Below, piece by piece: positions 1-64,000 of a stretch of 64,000 nucleotides of DNA. The notes beneath the pieces are model-generated. The model was not told the origin of the DNA. It was given only the letters and a program-made list of their open reading frames with translations, and searched no databases. Both the position numbers and the translations under genes were made by a program. The number at the start of each line of letters is the position of its first letter. Within the stretch, counting starts at the first letter, position 1. Source of the DNA: Anthostomella pinea (taxonomy: Eukaryota; Ascomycota; Sordariomycetes; Xylariales; Xylariaceae); the NCBI GenBank assembly GCA_963556695.1, contig CAUWAG010000012.1:3968001-4032000 (forward strand). Reading direction: 5' to 3'.

Positions 1-3
1 GAA

Positions 4-777
4 GTGATGATGGAGGGCCCGTTCCAGGTCATCCGGGCGGACCTCAAGCCTACCGCACCTCAGAAAGAAACATTTTGGGCGGCCATCTTTAATGGATGGT
101 TCGCAGGCATGTTCCCATTCCCTCCCCGGCCCCCAGAACGCATACTGGCCAAGTTCGCCACTGTCATCGGCACCTGGGGCGAGGATATCGATGATAGCCC
201 CCAGACACCGGCCGGGAATGTGGAAGCAGGCTCATCATCAAGTAAACCAACTGGAATGAAGAGAAAGGCAGATGAGATGTCGGGATTTCCGCAGGTTGGA
301 AGTGGACGGAATGCACCAACCCAGCGACGTAAGGGTTCGGCGGCTCTGATCCTACCAGCACGAGCCAAATACCTTGGATCCCTCACCTGGCTGGCAAGCG
401 ACTCGCTTGGAAAGAGTGCACCTCTCAAATACATCAAGTGGAGTAACGCGGATGAAACTGATCCCAACGACCGAGGCCACTTCACCACAGAGCAGCAGAT
501 CAGCGGCATGGCCAGGTACGACGATAGCCAGATCGCATGGGTCAACGAGTGGAACAATTCCCTGGCGTTGTACCTCATCCGATGCAGGATCCATACGATG
601 GAGTTCCCCGACGGTCCCACTGATTTTGCCGTCTTCAGTACCGCCGACTACAAGTCATTCGAACTCTTTGGTACAGAATTCGACAAGTTGGCGGCAGCAA
701 AGCGGGACGCCACCGTCAATGCAAGCCTCGCACCCCATTTCCGCCCTATCTTCCCGACCTATCTGGCACTGCAATGA
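4..777 (+). CDS. Hypothetical protein, 257 aa, possibly cut by the window edge
   Basis: Open frame from the first bases of the window to a TGA at 775-777. It uses C/G-ending codons typical of expressed fungal genes, which the antisense frame at 60-620 does not. The protein has a hydrophobic/aromatic N-terminal stretch (residues 23-42, rich in F, W and P). A low-complexity Ser/Lys-rich linker follows with a basic KRKADE motif near residue 86, a possible nuclear localisation signal. A mixed C-terminal domain comes last (residues 115-257). The ATG at 7 may be internal, because the window begins only 3 bases upstream. I do not recognise the family. Confidence 0.5.
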   Translation: MMMEGPFQVIRADLKPTAPQKETFWAAIFNGWFAGMFPFPPRPPERILAKFATVIGTWGEDIDDSPQTPAGNVEAGSSSSKPTGMKRKADEMSGFPQVGSGRNAPTQRRKGSAALILPARAKYLGSLTWLASDSLGKSAPLKYIKWSNADETDPNDRGHFTTEQQISGMARYDDSQIAWVNEWNNSLALYLIRCRIHTMEFPDGPTDFAVFSTADYKSFELFGTEFDKLAAAKRDATVNASLAPHFRPIFPTYLALQ

Positions 778-1310
778 GTTCCAGATCCAGAAAGCGCCGC
801 ACGTATCCAAAGACACTTCTTTCGTGGATAGAGAAGTTTGGGCATATCAGATCGGCGTTTCACTGCTTCAACATTCTAGTGAGTAGCCAACAGCCCAGTC
901 CATATGCATTATCACGTACTGACTATGTGGACAGCATACACCTGCTTCCATATCGGCCACAGCAGGGCCGAAGATGTGCAAGATAGGCGCGGAAGGGTGA
1001 GAAGCACAAGTTGAACTTGATCATTTCACCTCATTGGGCGACAGAGGATGTCGTTATGTACATAGTTTATCGAGCTGCACCGTCCGTTGTAGACAAGATA
1101 ATCTGAGACAGTTCAAGATACCATGCCAAATGACCACCTCCTTGAACCTTCCGTGACGACAGTGATCCTAACAATTCGCTTCGAACACATCTCGTCAGAC
1201 CTCACCGCTGCCCATTTGGACCCCATGAGGCGGACTTCGGTTTCATCGACCAAGCCAGTCACTCCTCCATTAGGTCGATCATATCCCAGTCCCTGTCCAT
1301 CTAACACCAC

Positions 1311-1505
1311 GTGGCGATACACGATGACTGGCTGTTCTACGGCACCATCCACTTCCGCTTCAGTTCTATCTACGACGCCCGCTGGTTCTTCTTCCTTAGC
1401 ATTCACCCGCATCTGCGGCCCATGTTTAGGCGCATCACTATCAGCCACCTCGGCACCGCTCCCCAGCGCCTACCCATTCGAGATCGGCAACGGGCTTGTC
1501 GCTGA
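1311..1505 (+). CDS. Possible orphan exon, 64 codons
   Basis: The frame from GTG 1311 to TGA 1503-1505 has strongly coding-like codon use, with C or G in most third positions through the DDWLFYGTIHFRF region. The aromatic-rich translation resembles the central part of short fungal F-box-like or DUF7730-like proteins. No ATG or convincing splice acceptor could be fixed upstream, because a TAA lies just before it in frame. It may be a relic exon or part of a decayed gene. Confidence 0.22.
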   Translation: MAIHDDWLFYGTIHFRFSSIYDARWFFFLSIHPHLRPMFRRITISHLGTAPQRLPIRDRQRACR

Positions 1506-1895
1506 CGAGCACGGCCGTAGCCCAGCCCTACCATAACTACATCCTCCCTCGTGTACATGGGGCGAAATCTTCCACCTTCCCCACGTCACCGCCGACCTGT
1601 GTACCCGAGCACTCCACCACTTCCAATGCCAGGATCATCTTCTTTTAACATGGTGCTGCGGCTACAGTCCTCGCCCAAGCACAGGCAGAACACCTTGTAG
1701 TTAGTGAAATGCAGCCCCGAGTTACCGGCTGCAAGGAATCCAATGACAAGGACTCCGACAAGGACAACAACGAGTCTAGCGATGACTCCAGCGATGACTT
1801 TGATAGTGATTCAGATGTGGTCTTCCCTGGAATCACTTCGCGCCTCGGCCATTCCCAGTTTTCCCATCGAAATATCCATAGGAAATTTCGAAATA

Positions 1896-1973
1896 CTGGG
1901 ATAAGCATGCAGGAATAAGCAGCTCTGGTGTTATACGCTGCTTTCGACGCTTATCTTAGTGTGCTTATCCCAA
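1896..1973 (+). mobile_element. MITE copy 1, 78 bp, TA-flanked
   Basis: The element is bounded by TA on both sides (1894-1895 and 1974-1975). Its ends are inverted repeats made of the nonamer GATAAGCA/GAATAAGCA repeated twice at the left. The complementary GCTTATC/TGCTTATCCC is repeated twice at the right. It aligns without gaps over 60 bp to copy 2 at 3904-3982. A TA target site and short inverted termini point to a Tc1/mariner- or pogo-type non-autonomous element. Confidence 0.65.
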
Positions 1974-1990
1974 TAAAGTTATTTCTGGAG

Positions 1991-3343
1991 TTACCAGCAG
2001 TTGTACTGTGGCTCGAATACCCGTGCATCTTCCGCGGCTGAATCATCCTCTTCGTCCTCCTCATGATCTTCCTCGGCAGGCTTGTTCGATACCACTACCG
2101 TCTTTGCGAGTACATCGTCCTTTGCGTCAGGCAGCATCTCGTGATCATCCTCGAGCTCTTCAAACTCATCACGGATTGTCGTGGACTTGTGATCGGCGAT
2201 GTGGCCTATCTCACGGGCAAGTTTTGTGAGCGCCGACAGTCTCATGTATTCCCCCGGGGAGGCCCATGTCTTTTGATCTTTGTGGACGAAGTAGTCTTTC
2301 CACCATCCTGCGGCCTGGTGTCGCTGTCTTCGGAGGACGTTGATGATATAGGCGAAATATAGGTACCGGAACGACGGTCTGAATTCGTTTCGAAAGCAGA
2401 GCTCTAGGTCTTGCACCTCTGCGCCCCATGGACGAACGTCTATGTCGTCTCCCTTCTCTTTCAGTAGAGTCTCGTCCAACACGACAACCTTTAGTCGCAT
2501 TTTGGTGGAATCGCCAACCGGCACGAACGCGATCCTTGACTGGTCGAACAGTTCCTCGTATCTCTTGCGCATGGGCAATCCGTTCCTAAGACCCATGATG
2601 TGTCCGTCTTCTTCCTTAGTTCCGCCGAACACATGCACGGCCGAAGCCTCGCCGGCGTTGCAGGCAACGCTGTGAGCAGCCTTCATTTGGCCTAATTCGA
2701 CATATCGTCCAGATACAACACACCAAATCGCCGACTCTGCGATTTGGCATTTGCGCGCATCGTGCGCCTTGAAGAGGTCATTCGTGAATCTTCCTTGCTC
2801 GCCTTTGTCCCTGCTCTCGAAGAGTGTGAATCTGGCGTTCGGCGGGCTTCTGTATCGGCTCATGTGAAGATCGATGTAGGCGTAGTCGTGGATTGGCAGC
2901 TTCTGCATTTGGAGCGCTGCATCAGTCAACGAGCCTATTGCCGCATACTTAGAAACCTTCGCGGATGCGATAATAGCTGCCGAGCGACCAACTTCAGTCT
3001 CAAGACGTCTGAGTTCACCCCTATACTCTGACTCTTTGATGTTGAATTTGACGAGGACTTTTCCGGCATGGTGATCTTTCACCATGTGCTTCAAGACCCG
3101 GGAAGCGAAGTCGAATTGGGCCTCTTCTGCCACGATGTACGAATCAATAAGGCGGCGGAATGTCGCGTGAACAAAATTATTGTACGACTCCGACCCATCG
3201 GGACCATGGGTTTTCGATTTCCTAGCATTCTGGATTTCGTGTGTGCTTGCTGCGGATAGCTTGGAAAAGTTCAGGTTCGCCGATTGGGACTTCTCTATGA
3301 ATGGTGCGATTACCCTTGGAATCTCGGGATTGCGGACAGACAT
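1991..3343 (-). CDS. HNH_2-type nuclease domain protein, 450 aa
   Basis: Intronless frame starting at ATG 3341-3343. Residues 205-275 carry the pattern of fungal HNH_2 (PF13391-like) proteins. There is an IWCVVSG entry strand, an AAH motif (H224) following a short loop, and then GLRNGLPM (N254) with ELFD (F266-D267) and the closing VPV strand. The last His of a classical HNH motif is not obvious, as in many fungal members. Residues 55-150 are probably helical, and the C-terminal 50 residues are highly acidic (EEDHEEDEEDDS). Such proteins are numerous in ascomycetes and their biological role is not established. A TATATAAA box lies upstream on this strand. Confidence 0.7.
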   Translation of the reverse strand: MSVRNPEIPRVIAPFIEKSQSANLNFSKLSAASTHEIQNARKSKTHGPDGSESYNNFVHATFRRLIDSYIVAEEAQFDFASRVLKHMVKDHHAGKVLVKFNIKESEYRGELRRLETEVGRSAAIIASAKVSKYAAIGSLTDAALQMQKLPIHDYAYIDLHMSRYRSPPNARFTLFESRDKGEQGRFTNDLFKAHDARKCQIAESAIWCVVSGRYVELGQMKAAHSVACNAGEASAVHVFGGTKEEDGHIMGLRNGLPMRKRYEELFDQSRIAFVPVGDSTKMRLKVVVLDETLLKEKGDDIDVRPWGAEVQDLELCFRNEFRPSFRYLYFAYIINVLRRQRHQAAGWWKDYFVHKDQKTWASPGEYMRLSALTKLAREIGHIADHKSTTIRDEFEELEDDHEMLPDAKDDVLAKTVVVSNKPAEEDHEEDEEDDSAAEDARVFEPQYNCW

Positions 3344-3620
3344 AGTTCCAACGACAACAAGGACTCCGACAAGAACTTCGACAAGTACCCCGACAAGAGC
3401 TTTGAGAAGGATAACGATGGATCTAGTCTGGTTGGGCTACAGTGATATACACCAGGTTGTAGAATGCGTTATGTTGCGATTCTGCTAGGATACAAGTGTA
3501 GATGAATGTCGAGGTTGACTGAGGTGGGGGTGTGGTATGTTCTGGGTGACGATGGGAAGATGTGATTGTATGTGGTTTGTGGAGAAGATCTTCGCGAGAT
3601 TCACGTGTGAAGGTTTCGTC

Positions 3621-3630
3621 TTTATATAGG
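3621..3630 (-). promoter_or_regulatory. TATA box of the HNH gene
   Basis: On the minus strand the sequence reads CCTATATAAA about 280 nt upstream of the HNH gene ATG, a consensus TATA box in a position compatible with a moderately long 5' UTR. Confidence 0.45.
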
Positions 3631-3903
3631 GCTCTCGTGACTCATCGGAAAAATGTATACGAAGGTTTCGCTAGAGCTATATTGGCGTTGCATGTGAGGC
3701 CGAGGAAGGAGACGAACAGAGTCCAGCCATGAGCCACTAAAAAAATTACCTTAAAAAACAAAACCAAGAAACAAACCCGGGAATTTCCCCAAGGTCACGG
3801 CAAAGCCTGAATTGATCCTACAGCATTGTTACACTCAGTCCTTATAAGTCTGCGTACGCGCACGTTAATAAGATTTTAATCACCCGTAAAAAATGTCAAA
3901 ATA

Positions 3904-3982
3904 ATGAAATAAGCTTACTAGAATAAGCAATTCTGGTTTTAATCGCTTTATTTAATGCTTATCTCTATATGCTTATTCTGAA
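3904..3982 (+). mobile_element. MITE copy 2, 79 bp, TA-flanked
   Basis: Flanked by TA at 3902-3903 and 3983-3984. Its inner 60 bp (3920-3979) align without gaps to 1912-1971 of copy 1. Many differences are G:C to A:T, which suits age or RIP-like decay. The ends show the AGAATAAGCA...TGCTTATTCT inverted repeat. Confidence 0.65.
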
Positions 3983-4351
3983 TACGATAGATTTTCCTTC
4001 GTTTGCTCGATGGGTGGGGTGCGGAGACTTATGAGGGTTCAGTGTACCATCTTTTAATCTGCTGGGTTGGGAACACGAAGACTGAGGTGGGGTGGTTCCG
4101 CGAGAGAAAAGTCAGGATAGGGCATTCAGAGTGTTACGTATTAGGAGAGGAAGAAGGATAGCTGAAGGGAGCACCTTTCCTGATTGAATAAGCAGGAAAG
4201 TGACCTCCGGCAGCTATCTAACCAAGTGATCCCACAGGATGACCAATATACGTGCTCAGGCTAAGTACGCCACTGAGCAACATATTCTGACACACCTACA
4301 CTCTCGACGGGGCAGAAATGCATCTCGAGGCCAGCGAGGGGCTCCAAGATC

Positions 4352-4546
4352 TGTGAGATTTCAAAGTGTTCTATTAAGGAGAGGAATTCCAGCTACTCTG
4401 GAGCGGCCAGAGTGGCCCTATATATCCAAGATACTAAAGGAAAGGATACGTGGCCTTATGTGGCCACGTATGTGACAGAGTCACAGATGGGGATGGTGAT
4501 CCTGAAGGATGACTATGGATGGGCTAACGTAGCCCAGAATCCAACA
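4352..4546 (+). repeat. Solo LTR copy 1, 195 bp, 5-bp target duplication
   Basis: Begins TGTGAGATTT and ends GAATCCAACA (TG...CA termini). It is flanked by the direct repeat AGATC at 4347-4351 and 4547-4551. It differs from the copies at 41632 and 46072 by a single missing A in an A-run. A TATATAT box and the palindrome around TACGTGGCC...GGCCACGTA lie inside. No internal retrotransposon sequence is present, so it is a solo LTR or a very small TRIM-type element. Confidence 0.9.
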
Positions 4547-4645
4547 AGATCTCAGATTGGAAAGGCCATTCTTTACTAGTGTTGTAGCGCCCTATCGGGA
4601 TATGTATCGAGACGCGATGGTATCGCCTTCGAATGTTTCTCATAC

Positions 4646-6151
4646 TCAACCCCCAGCAATAACGTCTCCCTTACATGGTTGCCCGTATAGGTCTTCGTAA
4701 TAGCTCTTGTCCATCCCAGCTTGTTCCCGAGCCTCTGCATTGAAGGGGCCTTTCACCGCACCCCTAAAGTGCTTCTGAACGTTGCTCCGAAAGACTTGTA
4801 CCGGATCAGTGCCTTCTTGCTGGCATATCCACGACAGCCATCTGTGGCCCGTCGTAACATGTGTGATCTCGTCATTGTGGATGATGGTTAAGACGTCGAC
4901 GCTCTCCGCGTCCTTGGCGTTGCGGAACTTCTCGATCGTAAGCGGGTTGATGTCAAGACCACGAGCCTCGTGGACGAGAGCGATCACGCTTATCCTGGCG
5001 CGAAGGTCGTGTGCCGTCCTCGTGGCAGACTCCCATAAGCCATGGTGGACTGGCAAATCACCGAAATGGCTGCCCAGTTCTTCGAGTCTTGCACGCAGGA
5101 GAGAAAAGTGCTTCGCCTCGTCGTTGGCGACTTTGAGCCAGTCATAATAGAAGGTCCTCGGCAGCTGTTGGGACAAGTCTGTGGTCGGCACCGTCGTCTG
5201 AAACGTGGCGAACCTAACGCATATATCGATCGCAAGGTCGATCGCCCATTGTTCTATGTTGGCCAGGGCATGGAGAATGGTGATCCTGCTCTTGAGACTT
5301 CCTCCCTTCCCACCCTTGGGCATCTGCCCCGGTCTCACCTCTTTCAGGTCACCACGTGGGGGCTCATCAGGCGCAGTTACCGTTCCAGCCCCAAGCCGCA
5401 TGGGGGAAGGTGACTGCTCCCGCGTAGCGAATAGGGAGAACAGGTGGCTAGTAAGCTCAATCTTGTGTTCGGGGTTGCATGTGTTGAGGATATGGACACA
5501 CCAGTCGCATAAGGACGCGCCCTCGCCAAGGAATGTAGGAGATCCGGTGGGCTGCTCTCTTCGGCCGTGTTTGTATTTTACGGTCTCGCTAACTGGCTCC
5601 ATCTTCGCAAGCTGCACGTTGTCTGCCTCGGCAAATTGCAAGCTCACCCGGCCATCGTCGACGGTAACGGGAAATGTGCAGGCCTTGCTGCCGTAACTCG
5701 ACTCACCAGTCTCGACATTGAAGTCATACGCATGCCACGGACACGACGCGATGTAGGAAGAGTCCTCGATGTCGATGTGAGCATCTGTCATTGGACCGCC
5801 TGCATGGGGACACTCAGCCTCCATGGCGTAAAAAGTCCAACCATCGGGCTTTTGTAGCGCGGGCACACCGGACCCATGGATTTTTGGGAGACGGAAAAGA
5901 ACCAGGCGCTTGCCATTTGACAGTAAGAGCGAGTACCGGGAATGCGTGAGATTTGCAGTCTTTCCTATGGCGATGGTCGACATACTGCAGCGTGGTAAGA
6001 ACCAACACGCTGGTTCTCTGACTACTAGACTCGGTCCGAAGGATGAAAACAAGTTCTTGGTCAGAAACGGAGAGATGTTTCGAAACTTGGCATTCATGAT
6101 AGATCCCCAACGGTCGCGACGCGGGGCGAGCTGAGGAGCGCAGAGAGACAC
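4646..6151 (-). CDS. Rieske [2Fe-2S] - DUF455 ferritin-like fusion protein, 501 aa
   Basis: Two domains in one intronless frame. Residues 65-175 form a Rieske-type iron-sulfur domain with C114-P-H116 and C137-P-W-H140, the four cluster ligands. Residues 205-490 match DUF455, a ferritin-like four-helix fold. It shows LCDWCVHILNT, then NIEQWAIDLA, then ANDEAKHF, then VHEARGLD, and finally HNDEITHV. These Glu and His residues are placed as di-iron ligands. The first ~56 residues (basic, with Phe/Leu/Ser) could be a mitochondrial presequence. An internal start at M57 (MSTIAIGK) is the alternative. By family logic the Rieske part could pass electrons to a di-iron oxidase or hydroxylase centre, but no substrate is known to me. 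Confidence 0.82.
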   Translation of the reverse strand: MSLCAPQLAPRRDRWGSIMNAKFRNISPFLTKNLFSSFGPSLVVREPACWFLPRCSMSTIAIGKTANLTHSRYSLLLSNGKRLVLFRLPKIHGSGVPALQKPDGWTFYAMEAECPHAGGPMTDAHIDIEDSSYIASCPWHAYDFNVETGESSYGSKACTFPVTVDDGRVSLQFAEADNVQLAKMEPVSETVKYKHGRREQPTGSPTFLGEGASLCDWCVHILNTCNPEHKIELTSHLFSLFATREQSPSPMRLGAGTVTAPDEPPRGDLKEVRPGQMPKGGKGGSLKSRITILHALANIEQWAIDLAIDICVRFATFQTTVPTTDLSQQLPRTFYYDWLKVANDEAKHFSLLRARLEELGSHFGDLPVHHGLWESATRTAHDLRARISVIALVHEARGLDINPLTIEKFRNAKDAESVDVLTIIHNDEITHVTTGHRWLSWICQQEGTDPVQVFRSNVQKHFRGAVKGPFNAEAREQAGMDKSYYEDLYGQPCKGDVIAGG

Positions 6152-7394
6152 CGGGTTGTTTCAGAGATTTCAATGATGGAAGCGTCACAGTTGAGACGTG
6201 AACATTTGTGATGCAGTTCAATGTTTGAGATGTGCGGTGTGGCTGATACGTGTGGCTGAGTGTCAGTGGCTTGTCATCTGATTGTCGGCCAGGCCAGCTG
6301 GTCAGAGCCGGGGACACCTGCCGCAGCGGTGTTTAACCTTTTGCAAGTTGACGGTCTCAATTGAGACGATCCGGTCCCAACTTTGTTCTATTTTGACAAC
6401 CTCGCACAGCGCCCACGGCGCGTTGGCCTGGATTTTAATTTGCAAGGAGCTATCTCGGAAGGTACCAATGTGGGAACCTGATCTGACCGCATCAATATGA
6501 TGACGACGTTTCCCCTAGGTCCAAGAATATCGTGGCTCAAGCGACTGCCCATGCATCCTGGAACACGGAAAGGGCGGGTGCCGAAGTTGAGGCTGAATTG
6601 TGGTCGGCCATGATGCCAAGAATGTTTGATCGGTGCCGTCGTCGCTTGCAAGTTGCACCGCAGCGTCGCATTGGCGCCTCCGCGGATGCCTGGGACTTGG
6701 GCGCGGCTCGAATTAAGCATTTTACGCGGTTACAGTCTCGTCTCAGACCCCGGCCTGCCGTCCTCTTCCGGTCCACCCCCGACTCCAACGTCTGAACGTT
6801 TTCTCGGTGTCCATGATCCGCCCGTTAACCATCTTTTTAGAGCTGGCCGACTCTGGGGTGGACAACTGGGGAGACCAATGAGTTGTCCTCGTTGCCTGCG
6901 AATGCCGCTGTTTCGTCCGCAGGGGACTCGCGGTGCTAGGGGGTCATGATGATGGCAGCGTCTCGACCCATGTTCTAGAACTTCATTGCCTCATTCGGCG
7001 TTGTTGACGTTAGACGACAAGCCTGTGCTGCGCTGACGACCGGTCCTGCCTATCAACCTCGTCTCAAGTTTGCTCGCCTATGTCGAGGACCGCTGTGAAC
7101 AGGCGCCTCATTTCTGGTTCAATGCCTCCTGTGTTTGCTAATTGTCGTTCCGTGGCCGATCCGAGGGTCGTGTCGCCGAGAAGGGGATCCTTCAGCCAGA
7201 AGCACAACCGTACAAAAGGCTTTCCCATCCGGCATGCCAAGTCTTCATACCCTTCTCTTCATCCTCTATCAGTCTACCATCCCAATAGTTGATCATACCT
7301 TTCTCTTCGCTATCATATAATTGCATCAGCTCGTCGCCGGCCGACCTTTACTACTCATTCAGCCTCCTGAACAACCACAAACCCACCAGACAAA
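6152..7394. other. Intergenic, no gene seen
   Basis: Upstream of the Rieske-DUF455 gene and the small secreted-protein gene, which are divergent. The frames present overlap on both strands and show no family features. A pyrimidine-rich leader (7230-7394) precedes the ATG at 7395. Confidence 0.5.
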
Positions 7395-7678
7395 ATGAAG
7401 TACTCCGCTGTCATCCTCGCTCTCTGCGCTGTTGCCATGGGCGAACTTAGTAAGTTGGCCATCATCTCGCCAGACCTGCCCAACATCGTGAACTAATCCA
7501 AACTGCAGCCAAGGTTCCCCGAAGCAACAATGTCATCGCTCCCGCGCCTCCCGCCTTCGGACGCCGTCAGGCCGCCGGCGTCAAGACCCAGGACGGTGCC
7601 ATGAGCACTGCCGACGGCGCCGTCGTCAACTTCGACACCGCCGGTGTCTACAAGGCTGCCACCGAGGCGGGCCAGTAA
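7395..7678 (+). CDS. Small secreted protein, 74 aa, one intron
   Basis: Exons are 7395-7449 and 7509-7678. The intron starts GTAAGT, ends CTGCAG and has a CTAAT branch-like site. The product begins MKYSAVILALCAVAMG, a clear signal peptide. It continues through KVPRSNNV and APAPPAFGRRQ, where the GRR could be a Kex2-like processing point after residue 38. It ends in a neutral tail rich in Ala, Gly, Thr and Asp. There are no Cys residues after the signal, so it is not a disulfide-rich effector. A pyrimidine-rich leader precedes the ATG. The family is unknown to me and a cell-wall or extracellular role is only a guess. Confidence 0.65.
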
Positions 7679-8569
7679 GCTTGTTCCTGTCTGCAGCACA
7701 ACTTAGTGGAGATGTCGAAGGATATATGTGCGAGTTGGGACCCCAGAAAGCCGACCACAAATCCGACCCGACCGGGGGATGAGATATCCCAATTGTGGGA
7801 GCCCCAAAGGTTTTACAGCAACCGCGCCAGGGACAGAACATATGTGAAGATTGCGACACAGGAAGGGACAGGGCTGGCGTTCACTGGGTTGAAAGGTCGA
7901 GCAGAGACAGACATCTGGCCACCATATACTAGACCATATATATGCTAATATGATAAATTCACCCCAACTACCACGGGCGTCTGTCACCTTGGTCCGGAGG
8001 ATGAGTGTGCTTTGGATATTTGAAGAATGGCTGCGCGGATCGGGTCCATTCGGGCACTGGAGCGTCGAGGTACCAAGTGGTCCCCGACGGTCCCCTGGAT
8101 AGTCGATGCGGCGAATCGTACTGATTGTTACTATTTCGGTCTACTCACCTTGACGACACAGCCACCATCCGACTGAAGCCATCGTCAACGTGGCTCCGGC
8201 TGTCCGGATCGCGCAATCAACCACGCTCGGCACCGATTCAGGTGAAGACCGGGGTGGAAATCTGCAATTCCGGATCCAGCGGGGAAGGCACTGTTCAGTG
8301 TTGAAGAATGAAGATCCAGTTTTCCAGACCCGTTCGCCGTTCAATCCATGTCGTCCCCGCAGACCTCCACTTCCACAGCAGTAACTTCAGGTTCAGATCG
8401 CCACCCTGAAAACCATAGACCGCCACCCGCTAAGCCGAATTCGGATAGCATCCCCACCTCCAATTGGCTGCATTCTCGTTCTTCCACCCTCAACAACGTG
8501 AATACATCTACTTGGGTGCATTTCTTACCAAACCAAAGATACTAATCATAATCCTGCCGGGTAACAACG

Positions 8570-8600
8570 TAGGGTTAGGACTAGGGTTAGTGGTTAGGGT
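8570..8600 (+). repeat. Interstitial telomere-like motif
   Basis: Three TTAGGG-type hexamers within 31 bp, separated by short spacers (TAGGGTTAGGA, CTAGGGTTAG, TGGTTAGGGT). TTAGGG is the telomere repeat of most filamentous ascomycetes. Confidence 0.5.
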
Positions 8601-9591
8601 CAGTGGTGAGGTTTGCCGGGGGTTTGGGGGGCGGTGCGAGCCCCCCATCTGTGAATGTGTCCTTGTGTACGTGTGGTGGTGATAGTGGTGATGTTTTGTG
8701 GTGTTGTGTCGCGCGAAGGCGCGTTGTGGTTACAGTGGAATGAGCGTTGTAATTACAGTGGGTTGGGCGCTGTAATCTGGGCTGCTGTTCTAATTAGGCT
8801 TAGCGGGTGGCGGTCTATGGTTTTCAGGGTGGCGATCTAAAGTTACTGCTTCCACAGCCACCGCTTCTTCCCACCCCCCGTCGTGCTGTTTTTAGAAACA
8901 CTACCGAAAGCGGACCTGACGCTACGGGCAGCGACTCTCCACCAACCATTGGTTCTTCAACCCATCACGAGGGGTTGGGACATCTACCCGAAAGAGTGTC
9001 CATTGGTGGTTGAATGATCTCGAAGGAACGAGTCATTGAGAGCCAACTCCCCAGCAAGGCGCAGGGTCTCGGTGAAGGTCAAGTGACAGCTGCAGCCACA
9101 TCCTGTCGGCCGCAACAACAACCAACAACAACGCCTGGGTCGCGTCTTCGGACTCGCGTCTGGAGATCGCGCACGTGGGGAAGAATCTCAGCATTGGGCA
9201 GGAAATGGGCTGGCAGGGCTGATGGCCCGCAGCACATTCCACCAACCGGCCTGAAAAGAACTTCATAGCATCCATCCGCCCGTCACGGCACAGCACAGCC
9301 CTCAGCCGCGGGCCGCGCTCATTAGAATGATGACCTGAGGCCGGTGTGCGTCGCTGCATGGCATGGTGTCCCATCACAACATTGAAATTTGAAGCTCCAT
9401 CTCATCCATCAGCTGATGCTGGGGTCCCAGGTGCGTGACGCCAAGATATCCATTTCAGGCAATCTTGATACTTTGGGGTCGAAGGGCGAGAAGGTAGCAC
9501 TCAAACATACCTGGCTAACAACAAGGTCAATCCGCGCTGTGCCTGTTCACTCTTGATCTGAGACTTTGAATTGATACCCAAGGTAAGGTAT

Positions 9592-9632
9592 GGACCAGTC
9601 GGGTCTGGACCAGTCGGGTCAGGACCAGTCGG
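9592..9632 (+). repeat. 15-bp tandem repeat, 2.7 units
   Basis: The unit GGACCAGTCGGGTCT/A is repeated at 9592 and 9607, with a partial third unit ending at 9632. Confidence 0.7.
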
Positions 9633-9781
9633 CATGCTTCGAAACCCCCGCGTCACGTCAAGCACCGTGCACGGGTCCATCCCAAGAGGAACAACCTCGG
9701 GCTTGGAAGTCTCCATTTTTGGAAAGTGTACGCTCTCCAGTGCCACCTGGCGGCCCCGGAAGATACACAAGTAATATGCAG

Positions 9782-9812
9782 TGGAATAAGCAGCGGTTTG
9801 CTGCTTATTCCA
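9782..9812. repeat. Perfect 13-bp inverted repeat with the MITE terminal motif
   Basis: TGGAATAAGCAGC is followed by the loop GGTTT and then its exact reverse complement. The arms contain the GGAATAAGCA nonamer of the MITE family, and the left side extends to CAGTGGAATAAGCA. This is probably a fold-back remnant in which two MITE ends meet. Confidence 0.55.
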
Positions 9813-9977
9813 ATCAATTGCGCCTGGGATAAACTACCTGACCTATGGAAGTGAAGTTCCAAAACGAAGTAGAGGAACGAAACGGCACCCATTTCTCTTC
9901 CTGCGTTAAGCCCTGCGATCTGATTGGTGCGGAGGCTCTTTATCACGCTCCGGCGCTAGGCCCTGTATAGCTAAATA

Positions 9978-10023
9978 GGCTGGCTGGCTGGCTGGCTGAA
10001 TCCTTCCCTCCTGGCTGGCTGGC
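9978..10023 (+). repeat. GGCT microsatellite, two tracts
   Basis: Five GGCT units at 9978-9997 and about three at 10012-10023. Confidence 0.7.
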
Positions 10024-11104
10024 AGCGCACGGACCAACCCCGCAGGAGCCCCCAAGGCCAGTCAGCGGGGTTTCGCGTCTCCCGTCACCCGTTTTGCGTG
10101 GGGAACTTCACTTCCATCTCCTTCCTGGGTGCGTCGCCCCGTAGCTTGCGTAGGGCCGCGGCGTAGCCTCGATTTGCCAGCTGCTTGTGCAAATTATTAT
10201 TTCAATCGCTTGGCTGGATTGTTGGGCAACATTGGAAACATTTGTCATAATTGATTTTGGTGAGCTCCAAAACAAGAACCACTGAACCAGGGTCCCAGGC
10301 GTTCGGTATTGCATATGCCAGGGGTCCTCTGCCCCAAAGCCTTGGAACTCAGCCGCATTGCCAGCCCCCCCTTGGAAGGCTCCAAGCCCTCATGACCTCT
10401 CATCATCCGAAGACCAATAACGCCGTCATCTCACCACGGAGCCCGGCGCGATAGGGGGGCTATCGACTCGCTAGACTCGCTGGAAATGCAGCTACCTACC
10501 AACACAACAACAGCCAGTCCTAGCCCAGCTGCCCCAAGGACTACCAGAGTGGCAGCTGAGCGGACGAGCTTTTCAAGGCGCGTGAAGGTGGGTCTGTTTG
10601 CCTGTGCGGAGTGGGTGACAAGTGACACCGCTGCTGAGGCTATGCGACCGCCCGCGCGGGTCTTCCATCTTCTACAGCCCACGGTTAGCGACGCCATGGC
10701 TCGCATGGCCTGCCTGCTTGCCGTCGATGGTTCGTCCGTCGGTAGGTATTTGTTTGGTCGTCATACTTTATATAGCCCGGCCCCGCCTCACCATACCATG
10801 CGCTGGCCCGTCTCTGTTGGTTCAATCTGCAAAGCCAGCCAACATCGGGTCGACATCACATATCACATTCCCCTATTTCATTGCGTCATTACTTTTGACT
10901 TTCTTGACGTGCATATCGGCGACGACGATGGTCTTGGTTCTGTTATAACACCCGTGTATACATGATCAGCAAGACCCAGGAGCCAGGACGTCGGACTCGC
11001 CCCGTTTTGCTATACTGGGCTCAACCACGCGCCACAAAGTCTGGCGTTGACATTGAGTTCGCCGGAAGACTGCTGGATAGGAGAAGGAGGGGACATTCGC
11101 AACT

Positions 11105-12692
11105 ATGCTCGGCACACACCGCGATAACGCACAATTCGCCCGCGCACGTTGGCGCAAAACGATCCTATTGCCGTGTTGGATTGTGCAACTGGGTCTGCTT
11201 ATGAGCATCATGGGCCTGTTCATATTCCGACTTTCACGGACGGTCAGGACGTGGGAGAAAGAGAAGGAAAAGGGCAACGTGCCGACTGTCGAGTTTGTGT
11301 GAGTCCCAGGCTGAAGCTTCAAGCATACGACAACGAGAGAACGTCGCTGACAGACCAACAGGTGGGAAAGCGTCAACATCGGCTTCTCGCTCAGCTCGCT
11401 CATCATAACCCTCGTCTCGATAGCGAGGTTCATCGCCGAGGTGCTGACGCCGCTGCCCCTGCTCTTCATGAGCATCATCAGCTTGACACTATCGAGCGCC
11501 GTCCTCGCTCTGGATATCGTGGTCTACGTGCAGTACGCAGACAGGGAATACTCGCTCATAGGACTGGGCATGGACTGCGCTCTCATGTAAGTCGTCTCTT
11601 CGGAGTTCACAGCGAGCTACGAGTCATGCCAACCACAAAACTGACATTCTCCGGAGGCTATTTACAATCATCCCTACCATCTACTCCATACTCATCTACC
11701 GCCGCCTCCTCACCTACGACGACTACCACCTCCCGGGCAACGCAAAACCCTACGGCTTCGCGAACGCAAATGCCGTCGACGAAGACACGACCAGGTACTC
11801 GTCGTCCTACCTGCAACCGCCCACGCCCTACGACCCCACGGACTTCTCCACCAATACAAACGCGGTCACGCGCCCGCGCTCCCTCTCCGCCGGCCGCCGC
11901 ATCTCCCTCAACTTCAGCCGCAGCAACACCACCAGCACATCCCCGCTCCCCTCGCCAACACCGACCACCACACCGCAGCCTCCGAACCCCAACCAAACCT
12001 CGACGACCAGTGAGCGCCGCGCCAGCTACGACCACAAGCGCGACACGCAATTCGACGAGTTCCGCGCCCGCCGTGCCAGCGCCAACAGCTCCACCAACCT
12101 GCAAGCCGACGTGCAAAAGGCGCTCGGCACCGAGTTTGGGTGGGACACCAGCAACGACTACTTCCCGCCACAGAAGCCGCAACAGAGGCAAAGAGACAGC
12201 ATCATAACCACGAAATCCGTCCCCGTCTCCAAGGCGCAGACAAGGGCGCGCGGCGACTCGCTCCTGCGGCAGGCGAGCTGGGAGGCGAGCCTGAGCCTGA
12301 CGGGCATGGGGAGCAGGAGTCCGACCCCGAGTATCATCGTTGCGACGCCGGACGACACGGCGAGTGGGGCGGCGACCGCGGCTAGTACTGTCATGGTGCA
12401 GCCGGGGCATAGTCTGCGTAGTGTGCCGGAGACGCACGAGGAGGAGGAGGACGATGGTCACGATGAAGACGGCGGGGATCTTGGGGCCGCGGGGAGTAGG
12501 TACGGGCGACGGTCGGTGCCGATGCCGGAAAACGAGGTGCGAGAGGCGCTGCTGGTGCGGAGGAACAGCAGCAGGGCGTCGTCGCCTGCGAGCTCGCGGA
12601 ATGCGGGAGGTGGTGGTGGGCGGTTAGGCCGGCTTGAAGGGCTCGAGGACATTGAGCTGGAGGGGAGGTTGAAGCGGAGGCGCGATTCTTGA
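11105..12692 (+). CDS. Four-helix integral membrane protein with long acidic tail, 484 aa
   Basis: Three exons: 11105-11298, 11362-11586 and 11657-12692. The introns begin GTGAGT and GTAAGT, and all frames join. Four hydrophobic helices are seen. The first covers about residues 20-42 (TILLPCWIVQLGLLMSIMGL), the second 66-86, the third 92-115 and the fourth 128-150. A YRRLLTYDDYHLPGN motif follows the last helix. The remaining ~320 residues are hydrophilic, with Pro/Ser/Thr-rich and Glu/Asp-rich runs. This architecture, a short four-TM module of the WESVNIGFS...VVYVQY type plus a cytoplasmic tail, occurs as conserved uncharacterised proteins in ascomycetes. No enzyme motif is visible. Confidence 0.7.
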
Positions 12693-12915
12693 TACCCCTT
12701 TTTATATATATACCTACCTCATGTTTACTCCAGGCCAACGCAAGGATGCGTCTTTGGGTAGAGCTTTTGATGGTGATGGGCTGGAACGACATTATGAGTT
12801 GAACAGTCAGTCTATGCATTTGACGCGAAATGAAAGCGTGATTCAACTACACTCACTCATAATAAGTCTCCGTACCACGAACTTCGAATCTTCTGTTCAA
12901 ACATCAGCCCTACTA

Positions 12916-12981
12916 CAGTGGAATAAGCACCCTGGAATAAGCATTCATACGACAATAAGCCCATCCTTGATGCTTTTCCCA
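12916..12981 (+). mobile_element. MITE remnant with CAGTGGAATAAGCA terminus
   Basis: Directly after a TA dinucleotide (12914-12915) comes CAGTGGAATAAGCA, then CCCT, then GGAATAAGCA. This is the doubled terminal motif seen in copies 1 and 2. The right end is degenerate (TGCTTTTCCC), so the boundary is approximate. Confidence 0.45.
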
Positions 12982-13829
12982 GCACGTTTGATCCACGGAT
13001 TTGTAATAAACCTCCGATTGTCCTGCACCTCGGGGGATGACAGAGATAGAGAGAGTGCTCGTCGCCCGTTGCGCAGTCCCTGATCTGCCACATACATACA
13101 TCCAAAACTACCAAGTGGTTGAGGGCCGTAACCCAAGATAATCTACAAGACCATGTAAGTCCCGTGCACCGGTATGTATCTCAGGGGTAAATTCACCAAA
13201 CCAACCACTCTCGAATGGCGCTTCTATACCTACACACCACCTGTTTCAAACATGACAGCCACGATCCATCCATTCCATCCAGCCATACCTTACTATCCAT
13301 ACCAGTCAGCTCTGAAAAACCATGCGTTCACTCCAATGTCATGGCCAGTACATCCAATCCAATCCACATGTCTTCATCCATCAGCTCGCCGCGCCATCAC
13401 CGACCGATACTGTACCGTATGTAGCCTCTATCATCCGTATGTATCCAATGTCGCGACACTGCGGTCCAGTCCAGTACAGTCCAGTCCTTGGTGGACCGCC
13501 ATTCCCAACGTAACTTCCTTCGTGCTGAGTATCGTGGTCCACCACACAGTGGACCTTGCCCAACCCACTTGACGGTCTGTAGGTGTCTGGAAGAAAAAGC
13601 TCGTCATCTCTGGCCGCGATTGGTCTTGGGTCTTTCTCTTGAGACGACAGAGGCAGTGGGCGGGAGTTTGCGCATGTACCTACAATAGCACGTATCGCCG
13701 TGATGCTACACCCCGACCAAGGCCACGCGCTGTCGGATACGATTACCTACATCTAGAGAACAATTTAGCAACTCACATCCAAATACTCTCATGAATCTGC
13801 TGTGCGTGAACAAGTCATCAAAGGAAAAT

Positions 13830-13858
13830 GGGGAGTGGGTGGGTGGGTGGGTGGGTGG
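13830..13858 (+). repeat. GGGT microsatellite, potential G-quadruplex
   Basis: At least five GGG runs separated by single T, matching a canonical intramolecular G-quadruplex pattern. Confidence 0.6.
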
Positions 13859-14808
13859 CAAACACGATCACTGATGAGAACCAGACACTGGCTCCGTCTG
13901 AAACGGCAAGGAAATTCTGAAAGCAAGCCTCAAGGCCATGCTTATTCATGACTACCTATCTACCTATAGGTACCAACCTGAATTCAACGCATTAGTGACG
14001 CCTAAGGAACTCAACAAGCAAGATGTTCCGAAGAGACGCGCGTCTCCAGTAGAACTAGTATCCTCCATTGCACCTCGCAACTATTTCCAGTGTGGCGACG
14101 AGATCGCAACCGGTGTATCCATGGTTCGTTTGCATGTGCCGGACCATGGAACTGTGATGTTGGTATGTTCAGTCGCAGCCCGGATGCTGTGACTCTTCTC
14201 GCATCAGAGATTTCCGAGCGACAGACGCTGCAAGAGCAAGCAAAATCCTATCTGAGCTTGACGCATCGAGGCGCAAGAGGTGAAGCCGGCATCGCCAGCT
14301 CAACGCAGGGAATGGAATCAATGCGGACGAAAGAGTGCAGGTCGTGTTGTGCAGCTCGACGGCGGTCCTCTGGTTGCCAAGTTGCCCAGGTGGTGATGTC
14401 TGGCACGACAGAAGGTTGCCCATGGCCAGAAGGCACGATGGCCTGCTGATCCACGCCTTGCCGAATTCTTCGCTGAAGCAGCTCTTCGGCGTCTTACATA
14501 ATCGGTATCTCGTAAGGAGATCAACCACTCATCAAATTGACCAGAAGGGCGTGCATGGTGAAAGGACCCAGCCAGATGAGTCGGGCTTCCCATGATCCAA
14601 CGGCACCAAGTTGGTACAGCTGCATCAGCGGAAGCGACCTCGAGGCATCGTCAGAGCGCCTTTGCCAGGAATGTGATGGATGATGAAGGGGGGAGTGAAA
14701 ACCGTAAACCGTATAGCCGAAACCGAGAGAATGACGAGTGCAGAAGCCGATGAACAGGACAGTGACAACAGAGTAGATGTCTCCCGTGACTCGCGCAAAG
14801 CCGGAGCT

Positions 14809-17800
14809 TTAGACGTACCACATGGTAGTGTTCATGAAGGCGACGATGTCACCAGGCTGCTTGGGGTTCATCATGGGAACCAGGGGAGGAGCCTCGAGGG
14901 GCTTGGCACCAGAGTAGACCTCCGAGTCCTGCTTTCCAAATGGGAAACCCTCCTTCAGAATGGGCAGCTCGCGCTGGCTGGAGGCGATGTTCTCGTGGCA
15001 ACGAGCACGCTGAGAGGCCAAGTGCGAGTAGTAGACTGCCGGGTGAAGAGACACCGGAGTTGTAGAACGGCAGTACTGGTAGCACTGGTGGTAGAGCATG
15101 GCCTGAAGGTGATCCGGCTTGCACTGAGCGTCATCATAGATGACCTGGTAGTGAACAGGGCGAGCGGTACCCTGAATGGCCACATGAGAACAAAGGTAGA
15201 AGTCCCAGTGATGAGGGTGAGTGGCGTCGTGCTCAACAAGAGTGCCGGGAAGGGGGTTGTTGTTTCGGTCGCCGCTGGCCTTGTCACCAGGCTTGGGAAA
15301 GAAGCGAATGTGATGTCGCTTGGTGGCAACAATCACAGTGAACTTGGGCGGAGCCGGAGCGTTCGCCTCGCGGAACATTCTCTTGATCTCCTTGAGTTCT
15401 CGCTCGATGACCTGCTGGAACTGACCTTCAGCACAGCCATCGCGAAGGAAGTAGACGTGCTGGGGAAAGCACTTGTTGGTGTCGATCCAGTACTTCAGAA
15501 GGCGAGGGAAGAGGGTGTGCATTGTGGTGCCGGTAGCAATCTCGACCCTCCAGCCGTTGGTCTCGCAGGCGGCAGCATATCTCGTCGCGTGCTTGTCGGT
15601 AGAGACTGTCATCGCTGCTATCGATGGAGCACTACTACCGGGCGAAGCGTGAGAGACATCCAGGCCGATCATCATTGTCGGAACTCGGAAGAATGGAGGG
15701 GTTGTGGCGTTGGGTCCAGCAACCTTGCAAGTGACACCACCCAGTTTGGCGTTGACCTTCATCGCCACGTTGCTCATGTACTGAGCTTGACACTTCTCGA
15801 CGTGGGCTCCCTGGAGAACCTGAGAAACAACGTTCCATCGGCAGTCCATGCTCTTCTTGATACGGTCGTATACAAGCTGGTTCTTGTTGGGGACGACGAA
15901 GAAGAGGATCTGAGGAAATGCCTTGTTCTGCGAGCCAGTTCGAGACCACGCGGCCTCGACCATGGTACCGTAATCACCCATGCTGAAAGGAAGCATCATT
16001 GTGACAGCGGGCTTCTCAATCACTCCACCGTGGGTGCGGTACGCCTGCTGGAACTTGCTGGCGAAAGCCTCCAAGCCCTGCTTGGTACAAGCGTCGCCGC
16101 AGCCGACGAATGCCCAAGAGACGAGCTTCTTCGCGTTGGGCTCGAGGAATCTTTTGCCACGAAGATCCCAGCGACCAGACACTCCAGGGTTGACCTTCTG
16201 GTTGGCGTACGTGATCTCGGGGTTGGGAAGGACGCGGGCGCTGGTGACCGTCATCTGTTCCTGGATCTTGATGCCGAACGCAGCAAGGTTCGGGTCCTTG
16301 CTGAAACCGAGGTGCGCTATGCCAGACAGGATATCCTTCTTGCGTTGGTCCGGACGAGTGACCGCAAACTTGATCATCTGCGCAGTCTAGAGTGAGGTTG
16401 TTAGCGGTGCGGTGCTCGAAGGTAGGATGTGAAGAATGGCCGACTCACCTCGTCTGGAGATAGCTTGAAGGAGTACCGCTGGTACTTAGACACGTTGCAG
16501 ACCTCAAGCGGGAACAATGCGCCACGAGTGCTCTCCATGATAGGGAGGCTGGGGTACTGAAGGCGAAGGTGGTAGGTCTCCCAGAAGTACTGCCAGACGC
16601 TGACGTTCTTGGTGGTGCCATCTTTCTGTCTCTTGTTGAAGAAAACAGCCTTGGAATGGGCACCCTCCTCGCCATACTTCTGATCGAAGAGGAGTTTGCC
16701 GACAGTGTAGACCTTGGGGTCGCCAAGCTTGCCACGGTGGTTGACCACGAATCTCAGCTTGTAGATTCGTCGCAGATGTCTGAACCCGTCTGACTGGATC
16801 CAGACAGGGTTGCCGGCCTTGTCCTTCGCCTTCACCGGTCGAAGAATCTTGACCAGATCGATGAAGTTGGCTTTCTGAAGTTAGCTTGGGGGCCACTCGG
16901 CTATCTTGGCCAATGGACACTTACAGTTCTTCCACTGAGGATTGTATGCGTTGAGGATACGCAGGGAGGTGTTGGCCAGATCGTTGATGGCCCAGAAGGC
17001 GGTGTTGGCGACATCCACATTGATGCTGAGACCAGTTCCGCCGGTCTTGATCGACTGCGAAGCCATGGTTAGCCTGAACGATGACTGAGTGGTCGATTGA
17101 TCCACTTACCTCACCCAGACGGATGGCAGAATAGTATCCCTTCTGTGCGACACAGTGGTTGGACAGAGCAAACTCGCTAACTTCAGGAGCGTAGAAGTTG
17201 CGGCGGATGCTCTGCATGGTCGAGGCAGGGTAATGTCGCATGCAGTGGTCGAAGAAGTCTGTGGAGAAATGAGTACACAGGCAAAGGATTGGGCCATTGG
17301 AGTTACTTACTCATGCATTCCAGGACGTGACTGTCCCAGGGGATCTTGCCTTCAAGGTAGGTCTTCAGATAGGCCAGGCGAACGACGTTGGTCTGCTTTC
17401 CATGGAGGTAGTAGACGCCCTTGTTGCCAACGAGCTTGTTGGTCTTGCCGGCCTCATTGTCGAGATCAACAGTGATGCGCATCTCGCCACGTGGGATTTT
17501 GGCGGAGGACCTGGAGCAGTGTCAGCCGGTGAACTTGGTGTCAGCCAAACAATGACTTACCAAGCCAGCTTGTTGCCGTCAAAGAGCCAAGTGCCGCCGT
17601 TCTTCTCGAGGAACTGTGTGACCGCTCGAGAGTTCCAAACCTTCTTGATCAAGGCTCGCGAGTCCTTGGGGTTCGGGCTGACGGAAAGCTTCATGGCATT
17701 AGCAGAGCACCGCAGACAGAAAGATAGGATGAACTTACATCATACTGAATGATGTCCTGATCCTTCCAGCCAACAACAGGGAAGGTGTTGAGCTGCACCT

Positions 17801-18322
17801 TGACCTCCTTGCCCGAAGTGTTGAAGCCCGGGCGAGCGGTGAAGCGGGAATCGTCCTTGCCCTGTTGACAGGTTGTTAGTTTCAGCCGCGATGGTAATGG
17901 TGAATCTGTGGTTTATCATGGCCAATGTGTCCATAATTGACTCCGGAGAATGAGTAGGGACTGGGAGTACTCACAGTGTTGTAGGCATCAGCAGGGAGAT
18001 CGACGCGCTTGCCGATGAGCTCAGCCTCGGTCATAGGGGGGCGATCACGACCGGGGTCGTATCCGAGAGGCTTGGGATAGGCGCGCTGATCACCAGCGGT
18101 GGTCGAAGCCTTCGGGGCAGAGCCCTTGGGAGGCGAGCCGGCCTGGGAGCCACGCTGGCTACCACCCTGAGAGCCACGCTGGGAACCGGCCTCAGATCCA
18201 CGGCGAGATCCAGAGGGGCGGTCCGAAGCGCCATCCACGTTCATGTTGGATACACGATCAATGGCGCTGTGGCGCGGGGCGGCGTCGCGGCCACCGGCCT
18301 GGGTGACGGTAGAACCAGGCAT
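14809..18322 (-). CDS. ago: Argonaute (RNA-interference slicer), 1025 aa
   Basis: Eight coding exons: 18322-17975, 17861-17739, 17688-17561, 17510-17311, 17258-17110, 17054-16925, 16870-16449 and 16386-14809. All splices keep frame. The N-terminus has a Ser/Gly/Arg-rich repeat (GSQRGSQ). Then come the N domain (GKEVKVQLNTFPV), linker, PAZ domain (exons 6-7), MID and PIWI domains. The slicer tetrad is intact: D743 (IGLDVSH), E782 (WRVEIAT), D816 (FLRDGCAEGQF) and H955 (YYSHLASQRAR). QGTARPVHYQV precedes the final His. A complete DEDH predicts guide-RNA-directed cleavage, as in Neurospora QDE-2, but SMS-2-type orthology cannot be excluded. The exon-7 acceptor (after AAAG) was chosen because the upstream AG would create a stop. 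Confidence 0.95.
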
Positions 18323-21300
18323 TGTTGCTGGTCTGGATCAAGTTGCTGAGGTGGCAAGTCAGTGTTGGTTCTGTCGTCCTTGAGGTCAAGGGTAGGTTGG
18401 GTGTGAGGAGTGAAGTATGAAAAGAGAATGTGAATTGACGTTGTGGAAAACAGACGTGCGGATGAGGGAGTTTCGTGATGAGAGAAGGGAAGGGTTGTGA
18501 TGTGATGTGGGGTGATGTGATGTCTCGTGTTGAAGTGGTGTTGGTTGAGTGATGGATGAGGTTGAGTGTTGTGATGAATGATGGATAAAGGTGGATGATG
18601 AAAGTGGGGCATGAGATATATGGCAGAGAGGCAGGAAGAAAAACCTCGGATGTGATGCCACTGAGTGGGAGGTCGCGCGAAGGAGTTGGTGGAAAGGTTG
18701 TGGAGAGTGCGCAGAATGGAACACAAGTGGGCAATGCTCATAAGTGGTTGAGAACTTGAGGCGGGTGCTGATGATGCTCACGGTCATGCAAATGCGTAGT
18801 GGGAGAGACTTACCTGAACTGATGCCCCGAGGAATGAAGTGATGCCTGAGGGACAATCGGATAAACTCGGAACCTGAGAGAACCGGACGTCGAAGTGCAG
18901 GGCTGATACTGTTGTTATGTCAGAGAAAGGTTTGGGATAGGCCAAGGGCAATGGAAGGTGTAGGCGGGGGGAGGGTTGTTGCGCAACCTTTGGAGGACGA
19001 GGGAATATTGTGTTGATGGATTGGTGGATGAGATGTATTGGGGTTGCGGCGTATGTAAAGCAAAGAGTCTTCAGGTAGGGCGCCGAGAACTGGCGTTTCG
19101 TAACAAGAAGATTTTTGAGATGAACGGGAATGGAGCTGAAGGGTGATGATATTGTGGGAGTGGGTGAAAACGGGAATGCAGTGTTGTTGCATGGAATGTC
19201 ATGTGAGTGACTACAGCAAGTGCGTATCGTGGAAGGCGAAGGCAGGAGTGTAACCCTCGCGAGAGTCATCATGCATGTGGGAATGGAGAGGGATACTTAC
19301 CACCAATTGGTTGGCGTTCTAGCAGCTCGAGGGTGTATGAAGCTTGCGCTTGTAGATGACGATAGGCAATTCCTGAAGGGTGCGAGTCTAAGACGATACT
19401 TGTTAGTAGTTGAGATGGAAAGGGAAGCAGTTGAATACCGAGAAGGTGTTAGGGTAGTTGGCCAACAGAAGTGTTGGAAGGCCAAGTGTTGGATGAGGGA
19501 GTGTTGGGTGAGGAAGTATTGAACGAGGAAGCGTTGGAGGTGAAATGTTGGTCAGAGAGGATTGGCTGACATGTATGCGAAAGGGAGATGCAGATTGGTG
19601 AAGGTATGTGATGAGAGCGGGATGGGATTGAAGAAGTACAGTTACCTTTGTTAGGTGATGCGAACGATCAAGGTCGAAGATGGATGAGGGATGAGAGGGA
19701 TTGGATTGTGTGGAGGAAGAAGATGTAAAGTGGTGTTGTGTGTTGAAGAAGGAGTAGTAGTAGTAATAGTAGTAGTAGCAGTAGTAGTAGTAGTAGTAGT
19801 AGGGTGCGGAGTGGGAGAGTGTTCCTGCGGAGGGTGGTTGCTGAGGCAGGATTGCAAGTGGGGAAGGAAAAGAGGATAGGGTATGGGAGGGGGGAAAAAG
19901 TGCGCACATAATGCAAGTAAATTCAAATGGGATGATGGGAAGAAAATGGAACACTTACTTGTTGGGTCAACGAAAGTACGAAGTACCAAGTTGTCTGCGC
20001 TGTATCAGTAACTGAGTGGATGATGCCTCAGGCGAGAAGGCCGTTGTGCGAGAGACTGTGATTGAAGAGGAGCAGGACGGAGGCGGTAGTAGTAGAAGGA
20101 GGTATGGCTGGTAGAGTGGAGGAAGTTACCTATGGACCGAGATGCTCGTCAGTATGTTGATGCTACCCAGGCAGAGGTTGCTGATGAAAGGTGTTGATCA
20201 AGGATGATGGATGTGGAAGTGGATGGAAGAAAGGAAAAGTTGGGAGAGGAAGCAGACTTTATAGATTTGTGGGAGAGGGTTCGGAGCGCTGAGGACCATG
20301 TGTGTGGATGAATGGTGAAGAAAGAAATCAGTTTGTGAAGGGGGACAAGCAGTGAATGAGTCAAAAACTGTGACCCTTGGTTGTTGCTCGGGTAAACCAC
20401 AGGTGATCCTGCTGGGTCTTGTATGCAAAGGTCCGGCAGTCAGGGCAAAGAGGCTTACCTTGGGCAGAGGGTTTGGTAGGGCGTGGGTGCGCGTTGATGT
20501 GCAGGGGGGGAAGTCGAAGTTGGGATGGAGGTGAAGGTGAAGAGGGATGGCGACGGGAGAGGTTGGCAGATTGGCCCAGAAACCGAAAGGAGAGGGGGTG
20601 GAGAGATGGTGCAATGCTGCAGTGATGGCAGAGATGACTCAGTGTGTTCGTGTTTGGCAAATCAATGGGGAAGCACCGAAATGAAATACGTACCTGAAAG
20701 TATTGTGAGTTTGAATATCTCGCAAGATATCAAGTGGTGGGAGAAGGTAGGGTTTGCTTGTGGATATTGCGATATGGGAGAAGATGTGTGGAGGTGGAGG
20801 GACAGAGGACATGCGACAGTGGCAGGAGGAACGTACCCGAGGCAATGTTAGTAGCCAATTCCAACGTTGAGGTGGTTTGCTGATGACGAATAGGTCATAC
20901 ATTCGCAGAGGATGATGTGTTTGGGTTGGAAGGGTTTTGGAGTTGTGGAAACGCAAATTGGAGTGAAATGTGACTTGGTGGAGGAGGAGGAAGTAGTCAG
21001 GCACCAACGTTGCGGCGGATGATGAGTGATGGATGCAGCAGCAGTGGATGTGGTACCGATAGCGTAGACGATCAAGGAGGCAGGTGCCGGGATGGCGACA
21101 AGTCAAGCACGGTTGCTGCGTGCTGGCCTGGCGACAACGTACCTTTGGGAGAGAATCCGAGAATCGCAGTGTAGCTTGTGGAAGGTGTGAGGAGGGAGTT
21201 GGGAGAAGATGGATGTGATGTGTTGGTTTGAGATGGCTGCGAGGGTGCAGATGTGTTGGCAGCAGACTTCGCTGCTGTAATGAGTACAGATGGATGTTGT

Positions 21301-21480
21301 TGAGGGAGGGAATGTGCACTGGAAAGCGAGATCCAGAAACACGAGGCCTTGGGATGGATGTGTGTATGAGGAATAGTTGGCTTACCTGAGGTTGATGATG
21401 GTGTGATACCAGAGATGGAAGATGCAATTGCTGGAGGCAATGCGGTGCTGGTACCGAAAAGTGTGTGGGAGGAGAGAGGG
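18323..21480 (-). promoter_or_regulatory. Long pyrimidine-rich, probably spliced 5' leader of the Argonaute gene
   Basis: The minus strand is unusually C/T-rich for 3 kb and carries strong splice signals pointing towards Argonaute. Donors include CAG|GTAAGT (18814/18813), GTG|GTAAGT (19301/19300), CAA|GTAAGT near 19957, AAG|GTAAGC near 20453 and CAG|GTAAGC near 21383. Acceptors include CTCAG at 18346, with exon 18345-18322 leading to the ATG. Another is ACAACAG near 18912, and a third is CTTCAG near 19376 behind a CTACTAAC branch site. The plus strand has an AGT microsatellite at 19757-19801. No conserved protein is encoded. Transcript structure is inferred. Confidence 0.5.
19757..19801 (+). 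repeat. AGT trinucleotide tract
   Basis: Near-perfect (AGT)n run interrupted by AAT and AGC units, within the Argonaute leader. Confidence 0.7.
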
Positions 21481-24400
21481 AGAAGAAAATTTATGAGGGA
21501 GGAGATATTTTCTTTGATGTTAGCTGGTCGACGAGAGGTCCAGAGCAGCCAGCTGTAGACCCGGTTGGCAGTTGACTGGTAGGTTGGGTAATCTTTAGTT
21601 GACTCTATCGCCGAGTAAAGAGTACCCTTGGAGACGGAGGCAGGTAACTCGAGCTGTAGATGGGGCAGCCGACGTTGTGCTGATTAGGTGACCAATTCGA
21701 TCTCAGACCAACGGACGCGACTGCAGGTTGTTCGATCAATGGCAGGTGCGTATGTAATCTAGGCTCCGACAACGGAAGCTACCTATGGACTTCTGGCAAT
21801 TGATTGGCGTGGGCAGAGTAACAATCCCGACTTCCTAAAAGAGGATGACTGACGTCTGAATAGAAGCAGAGACCCCTTGAAGTACCAGATTGGCGGAGTC
21901 GTAAAACGTTGGAGTGAACGAGGAATCGTATCATCAACAGTTTTCCATTGAACGTTTTATTGGTTACCTATAGCTATTCTTTTCTGCAAAGGGAAAGCAC
22001 TATTGGTATATGTATCAAATAGGCAAAGCGTACATGCGATTACTTCATGCAACTGCCTTCCAGTCGTCTGAGCCGCAGCCCAAGGCCCCAGCAAGAATGG
22101 CCCCAGCTGAACCTCACCTCCGTTTGGTTCACAGACTAAGGTAAGGTAGTGGTATATCGTGCAGTCTGCATGCGATCATGCGTGGTAAGCTCTGAAGCTC
22201 CAACGTTGATGCGCATTGTCGTCCCTTGTTCAAATATACCTATGTATGGGCAGCTGCTGGTTCGCGCTGGCATTGATTTTGGGACAAGTGCAGCTGGCAC
22301 TTCAAGTAGATGGGGCATGCAAGGCAGGACTCTGGAAGTGCCTAGAAAGGCCGATACTCGGTGTCTTCAAGCCCTGAAGCTGAGTGCCCTGAAGCTGATT
22401 GCCCATCTCTGTGTTTGCACATCTTGAAAACAAGGCTAATCTCCATGTGCCAGAGTCAACTCTTCAAGTGCAGGTCTGACGAGAGGATGGAAGGCAGCAC
22501 AACGAACTGTGATCCTTCTTTCAAGAAGGCACACCTATTTATACTGCAGGATAATGAGTGCACTGCTCATTGTTATGCCAGACAGCTCTTTGCCCAATTG
22601 GGATTCCGTGTGAATTTTAGGGAAATCCAAGACAATATGTTTGGGAGGTCTCCATGCATATGGCCAAAGACTTAAAGTCAGGGGAAGTCGAAGTTGTCGA
22701 TATCTCCTCTGACATGTGCATCGAAGTGGTCACCGAATCGACATGGGCATCGACATGGTCGCCGCGATCAGGATAGCAGTCATGCCCCATCCGTCCAGCT
22801 GGTTGATGGACACAGCTCTTGGGTCATCGCAACAACAACCTGAGCGCCAGCATACGTGTAGCAAAGAAAGTCGACGACATAGGGCACAACAAAGTCGCCG
22901 ACAAAGGACACAATTTCCAACTGCATCACCAGTGATGTTGGCTGTCTCACTTCGGCATGTCTTGGAGGCCATGATCCACCCGAGCAAACGGTCTGAGACT
23001 TGTCAACCATAGTTGGAGATATCTAACTGTTTGAGGCTCTCCAGTGAGCGGATGCACGCAGACTATTTTGAATCCGAGATACAGTACATCACTGATGACG
23101 ATCAAAGACAGCCGTGACAAGGTCACCTGTGTGCCGGGAGTTTGAATGACCTTGATGGGTGGGGTAATGAGTTCCACGATACTGGATGCACGCTAGCAAG
23201 GCTGGCCCCTGGCAGAACGACATCACTGGAGGTCGTCCCGCATTCCCTGCACCTGCCCCGATACACAAAGGGTACCATGCTGAGCACACCAGTGCCCAGA
23301 GAGCCTCGGAATACCGGCGGCCAGCTGTCTTCCCGGGTCTGCCCATCTGAAGGAGAGTGCCATCCAGTCCGGGGATGAAAGGGGGCATGTTGGGCCACTT
23401 CGCCTTGACAGCAACCTAGGCCGTCAAAGCCGAGCCCAATCTGTCGTGCAGCCGAAGTCCTAGTTGGTCTCGTCCATCGCTGGCTTGCATAGTATGCATT
23501 AGCATTGAGGAAGGCTAGGTTGGGGGTGTGACACGGAAGCTAGCGGAATCTGAGTAGGCAGTCGAAACAGACTCCGTATTCCCTATAGGATCGCCTGATT
23601 GGCCGATGGTTTCATTTTCGCGGAGCAATGTGTGCGAATTCTCACCCCGCTTCCGCGGATAGTTCTGCAGAAGGACTGGGCAAAGCAGTAGAGCGTAGAG
23701 TTGTGTTGCAACAGGACGCCTGGAGTGGTCCCAGCGCACGCCTTTGCCTCACGTCGAGCCTGCTACATCGTATCCACTTGGGCAATTGAGCAACGCCTCC
23801 AGCCACGAAGGGTATCGTGATCAGGATGGCGGAGACGAGGAGGAGCGTCTCAAAAGCGGTCGGATCGTAATGCATGCCCTCCATAACCAATGTTCCAATG
23901 AGGCCTCGTCGATACCTGTACTGCGGTATGTGATGCGGTGCGGTGACACGTTCAAGGGTGTTCTGGTTATGATTGTGGAATTGAAAATGTTGGAGGAGAA
24001 AAAGTCGAGGAGAAAACGTCGAGGAGAACCGCGCGGCAGAATCTCGCTTACTTCCGAGGGCTCAACCCTAAACCTTGCTAAGTAGTTGGATTGCCATACA
24101 GTTATAGCTGGGCTGGCACCTTGGCTCCCTTATGGCCGAAGCTAGCTTGAGGGGGGCACGGGGACGTGTGAGTGGGGGTCAAGGAGTAGGTGGTCCGCGA
24201 AGAGCCTCCTCCTGTTGACTGCCCTGGACTATGTAGTATGCAGACACTGTTGACGAAATCCTCTGCAACTACTGGCATGACATCAAGATTTTGAGACTCC
24301 TAGCAGTCGTGATGGCTACATACAAAGTCCTACTTACCACGAGTATCCCAGTTGCCCCATTCCATGTGACCCGTCGACAACTTACATGATACCCCAAGCG

Positions 24401-25818
24401 TCGACATGTCCACAAGTACGAGGCGACTCACCCCTCCTTACACAGAATGAAGCATCCCATAGCAACGACAAGCCACAAATTCGAGTCTGTTATTTAAACC
24501 ATTACTCCCATACCATCCTGGAGTGAACCCATCCGTAGACAACAAGGATCAGGTCCCCGCCCAGCCTCCCTGGAGATGAAGACCCAGTACTGTTGTACCC
24601 CCATGATCCGCAGCACGGCAACCATGATGCAAATACATGACCCGGTACATGAGCTCACGCAAAAGACATGAACCAGCCACGAGTAAGGGTTCGTGTCCAA
24701 AGAAACCAAACAGGCAACGAGCATGAGCAACACCACGACCACATCCGCGCATACCATGTACCAGAGCGCAGCCCAACGACGAAGCAGTAGCGTACGCAGC
24801 GGCCCCAATGATCAAGCCCAGACGGAACATCCCACCGTAGTTAGCTAGAAACAATCTACCTACGTCCACATCCGCTGAACACCCCAGCCGCAGCAACGTC
24901 CCTGAGTCGAAAACGAGGTGCGAAGTAGTAAGTAGATAGCAAGATAGTCGTTCTACGGCAACAGTGACCTATTCCATGAGCACCATCTCCAGAGCAGCTC
25001 CCCATACACAATGGCAGCCAGCGTTCTGCCGCCAGACGACTGTAGGGTACGATATCTCCAGCAATACCTACAATTGCATACAGTAACGAGGTGGAGAGGA
25101 CCCCAAGTGAAAGTCAAGCATTATGCTGATGGGAACATGAGCGACTACGTATCAGCCACTGCGGGATACAGGGACATGCAGCAACGAAAGAAGACGAGAA
25201 TCGAAATACGGGCAAACACTCAATGCACATCGCAACCACGTCATAGAGATCTCAGCCATAAGGCGTCGGTCCGTCGTGTGGGAGGATGTCGACGAAGTAG
25301 ACCGCAGCAACAAATCTACGGACCTGGTGCAATCTAAGTGTCACTTCACAGGGAGCGCCCACATGTGATGAAGCACGCCTCACATTGAAGTCCGTCGTCA
25401 GAACGTAAAACAGATAGTGTTGACTGAACTCTGGATTACCGTTATAAGATCTGCACGTCAAGCCCATCAAGTCATCGGGGCACATGAAACGGTCAGACGA
25501 CATAAAACACCATCAAAGAAAAACAACATTCGGCAAAACTGGTATCAGTTCAGCTGCTAGCTATGCTCTACTACCTGACTAGGTAGACTGAAAAATGCCG
25601 AAGAGAGGTTGTTGGGTATGGTTCCCACTTATAAATACAGGATATTGCAAACGAGCACCAGATTTTCCAGAACGCCTGGCTATGCATGATCAAGAACCTC
25701 CATACTAGCTGCCATCAGTCTAGCAAGTTATACGAACTGGGTAGTTCTCTTCCTCATCCCCCATCTTGCCTGATATACCCACGAGTCAGGTCGATCAACC
25801 GACTGCGAACGGAAGTGA
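21481..25818. other. Gene-poor region, 4.3 kb
   Basis: No recognisable domain. Frames on the minus strand at 23642-23890 (hydrophobic TLLLVSAILITIPFVAGG), 24494-24808 and 25252-25503 look weakly coding. They could be exons of a decayed or multi-exon membrane-protein gene. The rest shows nothing I can assign. Confidence 0.4.
24494..24808 (-). CDS. Possible membrane-protein exon
   Basis: The frame encodes two long hydrophobic helices (VCADVVVVLLMLVACLVSL and a second around SCICIMVAVLRIMG) between charged ends, with natural-looking codon use. No start or splice junction could be fixed, so this may be the last exon of a membrane protein or a chance frame. Confidence 0.25.
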   Translation of the reverse strand: MGPLRTLLLRRWAALWYMVCADVVVVLLMLVACLVSLDTNPYSWLVHVFCVSSCTGSCICIMVAVLRIMGVQQYWVFISREAGRGPDPCCLRMGSLQDGMGVMV

Positions 25819-28800
25819 TCAGTAGTATCCTCCGTACGGCTGCTGTGGGGGTGGCATCCCATATGGGTTGGGCGCCGACGAGTAATTGTTCTGCCATGCC
25901 GCATACGCATGATTGTCTGCGCCAGACGAATGTGCGAGCGGGTTAAACTGGCTTGGTCCTGGATTCTGGTAAACGGCAGGGGGTGGCTCGTAGGATCCGC
26001 TGGAACCGGGACGAAGGGATGAATTGCGGTACGCAGTGGTAGTCGGGGGAAGTGCACGGGCGGTACCATTGTACGGACTCTGGGGCCTGCCCGCGACACC
26101 AGCCGAATCCCGGCCTGGATACGGGTAAGGTGGGTATTCCAACGACGCCTGCTTGGTTTGCGTGCGCGCTTGGCCGTTCTCATACAGAGCTTTCCACTCC
26201 TGGTAGTCTGGAACGTGAGTCTCTCGCACAAGACGGACCAGACCTTCGGTTTTGAACTGAAGCGCACTGAGAGTTTCGGCCGGGGGGATGAGACCAATAA
26301 GGAAGGTGATGTCTCTGGGAATGGGGGCGGGTGCGTTGGAACTTGTTGACATCCCCTGACCATGCTTGGCTCGACGTTGCTGATCAAGTCGTCGGCCAGC
26401 AGCGCCTTTGAGAGGCGAGGCACCGCGCGCCAACTTCCGGGGCGGGTTGTAATCATCCTGCTCTTCGACTTGGAAAGGACGCTTGGGGGAGTTGGTGTTG
26501 ACTGGCAGAAACTGAGGTCGTGGGCTTCGCTCCATCTGAGGCACCGGGGGCGGACTGCTTCTGACAGACGGGGACCGACGCTCGACCGACTGCATAAGAG
26601 CCTCGGCGCTCATCTGCTGAGCGGGTGAAATGATGACTCGAGCCGTTATGGGGTTGAAAGTGTCCGAAGCAAATCGAGCTGCGAAATGAGCCACATTGGA
26701 TTCTTCCGGGAACAGTTCGGCCATCTGCTTTTCCAGTTCCCTCACTTGCACAAGTTCACCGTATTTAGCCTCATAAGCGTGAAAATAGGCGAAGAGTGGC
26801 TTGAGCTTGGAAATAAGCTCTGGCTTCTGCTTGAACCGCTGTACGGTCTGAGAGAAAGCGACTCGAGCATCTGAGGAGGTGTTAGCGATATCAAGTAGGA
26901 ATGAAGCAAGAGAGAAACTTACTGGTGAAGTCACGTCTTGCGTGGAGATGCTTCAGTTGCTCGACAAAGAACTGCTCAGACTCCGGGAAGAGCTTGGCGC
27001 CACGCTCGAATATCTTGGTGGCCACAGGGTCTTGATAGACGTCCCACTCAATATGAGCGATGGCTATGTAGACATCGCTGGTAAGACGGCCCCTACCACG
27101 CGCTTCGGTGAAGATGCCTCGCACGCCAGTCGGGGGCTGGCTCTTGCCCTGCCCCTGCAGTCGTCGGAAAGCACGAGCCAGAGCGATCCATAGATAGGAG
27201 ATGTGCTGAGACAGCATCTGGACTTGAACGGCGAAGCCATCCTGTACGGCTTTGATTCTCTCTTGCTTGAAAGACCCAAGAGAGGGTCTTTCCAGGATTT
27301 CCCCTTCGTCGTCGTCCTCGCCGTCAGCTCTCCCATTATCAGGAAGATCAGTGCTTGCGTCTTCCTCGATCTTTGCTATCGCTGCGGCTTCTCGTTCCTT
27401 CAATTTCTTGACCATCTCATATAGGGCGTCGAGGACCTTGTCGAATGGAGCTCGCACAGCCTGAGCTAGAGCGGCTTTCGCCCCGTCGTCTTCGCCATCG
27501 CGCTGCGTCAATTCAATATGATCCGCGTGCTTCAGCGCCAAAACGGAGCTCTCGGGGTTGGCGGCAATGCCATCGACGAGGAATTGCAGACCCAGGTCCT
27601 GACCATCCTTTCCGAAAATCTTGTTGTCGAAACACCATTCCGCGGCTTCAATCCACAGCTCTGGCCAGAAGCGTAACGCCATAAGGGCTTGACTGTAGAC
27701 GTGGAGTATCCTCTGTTGCAAGGATTCTGCATCCTCGGACTTCAGAACAAGCGGATCCTCCTTTTCCCAGGCGATCCAGGCTTTCCATAGTCGGACCTGT
27801 TCCATGTAATCTTGATCGCCGAAGCCGGGAGCAGGCGGCAAACGAGGAACAGTGGTTCTTTGCAAACCCCTTGTGATGTTCTCCAGATGGGTATTGGCAC
27901 TGCGAGCTGTCATATAAGCCGGTGACCGCTCTTGAAGCTTTTTTCGGCCCTGAATGTTCTTTATTAGCCCGTCCTTCACACATCGTAACATGTCAACATT
28001 GCTCACCGTCTGCCTGTTTAAGCCCATCTCGAACTGGTCATACTCTTTCCATAGCGCGTTCAAGTTGGCCATTGGGATTCCGATGGCACGTTGGTACGCT
28101 TTACGTAGCTGGTCCATCTTTTGTTGATCCTGCCAGTTTGTGCCTCCAAGTTGTCCTGGGCCTGTCTTCAGGAATTGGATGTAGTCCTGCCAAATAGACC
28201 CTGCATCCTTGTCCTGCCCGATGTTATTGAGCACAAACTCGTAGGATTGACTGAGGACCTGGCGTGCGGCGCCACTTGGATCATTGTTGAGGTCGTTTCT
28301 GCGACGGACATAGTTGAGGTAGGTTGTCCACAGCTGTACGTTATGCACCCGCATCAGTGTGCGGCTGAAGATCGTCTCCGCGGGGGTGAAGTTGTCCAAG
28401 CTCAGCTCCATGTCGATGTATGCAACCCAAATCTCGGCCTGTGGAAGGTCAGCGTCAATGATCCAGAATTGCGATGAAGGCTGAAGAACTGACCGCTTGT
28501 GGGAATATCTCAAGGAATCGTTCGTAGGTGGACCTGGCATCGTCGACCTTGTGACGGCGCTTCTGCTCGTCAATCAAGGCTAGCCATGCCTCAACGTCGC
28601 CTCGGGGATCTTCCTTGACACGGTTTTCCAGGATGCCGATACTATCAGTGGGCAATCTTGATTTACCAGCGCCTGTCACGGCCACGTTCGGGTTGACTGT
28701 GACTGTAGGTGTGGTAGCTGCAGCGGTTGTGGCAGCAGGAATCGAGTTACTGCTCGCTTGAGCAGAGCCATAGCTCGAGGTATCTTGAGGAGTGGTAGAT

Positions 28801-29252
28801 TGATGGAAAGGGGATTGACCAAAAGGCCGAGCTTGCGCCTCAGTCGGAGTGGGCTTTAGAGTGCTGGGGGTCGGCGCCGGAGCAGGTGTGTCGTCGTCTT
28901 CATCATCAGATGAACCAACAATGAAGCCTCCAGCTGTCTTGGGCTTCTTGAGGGGACGAGACGAGGCAGCAGAAGCGCTTCGCTCAACATGGGGAGGGGC
29001 AGAAGTGGTAATGGTGACGGACTCGGGGTCGTACTCTCCAGCATCCTCGTCATCGTCCTCGTCTATGCCCGCGGAATCACCAGAAGCAATATTGTGGACT
29101 GGGTCAAGTTGCATGGAAGGTTCTTGGACTTGTTCGGCGCTATGCTCAGTATTTGGACCATGATTCTCAGCAGCACCAGTCCATCCATCTACACTCCCAG
29201 TGGGATTGCTGCCCTGCTGGGCGCCGGTATCTTGTGAGCCCTCGGAAGCCAT
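25819..29252 (-). CDS. rna14: mRNA 3'-end-processing protein RNA14 (CFIA subunit), 1108 aa
   Basis: Three exons: 29252-28494, 28438-26923 and 26870-25819. The introns are 55 and 52 nt and the frames join. Residues 1-210 are acidic, low-complexity and Ala/Thr/Pro-rich. From about residue 215 come HAT repeats with W..Y/F..E spacing, for example AEIWVAYIDMELS, QLWTTYLNYV and RLWKAWIAWE. The Suf/CstF-77-type core ends around residue 800. A Pro/Gln/Tyr-rich C-terminal tail follows (QQPYGGYY end). RNA14 scaffolds cleavage factor IA and binds RNA15 and PCF11 in pre-mRNA cleavage and polyadenylation in the nucleus. Length agrees with filamentous-fungal orthologues. It is divergent to ASF1. Confidence 0.92.
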
Positions 29253-30324
29253 GGTGGTAATGTTGGAGCCAGCGATGGCAGAGAGGATCTGCGATGAAGT
29301 CCGTAGAATATCTTGGTAAGCGAAAAGGTCAATGGGCGCAGTGGGCGCAAGGGCGCGCGATGCGCAAGCAGGTTCTATCGCGACGATGGTGTCAGCTCAA
29401 TGCGTCAATCCAGCACGAGGTAGCTGCCAAATGAGTCCGGACGAGCACACCGGCAGTGCCTGTGGATGGAATATTCGCCTCTATGATGTCGCTGACAACT
29501 TCTGCTCTGGGTGGTACAGCAGCACAGGAGGAGAACATGCAGTGTCGCAGTCTGTCGACTTGAGGTGATGGGAAGAGGTTGAATCAGGTACCGGCAATCG
29601 CAGGAACAATAAAAAGCAGGTCAGGATTCTTGAATGGAGAAATGGCCGAAAGGATCCAAGCTCTCAGAATAATGTCAGCTCTAGCCATGAACAGCCTAGC
29701 GCGGCTCCGCTCTGCCTTAGGTAGCAACTCCACATGAGTGAGTACCTCTGTGGCTGCCCAGACAATCAGACAATCAGGCAATCCAGACCATCTTCCCAGC
29801 CACACTTCCTGGCGCACAGCCACATGCAGACGAAGTGGAGGCTGGGACCAAAGCCGACGTGCAGGAGGTTGGACAGGCGGGTTGCACAAGGGGTCCACTG
29901 GAGTGTGATCTCCAGACCGTGTTTTACATGGCAAGGCACCCAATGAACAGCGTCGCATCCGAGGACGCGCTTTCAGGACTGGAGGCGCGCAGGCGCGTTC
30001 CTCTTTAATTGAGTCGTTGCCCTGGTCGCATCAACTCCACAACCCACACCATCACCCGCCCATCACCCATCACCCGCCGTCACGACAACAATAACATCAA
30101 TGTGAACCAGGCTCACCAGGTCCTTCACGATTTTCGAATCTGACGCCGCCTCTGTCTCCGAGTCGTTCCACTGTTGACTTCAGATCAAGCATCAGGCGAC
30201 AGCGCTGACGGCTAACTATTCTACCACGATAGCCCATCCGACCAGTCGGTGGCATCTCCTCTTGCTGCAGACACAATCGTCTACCCACCACCGACCGGTA
30301 CATACCTACCTTACCCAGCCCAAG
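29253..30324. promoter_or_regulatory. Divergent promoter region between rna14 and asf1
   Basis: This 1.07-kb gap separates two housekeeping genes transcribed away from each other. The right side has CA-rich leader sequence (ACCCATCACCCGCC repeats near 30040-30080). I see no further gene. Confidence 0.5.
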
Positions 30325-31378
30325 ATGTCGGTTGTATCTCTCCTTGGGGTCAATGTCATGAACAACCCTGCCAAGTTCACCGACAGCTACGAGTTCGAGA
30401 TCACCTTCGAGTGCCTGGAACATCTTGAGAAAGGTGTGTGCGCCGATTCGGACCGTCCTGGGTACTAAACACCAGACTGACACTTACTTGCAGACTTGGA
30501 GTGGAAGCTGACCTATGTCGGCTCGGCTACCTCGTAAGTGGCCGCCCAGTGACTCTGACTGCTATGGCAGACTGTTGCTAACCTGCGCCAACAGTGACCA
30601 GTATGACCAAGAACTCGACAGTCTCCTCGTTGGCCCCATCCCCGTTGGTGTCAACAAGTTCAACTTTGAGGCTGCGCCTCCAAAGACAACCCGCATTCCC
30701 GATGCTGATATTTTAGGCGTTACTGTCGTCCTACTTACCTGCTCATACGACGGTCGCGAGTTCGTACGAGTCGGATACTATGTGAACAATGAGTACGAGT
30801 CGGATGAGCTGAATGCCGAGCCGCCTGCCAGGCCCATTGTTGAGAAGATTCGACGAAATGTTCTTGCTGATAAGCCCAGAGTCACGCGCTTTGCCATCAA
30901 GTGGTATGAGTAGCCCAGTCCCTGAAAATTCCCGGGGAGGGTTTCAAGTCACCTTACTGACTTGCAACACAGGGATTCTGAAGCCTCTGCCCCAGCCGAG
31001 TTCCCACCCGAGCAGCCCGAAGCCGATATTGTAGCTGATGGAGATGAATACGGAGCCGAGGAAATCGACGAGGAGGCTGAGGAAGAGGAGGCTGCCGATG
31101 CTGCACCCGGGAAGAATGGCGAGGGCAGCGCCACAGCCGCCGCTGTAGCTGCCGACGGTGACGCCGAGATGGGAGGCGTCGAAGGGCCCGGAGCGCTTGC
31201 CGAGGAAGACGAGGTTTCCGATGAGGGCAGTGTCGATCTCGAGGACGAGAGTGAGGATGACCTCGAAGAAGAGGTTGAGGGAGAGGAAGAGGCTGCCGAG
31301 GCTGGTGACGATGCTATGGAGGTCGACGACCACACGGCTGCCGATGCGCAAGCTGGTAAGGAGGTTATGGCCCACTGA
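30325..31378 (+). CDS. asf1: Histone H3-H4 chaperone ASF1, 287 aa
   Basis: Four exons: 30325-30433, 30494-30533, 30595-30903 and 30973-31378, with in-frame GT-AG junctions. Residues 1-155 are the conserved immunoglobulin-like core, starting [18 protein letters not shown]. It includes [43 protein letters not shown] and VGYYVNNEY, and ends with RFAIKWDSE. Residues 156-287 form a strongly acidic tail (Glu/Asp/Ala). ASF1 binds the H3-H4 dimer and hands it to CAF-1 or HIRA in nucleosome assembly. The core is near invariant, so the assignment is secure. Confidence 0.97.
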
Positions 31379-32287
31379 ACATCTTGGCTTTCGACCTCGA
31401 TCAGAGGACACGCCGCCGCATGCCGCATGGTACTGGCCATGGGCAGTGGCTGGATGGCGTACGAAATTACGAAGAGCCGGGAATGATTTTCGACTTGTCC
31501 ATCATCGATACCAGGATACGAAGAGGGAGGGCTGCTGAGGTGCCTGGTTCGATACTTATTAGACGCGCTCGTCTTCCTTGATATACAGATACGATTCCCC
31601 AGAACTTATCACTCTATTCACTGGATACCCCCAGAGTACCATCGTTGTTGAATAGTCGCACGCTGCGAGCAATGTGACATACATCGGCCGCTTCTGATCC
31701 GCTGAACGTTGCAGACTCCCCGGGCGTTGCTGAATCGCCACTCATTTCTTTTCAAAGACGTGCTAATTTGACGATCCGCCAGGTTGATAGCTATTATCCA
31801 GCGTCTCGACATCTTGACGCCGAATTCTCTCAGTATGCCAGCATGTTCTTCAGGTCAGCCCGGGAAATGACTACCGTTGAAGAGACCGGAACTTTCCATC
31901 TCCCGCGGCTCGATATGCCTGCTTGGTAGAGTGAGTTACAAACGCAATGCACCCACTACTTGCTGATGTTCCTGTCACCACGGCATTGGACGAATACGGT
32001 GCAAGCTACGTTGCAATGAACTCTAGAACCTCACCTCGCGCTGATTGCACCCCAGACGATGACCGTAGGCCCAGTCCGTCTCGCCGTGTCAAAGATGTAT
32101 CCAATTCTTGCGACGAGCCCAAACAGACACATCCGTTGGTCTCCTCCCTCCACACCGAGAACACTCAAAACCCCGAAGCTAGATGCGACGAAGCGGAATA
32201 CATACACCAAGGCCATGTCGTCGATACCGACTATGCATGCATGCCAACGAACAACGCCATCAGTAGGCCCCAAGATCCCATCTACCT
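31379..32287. other. Intergenic between convergent genes
   Basis: Holds the 3' UTRs of asf1 and the flavocytochrome gene. The frame at 31947-32552 runs into the antisense of the latter and lacks any domain. Confidence 0.5.
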
Positions 32288-34037
32288 TCACAATCGACCC
32301 TTCTCAGGGCGCCACATCTCGTTGTACAGGCGCATCGCATTGACGCGATCCGGGCTCGCCTGGTCCAGCGAGTTCATCCCAATCAGCTTCATATTGAGCA
32401 CAAGCTCCTCCGCAAGAACTATCCCCCGCAATATCAGCATCGGCATGAAAAGCCAGAACAACAGAAAGGCAAGAGTAACGATACGAAACCGGAAGTACTC
32501 ACTATCACAACACCGCTCAACCCCCTTCTCCCCATACGCCCCCAGCGCGTAGAAGAACGGCCGCGCGATCCCCACCGCCGTGGCGCCCAGACACAGCGCC
32601 TTCAGCACGTCGGCGCCGTCGCGGCACCCGCCGTCCACAAGCACCTCCAGCCGCCCCAGCACTTCCGGGCAATACGTCCGGATCTCCAGCAGCGTCGTCA
32701 GCGCGTCGGGCGCCGAGTGCGCCTGCCGGCCGCCGTGGTTGCTCAGCACGATGCCCTGACACCCGTGCGCCAGCGCCAGCCGCGCGTCCTCAGCGCTCTG
32801 CACGCCCTTGACAACCACTGGACCGTCGCCCCACGCCTCCCGGATCCAGACGAGGTCCGCCCAGGTTAGCGCGGCGTTGAGCTGCCCTCCATCGACGTGC
32901 GACCGCATCCCGAAGCCCGCCTTCTCGGCCTCGACGGGCAGGCCCATGGCCAGCGCCTCTTGCGCCTGGATGCGCCGGTCGATGGTGCGCTTGCCGATCG
33001 TCGGCGTGTCGACCGTCACCCACAGGCTGCGGAAGCCGGCCGCTTTGGCGCGCCGAATAGTATCGACGGCGACGCTGCGGTCGTTCGGGATGTATAGCTG
33101 GAAGTGCAATTGCGCGGGTGGGAGCTCCTCCGCGGCCGCGACGCCGGCGCCTGTCGATGGCTTTCCTTCATTCACACTGGCACCCTTACCCTCATCCCCA
33201 CCCCCCTCCAGCGCCCTCTTCTCCCCCTCAAAAGCCTCCATTACCTCCTCCATACTCTGTGTCGAAACCGTGCTCAACAACCCATGCACCCCGCGCCTCG
33301 CCAGCGCCCTCACCAGCGCGACCTCGCCGCCGTCGTGCGCGCGCCCCAGCTGGCCCATAGCCGAGCAGTAAAAAGGGAACGCGGCACCGGCACCGAGGAT
33401 CGACGTGCGGGCGCTGGCCCGCGCCACGCCCCCCTGCGGCCAGATGCGCGGCCGGAAGCTGACGCGGCGCCATGAGGATAGGTTGGCGGCGTGCGCGAGC
33501 CCCGAGTTTGCGGAGGATGAGACGTACGAGTAGGCGTTGGGCGAGAGGACGGCCTTGGCGGCGGGCTCGAAGTCCGGGAGGGCTATGCAGTGGGAGATGT
33601 GCGGGGGGCCACTGCCGGCGTTGGTGGTGGAGGTTCTGGAGTTGGGGTTGCCGTTGGGGTTCGTGTCTGCATTTGATGCGGAGGCGAGGGGGAGTGAGGC
33701 CACGGTTGCGGGGTCGACTTCGCCTAGGCAGATGTCCTTGGGCAGGAACTGCAGTATGTCCGGCGAGTGAATCTTGCGGAACTCGAATGTGGCATCCTGG
33801 AGTCACGATGAGTATTCGTCTGAGTCGATGTTGAGATAGATAGGGGAGGAAACTTGTTACGGACGGGAGGCATACTTGCCCGCCCTGCTTGAGGAGGATG
33901 GCCGCGCCGCCGGGGTGCAGGTCTAGGTATGCGGTCACGTCGTACACCTTGCCGTTTATCACCAGCCAGCACGAGGACGGCGTGCCGTGCTTGGTGATCT
34001 CGTCCGCGCTAAACATGATGGTCTTGGGAAGCTTCAT
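32288..34037 (-). CDS. Flavocytochrome b2-type FMN-dependent 2-hydroxyacid (L-lactate) dehydrogenase, 528 aa
   Basis: Exons are 34037-33876, 33796-32503 and 32418-32288. Residues 8-80 form a cytochrome b5-like haem domain with H41-P-G-G and a second candidate ligand H64 (FRKIH). Residues ~100-520 form the FMN_dh TIM barrel. It shows GAAFPFYCSAMGQL, LHFQLYIPNDRS, WVTVDTPTIGKR and VVVKGVQSAEDA. IVLSNHGGRQ follows with the catalytic-type His, then VDGGCRDGADVLKALCLGA and GIARPFFYALGAYG. Loss of an obvious presequence suggests a cytosolic or peroxisomal rather than mitochondrial enzyme. A Gly/Glu-rich insertion interrupts the barrel around EKRALEGGGDEGKG. It lies 0.9 kb from the RiPP precursor and could be a cluster accessory or an unrelated primary-metabolism gene. 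Confidence 0.85.
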
Positions 34038-34937
34038 GTCGCAGCAAGGAAAGGGGAGAGTCAGGGAGATAAATGTGTGTGTTTCGCTGCTCTAGGCTCG
34101 CGTGACGTTGTATAGATTTGGGGTGGTGGCATGCTTTTATAGGTTATAGCATCAAGCACATGTATGCCATAATCGACGTTACAACAGCGTTGGGGTAGAA
34201 TGCGACCATGACTACCGGTATTCATCCCCAACATGGAGTAAAACCCGAGAACTGTATTGTGGAAGCTTTTTGGAGTCGCCGGCAGATAGTCCCGCTGAAT
34301 CATCTCGATTAACTGTAGTCAAATGGACAAACCCAGCGTCTTTCACATCATGTGCCTTGCTAGGTACTATGAGCTGATCACAATGTTGCATGTTTGCATG
34401 AGACATGCCTCCGTTCGACGTTGTTTGTTTTGCAATGATATACAACCACTCAGGAGCCACCGCGGTCAGCAACCATGGTTTGAGGAACGGTCCATATCCT
34501 GATGTACTGGTCTGGACAATGGTCATAGTAATGGTCATGTCCAGCTGGGAGTGAGTGAAGGGAACTAACACATCGGCCGAGTGGGCGGTTCAGGGTGGAT
34601 TCAACTGAGTCATCCACCCCTACTGCTGAACTTGGCCATCTTGATGACATCTATACACTGGCGTGTAAGCTGGCGTTGTAATATTACACGATTTACAGAG
34701 CCTTAGGGGTTTAATGGAGGCATTTGGATGCTGGCACCATAGAAAGGTTGTTCAAGAAGGAGCCACATTAGATGGGAAAGGGCTTCGTTTCTCTTGGGAA
34801 ATCAACTAGTGCAAATATCTCCGAAAATCAGGAACACTGTTTAATCTCTGCCCGAACTTCCTTGCTTTACCAACCCCAGATCACACCGTACGGGTGCAGC
34901 AGTCCAGGGACACCCTATGGAGGCAATGTCGCCAACC
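34038..34937. other. Intergenic, no gene seen
   Basis: Between the flavocytochrome gene start and the 3' end of the peptide precursor. Small overlapping frames only. Confidence 0.5.
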
Positions 34938-35279
34938 CTACTTCTTCGCAGCCTCATCCCTCTTGTCCCAACCGTACCATGCAGCAGTCTCGATGTCTTC
35001 CAGAGAAGCAGCTTCGTCACGCTTCTTGGTGGGAGCCTTGTTGTCCCTCTTATCCCAGCCGTACCAGGCCGCGGTCTCGATGTCTTCGAGAGATGCGGCC
35101 TCGTCACGCTTTTTGGTGGAAGCCTTGTCGTCTCTCTTGTCCCAACCGTACCAGGCGGCCGTTTCGATGTCCTCCAAAGAGGCGGCCTCGTCCCTTTTCT
35201 GGTTGGCGGACTTGCCGAAGAGCGGGAAGGCCAAGGAGGCGGACGCAAGGGCCGCGGTAACGAGGAGCTTGATCTGCAT
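34938..35279 (-). CDS. Kex2-processed repeat RiPP precursor, 113 aa (dikaritin-like)
   Basis: Intronless. A signal peptide MQIKLLVTAALASASLAF is followed by three exact copies of a ~20-residue unit (DEAASLEDIETA followed by AWYGWD and KR). They are separated by short spacers ending in KKR (DDKAST, DNKAPT). Every unit is bounded by dibasic KR sites for Kex2 in the Golgi. The layout of signal peptide, acidic recognition stretch, short aromatic core and KR matches precursors of ustiloxin, phomopsin, asperipin-2a and victorin, where the core lies just before KR. The likely core is AWYGWD or WYGWD. The three copies use different synonymous codons yet encode the same residues. The gene is head-to-head with a UstYa oxidase gene. 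A secreted signalling peptide is the alternative. Confidence 0.85.
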   Translation of the reverse strand: MQIKLLVTAALASASLAFPLFGKSANQKRDEAASLEDIETAAWYGWDKRDDKASTKKRDEAASLEDIETAAWYGWDKRDNKAPTKKRDEAASLEDIETAAWYGWDKRDEAAKK

Positions 35280-35440
35280 GATGGTGGAGCGTGCTTCGAA
35301 CCGGTTCTTGTGTAGATGGCGGGAACCGATTGGACTCGAGATGGAGATGGTATGAGGGCTGTATGAGGAGGTGGTCTGCTATGTCTGCCGTGGTGCGAGA
35401 AAGTCCTCTCCGGGTCGATAGGCTGGGCAGGAACAAGGTG

Positions 35441-35447
35441 GCTTTAT
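35441..35447 (-). promoter_or_regulatory. TATA box of the RiPP precursor gene
   Basis: Minus-strand TATAAAG about 165 nt upstream of the precursor ATG. Confidence 0.45.
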
Positions 35448-35779
35448 AGACCTCAGCACCCTCCTGCCGGTCTGCTCAAGTTCCAGCGGGGAAGCGCGGG
35501 AACTGGGAGAGAAAGGGGAGTGCAGTCAAGTGCGGGCAGTCGTGTCTCTGCGGCTTACATTGCCTTTGTCTCTGACGTCGGCTTGTCAACCACCAATCGT
35601 GGATGACAACCTGAGGCATTTATAAGCTTGTTGTGCAGAATGCGGCAGGTGGTGACATCGTATCGCAGAAGGACAGGGTCCGGAAACCGGTTCAGGGTCG
35701 TGAACTTGCGCATATAGGCTATCTGGTTGACAATCATCGTTATCATTCCCCGCGCCAAAGCGTTGCTGTGCCGCTGGGT

Positions 35780-36070
35780 AATGATGTAGAAGCCTGGTAA
35801 GTTCCGTATCACGATGCAAGCGGGCCTATAAACTTACAGTATAGATGCAGTAGGGCTGACTTGATCTGCACGAGATTACTCATCTGCAAGGGAAATGATG
35901 TAGACATGTGATAAGTTCCGCATCACGATGCGAGCTGGCCTGTAAACCTTCGCCGTCGTCTGTGATATCTCGTTTTCGTTCATGCTGGTCTGACTCGGGA
36001 TTGTGTGCAGTAACGTTGGAGCTGCAGTAGGGCTGACCTGATCTGCACCAGATTACTCATCGGCAAGGCA
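35780..36070 (+). repeat. Diverged tandem duplication in the RiPP promoter
   Basis: Unit 1 spans 35780-35893 and unit 2 spans 35894 to about 36070. The units share both ends with scattered substitutions, and unit 2 is longer by one internal insertion. Confidence 0.6.
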
Positions 36071-36341
36071 ATTGACCTCCCTTCTTCGTGTTAGTCTTAT
36101 CACTATGCTTGACGTATGATTTGCCGTCCAAGATATGGGGTATGAATAAGCGCTGCTTGTAGCTGTCGATGTGATACAACCCTCGGTTATGATTCCATGA
36201 CCTCGAGTGCCAGACGGCCCCCCCACTTCCTTTTCACATTCTCCATCAATTCAGTTCCCGTACAGTCTTCTCCCTTTCCCTCACCGAGTCTCTTCTGCAC
36301 GATACGGAAATACTAGTTCCACATTCAATACTTCGAGCATC

Positions 36342-37314
36342 ATGGATTCCGAAAAGTCCTTTGAGGAAACTGACCTTCTGAGAGAAGACGACGTTAACCT
36401 CGACGTGGAGTCTCGAACATATCCCCGCAGAAAGCCATGGACGTCTTGCATCATAGGCCTCCTCAGTCTTGTTGTCGCCTTGGAGACCATTTGGCTCGTG
36501 CTGCTCGGGACGCGTGAAGCTCCTAACCCGGCCCTGAACTTGTACTGTATGTCCAAGACCGAATACAATTGATATATCTTCAAAACAGCTTACCACTCGC
36601 ACCATAGCCCCGGCCAATGCAGCTGTTCGATACAACACTGTCAAGCTCGACGCTGACGACCAGAACCCCTACGTTCATCAGAAGAGCACCGATGTTTTGG
36701 ATCAGATGTGGATGGATCTCTACGACTGTAAGCTCTTGTATACCGCTCGCCTTCGAATACCAACTTACTAACTATACTCACAGTCGGCACGGTGGGCTTG
36801 AGCACTTCAGAAGCTGCGCAGCTGGTAGACCAAACCAAGCCCACTCCCAACGACCCGGACACCTATCCGGTCATGATCACAGTATTCCACAACATCCACT
36901 GCCTAAACTTGATCCGCAAGGCGCTCTGGAGGGAGGACTACCCCGACGCTCTAGAGATGACCGAGTTCGGAACAGTGAACCGGACCGCGCCAAAGGCCCT
37001 TCATATCGGTAAATTCCCAGCCAGAACAACCCCCCGTGCCAGCAGCACATGTTGTGATAAAACCTACCGGCCGCTGACTTGTGTGTCCGAATCTTGCAGA
37101 CCACTGCGTCAACTCGATTCGAGAAGCCATGATGTGCAGCGCGGACATCACACCGATACCGTTCCACACCGTCAACGAGACCGACCTCCACGTCTTCCCC
37201 GAGCTGGCAGCCACGCATACGTGCCGTGATTTTGACGCCATCCGTGAATGGGCCAGGCCGAGGCAGGTGGAGGCTTGGAAGATGGACATCCAGCTCCACG
37301 ATGATGATGTTTAG
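36342..37314 (+). CDS. UstYa-like (DUF3328) oxidase, 254 aa
   Basis: Exons are 36342-36546, 36608-36727, 36784-37008 and 37100-37314. All junctions keep frame. A short cytoplasmic N-terminus is followed by one membrane helix (SCIIGLLSLVVALETIWLVLL, about residues 35-56). Next comes the YSPAN motif typical of the family. The paired signatures HNIHC (HxxHC) and HIDHC close the list, and are thought to bind metal. UstYa/UstYb proteins catalyse oxidative macrocyclisation of core peptides in ustiloxin-type RiPP pathways, probably in the secretory lumen. The start at 36342 has a good context; an upstream in-frame ATG at 36207 would add 45 residues before the helix. It is divergent to the precursor, so it is the likely cyclase. 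Confidence 0.9.
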
Positions 37315-37914
37315 GGTCTGTACGTTTAGCAGTAGGGGTGGATGACTCAGTCAAACCCACCCTGAACGCCCACTTGTTGAATGGCGCGCAAGCCACCGTG
37401 GCGTTCAGGGAGGTGGCAGTGCACCAACAAGGCCAATAGGGCATTTTTGGGCCACTTAGCCCACAGAAGTATTTTCAGAGATACAACAAGAACACGGATT
37501 ACACCAGAATATACGTTTTCACCCATCTAAAAGCCCCCACGCTCTGTTTGACACCACTCGGCCGATGTGTTATGTTCTTTCACTCAGCCGTTCTTTCGAC
37601 CTCACGTGGTCGTTGTAGCCTTCTTTGTTTCTTTTCAATCCCTACTAGGCATAATATTGAGCTTCTTTACGAAATCAACAAACAATTTGTTCCTCAAGAC
37701 CCTTTGACACTGAGGGACGTGAACAAGGAGAATCAATAGCTAGAAATGGAAGAGTACTTCAGTCTCCCCTCCCCGCTCAAGAGCGTGGTACATATCGATT
37801 CAATAGTAAGTACATCTCCAACAGATCTAGTAATATTGAAGCTACAGTCGAATCATACCAGGGACTCACCCAAGACAGTAGAAGCGCTAGTCTTCTCACC
37901 CATATTGCATCATC
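37315..37914. other. Intergenic, no gene seen
   Basis: Downstream of the UstYa gene. Short frames at 37548-37739 and 37746 onward have no domain support. Confidence 0.45.
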
Positions 37915-38916
37915 ATGGCCTGGCAAACGATCCGCAGGGCTCTTTGGAGTTTCCTCCTATTCGTAACCCTTCTTCTTCTGGCCTTCCCAAGCGCCCTCAC
38001 GGAACTAATCATCACCAGTATACGGATCGAGCACATCAAGGACAATACACCCATAGACGAATACCGCTTCGAGAACGCCGAAGTTCTGGGCTTCCAACGC
38101 GCATACCCGGTCGATCCCTGGAGGTCCGGGTGCGTGTCCACGATGGCGTAAAGGACGCAAATAAGTACATCACGATCAGCAACAACGTCTCAAGCCAGTC
38201 TTACCGCGACTGGAAAAAGGTAGTAGTCGATCTGCCACGCCTCCCGCTCGGCAACTGGAACACAGCCGAGATCGGGCTAAAGCCGGACACGGTGAATTGA
38301 CCCCCACACCGGAAAGGGCGAGCTCAGGGTGAACAGTGTCTCACGGACAGAGCTGCTCGAGGTAAGTAACCCCTGGCACCCCATGAGCATTGAATATGTC
38401 GACTTCGTGAAGGTCAGGTCGCTGAAGAACGTGTCTACCGTTCAACGCACACGAGCCGATGTCGTGCAGGTCGTCTCGCACCCCTTTTTCGAGACACCCG
38501 TGGTTATGAAGATCGCCAGCTTTCCTTCAGACCTAGCCATCCAGGCAATGGAGAGAGAGATTGGTATTTATCAGCTCTTGGAGAACACGGACATTGCGCC
38601 GCGGTTTCTGGGCCACGTCACCGAGGATGGACGGGTCATCGGGTTTCTGATTGAGTATATTGCAGATGCACGAACTGCGGCGGCTGTCTGGTCAGACGAG
38701 GTAAGAGACGCATGTAAGGGTGCTTTTGCACGGCTGCATGAGAGGGGCATTGTGCATCGAGATGCGCATAGGGAGAATTGTTTGATTTGCGCGGACGGAA
38801 CACCAGTTCTCGTCGATTTCGAGCTCTCCACAGGAGACGAATCCTCATGTGCTCGAAAGGGATTTTGCTTTTTTCGAAGGAGTTACAGTAGGCTAGGCCT
38901 TGGTCGTGCGAAATAG
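37915..38916 (+). pseudogene. Broken protein-kinase-like gene with N-terminal membrane segment
   Basis: Three consecutive frames read as one protein. The first (37915-38151) encodes MAWQTIRRALWSFLLFVTLLLLAF, a membrane or signal segment. The second, 38110-38300, continues with VRVHDGVKDANKYITISNNV. The third, 38320-38916, holds a kinase-like fold: VVMKIASFP (Lys-strand), then GFLIEYI, then LHERGIVHRDAHRENCLI (HRD...N) and VLVDFE. Moving between frames needs small frameshifts. At 38290-38310 an extra ~19 bases, GGTGAATTGACCCCCACAC between CAC repeats, look like a duplication-insertion. The C-terminus ends abruptly after DFE. The family resembles fungal kinase-like proteins often mislabelled in databases. 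An undetected intron cannot be excluded. Confidence 0.5.
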
Positions 38917-39123
38917 GGGTAGATTACCTTCTTGCTTGTTTTGTTTACGGGTCTGCGACTAGGAAATGGTCCTAAATACACACTCAAACCACAAAGTCAG
39001 GCTTATTCTTAAAGCATCCTGACAAAGCTCCTCCATCCACCTGCTTCCCTTTGATTTGACGTGACCATTGTGACCATTCTCAGGAAACCCTCACTTGATA
39101 CAATAGGACCATCATGCCTTAGA

Positions 39124-40293
39124 TCATGACGCAGTTATGCCTTCAGAAAGCCCCCTTCCACACGTCATACAAGCATTAAGTTTCTTAAACTTCTCCAGCA
39201 TATGGGAGTTTTTCAATCTACCTTCCGTCGCGATTTGCCTGTGAACAGGGTCGCAATGTGGCAGGTCGCTCACTGCAGCCCAATCACCCAGCTGGGATGC
39301 CGTGAGATACACCACATGAGGCGGAAGAGGCCCGGCTCCCGAGGCACTTGACAGGAATAGCATTGCCACTATCTGCTTCTTCCTGCGGTCGGTTTCTCGT
39401 TTGCTCTTTGCTGATATGGGCAAGAACTTTACTTCCCTGCTCTTGGAAGACTCGGGAAGGAAGACTGTGCCCTTGGTTTCGCAGATACCGTTCGAAGCCT
39501 CCCATCCAGGGTCCCTTTTCATCACATTTTGGAAGAGTGGGATGCGGACCACTTGTAGCACTGACCCAGTAATCGATACGAACAGATACTTCTGGCCCCA
39601 CCTCAAAGTGAAGCCTAGGAATTCTGGAGTGGGATGCCGTCCAAAATCGATCTTGTCGAGGGAATCTAATGCGACGTGGTAGATTAGCCGTGGGGGACAC
39701 CTAGTTGGCTTGCGCCTCGATAGCCGATGCGTTGTGACATGCAGTTCATGATGGAGGAAATGCGGCCGTCGCTCAGGACGATTATCTAAAACCTCGCAAG
39801 CTAGACTTGGACAGAGGTTCACGTAGAATGAGGCCATGTGGAGATACAGTCCACATGTGGAAAACTTGGCTTGTACAGAGACGGCGCATTGATCTTCTCT
39901 GGCTGTGGCGAGTTTCAAGTGGAAGTATGTCTTGTTACCGTAGTCCGCAAAGACAACTTCACCCTTTCCGTTTGGCCAGACAGCGAGGTCATGATCGGGA
40001 TGCAATACCGGAGGGGAGTCAATGAGTGGCCCCCCTGCTCTCTGGCGAAAACAGAATACTTCAGGACAAGTTGTTCCCTCTGCGTTTCGCTGATATACTC
40101 GAATCTCGGTGATTGCGTCTTTGAGTCCCGACGGTACCCTAAGCTCAAGAAACCGCTGGAGATGAATCCTTCGATGATCCAAGTATTGGTGGGAGTGACG
40201 CGGTATTGAACTAGAAGAACTCCATGACTTGACCGAAACACTTTCGATACTACCCGGTGGCAGGCTTGTCAGGTCGTCATCCTCTTCTGGCAT
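39124..40293 (-). CDS. Hypothetical protein, 389 aa
   Basis: Intronless frame with an acidic/Ser-rich start (PEEDDDLTSLPPGS) and a mixed alpha/beta body with many Trp, His and Cys. It includes VVFADYGNKTYFHLKLA, FLGFTLRWGQKYLFVSITG and a C-terminal NACMTCGRGLSEG, which has CxxC. No known domain is recognised. Codon use is coding-like throughout. It lies just downstream on the same strand of the hypothetical gene at 40442. The two could be one gene if an intron bridges the stop at 40442, but no clear donor-acceptor pair was found. Confidence 0.55.
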   Translation of the reverse strand: MPEEDDDLTSLPPGSIESVSVKSWSSSSSIPRHSHQYLDHRRIHLQRFLELRVPSGLKDAITEIRVYQRNAEGTTCPEVFCFRQRAGGPLIDSPPVLHPDHDLAVWPNGKGEVVFADYGNKTYFHLKLATAREDQCAVSVQAKFSTCGLYLHMASFYVNLCPSLACEVLDNRPERRPHFLHHELHVTTHRLSRRKPTRCPPRLIYHVALDSLDKIDFGRHPTPEFLGFTLRWGQKYLFVSITGSVLQVVRIPLFQNVMKRDPGWEASNGICETKGTVFLPESSKSREVKFLPISAKSKRETDRRKKQIVAMLFLSSASGAGPLPPHVVYLTASQLGDWAAVSDLPHCDPVHRQIATEGRLKNSHMLEKFKKLNACMTCGRGLSEGITAS

Positions 40294-40441
40294 TTCGCTA
40301 CCTTCGGAACTCCCAAGACTTGGTGTCGCTTTCTTGACTCCCGTCGTCTTACCACATGACGCCGAAATCTAGCTCGTCTGAAAGCACGGCTGACGATGTT
40401 TCACTCAAGAGTTCACGCGCAGAGCAGGACTCGAAAATGTC

Positions 40442-41373
40442 TCAATCGCTCTGCGAATCGTCGCTCATCGCCTGCTCGACCTCGTCCACGTCCGAAAACT
40501 CGGAGTCGGACTCGTGTGCCACATTACTCGTAGGCTGTGCAGTGGCTCTGTCGATACGGTGACGAGCGGTTTCGTCGTTGTCGGAGTCGGAGTCCTCGGA
40601 ATCATCCTCGTCCGTCGAAACGCTGCTTGTCGCTTCGTTATGATCCTGGTCTTCGACGTCGTCAAAGGACTGTGATTCCTCAGCACCCCTAACTTCCGCA
40701 TTCTGATCGACTTGAGTCGCGATCGATCGGATCACTCTGCGTCGCGATGCCATGGCAATGACGCATCCGAAAATTCCAATGTCGTCGAAAATATCGAGAT
40801 CCATGTTGTCCAGACCGCCCACCCCTTTGAATGTATAGCGCTTTTCTCGAGTGTAGAACCGAGATCCAACTCGTAGAGACAACCCATTCTCCGAGAGAGA
40901 TATGAGAACGTTTCCGAGAGGAGGTACCTTTGCATCTCTTGCTCTGAGGTGTATGGCTTCGCAAGACGGTACCACGATCCCTTCTGTGCTTCTGAGGCTA
41001 GGCTGTTGGTTGTCACGCAAGTTCCATTGTTCGCAAGTGATATGGATATCTCCATCGTCTAAGGATCTAGGTACATGTTAGCCTCAAAACACTGGGAGCG
41101 CGGATGCATCGTCTTACGATTGGATCAAGCGAAACACGATGACCTCCATCGTGGGTAACACCAAATTGGTATGCATGATGGAGCCGGTGGCGGCATTTGC
41201 GTCAGCCCCAACCTCAACGACGAAGCTCCGGCTCCTACTAGGAACCGTATGAAGGAAATTTGCTTGTCCCAGCATGCCCCATAGACATAGATCTATTTGG
41301 CCAGGATAGGCACCGTCGTTAACGTTGGTGTCTTCGAGAAAGAAGCTCCATTCTCTAACAGCTGATTCATACT
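40442..41373 (-). CDS. Hypothetical protein with acidic tail, 5' end unresolved
   Basis: Two exons are seen: about 41373-41118 and 41066-40442, joined by a 51-nt intron (GTAAGA...CTAG). The first exon encodes QYESAVREWSFFLEDT, DGAYPGQIDLCLWGML and MEVIVFRLIQS. The second continues DDGDIHITCEQWNL and ends in an Asp/Ser/Glu-rich tail (DEDDSEDSDSDNDE). Further upstream come T-rich tracts (41395-41430) and a candidate first exon (MDLSLLSDGVGEVK at 41491) that does not splice cleanly. Solo LTR copy 2 is inserted about 140 bp beyond that, so the promoter may have been altered. The family is unknown. Confidence 0.5.
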
Positions 41374-41631
41374 GCGCAGAGTGTTGAGTAAATTCTCAAA
41401 AAAAACCAAAAAAAACCCCAAAAAAACCACTATCCCGTACCTGCCAGGGCGCTTCACTTCGCCAACGCCGTCACTCAGTAAAGACAGATCCATTCCTGGG
41501 ATCCTTCTCCAGGCGCCCTCCTCAGCGCCATATAATATACCCTACGGCATCATAGCAGCACTCGTTACCGATCTTCGCAACCCGTTGAATCTGAACCAGT
41601 CGTTGGTGTGGAACCATATTCCACGAGATCC

Positions 41632-41827
41632 TGTGAGATTTCAAAGTGTTCTATTAAGGAGAGGAATTCCAGCTACTCTGGAGCGGCCAGAGTGGCCCTA
41701 TATATCCAAGATACTAAAGGAAAAGGATACGTGGCCTTATGTGGCCACGTATGTGACAGAGTCACAGATGGGGATGGTGATCCTGAAGGATGACTATGGA
41801 TGGGCTAACGTAGCCCAGAATCCAACA
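41632..41827 (+). repeat. Solo LTR copy 2, 196 bp
   Basis: Same TGTGAG...CCAACA element as at 4352, flanked by the direct repeat GATCC (41627-41631 and 41828-41832). It is identical base for base to copy 3 and lies between a hypothetical gene's 5' end and the 3' end of the metallopeptidase-like gene. Confidence 0.92.
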
Positions 41828-41878
41828 GATCCTCATGACAGTATATAACTATCAGCGCGAACTTTACTCCCCCGAAGA

Positions 41879-43494
41879 CTAGCAGTTGGCGTCGCAATTT
41901 CCGTTGGTACAACAGGAATCTGCTGTGCATTCGCTCTTGTTGCAGTTGCATGTGCTGCTACACGTACCAGTGGGCGATGCGGCAGTATTCGTAGGCGAAG
42001 AGGAAGTAGTACTAGTAGTAGTAGATCCAGCCCCTGAATAGACGCTGGCCCACCGGTCGTTCAACTGATTCGAGTAGGTCTTGTCTAGATAATCCGCAGA
42101 GGCGAAAGTGTTGAAGTCGAGCTCATAATCTGGATTATCGCCGGCATCCTCGTCATACCAATCGGAATTGGCAAGTGTCGTGCCCGCCATATACATGGTA
42201 GGGCAGTATTTATTGCCAGGATCGCCAGTGGAATTCACGAACGGCAGCACGACGGAGCCATTGCTGTAGAGGTCCCATGCTGCCAAAGTTTCGTTTCCGG
42301 ACGAGAGTGTACCGACACTGTCGCCCTCTCGGTTGTTCGGATCCCACACGCTACTCGGAGCGGCAGGGGCGAGGGGCAAATGGGGGTAGACGTTGCTGAG
42401 CTTGCTCTGGATGTAGCGGACTGAGGCGTAGAGCGCGAGGGAGTCGGCGTTGCGTATAACCCACTTCCCCGTATCTTGGGCATACCGTGCTAAGGCCTTC
42501 ACTGGCGCCGGGCCATAGGCTTTTGCCACGATGGACACGCCGGATCGGTCATTCACTCGCATGCGTAGGTCACCCACGTGGTCGTTTTCCCCATATTTGC
42601 CGGCATTGACAGCCCAGTCCACGCGCATCAGCTCATGTGCCCAGATATGGCCCTTATTCATCGTGTAGTTCCCAACATCGAGCTGCCAGGTAGGACCCGG
42701 GGCTGGGTCTTTGCCAAAGTCAATGGCCTCGCCAAGCTCCCAAGCACCGAAGTAACGCGGGCAGAAGTTAATGCGAGCGAGGCCGGAGTCGTCATCCTTG
42801 TTGGTCGTGTATGCGTACGGGCCGCGGTTTGGGGGAGTAGAACCACAAGCGTCTTTGGCACCCTTTTTCTTCGGATCGTCGCAGCGGACGTGAAGGCGCC
42901 AGTCAGAGGGGGTAGTAATGTATCCTGGCTGGATAGTGCCCCATTTCTTATAGAGATCTGATAGATATCAGTTTGAGCATCAGTTTGAGCATCAGTTTGC
43001 GCGCGTAGGTGCGTGGATGGACGTACTCTTGATCCTGGTCTGAACATCCTTGTTCAAACCAGGCGGTCCCAGGTAATCGGCGGCAGAGGCTTCATTCCAA
43101 TTAAGGTCGTCCGCCACGTCGAGCATCTGGTTCATGATTTTCCATGATTGGAGCCAGCCCTTGTATATTTCATTAGAGTCGTGGTTTTCGCGGCCAGTAT
43201 ATTTGACCAGTCTGGTGGCCGCAGCTTGGCAGTGCCCATCATAGGTCATCCCCTCCGAATCTAGGGCGGCCTGGAAGTATGAGACAGCTTGTGTAGCGTT
43301 GATCTCGACCGGACAGACTGTTGGTTGGCAGTGATGTTTGTCGTTACCGTGGTATTCGCATCTTGCCGAGTAAGGAGGGGGTATGGAAGGGATTCATCTC
43401 CATTCTGGTTGTGAGGAACGGCCATACCGAGGGCAAGATAGGCCCAGAAGGATAAATGTAATACGAGGTGAAGGGGAAGCCTGGTATGAGCCAT
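41879..43494 (-). CDS. Secreted zincin-like metallopeptidase relative with altered active site, 478 aa
   Basis: Exons are 43494-43428, 43317-43027 and 42957-41879. The first intron was chosen because it restores the frame and places VCPVEIN after a signal peptide (LVLHLSFWAYLALG). The body has features of fungal M35-like/aspzincin proteins. There is INFCPRYFG, then GHIWAHELMRVDW, then VAKAYGPAPVKALA and NADSLALYASVRYI. The HExxH zinc motif reads H227-E-L-M-R231, so the second His is Arg (codon CGC, one transition from CAC). After a Ser/Thr linker comes a 28-residue tail with eight Cys (TCSSTCNCNKSECTADSCC...C). It is either a pseudoenzyme or a variant subfamily. It is secreted. Confidence 0.65.
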
Positions 43495-43725
43495 CCTGAA
43501 TGGGATTGCAGCAACAGGATTCGTCTTCGTGTTCCCAACCCAGCAGATTGAGATGGTATCGATGATGTGGAATCAATTCAGGCTCTGCCGATTGCAGCAA
43601 CAGAAATATTCAGGAGATTTCGGGAGGGGGAGAAGCGATAGGCGAAGTGAACGGGGACTTTCCTTGGGACGCGTCTTGGTATCCCTTTTATGGTCTTGTT
43701 GACTTGGTCTGTTATACCTAGCCGC

Positions 43726-44181
43726 ATGGCTGCCCTCGTCATCCAACTCTTCTCATCGAAAGGATGCGGCGTCGACCTCGTGTTCCTGCAGCTTTCGCGC
43801 TTCGAGCCTGCCGAGCGCTCCGAGGACAGCACCGAAGAAGACCGACACTGTGATCGCATGAGGCAGCTCGGGGCGTGGTCGTTCTCGAGTGTAGATTCCT
43901 ACCACATGATCGGATGGATGAAGCCGGAGCTTCTGGACGGCAAACCACTGGTTGTCGCCGCGTGGCCCCAGAGTGGGGAGGGCGTGTGGGTGCTCACGGC
44001 CCGGGATAGGGACGAGGCGGCGGAGAAGGGGCTGGGTCGCGTCTGGAACGCGTCCACTATGGACGAACGGTGTGAGGTGGTGGAGAGTTTGGGTGGGATA
44101 TTCTACAGCGATCCAACGCTGTGCCCGGCTTGGAAGCTTGTAGAAGACATGGAGACCTATTACCCTTACAGGCATGGTTAA
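43726..44181 (+). CDS. Hypothetical protein, 151 aa
   Basis: ATG chosen at 43726 (MAALVIQLFSSKGCGVDL). Codon use favours this strand over the antisense frame. The sequence includes RMRQLGAWSFSSVDSYHMIGWM, PLVVAAWPQSGEGVWVLTA and ERCEVVESLGGIFYSDP, which read like a compact alpha/beta protein. No family is recognised. It lies head-to-head with the metallopeptidase-like gene. Confidence 0.45.
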   Translation: MAALVIQLFSSKGCGVDLVFLQLSRFEPAERSEDSTEEDRHCDRMRQLGAWSFSSVDSYHMIGWMKPELLDGKPLVVAAWPQSGEGVWVLTARDRDEAAEKGLGRVWNASTMDERCEVVESLGGIFYSDPTLCPAWKLVEDMETYYPYRHG

Positions 44182-44556
44182 TATAGTTGAACGGGAAGCG
44201 TGTACCAGCGGTTCAAGATCTTCGGCGAAGTTAGGTATTGCAGGCCGCCAATGCATCCCCTTGTCCTGTCAGGGCGACTTTATTGGTGCTACGGAACTGG
44301 AGTTAGGCACCTGCATTAGGTACTACGGCGTTGGGTCCAGGTTGCTGTTTAACAGCCTCGCGACAGCGCTCTTGGGTCGTTGTGCACGGTTATCTCTACA
44401 CGGATAAGTGAAAATACGTGATTGCTGACTATATGTCAAGACAGGGAAGTCGGTCACGAAGAGGAGCATTGGCTAAGCAGAGTTCGAGAATGAATTCATT
44501 CAAGGTGAAATGAGTCGCTTTTGCTGGATAATCTCAAAGTACAACAGACACTACAT
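44182..44556. other. Intergenic, no gene seen
   Basis: 375 bp between convergent genes. Nothing is recognised. Confidence 0.5.
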
Positions 44557-45709
44557 TTACTCAATCTTGATAGCGACCTTGCCGAAGTGCGATTTTGCCC
44601 ACTAGACACCACGATCAGTATCTCACCCATCACGGATATCAGAAACGCACCCACCATGTACTCATAAGCCTCCCGCGTCTTATCGAATGTGAACACCTTC
44701 TCATCCACCACGGGGTGGATATCATTCGCCTCAATCGCCCTCACCATGTCCTCCATGAGGGCCCTAGAGCCAACATACACACCGCGGACGGTGCATATAT
44801 GGTACAGCGTCTCAATCACAGAGGCCTCGATCTTGGCGCCGCCGAGGAAGCCGATGAAGCTGATGATGCCCTCAAACTTGATGGCTTGAAGGCTCTGCTC
44901 GACGGTGCCAGAGCCGCCGACCTCGATGACGTGGTCGACGCCCGCGCCATCGGGCGTCAGGCCCTTGGCCGTCTGGCCCCAGTCCTTGTCTTCGTTGTAA
45001 TTGAGCACGTGGTCGGCGCCGAGCTTCTTGAGCGTCTCGGCCTTGGCCTTGCTGGATGTCGTGGCGATGACCGTGGCACCGGCGGCCTTGGCGAACTATA
45101 GCCGGGGATGCTGTGAGTGTTGAGTTACGAGGAAGGTGTGGCACTGATACGTACCTGTAGGGCGAAGATGCTGACACCGCCGGTGCCCTGCACGAGGACC
45201 GTCTCGCCGGGCTTGAGAGGTCGCAGGCCGTAGAGCGCATTCCAGCTTGTGAGCGCCGCGCAGGTCAGGGTGCTCGACTCGACGTGGTTGAGGTTCTTGG
45301 GCGCGCGCACGACGCCCGTCTCACTGAAGACGCCGTACTGGCGCAGTGTGCCGTCCAGCACACCGCCGAGCCCCGTGCCGGCGGCGGCCTGGTCGACAGG
45401 GCCGAACTGATGGCCCTGGTTGAAGAGGGTGACGACCTTGTCGCCCCTCTTCCACTTGGTGACCTTGGAGCCGACCTCGGCGATCTCGCCGGCGCCGTCC
45501 GAACCCGGCACTACGGGGAAGTTGGCCGGGAACGGGTACAGGCCCTTGGGGATGATGAGGTCGCGGTAGTTGAGCGAGGCGGCGTGCAGCTTGACCAACA
45601 CGTCGTGCTCGCCCACCTTGGGCACCGGGACGTCGACGTATTGCAGGCCGTCGAAGTCCTTGTCCGTGCCCGTGACGGACCATTGCTTCTGGCTTGAAGG
45701 GGCAGACAT
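44557..45709 (-). CDS. Zinc-type alcohol dehydrogenase / quinone-oxidoreductase-like protein, 346 aa
   Basis: Exons are 45709-45155, 45095-44655 and 44601-44557, all junctions in phase 0. The N-terminal GroES-like domain has LVKLHAASLNYRDLIIPKGLYP, PVVPGSDGAGEIAEVG and WKRGDKV. A Rossmann fold follows with VLVQGTGGVSIFALQFAKAAG, VIATTSS and LGADHVLNY. The protein ends in KSHFGKVAIKIE. The catalytic-zinc Cys at the usual position is Asn-Tyr (SLNYRD), typical of the zinc-independent QOR-like branch of the MDR superfamily. It is expected to reduce small carbonyls or quinones with NAD(P)H in the cytosol. A likely UTR intron was not sought. Confidence 0.88.
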
Positions 45710-46638
45710 GGTGAATTGTTGATGGGTGATTAGGGAGATGGTGGAACGGGTTACCGAGAAAGGTCTGGTGATGCTGTCAGAACTCTAGACTGCTATGTGA
45801 GACTTCGAGGGGCCATTACCCTTTAATACTCTCTCGTTTGCTTGTCTCCGGTTTTAGATATCTCAGGTTGTAACCTGTTGATGAGTACACACGGCGGTTC
45901 TATGTCCCTGGGAATCGGATGCCTTAACAATCACAAGCGGTTGCAATAAACTCTTGACACTCCTGAACTCCTTCGGTCATGGTTGCGTCGCAATTCTCCA
46001 GTCCCCCACGTCATGGATATGATGCAATGGCGTGAACGGGGACGACCCCTGTTCTTCTGTTTAGTCATTACTGTTGGATTCTGGGCTACGTTAGCCCATC
46101 CATAGTCATCCTTCAGGATCACCATCCCCATCTGTGACTCTGTCACATACGTGGCCACATAAGGCCACGTATCCTTTTCCTTTAGTATCTTGGATATATA
46201 GGGCCACTCTGGCCGCTCCAGAGTAGCTGGAATTCCTCTCCTTAATAGAACACTTTGAAATCTCACAATTACGCAACTGCCGCGGACGGTGCCTCAAATG
46301 GTGTACGGCTTGGTCCGCAATGCGCATGCCCGTCCCAGGCGGAGGTGCCCAGAGCGGAGACCATGTGCGTGTCCGTCCGCACTGGGCGACATGACAGCAC
46401 ATCGCCGTTACACTATTATTGGTAAGCTCGTGGGCACTCCTACGACGAGTTCCACCTCGTCCATGCGGCTCAATGTTCCCCCTCATTATAAACATGGCTA
46501 GATCACTTCCTGCACTCGACGGAGTCATGGAGCATGACAACCAGCGCGCACCGCATCGAGCTTGACATCTCATGGGGAATACCAGGGAATTGCATAGAAA
46601 CACTTGTTCCAGGCGGAATGCTGGATCATGCTCTGAGC
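45710..46638. other. Intergenic with solo LTR copy 3
   Basis: Upstream region of the oxidoreductase gene plus the LTR at 46072-46267. Frames at 45931-46603 owe their length to the LTR. Confidence 0.5.
46072..46267 (-). repeat. Solo LTR copy 3, 196 bp, inverted
   Basis: Reverse complement of the element at 41632 and identical to it. Flanked by the direct repeat ATTAC (46067-46071 and 46268-46272). Confidence 0.92.
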
Positions 46639-47153
46639 TCAGTTGATTAATTTGAGGCTAAACGTCGAGCATCCAAGCGCGCACACTTGGCACACCACGC
46701 CGAAAACCGACTGCCGTCCGTTTCCCTCGCAGTTAATTTCACCACGGACGTAGTACGATTGACGATTGGCCTGCAACACTGTCTTAGCATCAAGTTGGCC
46801 GAGCCAGACACAGTGGCGATCATCGATGTCACCAGAGAGGTAACTTAGGCGAGGAAGGATATAGTAGTAATTGAACATCTCCAGCTGACGAAATTTGGCC
46901 CATGACTTTCCGAAGCGACTCACATGTGTCTTCGACGGTAGCGATGCCGAGAACACTGCTGTCCGAGTTCCTCATCTGCGCGTAGAAATTGGGGTTCCAT
47001 CGTGCAGCGGCGCAGGCGTTCGATGTCGTGGTCGGCTCGGGACCAGGTGGCGGCCGTTGGCTGTAGAACTCCCAAAGGCAGGGCACTCGGTGCATTGACT
47101 GCAAGCCGGCGACGACTTGACAATAAACCAACATACCAAGACCTCTTCCGCAC
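46639..47153 (-). CDS. Hypothetical protein, about 144 aa, one intron
   Basis: Proposed exons are 47153-46924 and 46843-46639. The intron begins GTGAGT, contains TACTAC and ends CCTAAG, and it restores a frame that reads HIYLSGDIDDRHCVWLGQLDAK. The second exon has natural codon use and includes QSYYVRGEINCEGNGRQSVFGVVCQVCALGCSTF, with clustered Cys. The first exon is less convincing (Arg-rich) and the start uncertain. No family is recognised. Confidence 0.35.
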
Positions 47154-47374
47154 CGTCGAGGCAACGAACGACGCGAGAAGCCGGTGGGAGTTCTTCCTCT
47201 GATGACCGCGAACGAGAGCCTAAACACGAACAGCTGACCTGGCGAGCGACTAACGCCTCGTTCTACGTGGGACTGGACCTCCTGCCGGGGCAGAGCTCGG
47301 CATTTGGTATTCGCGTGCGGCTGCTTTCGGGGGATGCGCGATGTACAATGCAGCTGTAGTCGGTCTTCCAAGCG

Positions 47375-48188
47375 ATGCGAACTGAGATAACATTGCCAAC
47401 ATCACCAGTGATGACTCTATCGCGCGTCCGGGATGAGGAAGCTCTACGCGAAGATCAAGAACTGCCACCACGCTGGGAATGGTACGGCAGGCCACGGCTT
47501 TTCGGGGTGGCTGGCCAATCCAAGGGCTCATGGCCGAGTAATGCGACTGACGAGGTGGCTATCCTGAAAGCCATAGCCCAAATGTCTGGCGCAACACGCA
47601 ACATGAAGGGTGCAGAGCTTAAGGCTCAGGTCGACCGGGACGTCAACGGAGCAGATCCCAACCGTGATCAGTTTACGGGAGTGTTCATGATGGCAACACA
47701 TACCGATGCTCATGGCCGCCGGGTCAGTCCCGCGAACTATATACGCTGGGCGCTCAACGAGACGAAAGACCTCCCCCCGACTGTCCGAGCCACTGCGTTC
47801 ATGACGAGGCTCGTCTGGGATCAGCTTGTAGAGCTTGAACCTGCCGCAGGCATGGCAGTCGAATACGGGGCCGGGCCTAGCGCATACCGAGCCGACCCTC
47901 GACACGATCCCAGTCGCAACACCACCAGCGGGTTCGCGTACGTCACCAAGGAGACTATCCCTGCTGGTGGCTTCTTCCATCCGCCGCAGATATTCGAAGA
48001 CCAACATATTTAGGCCGGCGGAAGAGTTGAAGAGGCCCAATATCAGCGTCTTTGACGATGTCCCCGGGCTCGGGCACTATTGTTGGGGACAGCTATGGGA
48101 CTGGCGTCGTATCCCACGCTCCGAGGCCACTGTGGGATCTGCTTGGGCAGTACCCGACATAGTTGAAGACCTCGGCATCGCAGGGTGA
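47375..48188 (+). CDS. Hypothetical protein, about 253 aa, one intron
   Basis: Exons are 47375-47937 and 47990-48188. The 52-nt intron (GTACGT...CCGCAG) joins GFA to YSKTNIFRPAEELKRPNISVFDDVPGLGH in frame and removes an in-frame TAG. Text such as WEWYGRPRLFGVAGQSKGSW and ANYIRWALNETKDLPP reads as a real protein. An upstream in-frame stretch from 47117 is separated by a single TAG at 47357-47359. So either the start at 47375 is right or an earlier exon is broken or spliced differently. No domain is recognised. Confidence 0.5.
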
Positions 48189-49625
48189 TGGGAATCCCTT
48201 TGGCGAGAAGCAGCCGAGCATCCTATGTATGAGCTCCGTTGCTGATGTCCGTAATCACTAGTATCTATTACCTTATAATGTCAATATCATAACAGTATAT
48301 CTCGGGATCTGAAAGGGACTTTATCACGTACACTGATATGAATCGTGCAGTTGCAGGAGGCTATACCTCGGCAGCTAAAGGTTTATGAAAGAGAGCGCCA
48401 CGTCATCTCGGCTAAACTTCGGCCGAGATGACGGGACCGCACGTGCCAGCACGCTAGCGCCATCGCGCACGCCACACGTAGTAATAATCGAATCTCAGGC
48501 TGGCACTTCCTCCAACGCGCTTCTCAATTCTTTCATCCCAATTTGCAGCAACTTTCGACGCAGCGGCCCAGCCGACCACCACGAAGAGTCTGTTGGATAG
48601 AGCATGGCGCTGACCACAAGGCCTCACTCGATCGATCGTATCGAGTATCGCCGGGAACCCGAGACTCTGCATGGTGGCCCGAAATGAGGGAAACCGAGAA
48701 ACGATTCTGGGGCCAGGCCCACCGAAGGGATAAGGTTCCCCGACAGCCAGCCTCGACGTGGCGTTCGATGATGCTGCTGATGCCAAGCGCAGTCAACACC
48801 AAATATCATCATGGGAATCGTCGCCATCATCGCTGTCGCTATGGTCACTATGGTGGACCTCGCTCGTCGTGGTCCCCACTACACTACCTCGCTGCTACGC
48901 TTCATTCCTTCCAAGGTTGTTGGCTGAGGTGACTTGCAAGCGCTAAAGCACCGAACCACAGTACCTAACACTGTCGCTGTGGTTTGCAAGTCTGCTTCCA
49001 TGGCTCGCTGGCCCGTGCGTTCAACACAACTCCGCTACCGCCTCACGGATGAATAACGGGCCGCTCTGTGGGTACTTTCAAATGGGGGAAATTTTCACAA
49101 AAAGAAAGGTATCGTTGGATGCAGAAAAAATGCCCTTCTGAATTGCAGGGTCTGCACCACAGGGCAGAAGCATCAACCTGCTTACCTCGGCATACAAACA
49201 CCACCTCGTTGCGCGAATCCCTCATTGCAGCGCGAATCCCTCATTGCAGCGCGAATCCCTCATTGCAGCGCGAATCCCTCATTGCAGCGCGAATCCCTCA
49301 TTGCAGCGCGAATCCCTCATTGCAGCGCGAATCCATCATTGCAGCGCGAATCCACATTGCAGCGCGAATCCTCATTGCAGCGCGAATCCTCATTGCAGCG
49401 TGAATTCCTCATTGCAGCGCGAATTCACCATTGCAACGAATTCACCATTGCAACGAGTTCACCATCGCAGCCAAATTCACCGTCGCAGTGAGTTCACCAT
49501 TACAGCGAATACCCCATTGCAGCGTATACCCCATTGCAGCGAATACCCCATTGCACTGAATACCCCGTTGTAGCAACGACTTCGCTATCAATGCTCCCCC
49601 CCCTCGGCAAATTGACGACGTAGCC
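48189..49625. other. Intergenic with minisatellite
   Basis: No supported gene. The right third is a degenerate minisatellite (49211-49572) ending about 50 bp before the DNMT5-like start codon. Confidence 0.55.
49211..49572 (+). repeat. Minisatellite, about 20 units of 17-19 bp
   Basis: The first six units are exact copies of GCGCGAATCCCTCATTGCA. Later units shorten and drift (GAATTCACCATTGCA, GAATACCCCATTGCA), giving a left-to-right gradient of decay. Open frames over it are an artefact of the repeat. Confidence 0.85.
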
Positions 49626-52600
49626 ATGGCGCGTGACCTGAGGAGTACCCGGAAACGGAAACGCGACCAGGAGTCAGCGAGCTCACAGTACCTTGTCGTT
49701 GTCCTCTCCAGCCAGGCGGAAGTCCTTGCCAGCCAGGCGGCAGCAGACCAGGGTATGTACAACACTGCCTCATTGCTCTCACACGCAGACTTGCTAACTA
49801 TTTCACCAAGCCATGACCCCACCGTTGCCTGCAGTCTCCCCTACGGTGCCAGCACAACCCGAGCAGATCGATAATGTTCCGGCAGACTGTTGTCTCTTCT
49901 GTCGCGGGCGTGGTGGCAAAGCCGCTCAAGCATGTGTGTTCGATGGGGGTATTGATGGAACTGATCCCCGTTGTACGAGATGCCGAGATGAGAAGAGAAA
50001 ATGTCGACAAGCAACATCCGAACAGATACGAGCTCTTGCAGCTCGTTGTGACCACTGCAAGAAACGAGGGTTCAAGACCTGCAATGGACAGAGGCCGCAT
50101 TGTGATGTATGCGCCAAGCATAAGACACAACACCTGTGTTGGACGCGTCGACAAGAACCATCTAGCATCTCAAATGCAGCCACACCAGCAACCACAGATG
50201 TGGGAACATCAGCGCCCCAACAGCAATCTTTTTCCGACCCACTCTCTCATGAAATGGATCTGGATGATCCAGAAGATGATACCGACGCCTCAGCCGGAGT
50301 CGGTGTCTCAGAATCGTCTCAAGCAGGCTCCGCGCCAGGGAAGGCTGCATCTAAGTCCCCAACCCCCATCAGTGAAGACGACGATGAAGCTACACGGAGG
50401 AGACAGACCCAAGGGTTCAATCCAGCCTCTTCACTAGAGTTCGTTGGTCGCTCCCTCCGTAGTCAGCCAAGCGTATCGTACCATGGACAAGAGCACGAGG
50501 CCGACGGCGACTATGATCTTTACATCCCGGGTGCATCCAGTCCTGACAGTATCATAGATAAGGAGGTCGAGTCGAAAGGATCGGTCGACTACCAGTCATC
50601 TGCCGCCGAAGAGGACAACGACGAAGAGTGCGAAGAAGAAGCTGAGATTGTGGAGGAGATCAGCAAATCGACCAAGCCTCGATCGATCAAGCCTCGATCG
50701 ACCAAGCCTCGATCGATCAAGCCTCGATCGACCAAGCCTCGATCGACGGAGCCTCGATCGACGAAGTCCTCAAGCGCGGCCAATGGTAAGGGTATTGATT
50801 TCAATCTGCCACCCATTGACAGCATAGAAGGTGCCTTCGCCGACATGGCCACTACGGCCCTCAATCTTGGACTCGACGAGGTATTAGAAGAGCTGGCAGA
50901 CCGCCAGATAGAGGTGGGAACCATGTGTTCTGGCACTGAGTCGCCTCTCCTGGCGTTTGATTTGCTGTCTAAGGCCCTTGTAGAAAACGGCCAGCGTCCC
51001 CTCCGGGTACACCAGAAGTTTGCTGCCGAGATAGAAGTTTTCAAGCAAGCCTTCATCGAGCGGAATCAATCGCCTGAAATCATATTCAGGGATGTACGAG
51101 AGTTCATCCCAGAAGAGGCGACGACTGCGACCACAGCATACGGGGCAGAGGAGCTTATCCCTTCCGGTCTTGATGTTCTGATAGCTGGCTTTGTGTGCAA
51201 AGATCTGTCTCGGCTAAATACGAACCCAAAAGGTCTTCAGGACAACGGCGAATCAGGCGATACTTGGCTGGCCATATACTCATATGCCAAGCGTTTCCGG
51301 CCAACCATTGTACTCCTGGAGAACGTCAAAAGCGTCAAGAAAACCTGGGAGGAACTTGTTTCCTTGTGGGACGACATCGGTTATGAAGCAGGATGGCTAT
51401 TCCGGGACACGAAACGCTACCACATTCCACAGACTCGAGAACGGATGTATATGGTTGCCATAGAGCGGAGTCACTTTGGCGAAGGGGTCCAGGAGGCTGT
51501 GAGAGATTGGAAGACAAAGATGAATGAATTACAGCGCCAGTGTAGCACACCTTACGAATCGTGGCTCAAGAACATGCTGCACGAGTCGAGCGACCACAGT
51601 GCGCTAAATTCCGAGGTGGACTGGGCGTTGTGCAAACTCAGGTACGATCACATCCGAGCGGAGGAGGGATTAGGCATTCTCCGCCCTGTGACCAAATGGA
51701 GCGAGAACGGTACAGTAAGGTAGGTGGCAGCAACAAGAACGCGCCGATCAAAACTCCAAAGCTAACATTGTCTGTCAGGCCACCTGATTTCGCCAATCGC
51801 GCATGGTACAAGTCTCAATCTTCCAGAGTCTATGATGCTATCGATGTTGCATATCTACAAGCAGCAAACAAAGGCCTTGATCAGATGTACAAGATGGCTG
51901 TCCTGGACGTGAGTCAAAATGTGGATCGATTCAAAAACAGCCTGGGTGTTCTCCCTTGTATCACACCCAACGGGTGCGACTTCGCGACCAACCGTCAAGA
52001 AGCACTGAGCGGGAAACAGCTCTTGGTTCTACAGGGGATGCCCCTCAACAAGCTCCTCTTCGGCACAGAAACTCAGAAAGAATGCCAGGATCTGGCTGGT
52101 AATGCCATGACTACGACTGTCATCGGTGCTTCGATAATATCCGCCATCATCTCCGGCTCGAAAGCTTTTCGGCCATCTCTTGCTGCGAAGAGTCAGCTAG
52201 TATTGCCTACCACTAAAAAGCACCTGCGAGCCGGCCTCAAGGAGCCAACTCTTCTCCCTCCTATCGACACGAAGGAAATCGACCTTGAGGAGCTCATGCG
52301 CGGGGCCAGGATGAGCTCGCGTCTGTGCAATTGCGAGGGGGAGAAGATCATCTGCAAGTATTCCATTCGTGTGTGCTCTGGCTGTGGGCACACCGCATGC
52401 GAGCGCTGCGCTGGGAATCCGAAGCATCGATACGATGCTTCTGCCTCAATACTTCGAAGCAACCGCACGCTGACTCCAATCGAGTTCGTGCAGAAGTGGC
52501 GACATATGTTGTCAACACGCTTCAAGTTCGGCAGTTTCCCCGACGTTCGTCAAGTTGCCTCATCTTTCCAACCAAGGACCGACCTTATGAGAGACTTCAT

Positions 52601-55600
52601 CGACCGTGTTGTAGAAGCTGGAGCTGACACGCACTTTTATGGTTTCCGCGATATGCAGAGGCAGGACGGCGGTTGGACAGTAACATACGGCTCGACTCAT
52701 GCAACCCTGGAACTCCGCATCGGTCACGCAGCAGAATGGCTCTTGTTCATCAACTGTCCTAAAAAGCGCCCTGGCAACGACCCTTTGCGCAAGTTGCTCC
52801 GGAGCCCTGTCGCTCGTGCCAAAGTCGGCTCCTCTTTGCTCGATCTGAAGTGGGAATTCTCTTTCCCTTCGGAAGAACTGCACAAACTCCGGATAAGCGG
52901 TGTCGGTTCTCCAACCAGCTCCTGGAGATGCCGTCTCGGTCTATTGAAATATCAAGAGGAGACTGTTCCGACCACTCTACGGATTGAGAGCCACAGCAAA
53001 TGCAAAGCTTTGACAGGAAAGTTTGCACTGTTATCGGAATGCGGAACTGCTTCAAGCAGTCTATACAAACGTCCAACCGACCCCCCGCTTTACGTCTTCC
53101 TAGACCCTGATTTCCTTGGCAATTCCGACGAAGACAGCTTTGTCTTTAGCCACGACTGTACTCGCAAAACCTACGGTGATGGCCGATTGTCTTTGGCGAG
53201 CCTTGGATCTTCATGGCGACCGTGGCATATCCGTGACGGAGCAGTGCACAGTGTCGACACTACCGTTACTCAGAGCTGGAAAGCTGTGAGCATGAGTCTG
53301 GAACTAGTCGAGACGCAACTCGCGGTCAGCGTCCCCAGGAACGCTGCCTCCCTGGGACCAAATGCCGACTGTTCCCACCCCTCGACTATCTTGGAAGTGC
53401 AGATACCAGAACGTCTACAGGTCATTACTGAGGAATCCTGGGTTTTGAATCGTGCGAAGCGCCGGCCGTCACTCTCCACCTGGCAGTCACTCAATGGGAG
53501 CAGCACTGTAACCTGTGCTTGCGCACCTGTGTATCCACACATCCTGTGGCACGTAAACGAGAAAGGAGTCGCCGTTCCTCACGAAGCGCGCCAAGCAGCA
53601 GCCGGATTTGAACGTGCCATCAAAACACGAGCGCCGATCTTCCATGTCGATTCCACGATTCAAGGAGAGACTACCCACATCGCGGTCGCAGTGAATGTTG
53701 CAGCTCTTGTGCACCGTGCAGAAGGGCGTCTAGCACATGTTAACCGGAACGATTCCGCCTGGCGTCTTCATGTTGATCATGCAGAGCTGCCAGCCGAGCG
53801 ATTCTCGAAATTCGTTCTGAAGAGCAACTCACTTGATCCTCCGTTCGAACCGACTCCGTCCATCAAATACTTGCTTCACGCTCAACCTCGAGCATTGTCT
53901 TGGATGAAAACCCAAGAGTCAGGCATCTCGCTCATGATTACCGAAATCGAAGAGGCCATCCAGGGTGATCTAGGTTGGAGAGCAGAAGCAAGAGCGCAAA
54001 CCAAGGTCTTGGTTCGTGGGGGCGTGCTTGCAGATCTACCATCTTTTGGAAAAACAGTCACGACCATTGCTCTAATTCAGAGTGAGTTCGAAGACTTTTC
54101 GCCAAAGGTCCTGGTTCAGAACAACCGAAAAGTCCACGTGGGTGAGCACACAGGTGCACTTTTCGACACAGCTGCGACGTTGATAGTCTGTCCAGCCCAC
54201 ATCGCATTGCAGTGGAAGACTGAGCTCGAGAAGTTCCTGGGCCGCAAGTACGTCGATTACAATGTGCATTTGGTGCAGACATACGCCGAGCTACAAGGGT
54301 TGACAATCCGCGATATCCAATCCAGCAAAGTCTTGGTGCTTGCATGGACTGTGTTCGCTGAAGAGAACTATATTTCTGATCTGGCACACTTCAGTGCTAT
54401 GCCACAGCCTAGCATTACGGGGCGTCGTGCATTCGATACCTGGTTTGATCAGGCTTCTCGGGATATCCCAGATCAAGTGAAGGCATTCCGGACCTCAACG
54501 ATCGATGACTTCAGAGCCACTACAGAGGAAGGCCTGGCGGATCGTTTGCAGCGCGAGGACTTCAAAGTCACTCTGCCGATCAAGATTCAGCATGGGCGTG
54601 CTTACCAGCCGCACAATGCCTCCAACGCAAAGGTCAAGGCAAGGGGCAACACTCAAAGCAAATCGAAGGCGTCGGAAGCTCCTACAAGTGATCAAGTGCC
54701 ATTGATACATTTGTTCCGTTTTAATCGACTTGTCGTTGACGAGTATCATTATCTCAACAATGATAAACATCTCGACAACGTCGTCGCCTCAGTGAGCATC
54801 AAACGCATCTCTGCTTTGAAGCGGTGGGTCCTGTCAGGTACTCCAGCTTTGAACAACTTCTCCGACGTGGACCAGATCGCATCGTACCTTGGGATCAAGC
54901 TTGGCAGGTATCACTTCGGCGACGGCGTCGAGACAACACAGTCTGATAACATGCGTCGTCGCGATCAGACCCGTGTTGAAGATTTCCTCTCGCAGACCGA
55001 GACCATGTCAAGGCAGTGGCATGAGGATCGACACCGCCGCGCCCAGGAATTTTTAGATCTCTTCGTCAGACAGAATGAACCCTCCCTGGGAAACATTCCC
55101 TGCGTCGAAAGAATTGTGCCGAGCGAACTCGACATTGGACACCACGCCACCTATTTGGAACTGTCTGAATATGTCGCCTCGCATCACATGGCTATCAAGA
55201 AGCTCAAGAACAAAGTGAGCTTAGACAAGGAAACCAGACTCTTCGACAAGAATACCCGGCTCAATGACAGTCTGTCCAACTCTGCAACAGCTGAGGATGC
55301 GTTGTTGAAGTCTGCGCTCACCTCGGACGGGAAATCAGCACTCCAAACCTTAGCCGAGCTAAGATCATCCCAACAACGCAAGGTACAAAAGGAATTGAAA
55401 GATCTCATGGCTGGTTTCGAAGGTTTGGGCAAGGCTGACAAAATCTGCATACTGTACGACCGCTTCAAGAAGGATATCATGAATCCCGAGTGGCTCGGCG
55501 ATGTTGAAGCCACCAACATTGCTTGCGACATGCTTGAAGAGGCCAAGGAGAAACCCAATCGTTCAGCATTCTCGGAGCTGAAGGGCGTAAAAGGGGAGAA

Positions 55601-56693
55601 GAAAGCAACGCTTGCAAAAAAGCGCTTGTCCAGTCTTCGTGAGACAGCCCGTGACCTTGCCCAACATACCAGGTCGACTAGGTTCATCAGCGAAATTCAA
55701 GCCCTTCTGGGGCCATTGACTGAGAGGGTGGAAGGACAACTGTTCAAATGCAGCAACCCCGGGTGTGACGGGGACGCCAGCCTTGCTCAGTTACGCCTCA
55801 TCACTCATTGCGGTCATAAAGCTTGCGAGGAGTGCCTGTCGACGCGGATCGACGCCGAGAGATGCGTCGCCCCGATGTGCAATATTTTTTTGCAGGGCGA
55901 GAGTCTCGTCAAGGCCACGGACCTTGGTTCGAGAACGGAGCCTGCCACTCCAGGTTACTCTGGGAGGAAGATGGCAGATGTTATGGACATCATAGCCGGA
56001 TTTTCAGAAGGTGAACAAGGAGTCATCTTTGCGCCCAACGACGAGACAGTGGGGGTCCTGAAAACCGTGCTGGACCGCAACGGGGTACCTTGCCATTCAC
56101 TTCTTGGCTCCAAGAGCGCTGATACCGCAAAGACTATCGAGGCGTTCAAAGGCAACAGTGTTCGCGAAGATCGGCGCAAAGTGCTTCTCCTCAACATGGG
56201 AAGTGAGTCGGCAGCTGGCGCGTAAGTCTCATCTGTTTCTTTCTTGATCAATGCACTAATACCTGGCAGCAACCTAGTCAACGCAAACCACATCATCTTT
56301 GTCGCACCTCTGCTCTCGAAGACACAATACGAGTACGACTCTGCCATGACTCAAGCTATCGCACGAGTTCGCCGATACGGGCAGGAGAAAACCGAGAAAA
56401 CCGTCTACATCTACCACATGATCGCGCAGCGTACCATCGACGTGGACATCCTCGAGCACCGTCACAAGCGTGTAGACGGCATCACCACTTCCGAGTCCAC
56501 GATGAAGATGCCCCAGGCAGATGAGCGGAAGGGCAAGACGAAGCTAGTCAAGAACATGGAGGGACACATGGCTTTGGTGCCAGTGTCATGGCTGGCGGAC
56601 AAGTCAAAGAGGGAGATCGTCGGCGTAGATGAGAGGCCTGAGAGCTTTGCGTCACTCGTGCGCTTCTCGGACGTTTTTGAACACGACGATTGA
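49626..56693 (+). CDS. DNMT5: DNMT5-type cytosine methyltransferase - SNF2 ATPase, 2300 aa
   Basis: Exons are 49626-49752, 49811-51719, 51779-56221 and 56270-56693, all in frame. Two tandem Zn2Cys6-like clusters come first (Cys70-107 and Cys122-152; the second is CDHC...C...CDVC...C). A low-complexity region follows with six TKPRS/IKPRS repeats. The methyltransferase domain lies at about residues 408-600: TMCSGTESP, GFVCKDLS (catalytic Cys, in place of PCQ), LLENVKS and QTRERMY. A zinc-binding CNCEGE...CSGCGHTACERC lies near 861. The SNF2 core has GKT at about 1435 and VVDEYHYL near 1665. A RING domain (HCGHKACEECL) falls near 2002. The helicase end is QAIARVRRYGQ. The related Cryptococcus enzyme is an ATP-dependent maintenance methylase of hemimethylated CpG. 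A RAD8-clade relative is the alternative. Confidence 0.9.
50671..50760 (+). repeat. 15-bp coding tandem repeat in the DNMT5-like gene, six units
   Basis: Units alternate ACCAAGCCTCGATCG and ATCAAGCCTCGATCG, with the last ACGGAGCCTCGATCG. They encode TKPRS, IKPRS or TEPRS. Confidence 0.9.
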
Positions 56694-58862
56694 GTTACGC
56701 TTTGGCGTAGCGGGTTTTCACCGTTCAGGACCGATGGTGATTCCTGGTCTTGTTGTCACGCGAAAGATGTTGCTTTGCCTCCACGAAAGACAGTCCTGTC
56801 TTTCCACATTGGATCCTCTGATTTGAGATCCACCTGTTTTTATAGCATTATACCCAATGTAGTGTCTGAATATATGTAACCAAACCCGTGTGTCTTATAA
56901 TCGCCGATACATGTGTGAGCCGGTTGTTTACGATCTCTGCCACTACCTAGAAAAAGCAAACATGTTGGTAAGGTGTCAAATCTCACCTCAATTTCCCCTT
57001 ATAGCAGATGGCCGTCACTCCACGTCATTACCTACACGACAGGACGTCCAATCTCAAGTTCGCATTCACGACGACGTCATTGCCAGAATCATTCGTAATG
57101 TGATTATGATGACATGGCTGTCTGCTGGCATAATTCCATGTATGAAATACCCGATTGGGACAATGCTAGGCTGCAGTGTTTGACGGAGGAGAAGAGGAGA
57201 TACTGGATTGAGTATGTAGGTAGGTTCGGTGGTATGTCGGTGGGACTTCTAATGTCGTGCATCGTGGATGTGTGAGGCCTGGATCACTTACAGCTCGGTG
57301 TTCGAGCACAGCGAGAGACGCATGTATGTACGCCATGGTAGGTGGCCACCGAAATACTGGGGTACTATGATGTTGCTTCGGCTGGAGACGACTCTCATTG
57401 AAAGGAGGCACTCGAGATAGGTACGACTCCGAGCAATCCCTCACGTGGATCAACTCTGGAATTGGAAGTGAAGTATGCGAATGACTTCTTGGCTGGTACG
57501 CACTATAAGGTAGCGAGCTCTGTTCTGCTTTTCACTTGGTATGCACTTTTTATGCCGACGACGGGAGATACGAGGAGGCAGCAAAGGTACAACAGCAAAG
57601 GTACATGTAAAGAAGATTTGCGCGCCAACTCTAGAGACAAGGGCACTTTGACGACCCCCATGACCGACGCGAGCGAGATCAACTTCCGCTTCTTCGCTGA
57701 CAAGGATTCACAGGCGATGCTCGAGGCCGCAAGGTTTCGTCCCAGGAGAAAGTGCAGAGTCGTATACTGAAATGCTCTGGTGCATATCACGCCCTTCGAC
57801 GAGCGGGGACAAGCCTAAACCGCACCGATGAGTCGATTAGTGAGTCGCTGAAGCTGCAGGCTTGCTTCCGCCATTTCATGCTGGCGGAACGTGCGCAATG
57901 GGAGATACCGCGGCGGTTGCCTTCTGGTGCATTCAGAAGACGGCGAAGGTCATCTTGGAACTAATCGAGTACATATCGTTCAAGGCGTCGCTGGATAGAC
58001 CGTCTTGCCCTCCAGATAAATAGGTCAGCTTATACCTAGATGTCGTACACATGATATCCACGAGATATCTGTTCTGCAGCGCATTTCTGGGCATTCGCTG
58101 GTCGGTACCTTATGTCAGGTGGTGTTGAGGTGTGAATTAAAGCAGGTTGTCGCAAGACTTCAAGGCGGGAAGCCGCCGCTGTCGTGAAACTGGCTGGGTA
58201 CCGTACCGGCAAACCTGCGTCTACCTACTTGGCAACTAAAGACACAATAAATATGAAAACAAACCCCTATCTAAGCTCTTTCAACCCCCATGAAGGGGCA
58301 CGAGCAGGATATCATGATAGAAACCTAGTTGGGCAAGTACGCCCGTGCCGGCCTATGTAGCCACCAAGAGGAAGGAGCTACCGACACGTGCAAGAATTTG
58401 CACTAGACGGGATTGAGCATCGATGTGGGGGTCTGATCATGCACCTGATGCGTCTCTTCGCCTGCCGAGGATGCAAAAATCTCTTCCTGTCTGAAGCAAC
58501 CAATGCCACCGAGCTCAACGACGACCAAGAACCCGCGAAGCCACACAGATATGTGACCCTTGATTCGATACGCGCACCAAGCCTTGGCCCTTAGAAGTCC
58601 GCTGCTGAGTGCAGGTGCAGCATACTCGAGTTCGTCATCATCACTCGTGTCTCTTTCTCGACTGCACGGCTCGTGTCGGACTGCAGAGTAGGTCCGACGA
58701 CGATTACCTTCCTGCTGCCCCAACCACATACTCGATCCATCACCATAAGCCCTGCCAGGGGGAGGGCGAGAGCCATTTCAACACCCGACACCACGTCGTC
58801 TGCCCCTGCAGGAAACCAGGTCGGTCTGGTCCGAACGGTCATACACTCACTCGTCCTCGAAG
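56694..58862. other. Intergenic, no gene seen
   Basis: 2.2 kb between the DNMT5-like gene and the F-box pseudogene. Short frames on both strands lack domain features. Confidence 0.5.
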
Positions 58863-60181
58863 ATGGCAACATCGTCACTCGGGTCCCTCCCAGGAGAGCT
58901 GCTGGAGCTCATCGCAACTCACCTCACAAGTCCCGATGTCCTGATTTTTCGGAGCACAAGCCGACACATTTAACATAGCGTGTTCTCCTGCTTCGCAATG
59001 GAGCATTTCCGAGTGCGATGGTTCATGCGGACCCACGACAGTCTCCAGGCACTGATTGACATGTCAAAGTCACGTATTGGTCCTCACATAAAGGCCATTA
59101 TCCTTGGCACTGAAACACTCGACCCCACAGCAAGACCGGAATTTCACCATGGAAGTCGACGATCTGCTGCATTGGCCCTGCTGGAGTACCAAAGACATTG
59201 TGCAGATCAAGCCAGTTTCCTGGCCACAGGACTGGACGGCAAAATGCTCTGCGAAGCCTTACGATCCCTTGTGTACCCCAAGCCCTTTATATAAAGGACT
59301 ACCATGTGAGCAGGAAATTGAGAAACATTCGCGAGAGCTATGGCCTGAGGAGACTGGCTCCTGCAGGGGATACTGGTTCAGTCATCAGCCGCGGCGAAAA
59401 TACACCTCATGTGCCGGATCAATGCCTGCAAATGGTCCTATACAGATTGGGTGAAGCCCAAGCAAGACCAGAGGAACTTATCATCAAGATTAAGCACGAA
59501 AATCTAGGCGACGCTGCCTTCAATATTCCAACCTTTATGGAGCCGCTCATCGTTCCAGTTCTGGCAAACCTAGAGGTGCTGGCCCTGAATTTTCCTCACA
59601 CTGCAAAGCATGGTGGTGTTTCTTCAGGACAAATCATCGCAACCCGCTGGCTTCGTCGTTTCCTGTCACATTGCCCACAAATCGTGGTTCTGCACATCAT
59701 GATTACTCTTGACCCTCAGAGTAGATCCGAATTTCACAAGTGGCTGTCAGAGGCCGCAGTCAATGCGCACTGCAAGGAAGGCATTTCATGCGAGCAGCCA
59801 TTAAGTGCTAGATTTCCACAGCTTCACAGTCTCGTGCTCAAAGGCAAGGTCTTCACACGGCATCTGATGGATCTGATAAAGAACCTGTCTCCTACATTGA
59901 GGAGTTTGCATCTCATCAATGTGACGCTATTACGCGGCCCGGACATGGACGATGGAGAGAACCTTTGGACAGGTTTCCTTGAGGAGATAGGCCCGTTCAG
60001 CGAGCGACTCGAGGAGTTCTTTCTTAATAGGCCATCACATACAGATTCCTTAGACCGAAAGGAAGCTGTCAGGTTCAGGTCGGGCCAGTATATCCTCCAA
60101 TGGAACCGATGTGTAACGCCTCCTGACATGCGCCGCGAGTTGGAGGAACTGTCGCGACAGATCGAGAACAACTACCCCTAG
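58863..60181 (+). pseudogene. F-box protein gene disrupted by a stop codon and probable frameshift
   Basis: ATG 58863 opens an F-box (LGSLPGELLELIATHLTSPDVLIFRSTSRHI). It stops at codon 37 with TAA (58971-58973), one C-to-T change from CAA. The same frame then continues HSVFSCFAMEHFRVRWFM, as expected of an F-box domain, to 59294. From about 59290 the protein goes on in another frame to 60181 (KDYHVSRKLRNIRESYGL through EEFFLNRPS to EELSRQIENNYP). The shift lies near a TATATA run (59287-59292). A 41-nt intron from GTACCC to GAGCAG could instead explain the shift. F-box proteins recruit substrates to SCF ubiquitin ligases. This copy looks inactive unless the stop is bypassed. Confidence 0.55.
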
Positions 60182-60611
60182 CCGCCCAGCATCCTTAACA
60201 CCGGGCCATTGGCACAGAAACGCCTTTACGTACGAACCGGTGCGACGCGAAGGATGCCAGTGAGGGACGGGGAGAACCCCTCTCGAGAACAACTGGGACG
60301 AGACAGAACAGCTATGCTCGTCACTGGTTGACTTCGAGATTTGCTGGACTAGGAAAACGGTGATAGAAAGAAAAATCCTTGACGGAACTGGTGGTCTTAA
60401 AAGACAAGGGCAGGTAGTGAGAGGATACAGGTCTGGGACCAGTCACTGTTCTGATCTCATGTAGAGATTAATGCAAGACAGCTGAAACCAATGAGACCTA
60501 CCAAATAACTTGCATGTACGTGCACCTTTACCCCGTTCAGCCAACGTCAACCTAGATATATTCCTTGTCGGTTCCTTTGCCTGCCTACCTTCTTCATTTC
60601 ATTATCCTTAA
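60182..60611. other. Intergenic, no gene seen
   Basis: 430 bp with no supported frame. Confidence 0.5.
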
Positions 60612-61196
60612 CTAGGCCACTGTCTTTTTCCTTCCCGACAGGGATTTGGCGCTTCCCCACGGCCTCAGACTCCCAGTCTCCTTGTCATCCCCGTGGCCGT
60701 CATCACCGAATATCAAGACCGTGCCAGCACCAGCGCGCTGCCTGCACCGCCACCACGCCTTCGGCGTGATCCAAGTAGCGATGACGCCGGCGAGTGTGGC
60801 GGGCAGCCAAAATCTAAGAGTGACGGCGTTGGATGTCGACAAGCCGCCTCTGGGGGAAGGTGTTGGGCTTGGGACGCCCGTAAATGTGGGTGTGGAGGAT
60901 GACAGGAGGGCCGGCGTTGAGGTAGGCATCGAGGTTGAGATGAACCCAGAGCTGGCTGTCTCCAGGTCTGAATCTGGCTCGTTCCGGCTGCTGAGGTTGC
61001 TGCCGTCGCCACCGTCGATGTTGCTGTTGATGTTGATATCGCCGTCTCCGCGATTTATGTTGCTGTTGATATTTCCGTCGCCGCCATTGAAGTTGCTGTT
61101 GATATCGCCGTTTCTGCTATGGATTTTGCTGTCGACATATTCGTTGCCGCTGATGTTGATGTTGATTTTGCCGTCCGCACCATCCTTGATCCCGGT
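60612..61196 (-). CDS. Possible Asn/Gly-repeat protein with one membrane helix, 5' end unresolved
   Basis: The frame encodes repeats of the type GDGNINSNI / GGDGDININSN (about residues 1-70 of the readable part). A Ser/Thr/Pro-rich stretch (SSGFISTSMPTSTPALLSSSTPTFTGVPSPTPS) follows. Then comes a hydrophobic segment LRFWLPATLAGVIATWITP and a basic/acidic cytoplasmic tail. The layout of a repetitive extracellular part and a single helix suggests a surface protein. An upstream exon (MLDASTACDAFDVKADVNDR at ~61286) ends in GTGAG, but the splice phase did not fit. Confidence 0.35.
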   Translation of the reverse strand, partial: TGIKDGADGKININISGNEYVDSKIHSRNGDINSNFNGGDGNINSNINRGDGDININSNIDGGDGSNLSSRNEPDSDLETASSGFISTSMPTSTPALLSSSTPTFTGVPSPTPSPRGGLSTSNAVTLRFWLPATLAGVIATWITPKAWWRCRQRAGAGTVLIFGDDGHGDDKETGSLRPWGSAKSLSGRKKTVA

Positions 61197-61199
61197 GCC

Positions 61200-61613
61200 A
61201 ATTCAAGTATTCTCACTCTCACCGCGGTCGTTGACGTCGGCCTTGACGTCAAAAGCGTCGCATGCCGTCGATGCATCAAGCATCTGGAGAGAGTCGTAGT
61301 GATGTATGCGACGCTGGCGGGCTTGTCGTCATTCCGGCAGCCGCCCAAGCTATCGATGCGGTCGGATCGTCACTTCGCGCATGTGATAGGTAGCCTTCCT
61401 GTTGGTTGAGACAAAGAAACAGCGATGAGTGGAAGAAGTGTAATGGGTCTCTTTGTTCACGTTCGATGGTAGATGTTTTCAAACTGGATGTGGGGTCTTT
61501 CTCTTTGACACCTGTCTCATCATTTCTGCACGATCTTTAAGTCTCTGCCACCGGCCGCGATTCGCAAGTTTTTTGCTCATTCCGATCTCACAGGAAAGTA
61601 CCGTCACTTCAAG
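61200..61613. other. Intergenic
   Basis: Between a possible surface-protein gene and the FTA2-like gene. It holds the possible first exon mentioned for the minus-strand gene. Nothing else is recognised. Confidence 0.4.
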
Positions 61614-62828
61614 ATGAAGTGTCTCCCGGACGTCCCCGGCCCAAAACTCGCGCCTTTCAATGCCAAAGGAAAACAACCGCACATAGACTTCATTGAATGT
61701 ATCGGCAATGGCCTGCATTCCCTAGTCTGGAAAGTGCGCATTGACGGGAAGCTTTATGCATTGAACATCGTGTGTAGAGAATGCCTTATGCATATATCCT
61801 CCTCTAGAGCACCATTGCTGACAGTCCTTCAGTTTAATTTCTATCGCCAGAATCCCCCGAATCATGTCATTGAAGAGACTCTACTCAGCGATGCGGAAGA
61901 ATACTCATATTTTCAGGCAATTCCGAATGAGTGTCGGGTGTATGGCAGGCTAAAGGAGTTCGGCCAGGAGCACCTCGCTGTCCGGTCATATGGCTACATC
62001 CTACTCCACAAGTCGCAAGAAAACTTTCTGGAACACCACTACAACAAAGATGGGCCTCCTTCACGATTCGACATTATCTTCGAAACCGGACATAGACCCA
62101 AGGGCATACACGGAAAGTGCATCCCCGCCATTGTAAAAGAGCTCGTCGACATATCCCAGGAGGTGGACCCCGGGCAGTACATGGTACCAGCACACATCCC
62201 CAAACTCTACAAGAACTTGAAAACGCTACATCATCTGGGGATATATGTCCGCGACCTTGAGCACTGGGGCAATGTCTTTGGTGATCGCTACCTCGATTTC
62301 AGTCAGGCGTGGACTGCACCACACCCAGCGTTGACCAAGCAGTGCATTGAGAATGCTCCCTACTTTCCTGGCCTTAACTATCACCCCAGCAGTGATGAAT
62401 GGGATTTAGAGCAACTTGTTCATGGTCACAGGCGTAGCAGAGAGGATAGCTGGGATAGAAAAACGAGGTTTCCAAATTTAGAGTGAGAGACCCCTTTTCG
62501 ATTGTCCATTACCCCATTCAAACACCTAGAGGGCAGGAAGGGCTCAAGAAGGATACTACCCAGTCGTGAGACAGGTTACCTACTCTTCATCTTTCCCTCG
62601 TTCAACCTTTGAGTGACATCGACTAACCCAGACGATTGCAGGATTTGGCATCGCCTAGTCCCGGACCCGGAGTACTTATTCAAGCTAAGGAACAGGAAAG
62701 GTCGACCCAGATTTGATGACGACAAGAGTCTTTACCGATACTGTCACCTGTACTGGAATTACCATCCGGAGGACTTTGACTGCGCTCGGGAGAGGAGAAA
62801 GTTCGAGAGGACTAGCAAATACGCTTAG
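61614..62828 (+). CDS. Kinetochore Sim4-complex FTA2-like protein, 330 aa
   Basis: Exons are 61614-61769, 61833-62482 and 62642-62828. The first intron restores KLYALNIFNFYRQNPP, and the second joins NLE to IWHRLVPDPEYLFKL. The pattern matches the FTA2 family, a kinase-like fold. There is FIECIGNGLHSLVWKVRIDG (glycine loop-like), YALNIF (Lys strand with Asn in place of Lys), CRVYGRLKE and LAVRSYGYILL. PAIVKELVD, LKTLHHLGIYVRDLEHWGN and YLDFSQAWT follow. Catalytic residues are not conserved as in true kinases. In fission yeast Fta2 is a centromere protein, but filamentous fungi have many paralogues of unknown role. Confidence 0.7.
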
Positions 62829-62860
62829 AATCTTCCACAAGGATTACCAGCTAAGCCGGC

Positions 62861-63232
62861 ATGCTGTATAACTACCGACAATGGATACAGAAGGTCAAGA
62901 TCAAGAAGGAATTCGAGAGCAGTACGGGGCTCGGGAAGGCGCGGTGGGAGCGCGAGGGCTGCCGGGCCATGCGGCTCAAGGCCGGCAAGGAGGTCATTGC
63001 CCGTTTCGAGGCCGTGGGCAAGGGCAAGCGGAAGAAGGGCACGGGACAGTTTGAGATCTCGCGGGATGGGCTGGGCAGGAATCAGCTGGAGGAGGTCCTT
63101 ATCTCGTGTCTGGTTGGGAGCGAGAGGATGAGGAGGGCTGGGGAGCTGGGTGGGGAGATCTTGCAGGAGGGCGCTTGGGAACTCTTCATGGCCAGTATGG
63201 GACTTCCTCCGATTCCAGGGCTGACAGGGTGA
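62861..63232 (+). CDS. Hypothetical basic protein, 123 aa
   Basis: ATG 62861, intronless. Codons end mostly in C or G (AAG, GAG, GGC, CGG), which favours this strand over the Pro/Leu-rich antisense frame. The product is Lys/Arg/Glu-rich and probably helical (WIQKVKIKKEFESSTGLGKARWEREGC; KEVIARFEAVGKGKRKKG). It starts 33 bp after the FTA2-like stop, so it could be a separate gene or a downstream exon. No family is recognised. Confidence 0.4.
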   Translation: MLYNYRQWIQKVKIKKEFESSTGLGKARWEREGCRAMRLKAGKEVIARFEAVGKGKRKKGTGQFEISRDGLGRNQLEEVLISCLVGSERMRRAGELGGEILQEGAWELFMASMGLPPIPGLTG

Positions 63233-64000
63233 GCTTGATGCGGTCGCCTTCACAGATGGGCGTGTAATCCTGGTCACATCTCGATGCAGTGTATGGACCA
63301 TACCACAAATGACGAGCTACCGCTTTGAGCCCGGTTACCGCAACACCGGTGACTGTGATGGTCGGCCCTTTTACGCCAGATGCAAAGGAATAAAGCTGCT
63401 CATGCTCCGGATGTGAAGCGGCATATCGTCGATACGTGGCGGTATCACGACGATGGTATCCGCCGGGTATCACCTAAGTGGTTGCAAGTGCCCCAACACA
63501 CCGGCAACTAGCCGCCTAAACACTCATGACACCTTGCTTTACCGTCAACTCGAGGCCAGCCACCGGGATGTAGATCTACAGTGGTGGTTTTCGTTCGAGT
63601 CATCCCGATGCGACGCGGGACCGTGTCGGGATGCTTCCCTCGGCGCCGATAGAGTCGAGGTGTTGGTGCTGGTGGTGGTGACAGAGCAAGCTAGCAGTGT
63701 GACGTCCATCTCTCTTTGAACCATCGCCTGTCACGTTGCTGTTGTCTACGGACCGCTGCGTTTGTGCTTTCAGGCGACGACAGAGCGTGCGACGACATGG
63801 CGTGTGATGTGATTCGTGAAGCCTACGCCACCTTGCGGACCTTCACGACCAGGCCAGGATTGTTTCATACGGTATCAGCAAGCCTTTCATCCTCCCCATC
63901 CACTCGAGCTTCTGAGTGATGCATCTCTTGTAGAGGGACGCTGCTATTCCAATCACGACTTTCGATCAGCTGGGTTTGAGTTTCAGTGTTTCACCCACCT
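63233..64000. other. Window end, no gene seen
   Basis: Overlapping short frames without domain features. Confidence 0.45.

What the first reader, a model, noticed from the sequence alone, without database searches (positions are those of the whole stretch)
34938..37314. Compact two-gene RiPP locus: triple-AWYGWD Kex2 precursor facing a UstYa oxidase
The sequence shows a secreted 113-residue precursor with three identical acidic-leader/AWYGWD/KR units and a DUF3328 protein with HxxHC and HIDHC motifs, head-to-head. Established knowledge: this gene pair makes cyclic peptides of the ustiloxin, phomopsin, asperipin and victorin type. Inference: the core AWYGWD or WYGWD, with three aromatic residues, would be oxidatively cyclised. 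I recall no characterised product with this core.
Basis: partly seen in the sequence, partly recalled or inferred. Interest (0 to 1): 0.92.

Follow-up and report, generated by a model that had tools for sequence, protein, structure and literature searches.

The report
Fungal cyclic-peptide gene pair, WYGWD core
Two facing fungal genes look like a small kit for making a secreted, chemically cross-linked peptide: one encodes a precursor carrying the same short peptide three times and the other a known type of peptide-modifying enzyme; the kind is known, but this particular peptide appears undescribed.

Summary
The minus strand (34938-35279) encodes a 113-residue precursor with a signal-like start and three identical units, DEAASLEDIETAAWYGWD, between Kex2-type sites. 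The 60-nt units differ at 13 sites, all silent, so the peptide is under selection. Facing it, a four-exon gene (36342-37314, +) encodes a full-length UstYa/DUF3328 protein (165 bits) with both HxxHC motifs. By published rules this is a Kex2-processed repeat protein (KEP) beside a UstYa oxidase: a compact dikaritin-type RiPP locus, closest in layout to asperipin-2a. It is no oddity: four of 20 other UstYa loci read in this genome also carry repeat ORFs with three or more units, and a survey found 1,758 of 7,878 KEPs with a DUF3328 neighbour. What seems new is the core: one full-text search found no paper with it, and the genome has no second copy. Cyclisation, the exact core and any activity remain inference; relatives in other fungi could not be searched. 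Verdict: new member of a known kind; the first interest score was too high.

The parts
34938..35279 (-). Precursor gene (KEP), 113 aa, no intron, stop included
   Evidence: ORF; 87-bp repeat array; all 13 differences between units synonymous
35226..35279 (-). Signal-peptide-like N-terminus, MQIKLLVTAALASASLAF (residues 1-18)
   Evidence: hydropathy profile; no signal-peptide predictor was available
35133..35192 (-). Unit 1: DEAASLEDIETAAWYGWDKR
35106..35132 (-). Spacer 1: DDKASTKKR, second dibasic site
35046..35105 (-). Unit 2: DEAASLEDIETAAWYGWDKR
35019..35045 (-). Spacer 2: DNKAPTKKR
34959..35018 (-). Unit 3: DEAASLEDIETAAWYGWDKR, followed by the tail DEAAKK
35280..36341 (.). 1,062 bp between the two start codons, with two imperfect direct-repeat pairs (35843-35898/36020-36075, 89%; 35776-35833/35890-35947, 83%); a shared promoter region is inferred
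36342..37314 (+). UstYa/DUF3328 oxidase gene, 4 predicted exons, 254 aa, one N-terminal membrane-spanning segment (around residues 37-55), HNIHC and HIDHC motifs
   Evidence: splice model; Pfam PF11807 165.3 bits; motifs and hydropathy

Best explanation
The pair is a compact ribosomal-peptide (RiPP) locus. The precursor enters the ER (shown: signal-like N-terminus; inferred: secretion). The kexin Kex2 cuts after KR and, by established knowledge, Kex1 trims the basic residues, giving three copies of DEAASLEDIETAAWYGWD plus short spacers (sites shown, cutting inferred). The membrane-anchored UstYa protein oxidises the C-terminal aromatic part of the peptide, most likely forging a side-chain cross-link at Tyr and/or Trp, before or after cutting (inferred from ustiloxin, asperipin-2a and phomopsin). 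The acidic stretch DEAASLEDIET serves as a recognition sequence and is trimmed off by general proteases, releasing a peptide of about WYGWD to AAWYGWD (inferred). One UstYa protein without a tyrosinase suffices for a bicyclic product in asperipin-2a, so the small locus is plausible as complete or nearly so. Function: probably a diffusible bioactive or developmental signal peptide; the data do not decide which.
For: Protein identity of three units with 13 silent differences. Full-length UstYa domain with both HxxHC motifs. Direct adjacency: about 0.3% chance of a UstYa gene within 2.5 kb of a random point if there are about 30 in the genome (one search gives 51 exon-level matches, 27 loci by my count). 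Meets the repeat rule for KEPs of Umemura 2020. Tyr in every core: 65.6% of repeats of DUF3328-linked KEPs have Y against 38.2% of the others. A kexin-type P_proprotein domain is encoded in the genome. Four of 20 other UstYa loci read in this genome have repeat ORFs with 3 or more units, and a fifth has two. The three best UstYa matches outside the window lie at three of those five loci (noticed after the fact). Asperipin-2a needs only precursor, one UstYa homologue, transporter and reductase (PMC6514808, passages).
Against: No expression or mass data. No relative of the precursor could be sought in other fungi. No transporter, tyrosinase, methyltransferase or S41 peptidase domain was seen among the 28 flanking ORF pieces scanned; the nearest tyrosinase match on the same contig is about 430 kb away. 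HxxHC motifs do not single out RiPP loci in this genome: UstYa loci where no repeat precursor was found have them too (for example L025, L027, L033). The UstYa cross-links described in the passages I read (ustiloxin, phomopsin, asperipin-2a) are at Tyr; no cross-link at Trp was described there. The Kex2 product here (18 aa) is longer than the 13, 14 and 8 aa of ustiloxin, phomopsin and asperipin.
Confidence: 0.75

Rival explanations
1. The precursor yields a linear secreted peptide (signal, effector or mating-type pheromone), and the UstYa gene next door acts on something else or is an accidental neighbour.
For: 6,120 of 7,878 KEPs have no DUF3328 neighbour, and several verified ones are linear. 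Close-set Trp residues are typical of alpha-factor type KEPs. A canonical alpha-pheromone gene was not found in this genome with two motif patterns, so the role is not taken by a known alternative gene.
Against: Of KEPs annotated as mating factors (227) or fungal pheromones (216) only three have a DUF3328 neighbour. No XA/XP dipeptide ladder for STE13 follows the KR sites and the precursor has no Cys. Chance adjacency about 0.3%.
Confidence: 0.15
2. The UstYa protein modifies the peptide without closing a ring (hydroxylation, desaturation or halogenation).
For: UstYa-family proteins install dehydro-residues in phomopsins and hydroxylate or chlorinate in cyclochlorotine (passages). No tyrosinase, needed for ring closure in ustiloxin and phomopsin, is near.
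Against: Asperipin-2a shows that one UstYa homologue without tyrosinase can form two rings. Tyr enrichment in UstYa-linked KEPs points to ring closure.
Confidence: 0.2
3. The mature peptide is the whole 18-mer; the acidic half is part of the product and not a recognition sequence.
For: The acidic half is as invariant as the core in all three units, whereas the spacers differ. By contrast, in two other repeat ORFs of this genome (L026, L029) the stretch after KR varies while the residues before the next KR are kept.
Against: Three units are too few to tell constraint on a recognition sequence from constraint on a product. In ustiloxin the Kex2 fragments are thought to be 13-14-mers around a YAIG core.
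Confidence: 0.15
4. The repeat ORF is a spurious frame and the real gene, if any, is one of the plus-strand ORFs overlapping it.
For: Plus-strand ORFs of 162 and 132 aa overlap it.
Against: 12 of 13 differences between units fall on the third codon position of the minus-strand frame and none changes its protein.
Confidence: 0.01

Closest known systems
Asperipin-2a locus (aprA/aprY/aprR/aprT, Aspergillus flavus)
   Same: Precursor of the repeat type, a hexapeptide-size aromatic-rich core (FYYTGY), a single UstYa homologue, no tyrosinase among its four genes (passages of PMC6514808)
   Different: Core sequence unrelated (two Trp, one Tyr); no transporter domain, and no reductase like AprR recognised, beside the pair (an alcohol dehydrogenase lies about 7 kb beyond the UstYa gene); longer unit with a separate spacer
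Phomopsin and ustiloxin loci (dikaritins in the original sense)
   Same: Signal peptide, Kex2-bounded repeats, UstYa oxidase. Phomopsin's core is also a hexapeptide; that it ends in Asp before KR is recalled
   Different: No YxI core (motif); no tyrosinase, S41 peptidase or methyltransferase domain seen nearby; one UstYa gene instead of 2 or 5 (numbers)
Kex2-processed repeat proteins (KEPs) at large
   Same: Meets the published repeat rule
   Different: The string WYG does not occur in the main text of PMC7329392 or PMC6339444; their supplementary tables were not searchable here
Other UstYa loci with repeat ORFs in the same genome (L023, L024, L026, L029, L036)
   Same: Same gene-pair logic; L026 and L029 also have DE-rich stretches after KR
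   Different: Unrelated repeats (PEPHHKG, a two-unit KPYK type, VMVN[TS]QY, IDVADAF, KVIYPD[YH]); the precursor in the window has no paralogue

Membership tests
Kex2-processed repeat protein (KEP) | N-terminal signal peptide | tested here: inconclusive
   Residues 2-18 hydrophobic, SLA-F cleavage-like site by eye; no SignalP available
Kex2-processed repeat protein (KEP) | At least 3 tandem repeats of at least 8 aa between KR/KK/RK/RR sites | tested here: met
   3 identical 18-aa units bounded by KR; rule read
Kex2-processed repeat protein (KEP) | Cut by kexin in the cell | not testable with these tools
   A P_proprotein (kexin-type) domain is in the genome
UstYa/DUF3328 family | Match to PF11807 above cut-off over the whole model | tested here: met
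   165.3 bits against cut-off 25, model 2-218 of 220
UstYa/DUF3328 family | Two HxxHC motifs, suggested as a mark of RiPP-related members | tested here: met
   HNIHC at 144, HIDHC at 182; criterion in PMC12048977 (passages). Not discriminating in this genome: also at UstYa loci without a found precursor
Dikaritin (newer sense: KEP precursor plus UstYa as class-defining enzyme) | Repeat precursor and UstYa gene in one locus | tested here: met
   Divergent neighbours, 1,062 bp between ATGs; definition in passages
Dikaritin (newer sense: KEP precursor plus UstYa as class-defining enzyme) | Oxidatively modified product | not testable with these tools
   No metabolite data
Dikaritin (original five-gene sense) | Tyrosinase, methyltransferase, several DUF3328 proteins, transporter or peptidase in the cluster | tested here: not met
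   28 flanking ORF pieces scanned against Pfam (9, 9, 10) show none of these; the methyltransferase seen (49798-51720) is a DNA methylase. Small or many-exon genes could be missed. The nearest tyrosinase match on the contig is about 430 kb away
Ustiloxin/phomopsin type precursor | YxI core | tested here: not met
   Core WYGWD; motif
Ascomycete alpha-pheromone precursor | CxxxGQxCW core and STE13 dipeptides | tested here: not met
   No Cys in the precursor; no XA/XP ladder after KR; CxxxGQxCW motif recalled

The most novel reading that the evidence does not exclude
A two-gene minimal RiPP system in which a single UstYa protein cross-links a Trp-Tyr-Gly-Trp-Asp core through an indole (Trp-Tyr or Trp-Trp bond, possibly bicyclic), a linkage not described for this enzyme family in the passages I could read.
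Probability: 0.25. Interest if true: 0.7.

Novelty: new member of a known kind. Interest (0 to 1): 0.42.

Why it matters
A 2022 review counts only five reported dikaritins (PMC10512285, passages) against 1,758 predicted KEPs with a DUF3328 neighbour. A one-enzyme locus with a core rich in aromatic residues is a convenient test of what a lone UstYa protein does and whether it can act on Trp. The three invariant units with clear silent divergence are good evidence that the encoded peptide itself matters to the fungus.

Tried and rejected
Chance or frame artefact: rejected by the codon-position pattern. A larger cluster: 28 ORF pieces on both sides were scanned against Pfam. Nearby matches are an FMN-dehydrogenase (ORF 32288-33802, -), an APH/kinase-like piece (38296-38913, +) and a zinc alcohol dehydrogenase (44499-45784, -); further off are Argonaute, a Suf protein, a DNA methylase and a SNF2 domain; 16 of the 28 pieces matched nothing. 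Paralogues of the precursor: none; the only other match has E 1.02, and the pattern for WYGWDK+K/R, one mismatch allowed, gives 3 sites, all in this gene. Canonical alpha-pheromone elsewhere in the genome: not found. The strict pattern gave 0 hits; the looser one gave 6 against 6 for the reversed control, and the one with a pheromone-like reading (C4:746890) is a single copy without an open precursor frame. So the pheromone rival could not be closed that way. Solved structures: no relative of the UstYa protein (best E 2.5). Pfam on the precursor and on four of the other repeat ORFs: nothing above cut-off. Plasmid collection: no match. The intergenic repeats are local; one 58-nt piece (35951-36008) has an 86% copy on contig 4 with no repeat precursor beside it. 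Two paper searches for UstYa chemistry brought mostly unrelated papers. No structure prediction was run, because the spliced protein is not a contiguous translation of the window.

Full report
What is there. The window lies in a 53.7-Mb, 16-contig genome, fungal by its genes. Its rRNA spacer carries repeated TACCCTGTAG blocks that I recall as typical of Xylariales; this identification rests on memory only. On the minus strand at 34938-35279 is an intronless 113-codon gene. It begins with a hydrophobic signal-like stretch and holds three copies of DEAASLEDIETAAWYGWD, each preceded and followed by KR. Between copies lies a short spacer ending in a second KKR site, so the period is 29 residues or 87 bp. 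On the plus strand at 36342-37314 is a gene of four predicted exons whose 254-aa product is a full-length UstYa (DUF3328) protein, with one membrane segment near the N-terminus and motifs HNIHC and HIDHC. The genes are divergent, with 1,062 bp between the start codons.

Is it more than chance? The three 60-nt units differ at 13 sites, 12 of them at the third codon position, and no difference changes a residue; about 26% of random changes would be silent, so the naive probability is about 2e-8. The spacers do differ in residues. The units have therefore had time to diverge while selection kept the peptide.

Context in the genome. PF11807 gives 51 exon-level matches, which I group into 27 loci, the window's included. 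A scan for repeated seven-mers before dibasic sites, with manual reading of the hits, gave repeat ORFs with three or more units at four of the 20 (L023, L026, L029, L036) and a two-unit candidate at L024. I set aside as low-complexity or alternative frames three more frames of L023, one of L025, one of L026 and one of L042. A second scan, asking for at least two KR sites and repeated five-mers, found again only L026 and L029, plus one low-complexity frame in L025. In the 64-kb window the first scan found only the ORF of this finding. Signal-like Met starts lie upstream of L024 and L026 (joins not modelled) and in the L029 and L036 frames; the one upstream of L023 is weaker. The closest UstYa matches outside the window are distant (34%, 33% and 37% identity over parts) and sit at L023, L024 and L026. 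HxxHC motifs occur in open frames of 18 of the 20 loci, with or without a precursor found, so they do not single out RiPP loci here. The precursor itself is single copy.

Mechanism. By the published repeat rule the precursor is a KEP (the signal peptide is judged from hydropathy only) and the locus a KEP/UstYa pair. In one survey the genes for 1,758 of 7,878 KEPs had a DUF3328 neighbour, with the count highest at the very next gene; 65.6% of the repeats of these KEPs contain Tyr against 38.2% of the others, while Trp is no commoner (20.5% against 24.5%) (PMC7329392, section 7 read). A kexin-type domain is encoded on contig 2. In asperipin-2a a single UstYa homologue without tyrosinase makes a bicyclic ether from FYYTGY (PMC6514808, passages); this is the best model for the window's pair. 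Oxidation of WYGWD is the likely outcome, with Tyr the expected site and Trp a possible one; ring closure is not shown. UstYa proteins also desaturate, hydroxylate and chlorinate (PMC12048977 and PMC10512285, passages).

What was not found. No tyrosinase, small-molecule methyltransferase, S41 peptidase or transporter domain was seen among the 28 flanking ORF pieces scanned, so the locus fails the original five-gene description of dikaritins but meets the newer UstYa-based one (passages). No paper in the open library contains AWYGWD, WYGWD or AAWYGW. The main texts of two KEP surveys do not contain WYG; their supplementary tables could not be read. A survey of Hypoxylaceae and Xylaria hypoxylon reports, in the passages I saw, a ustiloxin-like RiPP cluster in some species and says that RiPP identification depends on similarity to known precursors (PMC8403587). 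Relatives in other fungi could not be sought. The genome's alpha-pheromone was not located, so the case against the pheromone rival rests on the missing Cys/GQ core, the missing STE13 ladder and the rarity of DUF3328 neighbours among pheromone genes. The defining paper on dikaritins (Ding 2016) was not held.

Verdict. A real, probably functional, compact KEP/UstYa RiPP locus with an apparently undescribed aromatic core: a new member of a known kind. It becomes more than that if the product shows an indole cross-link.

Noticed in passing
49798-56225 (+): A cytosine-C5 DNA methyltransferase ORF overlaps, in another frame, a long ORF with a SNF2 ATPase domain and RING-like cysteines (by eye); the layout recalls DNMT5-type ATP-dependent maintenance methyltransferases (recalled).
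   Followed up: partly
37740-38916 (+): Stretch just downstream of the UstYa gene with an APH/kinase-like match in its second part (38296-38913) and no match in the first, in different frames; looks broken or many-exon. Described only.
   Followed up: partly
35776-36075: Two imperfect direct-repeat pairs (56 nt, 89%; 58 nt, 83%) in the region between the two genes; could be regulatory. The piece 35951-36008 has an 86% copy on contig 4.
   Followed up: partly
4646-6160 (-): One ORF joins a Rieske-type domain to a DUF455 domain.
   Followed up: no
L026:4767-5303 (+): Repeat ORF with eight VMVN[TS]QY-KR units between two UstYa genes: another likely RiPP locus of this genome.
   Followed up: partly
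L023:2163-2879 (-): Ten PEPHHKG-KK repeats near a UstYa gene, resembling the di-histidine kind noted in PMC7329392.
   Followed up: no
L029:4782-5192 (+) and L036:6792-7268 (+): Repeat ORFs with four IDVADAF and three KVIYPD[YH] units (the last copy of each ends the open frame) beside two and three UstYa genes.
   Followed up: no
14809-16386 (-): Argonaute ORF with Piwi, Mid and linker-2 domains.
   Followed up: no
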